From positions 1 through 23,507 of the IMG/VR virus record IMGVR_UViG_3300036985_001084: 23,507 nucleotides of DNA; one strand, 5' to 3'. Below the pieces are notes generated by a model. The model ran no database searches. It saw only the letters and a program-made list of their open reading frames with translations, and had not been told where the DNA came from. Origin of the DNA: a virus. Positions 1-23,507 of the stretch are shown piece after piece; positions within the stretch are counted from its first letter, which is position 1; each line of letters begins with the position of its first letter. A program made the position numbers and the translations under genes.

Positions 1-594
1 GCCACTCCAACCACCACACCAGCGTTTACTGTTGCAGGAACCAGTGGCGGTATACCGTACTTTTCCAGTGGCACGGCCTGGGCGTCTTCTGGCGTGTTGA
101 CGGCAAGCAGGATAGTGCTAGGTGGTGGTGCTGGGGCTGCGCCTACGGTGCTGGGCAGTTTGGGCACTACTACCACGGTTTTGCACGGCAATGCTGCTGG
201 TGCGCCAACTTTTGGGGCGGTGTCTTTGACTGCGGATGTCAGTGGGACTCTACCAATAGCCAATGGCGGCACAGGCGCTACCACAGCCGCAACAGCTTTA
301 GCCAATTTAGGTGCGGGGACGGTATCCTCAGTAGGCGGTACTGGCACGGTCAACGGCATCACACTAACAGGCACGGTCACTACTACTGGCAACTTAACGC
401 TTGGCGGTGCGCTCAGTGGGGTAGACCTGACCACGCAAGTTACTGGTATCCTGCCCATAGCCAATGGCGGCACAGGCACTTCCACTGCTGGCGTTAGCGC
501 CACAATCGTGACTGCTAAACTGACTGCACTCGGCGCAGACGGCAGCATGACTTTTACAAACGGTTTGCTTACAGCGCAGACTCCTGCGACTTAG
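1..594 (+). CDS. Tail fibre/spike protein, C-terminal part (5' end outside window)
   Basis: The frame is open from base 1 to the TAG at 592-594, so the gene enters from the left; an internal GTG at 94 is not the true start. The visible residues are low-complexity and rich in Gly, Thr, Ala and Val, with two copies of LPIANGGTG and stretches such as SSVGGTGTVNGITLTG. This pattern is typical of the repetitive beta-structured shaft of phage tail fibres. The ending, ADGSMTFTNGLLTAQTPAT, is a form I recognise at the C-terminus of such fibres. The role would be host-surface attachment outside the virion. The receptor-binding tip cannot be identified, and no intramolecular chaperone domain follows. 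The next gene starts 5 bp downstream in the same direction. The fibre assignment is firm at class level; the receptor is unknown. Confidence 0.8.
   Translation, partial: ATPTTTPAFTVAGTSGGIPYFSSGTAWASSGVLTASRIVLGGGAGAAPTVLGSLGTTTTVLHGNAAGAPTFGAVSLTADVSGTLPIANGGTGATTAATALANLGAGTVSSVGGTGTVNGITLTGTVTTTGNLTLGGALSGVDLTTQVTGILPIANGGTGTSTAGVSATIVTAKLTALGADGSMTFTNGLLTAQTPAT
256..477 (+). repeat. Exact 21-bp direct repeat in the tail fibre (256-276 and 457-477)
   Basis: Two identical 21-bp copies encode IANGGTG with its flanks and lie 201 bp (67 codons) apart, so recombination between them would stay in frame. Confidence 0.8.
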
Positions 595-599
595 GGTAG

Positions 600-1058
600 A
601 TGATGCCAATCATGTCTGCTCAATGGCAAGAGGACAGCAAGGCCAACAAACAGCGGTGGTTTTTAGGCCATCAAGACGCCATTGACTTTGTGAACTGCTT
701 TTTTGACGCAGTAGAGTTGTGGGACGATCTGATTGACAAGGACGTTGAAGTCCTAGACGAACACGTTAACCGGGCTTTTCTGTCGTTGATGTTTGTGCTA
801 CCCGCTAACCGTTGGTTTGTGGCAAACTACAACTACTACCAGCCCTTAATTATGGCGTCGATCAATGGGTTCCATGACGCAAATGAAATGTGCAAAAGTG
901 ACAAGAAACATCTGAGGAACTTGGCGTTTCACATCCGCAATTTTGGGATTGAGATACATATTGCCACCGCATTTTTGATTGGTGGTTTTGAGCATATGCG
1001 TAAGGTGTCCCGCGAAATCCGCGAGTTCTACGCTTTTGAGGAGTTTGAAAATGCCTAG
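600..1058 (+). CDS. Hypothetical helical protein, 152 aa
   Basis: Function not recognised. The protein is mostly alpha-helical by composition, with many aromatic residues (a WFLGHQDAIDFVNCFFDAVELWDDL stretch near the N-terminus, and WFVANYNYYQ mid-protein), no signal peptide and no clear membrane span. Starts at 600, 603 and 612 are all in frame. An AGGG at 593-596 sits 6 bases before ATG 603, so MPIMSAQ may be the real N-terminus. It lies directly after the tail fibre and overlaps the next virion gene by 8 bases, so it is probably expressed with the late genes. A fibre-associated or virion accessory role is inferred from position only. Confidence 0.7.
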   Translation: MMPIMSAQWQEDSKANKQRWFLGHQDAIDFVNCFFDAVELWDDLIDKDVEVLDEHVNRAFLSLMFVLPANRWFVANYNYYQPLIMASINGFHDANEMCKSDKKHLRNLAFHIRNFGIEIHIATAFLIGGFEHMRKVSREIREFYAFEEFENA

Positions 1059-2055
1059 TCCAGAAGTTGGTATCCCCGCAGCCGGATCGCTACTCGGAGG
1101 TTTTTTATCTTCTAGAGGTCAACAACAAGCCTCGGAAACCGGGGCGGCTTCCTCTAGGGAAGCGGCGTTAATTCAAGCGGCGGCGGCTGAACAAGCACTT
1201 AGGCTGCAAAAGCAACTTGCTGACGAACAGGTACTGAGGAACGCACCAACCGTACAAGCTGGTGATATTGCCAGAAACCGAATGTTGGATTTGATAGGCT
1301 TGAGTGGCAGGACGGGTGCTGCTGGTTATGGCTCGGCTAACCAACCGTACAGCATGGCGGGGTTCGATCCTAACTCGTTGATGCAACCATTTAGTATGCC
1401 TGGGTTTGACCCTAACTCGCTGATGCGTAACTTTGGCTCGGCAGACCTTGAAGCAGATGTAATTCGCCAAGATGCTCTTAGAAATGCCAATAGAATGACT
1501 GATCGAAGCCTTGCCGCACGAGGTTTATTTCGATCTCCACAACGCGCTATGGCAGAAATGTCAAACCGGCTTAATACTGGAGAAGGTGCTTTAAGGCGTT
1601 TTCAAGAAAACAGAGCCAGCCAAGCAGGACTTTATACAGATGCTTTTAACCGCGACCTGAAAGAAAAAAGCAGCCGAGCAGGACTTTTTACAGACGCCTA
1701 CAACCGTGACCGAACACGCCAAATGGACGAGTACGGACGTTTAAGTGACTTTACAACTAGGGGCGCAAACGCTGCCGCTAACACAGGCACATCCCAAGCT
1801 GCCTATGGTTCAAACGCCGCTAACCTAATGAGCCAAGGCGCACAGGCAATGGGCCAAGGCGTTCTTGGTGCTGGGCAGGCAGCGGCTGCTGGGCAAATGG
1901 GCGCGGGTAACACTTACAACAACGCCATACAAGCTGCTCTTCAAGGCTATCAAAACAACCAGATGATGGATTTGTTTAGGAATAGACGATCAGCATACGA
2001 TGCGCCGTATAACGCCAATACCTTTATTCCAATGCAACCGGGCGGAGGTTATTAA
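1051..2055 (+). CDS. Putative DNA-ejection / internal virion protein, 334 aa
   Basis: I place the start at ATG 1051, preceded by GAGGAG at 1038-1043 with ideal spacing; the in-frame ATG at 979 lies deep in the upstream gene. The N-terminus has a short hydrophobic Gly/Ala/Leu segment (about residues 9-20), followed by a long Ala/Gln/Arg helical region (24-65). This arrangement resembles podoviral pilot or DNA-transfer proteins. Two internal duplications are visible: GFDPNSLM at 104-111 and 118-125, and AGLYTDAFNRD at 192-202 with AGLFTDAYNRD at 210-220. The C-terminal third is rich in Ala, Gly, Asn and Gln. The inferred role is ejection with the genome and help in crossing the host envelope. 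The neighbours downstream look like the other ejection proteins. The class is likely; the exact homologue is not established. Confidence 0.6.
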   Translation: MPSPEVGIPAAGSLLGGFLSSRGQQQASETGAASSREAALIQAAAAEQALRLQKQLADEQVLRNAPTVQAGDIARNRMLDLIGLSGRTGAAGYGSANQPYSMAGFDPNSLMQPFSMPGFDPNSLMRNFGSADLEADVIRQDALRNANRMTDRSLAARGLFRSPQRAMAEMSNRLNTGEGALRRFQENRASQAGLYTDAFNRDLKEKSSRAGLFTDAYNRDRTRQMDEYGRLSDFTTRGANAAANTGTSQAAYGSNAANLMSQGAQAMGQGVLGAGQAAAAGQMGAGNTYNNAIQAALQGYQNNQMMDLFRNRRSAYDAPYNANTFIPMQPGGGY

Positions 2056-2057
2056 TC

Positions 2058-3803
2058 ATGGCAACCCTTAACGAAATGATAGCGCAAGGGGCGCAGTTCA
2101 ATGTCCCTGACCCAACAGCGCAGTACAACAAGTTGGCGCAGATGCAGAAGTATCAGCAAGAGAATGAACTTGCCAAAATGCAGATGGAAGAGTACGGAAG
2201 GGCGCGGCAAGAAAGCAACGCCTTGCGCCAATTCTTGCCGGGTCTTAACGAAAGCAATCGCAGTCAGTTGCTGGGCTATGGCGCGGCGGGGCAAGGCGTT
2301 TACAAGACGTTGGCTGAAGGGGATACACAACAACGGCTAAGAGATCAAGCAAGATCGCAAGCTGACTTAAACGAATCCAGCATCTTAAAAAACGCTGTTG
2401 CTCAGACTAGGGATGCAGTTGCGGGGATAGACCCAAATGACGTAGAAAGTTACGCAGCACTTCGTACAAGCGTCTTAACTCAGTATCCAAAACTTGCGCC
2501 GTATATGCCTGCCGCATGGGACGCAAACGTCAAGCAAAGACTGATTACTACCGCCGCCAGTGTGTTGGAGGGGCAGAAGCCAGAGCCTGGGTTTACTTTA
2601 AGTGCTGGGCAAACACGTTTTCCACGGGGATATACGGGAGTTGCAACTGCTCCAGCGGCAGCAGCGGCAGCGGTTAAACCACCAGACAAAGTAACAATAA
2701 TGACTTCATTAGGCTATCCGCTAACGCCAGAAGGTAATGAAGCCTATGAAGCTGCTATACGCGCCAAACCTACCGTATCTGCGCCGACTGGTACTCTTGC
2801 AGAAATGAGAGCCACAGGGATTCCAGAAACGCCAGAGGGACTCGAACTTTATTACAGGCTAAAAGAAAAACCCCCTGTAGTTGCTGCGGAAGCAAGAACA
2901 ACAGAAGAAAAAAATGCAGAGTTAATAGCGTTAGGCGCAGGGCCAAAAGGTTCGCCTGAGTTTAACGCTGCGTTACGCGCAGAAGTTTTAAGGATGACCG
3001 CAAAACCTGCTGCTGCTGTAACCGCCGCGCCAGCACCTACAGAAGCAATGAAAAACGCAGATTCGTTTGCGCGGTTAAAAGGCGAACCGGGTACGCCTGC
3101 GTACAACAAAGAATTTGCTGCACAAATGGCAAGATTGACGGCCAAATCTAGCGGCGGTGAGGGCGGCGGTGCTGGCGGGGCGGCAGGCACTGGAACAATT
3201 AAAGTTGTTGACCCAAAAAATCCGACAAAAACTATTATTGTCACCAAAGAAAGAGCAGTACGCGAAGGCTTAACCCCAGCCGAAGCGATTGAAGGCTTAA
3301 CGCCGCAGATGCGACAAAAGCTAGAGGCTAGCTATCCACAAGCAACAACATCGTTAAAAGGCCACCAAAACAAAACGACGTTGTTTATTAAAGACCTTGA
3401 AGCTTTGCGAGATAGTCCAGGTCTTGACTCTGTTACTGGGTTTGCAGCGGGAAGAGCGCCGGGTCTTACGGACGCTGGTCGCCGAACCGTGGCACTGTAC
3501 GACAAAGTAGTTGCTAAAGGTGGTTTTCAATCACTGCAAGATATGCGTGATATGTCTAAAACTGGTGGTGCGTTGGGCAACGTATCTGACAAAGAGAATC
3601 AACAACTTAAAGCATCATTTGCAGCCATAGATAGAAAGCAAAACGCAGCTGATGTTAGAACTGCGCTTGACGATCTCATCAAAGAACTTCGAGGCGGTTT
3701 GGGAAGGTTACAAGACGCTTATGACTTGACCTATGAATACAAAAGAGGGAACGCTGCGCCAGCAGCAGGCGGCGTAGACGCTAACAATCCGCTTTTAAAG
3801 TGA
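2058..3803 (+). CDS. Putative internal virion / DNA-ejection protein, 581 aa
   Basis: Start ATG 2058 has GGAGG at 2044-2048. The order along the protein is: a Gln/Met/Glu-rich helical N-terminus (20-110); a helical segment (110-175); four degenerate repeats of about 30 residues (near 211-239, 246-272, 285-317 and 329-363) sharing a pattern like LG-x-P-x-TPE-x3-Y-x-A-x-R-x-K; a Gly-rich linker (364-379); and a helical C-terminal domain (about 405-560). The last includes SPGLDSVTGFAAG, a phenylalanine/glutamine helix and ALDDLIKELRGGLGRL. I recognise that C-terminal layout from many phage structural proteins that sit with ejection or tail genes. It lies between two other virion proteins with gaps of 2 and 9 bp. 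The precise function is unproven. Confidence 0.6.
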   Translation: MATLNEMIAQGAQFNVPDPTAQYNKLAQMQKYQQENELAKMQMEEYGRARQESNALRQFLPGLNESNRSQLLGYGAAGQGVYKTLAEGDTQQRLRDQARSQADLNESSILKNAVAQTRDAVAGIDPNDVESYAALRTSVLTQYPKLAPYMPAAWDANVKQRLITTAASVLEGQKPEPGFTLSAGQTRFPRGYTGVATAPAAAAAAVKPPDKVTIMTSLGYPLTPEGNEAYEAAIRAKPTVSAPTGTLAEMRATGIPETPEGLELYYRLKEKPPVVAAEARTTEEKNAELIALGAGPKGSPEFNAALRAEVLRMTAKPAAAVTAAPAPTEAMKNADSFARLKGEPGTPAYNKEFAAQMARLTAKSSGGEGGGAGGAAGTGTIKVVDPKNPTKTIIVTKERAVREGLTPAEAIEGLTPQMRQKLEASYPQATTSLKGHQNKTTLFIKDLEALRDSPGLDSVTGFAAGRAPGLTDAGRRTVALYDKVVAKGGFQSLQDMRDMSKTGGALGNVSDKENQQLKASFAAIDRKQNAADVRTALDDLIKELRGGLGRLQDAYDLTYEYKRGNAAPAAGGVDANNPLLK

Positions 3804-3812
3804 GAATACAAA

Positions 3813-6305
3813 ATGGCTAATCTAGCATCAATTCTTACTGACCCAAATTACGTTAACGCAAACGAAGCTACTAAAGCGGCTATCTTTGACAAGCTGGCTC
3901 CTCAAGACCCAAATTTTTCAAACGCAAATTCAGAGACACAAGCAGCTATTCGCAGTAAATTTGGGCTACCTGTTTTTGGAACCACAGAAGGCGGCGCTGC
4001 TTTTGGCAACCCAATGGCAGAACAGAAGTATGGTGGCCCGAAAGACACTAGCCGCATAGACCCGTTGACCGCTATAGGCGGGGCTGGCGCGTTTGGCACT
4101 GCTATGGGCGCAGCAGCGCCTCAGATATTGCAGGGGGCGGCAACGCTTACGCGAGGCGTACCTGCTTTAGCACCAATAAGCGCGGGACTAAATGTTATGG
4201 CTGCGGGTGCAAAAGCTGCGGGGCCAGCAATGCGAAGCATAAGCGGCGGCGTTAGCGGTTTAGCCAGCGAAACAGCAGGGCAAGTTGCTGAAGGGATGGG
4301 CGCTAGTCAACCAGTGGCTGAAGTAGCAAGGCTTGCTGGCGGTGCTGTGACGCCAGAACTAGCGCCGTTGGCTTTGCAGTTGGGTAGGTTTACAGTTTCT
4401 GGCGCTCCTCAACAAGCTGCCATAAGTTTTGCAAAATCAATGCTTGCCAAACTTACTGACGGGCGTTTATCGCCTGCCGAACAAAAACAACTTGCTGACA
4501 TACAGTCCAGAATTATGGGTGAGCAAGACCCAGGCAAAGCCATGCAAATTCTTGGCGAAGCGATGGAGTTAGGGTCTTCAGAAGCACGGGCCGCTGGTGC
4601 GGCTAGAGCGGCTGCGTTGCACTCAGACGCCGCTCAAATAGCCCAAAGAGCGCGTTTGGCAGCAGACGCAGAACTAGCAAAAGTGCCCGGACAACGCGCC
4701 AACATTGAAACGCAGCAGGCGTACCTTAAAACACTTCAAGACCAAGCGCGAAGTGCTGGGTTAAGCACAGTCAGCACAATTGGTGAGAACCGGCCTTTAG
4801 CCACCATAGGCAGCGAGTTACAAAACGCCGCGGCTAAACGCCAAGGCGAACTAAAAACGGCTGCGTCTGCGGCGTATACCGAAACCCAAAAAGAAGTACG
4901 AGATATTGTTTCTGGTTTAGAAGCAGCAAATAATTCGGTCACTGATTTACTCTCCTACAAAAAATTAGTAGACCGTCTAAAAGCCGAACTAAAGCCCGGT
5001 GTTCACTCTCCAGATGTGGCTAGAGGCTATCAAAAGATACTAGACCAAATTACCGTACCGTCAAAAATTGGCGAGGCTCCCGTAGCGTTTCAACCTGCTG
5101 TTGGCGGTGGTGTTGTGTCTGTCAGAGGCCCAGCTAAACCACCAGAAAAACCTACCTTCCAAGCCATTGACGATGCTAGGCGTATGCTGGGCGAAGCGTT
5201 TAGGGGCGAGGCAGATGAAGGTTACAAAGCCATTGGTAACGTGGCGCAAAAAGAATTTTACGGCTTAGTGTCTCAAGTCCAGAAAGATTTTGCTGGTGAC
5301 GCTCAGACTCGGCTGCTGACCCAATACGCTGATTCGCGCCCAGGTCTAGAAGTTTTTGGGTCTAAGGCCGGTACTAAATTAACCGGCCTTGACAAAGGTG
5401 CGTTGACGCAATTTGCCAGCGACCCGTCAAAGATACCGGCTGCGTTTTTCTCAACACCAAAAATGTTTACGTCTTTGGTGGAACTGGTTGGCGACAAAGC
5501 GTTGGCAACGCAAGCTGCCCAACAGTATGCGGCTAATCAATTGGCGTCTAAGCAAACAGCCAAAGAGGTTGGCACTTGGATGACAACCAACCGTGAGTTT
5601 TTAAACGCTGTGCCAGAGGTAAAGGCATCTGTAATTGCCTACCAAAGCACATTGCAAAACAGCGAACGGGAAATAGCCAACATAGGCGCAAAAATTAAAG
5701 GACTAAACCAACCGTTAAACGCATTGGCTCCAAAAGCAAAAGCAGCCGCCAACAAAATGTTGACTGAAGGCCGTGCTGGTTCTGCAACGCTTACCAAAGA
5801 AGCCACCGCAGTAAGCAGTGAGGCTGCTACATTGGCTGACCGAATTTGGGACAGCAGTTCTGCGGCTTTAAAAAATGTGCGGGACGCTGTAAACGGGGGA
5901 GACATAAACAGATGGGCGGCTATTGCGCCTGTCATAGAGCGTTCGCCAGATGCAAAGAAAGCAGTTTTTGACGCTGTGCGCCAAGTTACCTCAGAGATGG
6001 CAACTGGGCCTGGAGCCATCAGAAAGTTTAACGAACAGATGCGCCCTGCGCTAGAAAAGTTTGGTATGCTAGGCAAAGACGAAGCAAACTTTATATCCGC
6101 AGAGTTAGCAAAAATTAACGCTAAACCAGGGTCTGACGTTGAAAAGTTAGGTTTGATTCGGCGGCTGATACTGCAAGGCGTAGCCGGGTATTCAAGTTCT
6201 TTAGGTGGGCGACTTGGCGCAGCAGGGTTTAGCTTTGCTAGTGACATTCCAGGGCAAAACAGCATAGCACCTAAAGCCACCAACCAAAATGCGATGACAA
6301 GATGA
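3813..6305 (+). CDS. Large putative internal virion protein, 830 aa
   Basis: The largest structural gene here. It opens with two 22-residue repeats starting at residues 10 and 32 (DPNYVNANEATKAAIF and DPNFSNANSETQAAIR), a motif I know from N-termini of large internal virion proteins of podoviruses. Then come a Gly/Ala-rich hydrophobic stretch (about 85-160) that could insert into membranes, and a long Ala/Lys/Gln/Glu helical body. The C-terminus again has hydrophobic Gly/Ser/Leu segments. No lysozyme or transglycosylase signature (such as an SLT motif) is visible, so it does not look like the peptidoglycan-cutting type. The probable role is as an ejected protein forming part of a trans-envelope conduit. 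The stop overlaps the next gene's ATG (ATGA at 6302-6305), so the two are translationally coupled. Confidence 0.6.
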   Translation: MANLASILTDPNYVNANEATKAAIFDKLAPQDPNFSNANSETQAAIRSKFGLPVFGTTEGGAAFGNPMAEQKYGGPKDTSRIDPLTAIGGAGAFGTAMGAAAPQILQGAATLTRGVPALAPISAGLNVMAAGAKAAGPAMRSISGGVSGLASETAGQVAEGMGASQPVAEVARLAGGAVTPELAPLALQLGRFTVSGAPQQAAISFAKSMLAKLTDGRLSPAEQKQLADIQSRIMGEQDPGKAMQILGEAMELGSSEARAAGAARAAALHSDAAQIAQRARLAADAELAKVPGQRANIETQQAYLKTLQDQARSAGLSTVSTIGENRPLATIGSELQNAAAKRQGELKTAASAAYTETQKEVRDIVSGLEAANNSVTDLLSYKKLVDRLKAELKPGVHSPDVARGYQKILDQITVPSKIGEAPVAFQPAVGGGVVSVRGPAKPPEKPTFQAIDDARRMLGEAFRGEADEGYKAIGNVAQKEFYGLVSQVQKDFAGDAQTRLLTQYADSRPGLEVFGSKAGTKLTGLDKGALTQFASDPSKIPAAFFSTPKMFTSLVELVGDKALATQAAQQYAANQLASKQTAKEVGTWMTTNREFLNAVPEVKASVIAYQSTLQNSEREIANIGAKIKGLNQPLNALAPKAKAAANKMLTEGRAGSATLTKEATAVSSEAATLADRIWDSSSAALKNVRDAVNGGDINRWAAIAPVIERSPDAKKAVFDAVRQVTSEMATGPGAIRKFNEQMRPALEKFGMLGKDEANFISAELAKINAKPGSDVEKLGLIRRLILQGVAGYSSSLGGRLGAAGFSFASDIPGQNSIAPKATNQNAMTR

Positions 6306-6544
6306 CACCCGAAGACCGCTCCCTGCTGATCTCCGACCTGCTCGTTGCGCTCAAGAGCAGCGACACCTGTCTTGACAGAGAGGAGCAGCAGTGGGTGAAG
6401 AACGCCATCAAAGCGCAGAACGACATGGAGCGGCTGCGGAAGGCCATCATTGAGAAGACACTCGCCGGTCTGGTCTGGGCGGCTATTATCGGTGTGGCCT
6501 ATCTGTTTGTAGACTTTCTTAGAAACCACGGGCTAAAGATATGA
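6302..6544 (+). CDS. Small membrane protein, 80 aa
   Basis: Residues 1-48 are a charged, helical cytoplasmic-type region (LLISDLLVALKSS, REEQQWVKNAIKAQ). They are followed by one membrane span (about 52-72, TLAGLVWAAIIGVAYLFVDFL) and a short basic tail. Small phage proteins of this shape turn up near structural or lysis genes and are sometimes called holin-like, but a clearer holin is encoded at 8146. The gene is locked between its neighbours by ATGA overlaps at both ends (6302-6305 and 6541-6544). Function unknown. Options are a membrane anchor working with the ejection proteins, or an accessory lysis protein. Confidence 0.65.
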   Translation: MTPEDRSLLISDLLVALKSSDTCLDREEQQWVKNAIKAQNDMERLRKAIIEKTLAGLVWAAIIGVAYLFVDFLRNHGLKI

Positions 6545-7539
6545 GTTATCTCGACGAAATATCAGGTGGGAGTTACTACCTCAATGCGTTCAATAATCTG
6601 TTGAAACGGCGGCAGATGGAAAATGCTGCACAGAACCAGATGGTAAGCAGCGGTAGACAGATGCCACAGATGATGGATAGTGGCGGCGGTGGGCAAGACT
6701 TTGGTCAGGGCAGAGAGTACGCCAGCCCGTCTGGGCCTGATGCACTTGGCCTAGGCCCAGCACAAGACAGGTCAGCGTTCCGAGACACTATGCGGGAAAT
6801 GCCTCCAGCGTTAGGTTACGCATTGGGAATGATTCCCGGCATTGGCACGGCGTTTAGTTTAGCCAAAGTTGCTGACTACGCAATGGGAAAAGCAGCAGAG
6901 GCAAGAAACGCCCCTGCAAACCAACAAATGTCTGAGGCTAGGCAAGGGTTTAGGACAAGTGAGATTGCAGACAGAAACGCAGCTATGCAAAATACGCCGC
7001 AGCAGGCGTTTAGGACAAGTGAACTTTCGGGCATGAACGCGCCTATGCAAAACACCCCGCAACAGGCGTTCCAAACTGGTGAGAAATCATACGCCCCAAC
7101 AGCTACAACCCCACAGTCCAATAACTTCCTTGCGTCTTTATTAAGCGGTATTCTTCCCAGTTCCTCCGTGTCTTTGAATCCAGCGCCAGTTGAGGATCGG
7201 GAAGCAACGCCGGTTGGCTTTTCGTCCCCAACGTCTAATTTTGGCAAAGAAAGCAACATTCCAACTGGAGGTATTGTTAGCCCTGGCATGGATTCCAGCG
7301 TAAGTAGCGGAAACGATTTTGGCAGTTTTAGCGGCAGTTTTGATAGCGGGGGTTACGAAGGTGGCGGTTATTACAACCAAGGCGGCATGGTCAAAGCCCA
7401 GCACCTAATGGGCCGCGCTCCTGCGCCGGACGATGGCTACGGGGCGCTACAGGGCGGTGAGTACGTCATCACCAAAGCGGCAGTGGAGAGGTACGGCAAG
7501 GCGATGATGGACGCTATCAATAATGGCACTTTCCGCTAA
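6541..7539 (+). CDS. Putative virion-associated protein with 20-residue tandem repeats, 332 aa
   Basis: Low-complexity protein rich in Gly, Ser, Asn, Gln and Met. A hydrophobic segment (about 90-118: ALGYALGMIPGIGTAFSLAKVADYAMG) is followed by tandem 20-residue repeats (about 134-182) built on QAFRTSEL...NAPMQNTPQ. A Ser/Gly-rich region (200-285) comes next. The ending reads GEYVITKAAVERYGKAMMDAINNG, a C-terminal motif I recognise from many phage virion-associated proteins encoded next to ejection or tail genes. It closes the structural block and is coupled to the upstream gene by an ATGA overlap. The most likely role is another internal or ejected virion component. No enzymatic motif is seen. 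Confidence 0.55.
   Translation: MSYLDEISGGSYYLNAFNNLLKRRQMENAAQNQMVSSGRQMPQMMDSGGGGQDFGQGREYASPSGPDALGLGPAQDRSAFRDTMREMPPALGYALGMIPGIGTAFSLAKVADYAMGKAAEARNAPANQQMSEARQGFRTSEIADRNAAMQNTPQQAFRTSELSGMNAPMQNTPQQAFQTGEKSYAPTATTPQSNNFLASLLSGILPSSSVSLNPAPVEDREATPVGFSSPTSNFGKESNIPTGGIVSPGMDSSVSSGNDFGSFSGSFDSGGYEGGGYYNQGGMVKAQHLMGRAPAPDDGYGALQGGEYVITKAAVERYGKAMMDAINNGTFR
6942..7084 (+). repeat. In-frame 60-bp tandem repeat, about 2.4 copies
   Basis: The sequence realigns with itself at a shift of exactly 60 bases: GTTTAGGACAAGTGA occurs near 6949 and 7009, and a diverged copy follows at 7068. The ATGCAAAA-ACNCCGC-CAGGCGTT block also recurs at 60 bases. It codes for the 20-residue repeats of the 332-aa protein. 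Confidence 0.8.
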
Positions 7540-7541
7540 TC

Positions 7542-7694
7542 ATGGAGTTTTTCGAGGCACTGGCAAAGGGTTGGCCCATGCTGCTGGCGCTGATAACGCT
7601 CATCATTGTGTTGGCTAAGATGGATATCAAAATCGCCGTGCTGGAAGAAAAAGTTAAATCGTTGTTTGAGATATTCAACAGGAAAGACAAGTGA
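7542..7694 (+). CDS. Membrane micro-protein, 50 aa
   Basis: ATG 7542 to TGA 7692-7694. One membrane span (about residues 11-26, WPMLLALITLIIVLAK) is followed by a charged heptad-like helix (DIKIAVLEEKVKSLFEIF). A small N-terminal anchor with a coiled coil is seen in phage lysis accessory proteins, but this one is far shorter than a classical i-spanin. No ribosome-binding site precedes it; it starts 2 bases after the previous stop and is probably translated by coupling. Its end overlaps the next gene's GTG (GTGA at 7691-7694). A lysis or membrane-associated role is inferred from the holin and endolysin downstream. Confidence 0.6.
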   Translation: MEFFEALAKGWPMLLALITLIIVLAKMDIKIAVLEEKVKSLFEIFNRKDK

Positions 7695-8146
7695 TTGACC
7701 TTACCAAAGCCATTGGAGCCGTTGCCGCAAGCATTGCAGCGATTGGTGGCGGTTACACGCTTGCCGATAAGTTTGGTTGGTTTGACCGGGCTATTCTGGA
7801 GTGGTCGCCAGAGCATTTTAAAATTGTAGCAGCCGCTGGACAGGCCATCAACGTCACAGTAGCCCGAATCAAAAAGCGTGATGACTGCTCTGTTGAAAGT
7901 TTTACCCCAAGCATCCGTGACGCATCGGGCATGGTGCATGAGGCAACAACAACAGCAAGCAAGTTCAGCGGCCCCGCAGGGCCACAGATTGACACGTTCA
8001 CGTACCAATTGACGATGGTGAGAAAAGAAAAGATTGCACCCGGCACAGCCACGCTGCTAGCAACCATCAAGTACAAATGCCCTGAAGGTGAGCGTGTCGT
8101 GCAGTACCCTCGCCATGCAAATTTGTCGTTTTTATTGGAGAAATAA
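7691..8146 (+). CDS. Membrane-anchored periplasmic-type protein of unknown function, 151 aa
   Basis: Start is GTG 7691, with AGGAAA about 7 bases upstream and a GTGA overlap with the previous stop. The N-terminus has one hydrophobic segment (about 5-25) that could act as an uncleaved signal anchor. The remainder (about 35-151) is a soluble, probably beta-rich domain with the stretches EWSPEHFKI, ARIKKRDDCSVESF, KFSGPAGPQIDTF and IKYKCPEGERVVQYPRHANL. I recognise this pattern as a recurrent unannotated phage protein found beside holins. It has two cysteines. Position inside the lysis cassette suggests a role at the envelope. A spanin-like job is possible but not shown. Confidence 0.65.
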   Translation: MIDLTKAIGAVAASIAAIGGGYTLADKFGWFDRAILEWSPEHFKIVAAAGQAINVTVARIKKRDDCSVESFTPSIRDASGMVHEATTTASKFSGPAGPQIDTFTYQLTMVRKEKIAPGTATLLATIKYKCPEGERVVQYPRHANLSFLLEK

Positions 8147-8631
8147 TGGATTGGCTTAAACAGATTGCACCGACGATTGCTACCGCACTTGGTGGCCCCC
8201 TGGCTGGAATGGCGGTAAGCGCCATTTCCAAAGCCATTGGCGTTGACCCTGAAAAGGTTGGCGACCTGATCTCCAGCAATAAATTGTCTGCTGAACAGAT
8301 TGCCCAGGTCAAACTAGCCGAGATTGAACTGCAAAAACAGGCGCAAGAACTTGGCCTTAATTTTGAAAAGCTGGAAGTTGAAGACCGCAAGAGCGCTAGG
8401 GATATGCAGTCAGTTACTAGGTCAGTGATGCCGCCAATACTGGCTGCTGCTGTAACTATTGGATTTTTTACCATCATGATTATGATGTTTTTCAACAAGA
8501 TCGACTCTAGCAACCCGGCTATCCTGATGATGCTGGGCAGTTTAGGCACAGCCTGGACGGGCATCATTGCTTATTATTTTGGCAGCAGCGCCGGGAGCCA
8601 AGCCAAGACTGATTTGCTAAGTAAAAAATGA
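8146..8631 (+). CDS. Holin, GTA-type (GTA_holin_3TM-like), 161 aa
   Basis: Matches by eye the family of phage and gene-transfer-agent holins: a glycine/alanine-rich hydrophobic N-terminus (about 8-32), a charged helical middle (36-90, including EDRKSARDMQ), then two strong membrane spans (about 97-116 and 125-146) ending in GSLGTAWTGIIAYYFGSSAGS, which is the family hallmark. Holins collect in the inner membrane and open it at a set time, releasing the endolysin. GGAG precedes the start by 5 bases; the ATG overlaps the previous stop by one base (TAATG), and the endolysin ATG overlaps this stop (ATGA). This context supports a lysis-timing role. Confidence 0.85.
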   Translation: MDWLKQIAPTIATALGGPLAGMAVSAISKAIGVDPEKVGDLISSNKLSAEQIAQVKLAEIELQKQAQELGLNFEKLEVEDRKSARDMQSVTRSVMPPILAAAVTIGFFTIMIMMFFNKIDSSNPAILMMLGSLGTAWTGIIAYYFGSSAGSQAKTDLLSKK

Positions 8632-9050
8632 CCCCGCATTTCACGCTTGCCGAGTTGACAATGACAAGCCATAGGCAGTTTGACAACACGCCAAACGCTG
8701 CTGAGTTAGCAAACCTGACCCGACTAGCACAGTTTCTGGAGTTGGTAAAAGCCAAGCTGGATGGCAAGCCGATTATGGTGAACTCGGCCTTTCGGTCTAA
8801 GCAGGTGAATGACTCCGTGGGCAGTAAAGACACCTCTCAGCACCGGCTAGGCTGCGCTGCTGACATTCGTGTACCCGGCATGACGCCTGACCAAGTTGTA
8901 CGCGCTATCATGAGCCACGGGCTGTACTTTGACCAGATCATCAGAGAGTTTGACGCCTGGACGCACATCAGTATCCCAAACACCGCAGCCCTGTTACCCC
9001 GGCGTCAGGCGCTCATTATCGACAAGCTAGGAACTAGACCCTTTGTTTAG
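8628..9050 (+). CDS. Endolysin, M15 family peptidase (Peptidase_M15_3-like), 140 aa
   Basis: Zinc-dependent peptidase that would cut the peptide part of peptidoglycan. The N-terminus has the typical PHFTLAELT opening. Zinc ligands appear as H72 and D79 in SQHRLGCAADI and H113 in WTHIS, and E107 in IIREFDAW is in the position of the catalytic glutamate. NSAFRS (52-57) is the usual conserved arginine segment. Length fits a stand-alone catalytic domain without a cell-wall binding module, as expected for Gram-negative hosts. There is no signal peptide, so release depends on the holin encoded just upstream (ATGA overlap). The 3' end overlaps a leftward gene by 24 bases. Confidence 0.9.
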   Translation: MTPHFTLAELTMTSHRQFDNTPNAAELANLTRLAQFLELVKAKLDGKPIMVNSAFRSKQVNDSVGSKDTSQHRLGCAADIRVPGMTPDQVVRAIMSHGLYFDQIIREFDAWTHISIPNTAALLPRRQALIIDKLGTRPFV

Positions 9051-9191
9051 CGCCCGGTACGCCTCAATCGCATCCTTGAGGTCGCCCCGCAACTGCTCTA
9101 GCTGGTCTTGCTGCTTTTGCATCCGCAGGTAAGCCTCAAGCGCAAACTTGTCCAGTACGGCTCTGTCCCAGGTGTTGAATGTAGGGGTCAT
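9027..9191 (-). CDS. Small hypothetical protein, 54 aa
   Basis: Last gene of the leftward cluster: ATG at 9191-9189, stop at 9029-9027. The predicted protein begins MTPTFNTWDRAVLDKFALEAY and continues as a charged amphipathic helix rich in Gln, Leu and Glu (KQQDQLEQLRGDLKDAIEAYRAL), probably a coiled coil. It has no known motif. The start overlaps the upstream stop (ATGA), which supports a real, coupled gene. Its last 24 bases overlap, tail to tail, the end of the endolysin gene. Function unknown. Confidence 0.65.
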   Translation of the reverse strand: MTPTFNTWDRAVLDKFALEAYLRMQKQQDQLEQLRGDLKDAIEAYRALNKGSSS

Positions 9192-9406
9192 GGGTGTGGG
9201 CAATCTTCTGGGACAAAAGCCAAACAGTGGACGGCGGTGTACTTGCCTGTAGTCTTGACCCAGCGGTCGATATAGGTGTCGGGCATCAAGGCCAAGGAAC
9301 GACTGACGCCTGTCGGCGTAACCTTCAGCGCAAGCGCAAGTTCCAGGGCAGTCATGCCATCTGGCGCTTGGGCCAGAACGTCCCTAATCTTTTCTGAAAT
9401 TACCAC
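9188..9406 (-). CDS. Small helix-turn-helix protein, 72 aa
   Basis: GTG start at 9406, with GAGG seven bases upstream; an in-frame stop lies just before it, so no longer form exists. Residues 4-45 (KIRDVLAQAPDGMTALELALALKVTPTGVSRSLALM) look like a winged-helix/HTH domain of the kind found in small DNA-binding regulators. DTYIDRWVKTTGKYTAVHCL would then form the wing. It probably binds DNA, possibly to control phage genes, though its targets are unknown. It overlaps both neighbours by a few bases. Confidence 0.7.
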   Translation of the reverse strand: MVISEKIRDVLAQAPDGMTALELALALKVTPTGVSRSLALMPDTYIDRWVKTTGKYTAVHCLAFVPEDCPHP

Positions 9407-9495
9407 GGTGCATCCTCAAAGTTGGCAGGGTTGAATGGGATAGGTTTGCTTGGTTGCGCTGGCGGCAACTCGGTTGGAAAAGGCCAGTTATTCAT
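9400..9495 (-). CDS. Proline-rich micro-protein, 31 aa
   Basis: ATG at 9495-9493, TAA at 9402-9400. The peptide is MNNWPFPTELPPAQPSKPIP followed by FNPANFEDAPW. Eight of 31 residues are proline, so it is unlikely to fold on its own. It fills exactly the gap between two real genes, with overlaps of 8 and 7 bases, which is the main argument that it is translated. It could also be noncoding spacer. Function unknown. Confidence 0.45.
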   Translation of the reverse strand: MNNWPFPTELPPAQPSKPIPFNPANFEDAPW

Positions 9496-9670
9496 TGTTG
9501 CGTTCCGCTGCAAAGTGGTCAGCTAGTTCCCGCGCCCGGTGTTTGTTGATGCCTTCTCGGACTAAGCTGGCGACAATCATGTCGCGCCACGGCGTTGGCT
9601 CTTTGCTCTGATGGCTTTGGCGCAAAGCCTCTGCCTCAATTCGCCGAAACTCGTCTTCCTCTGTATTCAT
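9488..9670 (-). CDS. Small charged hypothetical protein, 60 aa
   Basis: I choose ATG 9670, which forms an ATGA overlap with the upstream gene and is preceded by a GGGGGG tract at about 6 bases; a longer in-frame version from 9736 would run back through that gene. The protein (MNTEEDEFRRIEAEALRQSH...) is strongly charged and helical. Its C-terminal part (WRDMIVASLVREGINKHRARELADHFAAE) could be a small helical domain. No homologue is recognised. Confidence 0.6.
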   Translation of the reverse strand: MNTEEDEFRRIEAEALRQSHQSKEPTPWRDMIVASLVREGINKHRARELADHFAAERNNE

Positions 9671-9789
9671 AGCACCCCCCACAAGAATCCCGCCAGCCCC
9701 GCAACGCCAACCAGGGCAAACAGCCCCAGGATGCAAGTTGCAATTACAAACATGAGGTTTGCCAATTCGTAGTCATCATCATCGTTCAT
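9667..9789 (-). CDS. Single-span membrane micro-protein, 40 aa
   Basis: ATG at 9789-9787, TGA at 9669-9667. The N-terminus is acidic (MNDDDDYELAN), followed by a continuous hydrophobic stretch (about 12-40: LMFVIATCILGLFALVGVAG and on to LWGVL). This would place a short acidic tail on one side of the membrane. AAGG lies about 8 bases before the start. ATGA overlaps at both ends tie it to its neighbours. Function unknown. Confidence 0.6.
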   Translation of the reverse strand: MNDDDDYELANLMFVIATCILGLFALVGVAGLAGFLWGVL

Positions 9790-9995
9790 AGCGTCACCTT
9801 CCGAGTTTTAAAACCACGATGCGTGTAGCACTGCACCGACCCATCTGCCAACATCTTCCAGCCTGCGTTTTCTCCGCAGAGCTTTTGAATCTTCTCCTCT
9901 ACCGTATCCACTCTCGCATCATGCTCAGACGGGCCGTCGAGCAGGTAGGCCGTGGACATGACCAGGGCCACCAAAGCCGCAGCGACCCAGTTCAT
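9786..9995 (-). CDS. Membrane-anchored small protein with two cysteines, 69 aa
   Basis: ATG 9995 is preferred over an upstream in-frame ATG at 10052, because it overlaps the previous stop as ATGA. One N-terminal membrane span (about 2-19, NWVAAALVALVMSTAYLL) is followed by a charged helix and a small domain with C40 and C56 (KLCGENAGWKMLADGSVQCYTHRGFKT). The Cys pair could form a disulfide if that domain is periplasmic. I recall similar short proteins in other phages without a known function. The next gene downstream is also a membrane peptide. Confidence 0.65.
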   Translation of the reverse strand: MNWVAAALVALVMSTAYLLDGPSEHDARVDTVEEKIQKLCGENAGWKMLADGSVQCYTHRGFKTRKVTL

Positions 9996-10180
9996 GGTTG
10001 CCGCCCATGTTTTAAGATTTCCAGCCGTTCTCGGTTGGAACGTAGGGTGCAATAGCGTTGGTGGATACGCTCCAGCATGGTCACTCTACGGTGTTGGGTC
10101 TGCTCTTCATCCAGCAACGCCAGCAGGTCGGACTCACTGTAGTTGGGCAGGTCAGTTTGAAATTTTCGCCAAGTTATCAA
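9992..10180 (-). CDS. Small basic hypothetical protein, 62 aa
   Basis: Start is a TTG at 10180, with GGAG about 7 bases upstream; no ATG is available before residue 35. The protein reads MITWRKFQTDLPNYSESDLLALLDEEQ, then an Arg-rich helix (RRVTMLERIHQRYCTLRSNRERLEILKHG). Two helices with an acidic and a basic face suggest a small protein- or nucleic-acid-binding module. Function unknown. It overlaps the upstream gene by 29 bases and the downstream gene by 4. Confidence 0.6.
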   Translation of the reverse strand: MITWRKFQTDLPNYSESDLLALLDEEQTQHRRVTMLERIHQRYCTLRSNRERLEILKHGRQP

Positions 10181-10316
10181 TTCTCTTCTCCAGTTCGGCG
10201 ATGTGGGCCACCACCTTGTTGTAGGCCCGTGACGCGCTATTGTGCGTCCGAGTGCGGATCAAAAGTTCGGCCTGGGCTGCTTTGAGCCTAGCCCTGAGTT
10301 GTGTGATTCGGTTCAC
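10152..10316 (-). CDS. Small helical basic protein, 54 aa
   Basis: GTG start at 10316 overlaps the helicase stop (GTGA at 10316-10313), and the TGA is at 10154-10152. Sequence MNRITQLRARLKAAQAELLI, then RTRTHNSASRAYNKVVAHIAELEKRIDNL: two amphipathic helices with heptad spacing, probably a coiled coil. Translation is presumably coupled to the helicase. No known domain. Confidence 0.55.
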   Translation of the reverse strand: MNRITQLRARLKAAQAELLIRTRTHNSASRAYNKVVAHIAELEKRIDNLAKISN

Positions 10317-11614
10317 TTCAATGCCTCCAGTGCAATGTCAGAAATGGCGCGTTTGTCATGGAGCGCCGCCCATATCTTTTCGTCTACGGTCTTGTTCGCC
10401 ACCATGACGTAGCACCACACATCGTGCCGCTGGCCGCTGCGGTGCAGGCGCCCGATGGTCTGCTCGTACAGTTCCAGCGACCAGGGCAAGGACAGGAAGA
10501 TGATCTTGCTGCCGCCGTGTTGCAGGTTGAGGCCGTGCCCGGCAGACTTAGGATGGGCCAGCAGCAGTTCGACCTTGCCAGCGTTCCAGCGTTCAATGGC
10601 GTCAGGCTCGTCCAGCGTCACAGCGCGAGGGTAGCGGCGCTTGAGTTCGGCCAACTCCTCCCGGTAGGTGTAGGCGACGATGGTGTTGGCGTGTTGGTTC
10701 TCGGCCAGCAGGTCGTCCAGGGCGTCAAACTTGGACGTGTCAAACCAGACGGTCGAGTCGCCGTACACGAACCCAGACGCCATCTGTTGCAGCTTGGCCG
10801 TGACCACGCCAGCGTTGACGGCCACAGCTTGGGCGTTGGGGAACTGGGCCACAAACTCCTTCTTCATCTGGTCGTAGGGCTGGCGGTTGACTAGGTCGAA
10901 CCGCACCGGCACAGTGTGCAACGGGGGCAGCTTGTCCTTGTACTCGCCCGGCTCCAGCACAAACGTGGCTGGCTTGATCCGCGCCATGACCTGCTCCAGC
11001 GCACCTGGGCGCGGCTCCCACTGATTGAAATCTTTGTTGACCAAGAAGAAGTACTGCTGCTGGAACGCGCCCTTGCTGCGGCCCAGCAGCGCCTGATCGA
11101 CGATCTTGCACTGGCCGAACACGTCCTCCAGGCCGTTGCTGGTAAAACTGCCGGTCAGACCCCAGCGGGTACGCACCTCGGTGATGACCTTGTTGAAAGC
11201 CTTGAATCTGGCGCCAGAGGGGTTCTTCAGCCGGGTCAACTCGTCGAACACGACGGCGTCAAAGCCCCACCATCTGCTCCAATGGTCGGCCAGCCATTGC
11301 AGGTTGTCGTAGTTGGTCACCACGATCTGGGCGTCTGACCCTTCAATCGCAGCCAGCCGCTGCTTGGGCGTCCCGACCGCCACCGACACTTCGCGGTACT
11401 CGGCCCACAGCTTGGCCTCGGTCGGCCAGACGCTGACGGCCACACGCAGCGGCGCCACCACTAGGAACCGGCCCACAAGACATTTGCTAATAAGTTCGTC
11501 CATAGCCGTCAGGGCGATGGCGGTCTTGCCTGCGCCGACCGGGGCGAGGATCATGGCCCGGTCGTTCTCGTACAGGAAGTCAACTGCCTGTTCTTGGTAT
11601 GGCCTCAGTTCCAT
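10313..11614 (-). CDS. SNF2-type helicase/ATPase, 433 aa
   Basis: Superfamily 2 helicase of the compact phage SNF2-like type. Motif I (Walker A) is APVGAGKT at 24-31. Motif II is VVFDEL at 121-126 (D124-E125, with L-T replacing the usual A-H/D). Motif III is LTGS (153-156), motif V SAGHGLNLQ (357-365), and motif VI QTIGRLHRSGQ (385-395), which is diagnostic of the SNF2 group. It would use ATP to move along or remodel double-stranded DNA, probably in phage replication, recombination or repair. No extra nuclease domain is fused. A VRR-NUC nuclease and a methyltransferase-like protein are encoded directly upstream in the same overlapping cassette. ATG 11614 lies inside the end of the upstream gene. 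Confidence 0.9.
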   Translation of the reverse strand: MELRPYQEQAVDFLYENDRAMILAPVGAGKTAIALTAMDELISKCLVGRFLVVAPLRVAVSVWPTEAKLWAEYREVSVAVGTPKQRLAAIEGSDAQIVVTNYDNLQWLADHWSRWWGFDAVVFDELTRLKNPSGARFKAFNKVITEVRTRWGLTGSFTSNGLEDVFGQCKIVDQALLGRSKGAFQQQYFFLVNKDFNQWEPRPGALEQVMARIKPATFVLEPGEYKDKLPPLHTVPVRFDLVNRQPYDQMKKEFVAQFPNAQAVAVNAGVVTAKLQQMASGFVYGDSTVWFDTSKFDALDDLLAENQHANTIVAYTYREELAELKRRYPRAVTLDEPDAIERWNAGKVELLLAHPKSAGHGLNLQHGGSKIIFLSLPWSLELYEQTIGRLHRSGQRHDVWCYVMVANKTVDEKIWAALHDKRAISDIALEALK

Positions 11615-12181
11615 TGTGTTGCCATTGCGTCAGCAATGCCTTGAAAAGTTGCGCTGCGAATTTTCCACCTGTCGGCGCTGGGCGGCAGGTTGTACCACTT
11701 GGGCAGGCTCTTGCCTGACTTCGTAATGTGCCGGGCGCCTTTGCCGACGATGCTGGTCGGCGTCAGGTGTGGCAGTCCTTTGAGCCACAGGCAGGTTGTT
11801 TTCGTGGCCTCATGTCCAAACATCCACGGTTGGATGATCTGGTCGGGCTTGCGGATGTGGCTGGAGATAATGCTGACCGGGTTCTCCAGCGCGATGCGCG
11901 GTATGGGCGCGTCCAGTAGCTGACGCACAAAAGCCAGGGCGTCAGTCTGTTCGGCCTGTTTGTTTTTGAACCACCGAGCGCCCGACACGGCCAAGTGCGT
12001 ACAGGGTGGGTGCGCCACCATCATGTCCCAATCATCTTTCAACACGTCCATTACATCCCCCTGGTAGTGTGGCCCCGGCGCGTCGGTCGGCAGCAGGTCG
12101 CATGACATTGCGTCGTGCCCCCCCCCGTATAAACGCATCACGCACAGACCCGCTGTATTCACACGCTATCAATATACGCAT
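11605..12181 (-). CDS. C5-cytosine methyltransferase-like protein, interrupted by a frameshift
   Basis: The frame that runs to the stop at 11605 encodes the family's body: AHPPCTHLAVSGARWF with the PPC catalytic loop (motif IV), ALENPVSIIS (motif VI-like ENP), and RSATFQGIADAM near the end. In that frame the N-terminus begins at a GTG (12162) and lacks motif I. A second frame, from ATG 12181, reads MRILIACEYSGSVRDAFIRG, the expected SAM-binding motif I, and would join the body at ...GGHDAMSCDLLP if the run of nine G (12126-12118 on this strand) had eight. So the gene is one base out of frame: a sequencing error, a real mutation, or a slippage site. At about 190 aa it is much shorter than full C5 methylases and has no obvious target-recognition domain. 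The 5' end overlaps the nuclease gene and the 3' end overlaps the helicase gene. Confidence 0.75.
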
Positions 12182-12422
12182 CAACCTGCTCCTTTGTCCA
12201 CAGCACACAGTACTGCTGGTTCAGCCGCGCCATGTCAGCGGCAAAGACTTTCTGTAGCGCAGACAGCCGACCGCCGAGGGTCTTGACTTCCACGAACCAC
12301 ACCACGCCGCCGGGCAGCACCACGATGCGGTCGGCTGCGCCGCCGTGGCCGCGCCACTTGTAAGCTACACCGCCCAGCGCCTTGACGCGCTTGACGAGGT
12401 AAGCTTCGATGTGTTTTTCCAT
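12159..12422 (-). CDS. VRR-NUC domain nuclease, 87 aa
   Basis: Stand-alone VRR-NUC protein of the PD-(D/E)xK superfamily. Visible catalytic positions are E6 in the first helix, D31 in GHGGAADRIVVLPGG, E45-V-K47 in WFVEVKT, and the conserved Q57 in GRLSALQK. Length is normal for the phage-type domain. Members cut structured or branched DNA and are often encoded near SNF2 helicases, as here. ATG 12422 is the first gene of the leftward transcript. I could not find a convincing ribosome-binding site or leftward promoter in the 97-base gap to the divergent gene. Confidence 0.88.
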   Translation of the reverse strand: MEKHIEAYLVKRVKALGGVAYKWRGHGGAADRIVVLPGGVVWFVEVKTLGGRLSALQKVFAADMARLNQQYCVLWTKEQVDAYIDSV

Positions 12423-12450
12423 GTGACTAACTTTATCACAGAAAAAAAGT

Positions 12451-12480
12451 TTGTGCAGCTTTATTTTTATGTGCTATGAT
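12451..12480 (+). promoter_or_regulatory. Rightward extended -10 promoter for the replication block
   Basis: TATGAT at 12475-12480 is preceded by TG at 12472-12473 (extended -10). A weak -35, TTGTGC at 12451-12456, sits 18 bases upstream, and an AT-rich tract TTTATTTTTATG (12460-12471) lies between. It would start transcription near 12487, about 33 bases before the first gene. Confidence 0.55.
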
Positions 12481-12519
12481 GGCCTCACCCAATCTCGGGT
12501 AACAACGAAAGTAGAGTCC

Positions 12520-12810
12520 ATGAAAAAAGTTATCAAGATGTATGTGTACTTCAGCAAGTACTCATTTGACAAGGTGGGGACGTTTGCCGCCTACAGCTTT
12601 CGCACACCAGACACGGCTAACCTGACCTTGGTTTGCGAACAAGACATTGAGTTCAACGTGCCCGAAAATTACGATCCCACCGCCCAGAAGATCGCCGCGC
12701 TGCAAGCCCAAAAAGCAAAGGCGCAAGAAGACTTCAACAACTCCGTGTTCCAAATCAACGAACTCATCAGCAAACTGCAAGCCCTGGAGTACAACAGTGA
12801 TCCACAGTAA
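12520..12810 (+). CDS. Hypothetical protein, 96 aa, first gene of the replication block
   Basis: ATG 12520 is chosen because an upstream in-frame start at 12451 lies within the promoter. The N-terminal half (MKKVIKMYVYFSKYSFDKVG to about residue 50) looks like a small beta-rich domain. The C-terminal half (IAALQAQKAKAQEDFNNSVFQINELISKLQAL) is a probable coiled coil. No motif is recognised. It precedes, and by 14 bases overlaps, the Cas4-like nuclease gene, so a replication or early role is likely but only inferred. Confidence 0.65.
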   Translation: MKKVIKMYVYFSKYSFDKVGTFAAYSFRTPDTANLTLVCEQDIEFNVPENYDPTAQKIAALQAQKAKAQEDFNNSVFQINELISKLQALEYNSDPQ

Positions 12811-13921
12811 GATCGTCGGCGGCTCGACCGCCAAGCGGGTCATCCACTGCCCCGGCAGTGTGGCCCTGGTCGCCAAAATGCCGCCACAGGTCGAGAACAA
12901 GTACATGGCCGATGGCACGGCCCTGCACTCTGCCGTTGACCTGCTGGTAAACGACGGTGACGCCAGCGCCTACAGCCTGCTGGGCAAGACCTTCAACGGC
13001 ATCGTGTTGGACGACGACCACTGCGAGAAGTTGAAGACGGCGCTGGCGCTGCTCGACGAGATCGACCCGTTGGAGCAGATGAACTTCAACACGGAGCAGC
13101 GGGTTGGCTTTGGCGATTTGCTGCCGGGCGTGTTTGGCTCGACCGACCTGATTGGCCGCATAGGCAACCGGGCCATCGTGCTGGATTGGAAGTTCGGCGA
13201 CGGTGTTGTGGTGACCGCCGAGGAGAACGAACAACTCATGTTCTACGCTGCTGCCGCTATGAGAACGCCTGAGTCATCGTGGGCGTTTGAGGGCGCGACC
13301 GAGGTGGAGTGCGTCATCATCCAGCCCCCGGCGGTGCGGCGCTGGGTGACCACGCCCGAGCGTATTCGGACGTTCGAACGTGATCTAGTGCAGGCCGTCA
13401 AGCAGTCGGCGCTGCCTGACGCGCAGTTGTCGGTGGGCGACCACTGCCGGTTCTGCCCGGCCAAGCCCATCTGCCCACAGATGACAGGCGCTGCCGACCG
13501 GGCGCTGGCGACTACGCTGGACAACCTCGACAAGGGCTTAATTAGCGACTACCTCAAGAACGCTGACCTTCTGGAGACTTGGATCACCAGCCTGCGTGAG
13601 TTGGCCCTGTCGATGCTGGAGTCCGGTGCTAGACTGCCAGATTACAAGCTGGTTGCCAAACGGGCAATCAGACAATGGACTGACGAGGACAAGGCCAAAG
13701 TCGCCCTGTTCGCGTTGGGCCTTGAAGAATCTGAAGTGATGGAGACATCCATACTGTCACCGGCCAAGGCTGAGAAGGCGCTCAAAAAGCGCAAGATCGC
13801 CTTGCCGACTGATTTGGTTGTCGCTGTCAGTTCGGGTAGTACCCTGGCAAGCGCAGACGACCCGCGCCCCGAGGTGCTTTTGTTGGGCAAACAACTTGCC
13901 CGTCTTTCTAAACTAAGTTAA
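12797..13921 (+). CDS. DUF2800-type Cas4/RecB-like nuclease, 374 aa
   Basis: GTG 12797, with GGAG at 12786-12789, gives MIHSKIVGGSTAKRVIHCPGS, the usual beginning of the family; the longer frame from 12647 is an overlap artefact. PD-(D/E)xK features: H44 in ADGTALH, D117 in GSTDLI, D130-W-K132 in VLDWKFG, and Q146/Y150 in EQLMFY. Four cysteines (C18, C217, C220, C226; HCRFCPAKPICP) are placed as in Cas4 and AddB, where they hold a 4Fe-4S cluster. The expected activity is a DNA exonuclease used in phage replication or recombination. The family commonly sits with a DNA polymerase A and primase, as here. Confidence 0.85.
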   Translation: MIHSKIVGGSTAKRVIHCPGSVALVAKMPPQVENKYMADGTALHSAVDLLVNDGDASAYSLLGKTFNGIVLDDDHCEKLKTALALLDEIDPLEQMNFNTEQRVGFGDLLPGVFGSTDLIGRIGNRAIVLDWKFGDGVVVTAEENEQLMFYAAAAMRTPESSWAFEGATEVECVIIQPPAVRRWVTTPERIRTFERDLVQAVKQSALPDAQLSVGDHCRFCPAKPICPQMTGAADRALATTLDNLDKGLISDYLKNADLLETWITSLRELALSMLESGARLPDYKLVAKRAIRQWTDEDKAKVALFALGLEESEVMETSILSPAKAEKALKKRKIALPTDLVVAVSSGSTLASADDPRPEVLLLGKQLARLSKLS

Positions 13922-13929
13922 GGTAAAAA

Positions 13930-14556
13930 ATGTCAAATCTTTCAGTGTTCTCCAAGGCTGGTCTGCCAGCTATCAGTACTCTCTCCTCCGCTCTCAAGAG
14001 CATCAGCGCAAGCGCAGGCCCGGTCGGTGTCGTTATCCTCAAAATGGATAAGGGCGGTCATTGGGTCTTTGGCGCAGACCAGACCGAGGTCGAGGACGAC
14101 TCGACCTGGGCCGTCAATCCCTTCAGCTTTGTCCACGGCTATATCGCCTGGGGTGACGGCGAGGTGCTTGGCGAGAAGATGGTTGCGGTGAGCCAGCCGC
14201 TGCCCGAGATCGACGATGCACCGCCCGGCGCCAAGAAGGGCTGGGAGCAGCAGATCGGCATGAGCCTTAAGTGCCTGACCGGCGACGATGCTGGCATGGA
14301 GGCGCGGTTTACGACCACTTCGGTGGGCGGCAAGCGCGGCGTCCAGACCATCGCCGCTGCGCTGGCCGAGCAGGTCGAGAAGGATCAGACCAAGCCCGTG
14401 CCGGTGGTCACGCTCAAGCGGGATCACTACCAGCACAAGTCCTACGGCAAGATTTACACGCCAATCTTTGAGGTTGTCGAGTGGATTAGTATGGAAGGTG
14501 AGCCAGAGCCAGAGGCGCCGCCAGCCGGGCGCCGTCGTCGCGTAGCGGCAGCGTAA
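13930..14556 (+). CDS. Conserved phage protein, candidate ssDNA-binding, 208 aa
   Basis: AGG at 13921-13923 precedes ATG 13930. Recognisable stretches are VILKMDKGGHWVFGADQTEVEDD, AVNPFSFVHGYIAWGDGEVLGEKM, GMEARFTTTSVGGKRGVQ and HYQHKSYGKIYTPIFEVVEW, which I recall as a conserved phage family without a proven function. A mixed beta core with aromatic residues, together with the position between a DUF2800 nuclease and DNA polymerase (where T7 gp2.5-like/DUF2815 binding proteins often sit), suggests single-stranded DNA binding. Against this, the C-terminus ends in a basic tail (GRRRRVAAA) after a Glu/Pro stretch, rather than the acidic tip of gp2.5. Confidence 0.6.
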   Translation: MSNLSVFSKAGLPAISTLSSALKSISASAGPVGVVILKMDKGGHWVFGADQTEVEDDSTWAVNPFSFVHGYIAWGDGEVLGEKMVAVSQPLPEIDDAPPGAKKGWEQQIGMSLKCLTGDDAGMEARFTTTSVGGKRGVQTIAAALAEQVEKDQTKPVPVVTLKRDHYQHKSYGKIYTPIFEVVEWISMEGEPEPEAPPAGRRRRVAAA

Positions 14557-14567
14557 GCCGTTTTCTG

Positions 14568-14591
14568 ATGCCCATTCTTGCGAGTGGGCAT
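14568..14591 (+). other. RNA hairpin just before the polymerase start
   Basis: Ten-base-pair stem ATGCCCATTC / GAGTGGGCAT (one G-U pair) closed by a TTGC tetraloop. No U tract follows, so it does not look like a terminator. It contains an alternative in-frame ATG (14568) in its 5' arm and ends 6 bases before the preferred ATG 14598, so it could affect translation or mRNA processing. Confidence 0.6.
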
Positions 14592-14597
14592 TGGAAA

Positions 14598-16493
14598 ATG
14601 ATCTGGCTTGATTTAGAAACCCGCTCCACCTGTGACCTAAAAAGTCGCGGCGTCTACAACTACGCGCAAGACCTCACGACCGAGGTGCTGTGCATGAGTT
14701 ACGCCGTCGATGATGGTGAGGTGCAGACGTGGACGACAGGCCCACTACCTGACTTCACCGGCCACCGCATCATGGCGCACAACGCTGCCTTTGAACGGCT
14801 CATCTGCTGGTACGTCTTGCAGGTCAACATCCCGCTGGAGCGGTTTGTTTGCACCGCCGCGCAGGCCCGTGCCAACTGTGCGCCAGGGTCGCTGGAGGAC
14901 GTGGGCCGGTTTATGGGCGCGTCCATGAAGAAAGACCACAGGGGCGCTGCCTTGATCCGCAAGATGTGCGTCCCGCCGTTCCAGGAGTCGGCTGAGTTGA
15001 CTGCTGAGATGATCCAGTATTGTGAGCAGGACGTTCGGGCCATGAGGGCAATCAGTCAGGCCATGCGCCCCTTGTCGGACGAGGAACTGGCCGACTACCA
15101 CGTCAACGAGCGCATCAACGACCGTGGCGTCTTGGTCGATGTGCCGCTGTGCCGCGCAGCGGTGTCCTACGCCGCCACAGAGGCCACTGAGATCGCCCAA
15201 ATCGTCAATGAGGTGTCCAAGGGTGAGTTGACCTCTGTGCGGTCGCCTAAGATGCGCCAGTGGGTCTGGGACAGAGTCGGCCCCGAGGCCAGAGCGTTGA
15301 TGCAGAAGGACGACAAGGTCAGCATCGACAAGACCGTGAGAGCGAATCTACTTAATTGTGAAGGAGTACCGCCCGATGTCCAAGAAATTATCCAGTGCGC
15401 CGACGACCTGTGGGCGTCGTCGGTCGCCAAGTTCGCCCGACTCGCCCAGCTTGCCGACGTTGAGGACAGCCGAGTCCGAGGCGCCTTCGTCTTTGCCGGA
15501 GGGTCAGCTACAGGTCGTGCAAGTAGCTACGGGGCGCAAGTACACAATTTCACACGCAAATGCGCGAAAAGTCCTGATGATGTTAGGGCTGCAATGTGCC
15601 GGAATCACGCCATCGTCCCCAAGTTCGGCCAGCGAGTTACCGATGTCCTCCGGGGGATGCTACGGCCTGCACTGATCCCGGCTAAGGGCCAGCAGTTGGT
15701 AGTTGCGGATTGGTCTTCGATTGAGGCCAGGGTCAACCCTTGGTTGTCTGGTACAGGTCAGGCTAAGCTAGACGTGTTTGAGTCGGGCCTCGACCCCTAC
15801 ATCGTCAATGCCGCCGGTACTTTCCAGCGCACCTACGACGACATCAAGGCCGACTACGACCGCGACGGCGAGTCGGCCCAGCGCCAGATCGGCAAAGTAC
15901 AGGAGTTGGCCTGCGGGTTCGCTGGCGGCGTGGGCGCGTTCGCGTCGATGGCGCGCATCTACAGTGTGCGCCTGTCCGAGGCCGACTCCAAGCGCATGGT
16001 GGACGCATGGCGCCGCAACAATCAGTGGGCCGTCAACTTCTGGCAGCAGCTTGAGCAGCAGTACACCAGGGCCATGCGAAACCGGGGTCAGGAGTTCACC
16101 GCCGGGCGGGTTACCTACCTGTTCGACGGCCTGCATCTCTGGTATTCTTTGCCCTCGGGCCGGGTGCTTTGCTACCCATTTGCCCGGTTAGAGGAGGACG
16201 GTATCAGCTACGCTAAAGCAGCTTGGAAGCCTGCCCAGGACGCCAAGGAGTGGCCCCGCGCCCGGCTGTGGCGCGGTCTGGCTTGCGAGAACGTCACCCA
16301 GGCAGTTGCCAATGACCTGCTGCGCTACGCCTTACGGCAGCTCGATGGTGTGGTGCTGCACGTCCACGACGAGATCGTCGTCGAGGGTGGCAGTGAAGAG
16401 GAAGTGCGTAGGGTGATGACTGCGCCGCCAGCATGGGCCACTGGCCTGCCGCTGGCCTGTGGAATCAAGACGATGCCGCGTTACGGCAAATAA
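14598..16493 (+). CDS. DNA polymerase, family A, with 3'-5' exonuclease, 631 aa
   Basis: Replicative phage polymerase. The exonuclease domain carries D5 and E7 (WLDLETRS), HNAAFER (61-67) and YCEQD (Y141, D145). The polymerase domain has motif A VVADWSSIEAR (D371), motif B RQIGKVQELACGF (R429, K433), and motif C HVHDE (D591, E592), so both activities look intact. In motif B the position equal to E. coli Pol I residue 762 is Leu (L437), and the position equal to Tyr766 is Phe (F441). I start at ATG 14598 because homologues begin MIWLDLETRS; an in-frame ATG at 14568 lies in a hairpin and lacks a ribosome-binding site. Upstream is the candidate DNA-binding protein and downstream the primase-helicase. 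Confidence 0.93.
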   Translation: MIWLDLETRSTCDLKSRGVYNYAQDLTTEVLCMSYAVDDGEVQTWTTGPLPDFTGHRIMAHNAAFERLICWYVLQVNIPLERFVCTAAQARANCAPGSLEDVGRFMGASMKKDHRGAALIRKMCVPPFQESAELTAEMIQYCEQDVRAMRAISQAMRPLSDEELADYHVNERINDRGVLVDVPLCRAAVSYAATEATEIAQIVNEVSKGELTSVRSPKMRQWVWDRVGPEARALMQKDDKVSIDKTVRANLLNCEGVPPDVQEIIQCADDLWASSVAKFARLAQLADVEDSRVRGAFVFAGGSATGRASSYGAQVHNFTRKCAKSPDDVRAAMCRNHAIVPKFGQRVTDVLRGMLRPALIPAKGQQLVVADWSSIEARVNPWLSGTGQAKLDVFESGLDPYIVNAAGTFQRTYDDIKADYDRDGESAQRQIGKVQELACGFAGGVGAFASMARIYSVRLSEADSKRMVDAWRRNNQWAVNFWQQLEQQYTRAMRNRGQEFTAGRVTYLFDGLHLWYSLPSGRVLCYPFARLEEDGISYAKAAWKPAQDAKEWPRARLWRGLACENVTQAVANDLLRYALRQLDGVVLHVHDEIVVEGGSEEEVRRVMTAPPAWATGLPLACGIKTMPRYGK

Positions 16494-16496
16494 AAA

Positions 16497-16519
16497 CGCC
16501 GCCCGGTTCAGGGGCGGCG
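16497..16519 (-). terminator. GC-rich hairpin, terminator-like only for leftward transcription
   Basis: CGCCGCCC (16497-16504) pairs with GGGCGGCG (16512-16519) around a 7-base loop. On the minus strand it is followed by TTTTTA; on the plus strand by CAAAGGAGG, the ribosome-binding site of the primase-helicase gene. So it could stop antisense transcripts, and in the rightward mRNA it sits against the ribosome-binding site. Confidence 0.5.
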
Positions 16520-16532
16520 CAAAGGAGGCAAC

Positions 16533-18809
16533 GTGCAATTTTTAGAGTTTATCACGGCTCTCGCGCCCGTGGGCGAGACAATGCTGTTTGTGCGCCAGAA
16601 ACCACAGATGCGTGGGGGCGAGATGCAGTTCCACGCCGATGGTGCGGTCAAGGCCACTTGGCCGTCGTACTTGCCCTCGCACGGCGTTCGTGCTGGCGAG
16701 GCTTGGTACGGCAACACTGCTTCGTTCATCCTCGACCGCTTTGAGGATGGCCGGGTGTCGGCCAGCGCGGCCAACTGCGAGTACTGCGCCGTCATGGTGC
16801 TGGACGACATTGGCTCCAAAAGCAAGACCCCGCCGCTGCCGCCGACGTGGATCATGGAAACCTCGGCAGGCAACTACCAGTACGGCTACGTCTTCAGCGA
16901 GCAGCCGCCCAAGGGCGAGTTCGCCGCCGCTATCAAGGCCATCGCCGCTGCGGGTTACACCGACCCCGGCGCCTGCAACCCGGTTCGCAACTTCCGACTG
17001 CCCGGGTCGGTGAACCTCAAGCCTGACAAGGCCAAGTTTGCTTCTGCCTTGGTCGAGTTCCACCCCGAGCGCGAGTTCCTGCTGGCCGACATCTGCGCCG
17101 CTCTGGACGTTGTGCCCGGCCCTACCGAGTCGGGCGGCATCCGACCGATTCGCATGGCCGACGATGGCGCCGATGACGTGCTGGTCTGGCTCTCGGGCCA
17201 GGGTCTGCTGCTCAGTCGCCCCAACGCCGAGGGCTGGGCCGGGGTCATCTGCCCCAACAACGCCGAGCATACCGACGGCAACCCCGAGGGCCGCTATATG
17301 CCCCTCAACCGGGCGTTCTGCTGTATGCACGGCCATTGTGTCGATCTGGATAGCAACACTTTTCTGGCGTGGGTCGCCGACAATGGTGGCCCCCGTCACG
17401 CCCCCGGCCTGCGCGACGACCTGATGGCCGCTCATCTTGAGTTGGCCCTTGCTAAGATCAAGCCCAGCCCCGAGTTCCCCGACGCCGCCGCCGAGGTCAT
17501 CGCCGAGGTCGAGCGCAAAGAACTAGGCCGGGTCGAGAAGTCGGGTTGGTATTCCCGCTTCGCATACCTCCAAGACGACGAGGCGTTTTTTGATATGCAA
17601 GACCGCCGCGAACTGTCGCGCAATACCTTCAACGCCCTGTTCAGACACATTAAGTGCATCTCTATTCACTCGACCGGCAAGTCGGCCCGGCGGGTCGAGG
17701 CCAGCGTCTGCTACGACGAGAACCGCCAAGCGGCTGGCGCCCGGGCCTTGGTCGGCATCACCTACGCCGCAGGCGAGTCTGTGCTGGTTAGCAAGGACGG
17801 GCTGGTGTACGGCAACCGCTGGCGCAACTCGCGCCCGGCGCCTGTGGCCTGTGACGTGAGCCGCTGGCTGCGTCACGTCGAGCGGATGCTGCCGGTCGAG
17901 TTTGAGCGTGAACACGTTCTCAACGTGATGGCCCATAAGGTGCAGTACCCAGGCCATAAGATCAACCATGCCGTGCTGTTGGGCGGCAAGCCCGGCTCCG
18001 GCAAAGATACTCTTTTTGCCCCATTTTTTTGGGCCGTCGGTGGCCCGGCCAAACTCAACTGCTCAGTGGTTAAAAACGAGGACTTGACGTCGCAGTGGGG
18101 CTACGGGCTGGAGTGCGAGGTCATGGAGATCGCCGAACTGCGTCAGGCCGAGGCCCGTGACCGCCGGGCGTTGGAGAATCATTTAAAGCCCATCATCGCG
18201 GCCCCGCCTGAGTACCTGCCGATTAACAGGAAGGGTCTGCACCCGTACTATGCGTTGAACCGGGTGCTAGTGGTCGCGTTTAGTAACGAGCGCGTGGCGA
18301 TATCGTTGCCCAGCGACGACCGCCGATGGTTCGTCGCGTGGGCCGAGGCCGGGCGCCTGCCGGAGAGCGAGGCCGTCGCCTTGTGGAATTGGTATCACCA
18401 TCGGGGCGGCTTCGCAGGCGTGGCGGCGTGGCTAACTGCGCGTGACGTATCCGCTTTTAACCCCAGCGCCCCGCCGCCTATGACCGAGGCCAAGGCTATT
18501 CTGGTCGAGGCCGGTATGTCAACCGCCGAGTCGGTGCTGGTCGAGATGCTCCGCGACCGCCGGGGGCCGTTCGCCCAGGGCGTGATCGGCTCGCCCTTTC
18601 ACGTCATCTGCGACCGGGTGCAAGGGTCGGGCGCAGCGCCGCCCGGCGTTAAGATTGTCCAGGGCGCCCTCTTCCACGCCTTGCGTGAGGCCGGTTGGCT
18701 AGATATGGGACTAGTACACTCGCGAGAGTACAACGCCAAGAAACACGTCTTCGTGGCGCCCGAATTGGTCAGCATGACTAGGTCGGAAATGCGCCGGGCC
18801 GTGGCGTGA
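16533..18809 (+). CDS. Primase-helicase (RepB-like primase plus DUF5906/D5-like ATPase), 758 aa
   Basis: GTG start with a strong AAAGGAGG 4 bases upstream. The N-terminal part resembles RepB/archaeo-eukaryotic primases: AVMVLDDIG (D91-D92), METSAGNYQYGY (108-119) and NPVRNFRLPGSVNLK (149-163). A probable zinc-binding segment follows (C240, H246, C264, C269 in ICPNNAEH...FCCMHGHC). The C-terminal half is an SF3/AAA-type helicase domain with Walker A GGKPGSGKD (K491), an acidic EVMEIAELRQ segment (529-538) as Walker B region, and VVAFSNE (580-586) as sensor 1. DUF5906-like phage helicases have this layout. It would make primers and unwind DNA for the polymerase encoded upstream. The stop codon touches the terminator of the leftward cluster. 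Confidence 0.82.
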   Translation: MQFLEFITALAPVGETMLFVRQKPQMRGGEMQFHADGAVKATWPSYLPSHGVRAGEAWYGNTASFILDRFEDGRVSASAANCEYCAVMVLDDIGSKSKTPPLPPTWIMETSAGNYQYGYVFSEQPPKGEFAAAIKAIAAAGYTDPGACNPVRNFRLPGSVNLKPDKAKFASALVEFHPEREFLLADICAALDVVPGPTESGGIRPIRMADDGADDVLVWLSGQGLLLSRPNAEGWAGVICPNNAEHTDGNPEGRYMPLNRAFCCMHGHCVDLDSNTFLAWVADNGGPRHAPGLRDDLMAAHLELALAKIKPSPEFPDAAAEVIAEVERKELGRVEKSGWYSRFAYLQDDEAFFDMQDRRELSRNTFNALFRHIKCISIHSTGKSARRVEASVCYDENRQAAGARALVGITYAAGESVLVSKDGLVYGNRWRNSRPAPVACDVSRWLRHVERMLPVEFEREHVLNVMAHKVQYPGHKINHAVLLGGKPGSGKDTLFAPFFWAVGGPAKLNCSVVKNEDLTSQWGYGLECEVMEIAELRQAEARDRRALENHLKPIIAAPPEYLPINRKGLHPYYALNRVLVVAFSNERVAISLPSDDRRWFVAWAEAGRLPESEAVALWNWYHHRGGFAGVAAWLTARDVSAFNPSAPPPMTEAKAILVEAGMSTAESVLVEMLRDRRGPFAQGVIGSPFHVICDRVQGSGAAPPGVKIVQGALFHALREAGWLDMGLVHSREYNAKKHVFVAPELVSMTRSEMRRAVA

Positions 18810-18810
18810 A

Positions 18811-18830
18811 AAAAGCCCCTCGCGGGGCTT
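18811..18830 (-). terminator. Intrinsic terminator of the leftward cluster
   Basis: AAGCCCC (18813-18819), loop TCGC, GGGGCTT (18824-18830). Read leftward, the stem is followed by TTTTTT, a textbook intrinsic terminator. Read rightward the tail is only GATTAAAGG, so termination of the primase-helicase transcript would be weaker. Confidence 0.8.
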
Positions 18831-18832
18831 GA

Positions 18833-18889
18833 TTAAAGGTTGAGTAAGACCGCCACCAGCGCGGCCAGCAGCGCGGCCACTAAGAGCAT
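18833..18889 (-). CDS. Hydrophobic micro-peptide, 18 aa
   Basis: ATG at 18889-18887, TAA at 18835-18833; the product would be MLLVAALLAALVAVLLNL, which could span a membrane once. A GGGGG tract about 7 bases upstream may act as a ribosome-binding site, and the start overlaps the end of the upstream gene. It is the last frame before the terminator. Very short, so translation is uncertain. Confidence 0.35.
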   Translation of the reverse strand: MLLVAALLAALVAVLLNL

Positions 18890-19098
18890 GGGCGCCCCCA
18901 AGCGTCGGCCAGAGCCGTGAAGGTGACGCCCGGCCCGGCTGGCTGGCCGAACAGGCCCGGCCCCCGCCGGATGCGCCCCCAGGCGTCGAGCCGGTTGAGG
19001 TTGACTAGGTCGCCGCGCTTGACGGCGCCGTAAACCTGATCCCGAGTCCAGCCGTCGGCCATTAACTCTTGCATGGTCTTGGGGTCAGTCAGGCGCAT
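18880..19098 (-). CDS. Small putative DNA-binding protein, 72 aa
   Basis: ATG 19098 is preceded by GGAGGGACT, a strong ribosome-binding site inside the upstream gene's end. The first 40 residues (MRLTDPKTMQELMADGWTRDQVYGAVKRGDLVNL) look like a helix-turn-helix or winged-helix module, followed by a basic segment (GRIRRGPGLF). It may be a small transcription regulator of phage or host promoters. This is inferred from pattern only. Confidence 0.6.
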   Translation of the reverse strand: MRLTDPKTMQELMADGWTRDQVYGAVKRGDLVNLNRLDAWGRIRRGPGLFGQPAGPGVTFTALADAWGRPCS

Positions 19099-19265
19099 AG
19101 TCCCTCCGCATACTTTAGGGCGTCGGCCTCATTGGTGTAGAACCGCGCCGGGCCTACCATCTGGCCGCTATCGTCGTCGCGCAGCAGCACGCGCCAGCGC
19201 CCGTCGGGGGTCTGGGTGACCTCGCTGGTGATCATAAACTCTTCATTGTGGAATTCAGTCCTCAT
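19089..19265 (-). CDS. Small hypothetical protein, 58 aa
   Basis: ATG 19265 is chosen (MRTEFHNEEFMITSEV), with GGAG seven bases upstream; the longer frame from 19289 has no site. The sequence EVTQTPDGRWRVLLRDDDSGQMVGPARFYTNEADALKYAEGLCA suggests a compact beta-beta-alpha fold, but I do not recognise the family. It overlaps the neighbours by 11 and 10 bases. Confidence 0.6.
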   Translation of the reverse strand: MRTEFHNEEFMITSEVTQTPDGRWRVLLRDDDSGQMVGPARFYTNEADALKYAEGLCA

Positions 19266-19578
19266 GGCACAACTCCATGCTATCTTCACCCACCGGCACG
19301 GTCAGGCGGTCGCTAAGATTCTCATAAAAACCCACTAGGTTAGCGTCACCGTAGGGCGCAGCCAGGTTTTTAAAGTTGCGCCGAGTACTGTTGAGAGCGT
19401 AGTACTGCGCGACATAGTCGGCGGTGCTAACCGCGCCGTCGGTCGGGTACAGGCGCCGCTCGCCGCCCTTTGGCCTGACGGGCTTGTGCTTACCCGTTAG
19501 CTTGAGAATGTCGCTCAGGAAAGTATGCCGGTCGTCGCGCACGACGTACTTGGCGCGGTTGAGTGTGATGGTTTTCAT
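19255..19578 (-). CDS. Hypothetical protein, 107 aa
   Basis: ATG 19578 has GGAG about 8 bases upstream and overlaps the previous stop as ATGA. The first 35 residues are basic (MKTITLNRAKYVVRDDRHTF, then LKLTGKHKPVRPKGGERRLY), and the centre has tyrosines (ADYVAQYYALNSTRRNFKNL). A nucleic-acid-binding role is possible from charge. No family recognised. Confidence 0.6.
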   Translation of the reverse strand: MKTITLNRAKYVVRDDRHTFLSDILKLTGKHKPVRPKGGERRLYPTDGAVSTADYVAQYYALNSTRRNFKNLAAPYGDANLVGFYENLSDRLTVPVGEDSMELCHED

Positions 19579-19739
19579 TGTTGATTCTCCAGGGACTCAA
19601 GAAAAGATATTGCGTCGTCCAGACAATCGCCGATGGTGATCGATGACCCGTCGTTGTCTTTTGGCCGTTGTTTCTCTTGGCGCGTCAGCGCCGCCCGAAC
19701 GTCGTACAAATCAAACAGGGCGCTAGCTAGATTTTCCAT
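19575..19739 (-). CDS. Small hypothetical protein, 54 aa
   Basis: ATG at 19739-19737, with AAAGG 6 bases upstream; TGA at 19577-19575 overlaps the next ATG. The product is MENLASALFDLYDVRAALTR, then QEKQRPKDNDGSSITIGDCL and a Leu/Ser-rich end: probably two helices with a polar linker. No motif is known. Confidence 0.6.
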   Translation of the reverse strand: MENLASALFDLYDVRAALTRQEKQRPKDNDGSSITIGDCLDDAISFLESLENQQ

Positions 19740-19771
19740 ACTGTACCTTTAGGTTATTGGCATGAGTGCCC

Positions 19772-19794
19772 ATGAGCCGACCCTATCGGCTCAT
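19772..19794 (-). other. Hairpin in the gap between leftward genes
   Basis: Nine-base-pair perfect stem ATGAGCCGA / TCGGCTCAT with a 5-base loop, and a smaller GGCA-CTCA-TGCC hairpin next to it on the leftward mRNA. There is no T run on either side. It lies in the 61-base leader of the 54-aa gene, the only clear gap in this cluster, so a processing or translation-control role is possible. Confidence 0.5.
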
Positions 19795-19800
19795 AGTCCA

Positions 19801-19890
19801 TCACGCTATCAGAACATCAAAATAGGCCAGCATGGCGGCCAGCATGGCGGCCAGCATCATCAGGGCCAGCAGGAGAGTCGCGGCTCTCAT
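19801..19890 (-). CDS. Hydrophobic micro-protein, 29 aa
   Basis: ATG at 19890-19888 overlaps the upstream stop (ATGA), TGA at 19803-19801. The product begins MRAATLLLALMMLAAMLAAM and ends LAYFDVLIA, a single hydrophobic helix. Translational coupling supports it. Function unknown; it resembles the 18-aa peptide at the end of this cluster in composition. Confidence 0.45.
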   Translation of the reverse strand: MRAATLLLALMMLAAMLAAMLAYFDVLIA

Positions 19891-20246
19891 GCCGGTAAAT
19901 TCGTATAATGGTCTTGCCACAACGGGTCGGCTTTTTTGATCGCGGCAATCGCATCATCTTCCCATGACCTATCGTCGTCGGGCGCTTCGAGTGCCATTTT
20001 GAGCGCGGCCAACAGGTCGGGCGCCGCGATAAGCATTAAATTTTTCTGTTTTCGTTTAGGGTTATTAATCCATGCGTGAGTGTCGGCGTCGTCGTATGCG
20101 ACTAACATGGCGTCGGCCAGCGAGTCTCGGGTTATAGATGCGTCGTCGTCAACCGACTCGCGAAAACCGTTATTAGGGTCTAGACTATCGGCAAAGTCTA
20201 ACAATTGGGCGATGCTATAGGTGCGAAACATATCTGGCAGAGTCAT
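19887..20246 (-). CDS. Acidic hypothetical protein, 119 aa
   Basis: ATG 20246 overlaps the upstream stop (ATGA), with GGAG 8 bases before it. The protein is acidic (many Asp, for example SVDDDASITRDSLADAM and LEAPDDDRSWEDDAIAAIKKA) with helical segments and the stretch LIAAPDLLAALKMALEA, which is common in small phage and prophage proteins of unknown function. A strongly acidic early phage protein could mimic DNA, but there is no direct evidence for that here. Confidence 0.65.
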   Translation of the reverse strand: MTLPDMFRTYSIAQLLDFADSLDPNNGFRESVDDDASITRDSLADAMLVAYDDADTHAWINNPKRKQKNLMLIAAPDLLAALKMALEAPDDDRSWEDDAIAAIKKADPLWQDHYTNLPA

Positions 20247-20428
20247 AATTTTTTCTCCAATTGACGACCATTAGCCCGGCAAAATGCTTGCTGCCAATCC
20301 GTAGGAACATCCCATTTATCAAATTGATTCTGTGGGATGCCGAGTTGCGCCATGAGGCGGTGCTTAAAACTTCCCCAGCCGCTACGTTGAGCGCCAAGCA
20401 GCTTTGCGTTTGTAACAGTTGCTTTCAT
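20243..20428 (-). CDS. Small basic hypothetical protein, 61 aa
   Basis: ATG 20428 starts 2 bases after the upstream stop; a longer frame from 20533 runs back into that gene. Sequence MKATVTNAKLLGAQRSGWGS, then FKHRLMAQLGIPQNQFDKWDVPTDWQQAF and a basic end: possibly a short helix-turn-helix-like module (LMAQLGIPQNQFDKW). No family recognised. Confidence 0.55.
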   Translation of the reverse strand: MKATVTNAKLLGAQRSGWGSFKHRLMAQLGIPQNQFDKWDVPTDWQQAFCRANGRQLEKKL

Positions 20429-20430
20429 GA

Positions 20431-21180
20431 TTAGGCAACGGCCAACATGATGACCCGGCGCGCATGACCCGCAGCATGGTCTGCGATCACAATATCGCGT
20501 GCCTTGATTGATGTACCGGCGCACAATGTGCATTTAGCGCACGTCGATTTTCTACCGGCTTCGGCGCTGGCCGGGCATGATGCTTCACCGGCTTGCACAT
20601 CGACACCGATAGAAACCCGGAATACCCTCATACCTAATAGGTTAGCTTTCGCGGCTTGATCGATTGTGTCTGCACTAGCCATTACAAGCGGCGCCCATGC
20701 GTCAACGTCAAATCCTGGTGTATCCCATTGATGTGTATAGCCGCGCCGACCTAGTGCATACCGGGTGATCTGCGCCCACATTGTGGCCGGCGCGGCCGCA
20801 GGGTCTCCATATGTACCGATGCGGACTATCTTACCGGCCAGAGCGGCCGCTATTGTCGCGGGGTCTGCTTTGACGTACTGGCCGCGCCGGTAGGCTTTAT
20901 AAACTGATAGTACGCTTTTGCCTACTTGCACATAGCATGGCGATGCGCCGGTTCTGCGCGCCAGTTTAGGCCGATGCTCGCACTGGCCGCATACGCTGGC
21001 ATCGGCGCCGGTCTGCAGTGCGCGCACGGGGTTGACGTGCGAGCGGATGATGAATGATTGAACGATTGCGCCGGTCTTGGCATTTTTAGACCCGTCGATC
21101 TTGTTGATGATGACGACGATCGGCGCGCCGTCGATGGCCGATGGGCCTTCGTATGCGATGTAACCTAGAATTTTTGGCAT
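20431..21180 (-). CDS. Conserved Cys-rich phage protein (DUF7227-like), 249 aa
   Basis: First and largest gene of this leftward cluster; AAAGGAAA lies about 5 bases before ATG 21180. Recognisable stretches are GYIAYEGPSAIDGAPIVVI, SKNAKTGAIVQSF, TGADASVCGQCEHRP, CYVQVGKSV, RIGTYGDPAAAP and GYTHQW, which I recall from a phage and plasmid family listed as DUF7227 (number from memory, not checked). Seven cysteines occur in two groups: C64, C67, C82 and C202, C214, C217, C220 (SCPASAEAGRKSTCAKCTLC). They probably bind zinc or an iron-sulfur cluster. The biochemical function is not known to me. Confidence 0.75.
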   Translation of the reverse strand: MPKILGYIAYEGPSAIDGAPIVVIINKIDGSKNAKTGAIVQSFIIRSHVNPVRALQTGADASVCGQCEHRPKLARRTGASPCYVQVGKSVLSVYKAYRRGQYVKADPATIAAALAGKIVRIGTYGDPAAAPATMWAQITRYALGRRGYTHQWDTPGFDVDAWAPLVMASADTIDQAAKANLLGMRVFRVSIGVDVQAGEASCPASAEAGRKSTCAKCTLCAGTSIKARDIVIADHAAGHARRVIMLAVA

Positions 21181-21427
21181 GGTACTTTCCTTTACTTTAT
21201 TGTGAGAGGGCGAGAATTCGACCCCTTCACATATAGAGCATAAGAGAATCGTGCCAGCGCCCTGGCGCGTGCGCTAAGTACTTGATACGTAACACTATTT
21301 ACTACGTAGGGGTTTACCCTTAGAGTGTGTGTGTCGGCGTGGTGCTATTGTGGTCTATAGCGCGGGTGTGATCTTGCCCTCTGAAAAACCCTCTATGTGT
21401 GCCATGTGTGCCATACTCTTACTACTT

Positions 21428-21456
21428 TTGGTTGGGATATATATACTGTATATAAT
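21428..21456 (+). promoter_or_regulatory. Rightward promoter with consensus -10
   Basis: TATAAT at 21451-21456 is a perfect -10, and TTGGTT at 21428-21433 is a partial -35 at 17-base spacing. Transcripts would begin near 21463 and run through the repeats into terS. Confidence 0.6.
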
Positions 21457-21464
21457 AACAGTAT
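21443..21464. promoter_or_regulatory. Palindromic operator candidate over the -10
   Basis: Perfect inverted repeat ATACTGT (21443-21449) / ACAGTAT (21458-21464) with an 8-base AT spacer that contains most of the -10. Such placement is usual for repressor operators. The binding protein is unknown. Confidence 0.55.
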
Positions 21465-21600
21465 GAATAGTGTATGACTTCCACGTTTGCGGCGCGACTT
21501 CAAATCGAAAATGATGGCACACATCACCCACATCACCCACACGCATGAAAGTGTGTGCCATGTGTGCCATACAGCCATGATGACACACATGGCACACGCC

Positions 21601-21670
21601 CTGGCCGTGCTGGTGCTGGCCGTGCTGGTGCTGGTGCTGGCCGTGCTGGCCGTGTGCTGGCACACACGGC
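21601..21670 (+). repeat. CTGGCCGTG / CTGGTG tandem array and hairpin
   Basis: Two units, A (CTGGCCGTG) and B (CTGGTG), run in the order A B A B B A A from 21601 to 21654. The array ends in a hairpin, GCCGTGTG (21649-21656) / CACACGGC (21663-21670), with a 6-base loop. The units are purely noncoding as far as can be seen. Confidence 0.75.
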
Positions 21671-21762
21671 ACACGCCCTAGTGCTGCGCCCTGGCAGCGC
21701 CGAGGCAGGGGTGGCAGGGCCGAGCGGTTAGGGCCACAGCTACGGAGCGTTCGCAAACAATT

Positions 21763-21781
21763 TTTATTTTTATGGTATAAA
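21763..21781 (+). promoter_or_regulatory. Extended -10 promoter candidate next to terS
   Basis: TTTATTTTTATG (21763-21774), the same 12-mer as in the 12460 promoter, leads into TGGTATAAA (TG at 21773-21774, -10 at 21776-21781). No -35 is clear. A start near 21788 would make the terS mRNA almost leaderless. Confidence 0.4.
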
Positions 21782-21788
21782 ACGGAAC

Positions 21789-22187
21789 ATGATGTCACTG
21801 CCGTTATCTATTAGGACGCTCAAGGCGACTGAGTCGCGTTTGCAATCGGTGTACGAAGCAGCCCGGTTAGGCTTACATGGCGAGACACTGGCGCTTGCAG
21901 CCGGTATGCTGCCGCAAGAGTACCTGACGCTGTGCAACTTTGACCCGGTTGTTGGCATGGCTGCGCTCAAGGGCAAAGCCGACGGCGAACGCGAGATGGC
22001 CGAGATACTGCACAACGCAGCGCGTAACGGGGACGCCAAAGCCGCGCTAGAGATACTCAAGCATCAACACGGTTGGGTTGCCAAGCAGGCTATATCGGTC
22101 GAAGTCAACCAGCGCATCTCCATCACCCAGGCACTAGAACAAGCAGAGATGCGCGTCATAAATGCAATCGACTATCTACCAACCTGA
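21789..22187 (+). CDS. terS: Terminase small subunit, 132 aa
   Basis: The DNA-recognition subunit that marks phage DNA for packaging. The protein is all helical, with the stretches AARLGLHGETLALAAGMLPQEYLTL (about 25-49, possible HTH DNA-binding domain), EREMAEILHNAARNGDAKAALEILKHQHGWVAKQ (a common motif in this TerS group) and ISVEVNQRISITQALEQAEMRVI near the end. The length is typical. Two starts are possible, ATG 21789 or 21792, with GGAA just upstream. The large subunit gene overlaps its 3' end, which supports the assignment. Repeats directly upstream are the natural candidates for its binding site. Confidence 0.82.
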   Translation: MMSLPLSIRTLKATESRLQSVYEAARLGLHGETLALAAGMLPQEYLTLCNFDPVVGMAALKGKADGEREMAEILHNAARNGDAKAALEILKHQHGWVAKQAISVEVNQRISITQALEQAEMRVINAIDYLPT

Positions 22188-23507
22188 AGACGAGCAGGAA
22201 CTCATGGCAAGGCTATGGGTTCCTAGTTTAAAAGATAACCCACTGGCGTTTGTTCTGTATTTGTTTCCCTGGGGTCAAAAGGGTACGCCGCTGGAGCATT
22301 TCTCTGGCCCAAGAAAGTGGCAGCGGGATGTGTTGAATGATATTGCTACGCATATTAAGAATAATAAGGGTATGGTGGACTTTGCCGTACTACAAGAAGC
22401 AGTATCAAGCGGTCGGGGTATTGGTAAGTCGGCATTGGTGTCATGGCTGACTATATGGATGCTGTCTACTAGGATTGGCAGTACAACCATCATATCGGCG
22501 AACTCAGAGAACCAGCTACGCTCAATTACCTGGGCTGAGATTACCAAGTGGTTGGCAATGTCTATTAACAGTCACTGGTTTGAAGTCTCAGCCACGCGAG
22601 TGACGCCTGCAAAGTGGTTGACTGAGTTGGTGGAACGGGATTTGAAGAAGGGTACGAGGTATTGGGGCGTAGAGGGGCGGTTGTGGTCAGCGGAGAACCC
22701 TGATGCTTATGCTGGTGTACACAATTTTGATGGTGTGCTGGTGATTTTTGATGAGGCGTCAGGTATTGACGACTCAATCTGGGCGGTGACGGGGGGATTC
22801 TTTACAGAGAACACGCCAAATCGCTTTTGGCTGGCTTTTAGCAACCCACGGCGCAACACGGGGTACTTTTATGAGACATTTCACTCAAAGCGGGACTTTT
22901 GGGTGACTAAGGTGGTGGATGCTAGGACGGTGGAGGGGACGGACAAACAAGTCTACGAGCGGATTATCCAAGAGTACGGGCCGGACAGTGCCCAGGCGCA
23001 CGTTGAAGTGTACGGTGAGTTTCCGAGTGCGGGGGATGACCAGTTTATTCCATCAAATACGGTCGATGAGGCCATGAAAAGGCCGAAGTACAAGGACAAC
23101 TCAGCGCCAATCATCATTGGTGTAGACCCTGCGCGGTTTGGGGCTGATGCTACGGTGATTGCGGTGCGGCAGGGGCGGGATATTGTGGCGATTAAGAAGT
23201 ACCGGGGTGATGACACGATGACGGTGGTGGGGCATATCATTGAGGCAATGGAGGAATACAAGCCTGCGATGGTGGTGATTGATGAGGGTGGGTTGGGGGC
23301 GGGGATTGTGGATAGGCTCAAGGAGCAGCGGTACAAAATAAAGGGTGTAAACTTTGGGAACAAGGCCAAAAACCCGATCATGTACGGTAATATGAGGGCG
23401 CAGATGTGGGGTGACATGAAGGACTGGCTCAAATCTGCTAGTATTCCGCAGGATAGGTTTCTTAAAACAGACCTGATTTCGCCCTTGATGAAGCCTGATT
23501 CACGGGG
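22162..23507 (+). CDS. terL: Terminase large subunit, 3' end outside window
   Basis: Packaging motor ATPase and nuclease; 448 codons are visible and the frame is open at the right edge. ATPase motifs: Walker A SSGRGIGKS (82-90), Walker B VLVIFDEAS (192-200), and the coupling region near FSNPRRNTGYF (226-236). The nuclease domain starts with D322 in IIGVDPARFG and has the second acidic site D374 in VVIDEGG; the third acidic residue should lie beyond the window. The opening KDNPLAFVLYLFPWGQKGTPLEHFSGPRKWQ is typical of this phage TerL group. ATG 22162 overlaps terS by 26 bases; ATG 22204, with AGGAA just before it, is an equally possible start. The protein works with TerS and a portal encoded outside this window. 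Confidence 0.93.
   Translation, partial: MQSTIYQPEDEQELMARLWVPSLKDNPLAFVLYLFPWGQKGTPLEHFSGPRKWQRDVLNDIATHIKNNKGMVDFAVLQEAVSSGRGIGKSALVSWLTIWMLSTRIGSTTIISANSENQLRSITWAEITKWLAMSINSHWFEVSATRVTPAKWLTELVERDLKKGTRYWGVEGRLWSAENPDAYAGVHNFDGVLVIFDEASGIDDSIWAVTGGFFTENTPNRFWLAFSNPRRNTGYFYETFHSKRDFWVTKVVDARTVEGTDKQVYERIIQEYGPDSAQAHVEVYGEFPSAGDDQFIPSNTVDEAMKRPKYKDNSAPIIIGVDPARFGADATVIAVRQGRDIVAIKKYRGDDTMTVVGHIIEAMEEYKPAMVVIDEGGLGAGIVDRLKEQRYKIKGVNFGNKAKNPIMYGNMRAQMWGDMKDWLKSASIPQDRFLKTDLISPLMKPDSR

Follow-up and report, generated by a model that had tools for sequence, protein, structure and literature searches.

A probable iteron replication origin in a phage genome, with a repeat word that follows the wing of the phage's own primase-helicase

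The P4 alpha protein unites a primase, a helicase and a winged-helix domain, the last of which binds the origin repeats (PMC4234260, citing Yeo et al. 2002). For SaPI Rep and SCCmec Cch2, the C-terminal domain of the initiator helicase recognises iterons downstream of its own gene (PMC7581432). The NrS-1 primase-polymerase performs sequence-specific initiation at TTTGGTTA (PMC8718748), an 8-nt site of which the NrS-1 genome holds two copies only (PMC7102993), and in the RepA initiator of the Vibrio PLE the DNA-binding domain covaries with the origin, with domain swapping recurring (PMC8263062). For most uncultivated phages, no replication origin is known. We analysed a 23.5-kb virus record (IMGVR_UViG_3300036985_001084), called the window in the following, in which origin, reader and specificity residues can all be named from sequence. 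We consider it highly probable that the repeat region of the window is a replication origin whose 9-bp iterons would be bound by the C-terminal winged helix of the encoded primase-helicase, Prim. The best reading of its type is an iteron origin read by the phage's own primase-helicase with an unusually diversified repeat code. A literature search returned no paper describing this system, which is not proof of absence.

The repeat region and its counterparts in relatives

The repeats are located 2.6 kb downstream of the DUF5906 primase-helicase gene, between a leftward gene block that starts with a 249-aa ORF and the rightward genes for the putative TerS and for TerL (Table 1). The region was taken as noncoding, and the long ORFs running through it in three frames look like a scarcity of stop codons. 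No significant match to the putative terS was found in PHROG or Pfam. The closest annotated relative is MW202483.1 (L360 in our numbering of loci), a circular Podoviridae sp. genome of 38.8 kb, the Prim of which is 50% identical and the annotations of which include a P22-like coat and portal.

Dense direct, inverted and tandem repeats in front of terS had been reported by the first-pass annotation, and every element it described is present: identical 21-bp blocks (21396-21416 and 21552-21572) lie 156 bp apart, the CTGGCCGTG/CTGGTG units are arranged as A B A B B A A, and a hairpin is formed by two arms of 18 nt each (21553-21570 and 21580-21597) around a 9-nt loop. The units of the main repeat do occur in both orientations, but their number had been given as six, whereas 11 units are obtained if every 9-mer that deviates from either ATGGCACAC or ATGACCCAC by no more than one mismatch is counted as an iteron. 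These nine-mers (GTGTGCCAT / ATGGCACAC) stand in tandem at a 9-bp period, two or three at a time, and the resulting five clusters surround an AT-rich core located between clusters 1 and 2. The window thereby shows two features of iteron origins, namely a short word repeated several times in noncoding DNA and an AT-rich element beside the copies. One exact 9-mer reaches six copies over both strands of the repeat region, where none of 2000 dinucleotide shuffles gave more than three, and three is also the highest exact 9-mer count that 287-bp stretches elsewhere on the contig attain. Across the whole window, the iteron word with at most one mismatch gave 12 matches versus 7.6 expected, and it is the clustering, rather than the window-wide frequency of the word, that stands out. 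As ssDNA, the region folds better than 200 of 200 shuffles (z -2.59), and an Rfam search returned microRNA matches at chance level only. The GC-rich CTGGCCGTG/CTGGTG array is, judged by sequence comparison, a hypervariable spacer.

Table 1. Position of the genes, protein segments and repeat elements discussed in the text.
Feature	Position	Strand	Remarks
DNA polymerase A (PolA)	14568-16493		
Prim, primase-helicase, proposed origin-binding initiator	16533..18809	+	Pfam, PHROG, structure model
C-terminal winged-helix domain of Prim, aa 664-758	18522..18806	+	AlphaFold2, mean pLDDT about 89-96
Wing segment of Prim, aa 727-736 (LVHSREYNAK)	18711..18740	+	covaries with iteron word; strongest columns 729, 734
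Leftward gene block, first gene (249-aa ORF)	20431-21180	leftward	
Iteron cluster 1, GTGTGCCAT x2 tandem	21397..21414	+	9-bp units from 21397, 21406
AT-rich core, candidate unwinding element	21431..21470	.	up to 83% AT (21440-21469)
LexA-like palindrome TACTGTATATAATAACAGTA inside AT-rich core	21444-21463		exact CTGT-N8-ACAG
Iteron cluster 2, ATGGCACAC ATCACCCAC ATCACCCAC (+ strand reading)	21514..21540	-	9-bp units from 21514, 21523, 21532
Iteron cluster 3, GTGTGCCAT x2	21553..21570	+	9-bp units from 21553, 21562
Iteron cluster 4, ATGACACAC ATGGCACAC (+ strand reading)	21580..21597	-	9-bp units from 21580, 21589; hairpin partner of cluster 3
GC-rich tandem array CTGGCCGTG/CTGGTG	21601..21654	.	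length and unit vary in nearly every relative
Iteron cluster 5, CTGGCACAC ACGGCACAC (+ strand reading)	21657..21674	-	9-bp units from 21657, 21666
Conserved block GGGCCGAGC...CACAGCTACGGAGCGTTCGCAAACAATTTTTATTTTT (also GGGCCGAGC..AGGGCCACAGCTACGGAGCGTTCGCAAACAATTTTTATTTTT)	21717..21771	.	separate from origin
Putative terS	21789-22187	rightward	named from position only
terL	from 22162 onward	rightward	

A search with Prim gave 68 loci of 55-98% identity, and 115 loci could be examined with earlier ones added. Most of the 115 hold an array of inverted and direct words, usually 1.5-3.5 kb downstream of prim. The comparison with relatives that had been recommended as a check found arrays at the same place with changed words, namely ATTGTCCACA, ATGACCCAAA, ATAGCCAACA, (A/T)TGACTACA, ATGACTCACA and GATTGTCAC; in the regions upstream of terL, the ATGGCACAC of the window is replaced by TGACTACA-type units in L130 and L143. 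Across words the plan is shared, with two tandem units, a distance of about 100-120 bp and then opposite pairs, repeated, and the architecture >> -100 bp AT- << >> << is preserved although the words differ. Units are spaced >0 >9 <118 >156 >165 <193 in the window, >90 >99 <220 <229 >280 <311 <320 in L188 (TGTCCACA), >0 >9 <126 <135 >188 <207 <216 in L199 (TGACCCAA) and >80 >89 <189 <198 >237 >246 <268 <277 in L204 (GCCAACA). Outside the arrays, origin words occur 0-3 times per 14-23 kb record. The words have the frame AT.G...ACA in common with a variable middle, ATGACCCAAA deviating at the end. The AT-rich stretch, already noted by the first-pass annotation as adjoining the repeats, belongs to this conserved architecture, and comparable AT-rich palindromes are found in most class-A relatives, not all. 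Since CTGT-N8-ACAG, kept in several relatives, is absent in some, such as L010, LexA control of the AT-rich core was rejected as a general explanation.

Some arrays showed additional traits. In MW202483.1, eleven GTTTACA/TGTAAAC words lie at the matching place (28225-28569), overlapping possibly spurious hypothetical-protein ORFs (28105-28488). A second repeat family (CACTAACTTA, AGTTAGTGAGTGCTTAC) is located near the origin in L021, L023, L030, L032, L047 and L075, and the CACTAAC words (class 4) appear to be another repeat family that confuses automatic word assignment. About 2.3-2.9 kb after prim, L190 carries ATGACCCAA and TGTCCACA words together with a ATGACCCAA-type wing, a mixed array that may represent a recent word switch.

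Prim and the covariation of its wing with the word

Prim comprises a putative N-terminal RepB-type primase domain, a DUF5906/SF3-like helicase and a C-terminal winged helix. Pfam matches were obtained to DUF5906 (8e-9) and RepB_primase (1.4e-4; at 22.2 bits below the 24.3 cutoff), and the PHROG match is DNA primase. From an AlphaFold2 model of the last 135 residues, a C-terminal winged-helix DNA-binding domain as in NrS-1/SaPI5-type initiators could be delineated, in which aa 729-736 form the wing loop between strands 723-728 and 737-741. A second model, covering aa 300-758 (mean pLDDT 74), has the NrS-1 polymerase CTR as its top match (Z 23.2, rmsd 8.8, 354 residues, 15% identity), above the SaPI5 primase-helicase (Z 17.4) and D5-type helicases, and displays an SF3/D5-like helicase fold (Foldseek E 8.5e-15 to 6k9c; VIA-align Z 23.2). 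The weak NrS-1 match of the whole-Prim profile search (E 0.15) was settled by this structure comparison. For the C-terminal domain alone, a profile search against the PDB gave no significant match and Foldseek no confident one; generic winged helices and the NrS-1 C-terminal region are among the matches listed for it, and the absence of the P4 alpha origin-binding domain among these listed matches excludes nothing.

Array k-mer spectra were compared with residue identity after removal of overall Prim relatedness (partial r), in an unbiased scan that covered the whole of Prim with 247 twelve-column windows and included 65 distinct loci. The peak lies at aa 725-736, with a partial r of 0.437 compared to a family-wise maximum of 0.161 in 1000 permutations. 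The top eleven scan windows are all inside aa 716-757, the best one outside the C-terminus reaching 0.202, and the signal falls from the wing towards the very 3' end of prim. Columns 734 (0.481) and 729 (0.476) lead among single residues. On the same pairs, the Prim tail gave 0.34-0.46 versus 0.084 for the putative TerS, 0.002 for TerL and 0.018 for PolA.

With arrays grouped in an unsupervised manner, the H729...N734 wing pairs with ATGGCACAC in 19 of 19 loci, H729 being found nowhere else. T/M729 pairs with TGACTACA (4/4 loci, nowhere else, three changes on the tree) and K729...D/E734 with ATTGTCCACA (12/12); automatic clustering left out six more loci with K729 and D/E734, and L023, which has such a wing, revealed four ATTGTCCACA-type words on re-inspection. 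The wing RVAS[GAS]D.[QP] is accompanied by ATGACCCAA in 8 loci and RL[AG]SRE[YH][AGQ] by ATAGCCAACA in 5 loci. Several wings and arrays, among them those of L194, L340, L324 and MW202483.1, match no learned class. On a tree built from the remainder of Prim, 20 changes of word class are counted, and the identical word with the identical two wing residues recurs in distant Prim backgrounds.

It should be noted that the loci are related and pair counts are not independent, and that independent pairs by themselves are not numerous enough to reach significance. Since a partial Mantel test on related sequences overstates certainty, the argument is carried by the out-of-sample test and by matched pairs. 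In 65 further loci, none of which had been used in the scan, actual array similarity was 0.758 for the locus with the nearest wing, 0.628 for the nearest Prim background and 0.112 for a random locus. Where the two predictions conflicted (18 of the 65), the wing scored 0.557 versus 0.073 for the background and was the better predictor in 13 cases, the background in 2. Among matched pairs, L349 and L084 are identical over aa 621-720 and again in the last residues, with aa 721-752 (the wing and the next helix) changed, and their arrays consist of ATTGTCCACA versus ATGACCCAAA. L284/L084, L143/L174, L232/L081 and L191/L188 show the same behaviour. Since the residues flanking the changed block are identical in L349 and L084, linkage to the 3' end is not in itself a sufficient explanation, and the matched-pair pattern concentrates the change in the domain that would contact DNA. 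The word is predicted by the wing loop aa 727-736 of Prim, and array architecture is conserved while words change.

From these sequence relations we infer Prim-iteron binding, melting and origin firing as follows. The winged helix would bind the nine-mers as double-stranded DNA, the AT-rich core would melt, and hexameric Prim would load, unwind and prime synthesis for PolA. The conserved helix aa 710-720 probably reads the common frame AT.G...ACA and the wing the variable middle. We are slightly inclined to go further and propose a switchable origin code, in which few wing residues (chiefly 729 and 734) choose the 9-mer word and compatibility types would be predictable from the protein, the roughly 20 changes within one primase tree perhaps reflecting pressure from co-infecting phages, satellites or origin-targeting nucleases.

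Alternative roles of the repeats

The first-pass annotation had stated that none of the ordinary features explains the repeats, which is wrong, as an iteron origin does explain them. Of the two roles it had suggested, that of an iteron origin is strongly supported by the covariation of the words with the wing in the C-terminal domain of Prim, although the cumulative GC skew, named as a check for this role, displayed no clear turn at the array (two near-complete contigs, MW202483.1). The other role, a packaging recognition site (pac or cosB) for the small terminase, is suggested by the position of the repeats directly before the putative terS and terL, and TerS rings of several phages bind direct repeats. 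Here, however, word similarity is unrelated to the identity of the putative TerS once the Prim background is removed (0.084). L085 and L009 share a near-identical TerS-A with L143 and have TGCAC words versus TGACTACA, while in class-B phages the GTGCAA words stay unchanged over TerS-B proteins of 55-100% identity. Contig ends do not pile up either, since 2 of the 56 contigs holding the nearby conserved block start within 50 bp upstream of it, which is no enrichment, and contigs of 36-39 kb terminate at varied distances. The packaging role is therefore unsupported, and we regard it as very unlikely.

A better candidate for a packaging signal (cos/pac) is the conserved block itself, for which a role as terL leader is equally possible. 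Its exact pattern is found in 56 contigs and a loose pattern in 34 of 80 terL loci, and it is conserved in terL relatives regardless of iteron, helicase or terS type, being located before terS in the group of the window and between terS and terL in class-B phages, which combine the same TerL with another helicase and GTGCAA words. L007 and L136 have a TerL about 98-99% identical to that of the window and a wholly different replication module (Toprim/RepA-like helicase); together with their different terS and GTGCAA words, this amounts to whole-module exchange around a near-constant terL. L009 and L085 are hybrids carrying two terS types, the conserved block being preceded by TerS-B and followed by TerS-A.

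The covariation identifies the reader of the words, not their purpose, and the repeats could be operators through which divergent early promoters are regulated, by Prim or by another phage protein, without an origin role. The intergenic position is indeed divergent, and the AT-rich core contains TTGGTT-17-TATAAT as well as the LexA-like CTGT-N8-ACAG. We nevertheless consider this unlikely, as eleven sites in five clusters with an AT-rich core between them go far beyond a simple operator, the reader of the words has a primase-helicase fold and no sigma-70 consensus passed the promoter scan; origin and autoregulation can coexist. It is, finally, highly improbable that the covariation is a by-product of recombination, with the 3' end of prim and the array travelling as a cassette without mutual binding. 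It is true that no part of prim is closer to the array than the one that contains the wing, and the 20 word-class changes on the background tree leave no doubt that exchange takes place. However, the signal has its maximum at the wing and weakens towards the very 3' end, residues flanking the changed block are identical or nearly so in L349/L084 and L284/L084, and loci of distant backgrounds share a word together with its two wing residues.

Relation to described initiators

An iteron origin read by Prim would supply a code for DNA recognition by the wing of a winged helix, for which dozens of natural variants are already at hand for testing, and could predict which phages and satellites share or steal each other's replication machinery. 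It also cautions that repeats before terS are not necessarily packaging sites.

Nitratiruptor phage NrS-1 provides the best fold match over helicase and C-terminal domain; however, no iteron array is described there, and its recognition is assigned to a helix bundle domain on ssDNA. With SaPI Rep / PriRep1 and Cch2, the window shares the location of iterons downstream of the initiator gene, besides the SaPI5 fold match (Z 17.4). In contrast to SaPI and SCCmec, leftward genes separate the array from the initiator gene, which is 2.6 kb away, and specificity resides in a short wing, the word classes numbering eight or more. Like P4 alpha, Prim would unite primase, helicase and a C-terminal winged helix and be accompanied by an iteron origin, but P4 has a Toprim primase where the N-terminal part of Prim is RepB/AEP-like, and here many words are found within one phage group. 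The Vibrio PLE differs in its unrelated initiator (RepA_N domain), its semi-palindromic iterons of about 30 bp and its two replicon groups, yet displays the same kind of co-switching between initiator and origin as observed here.
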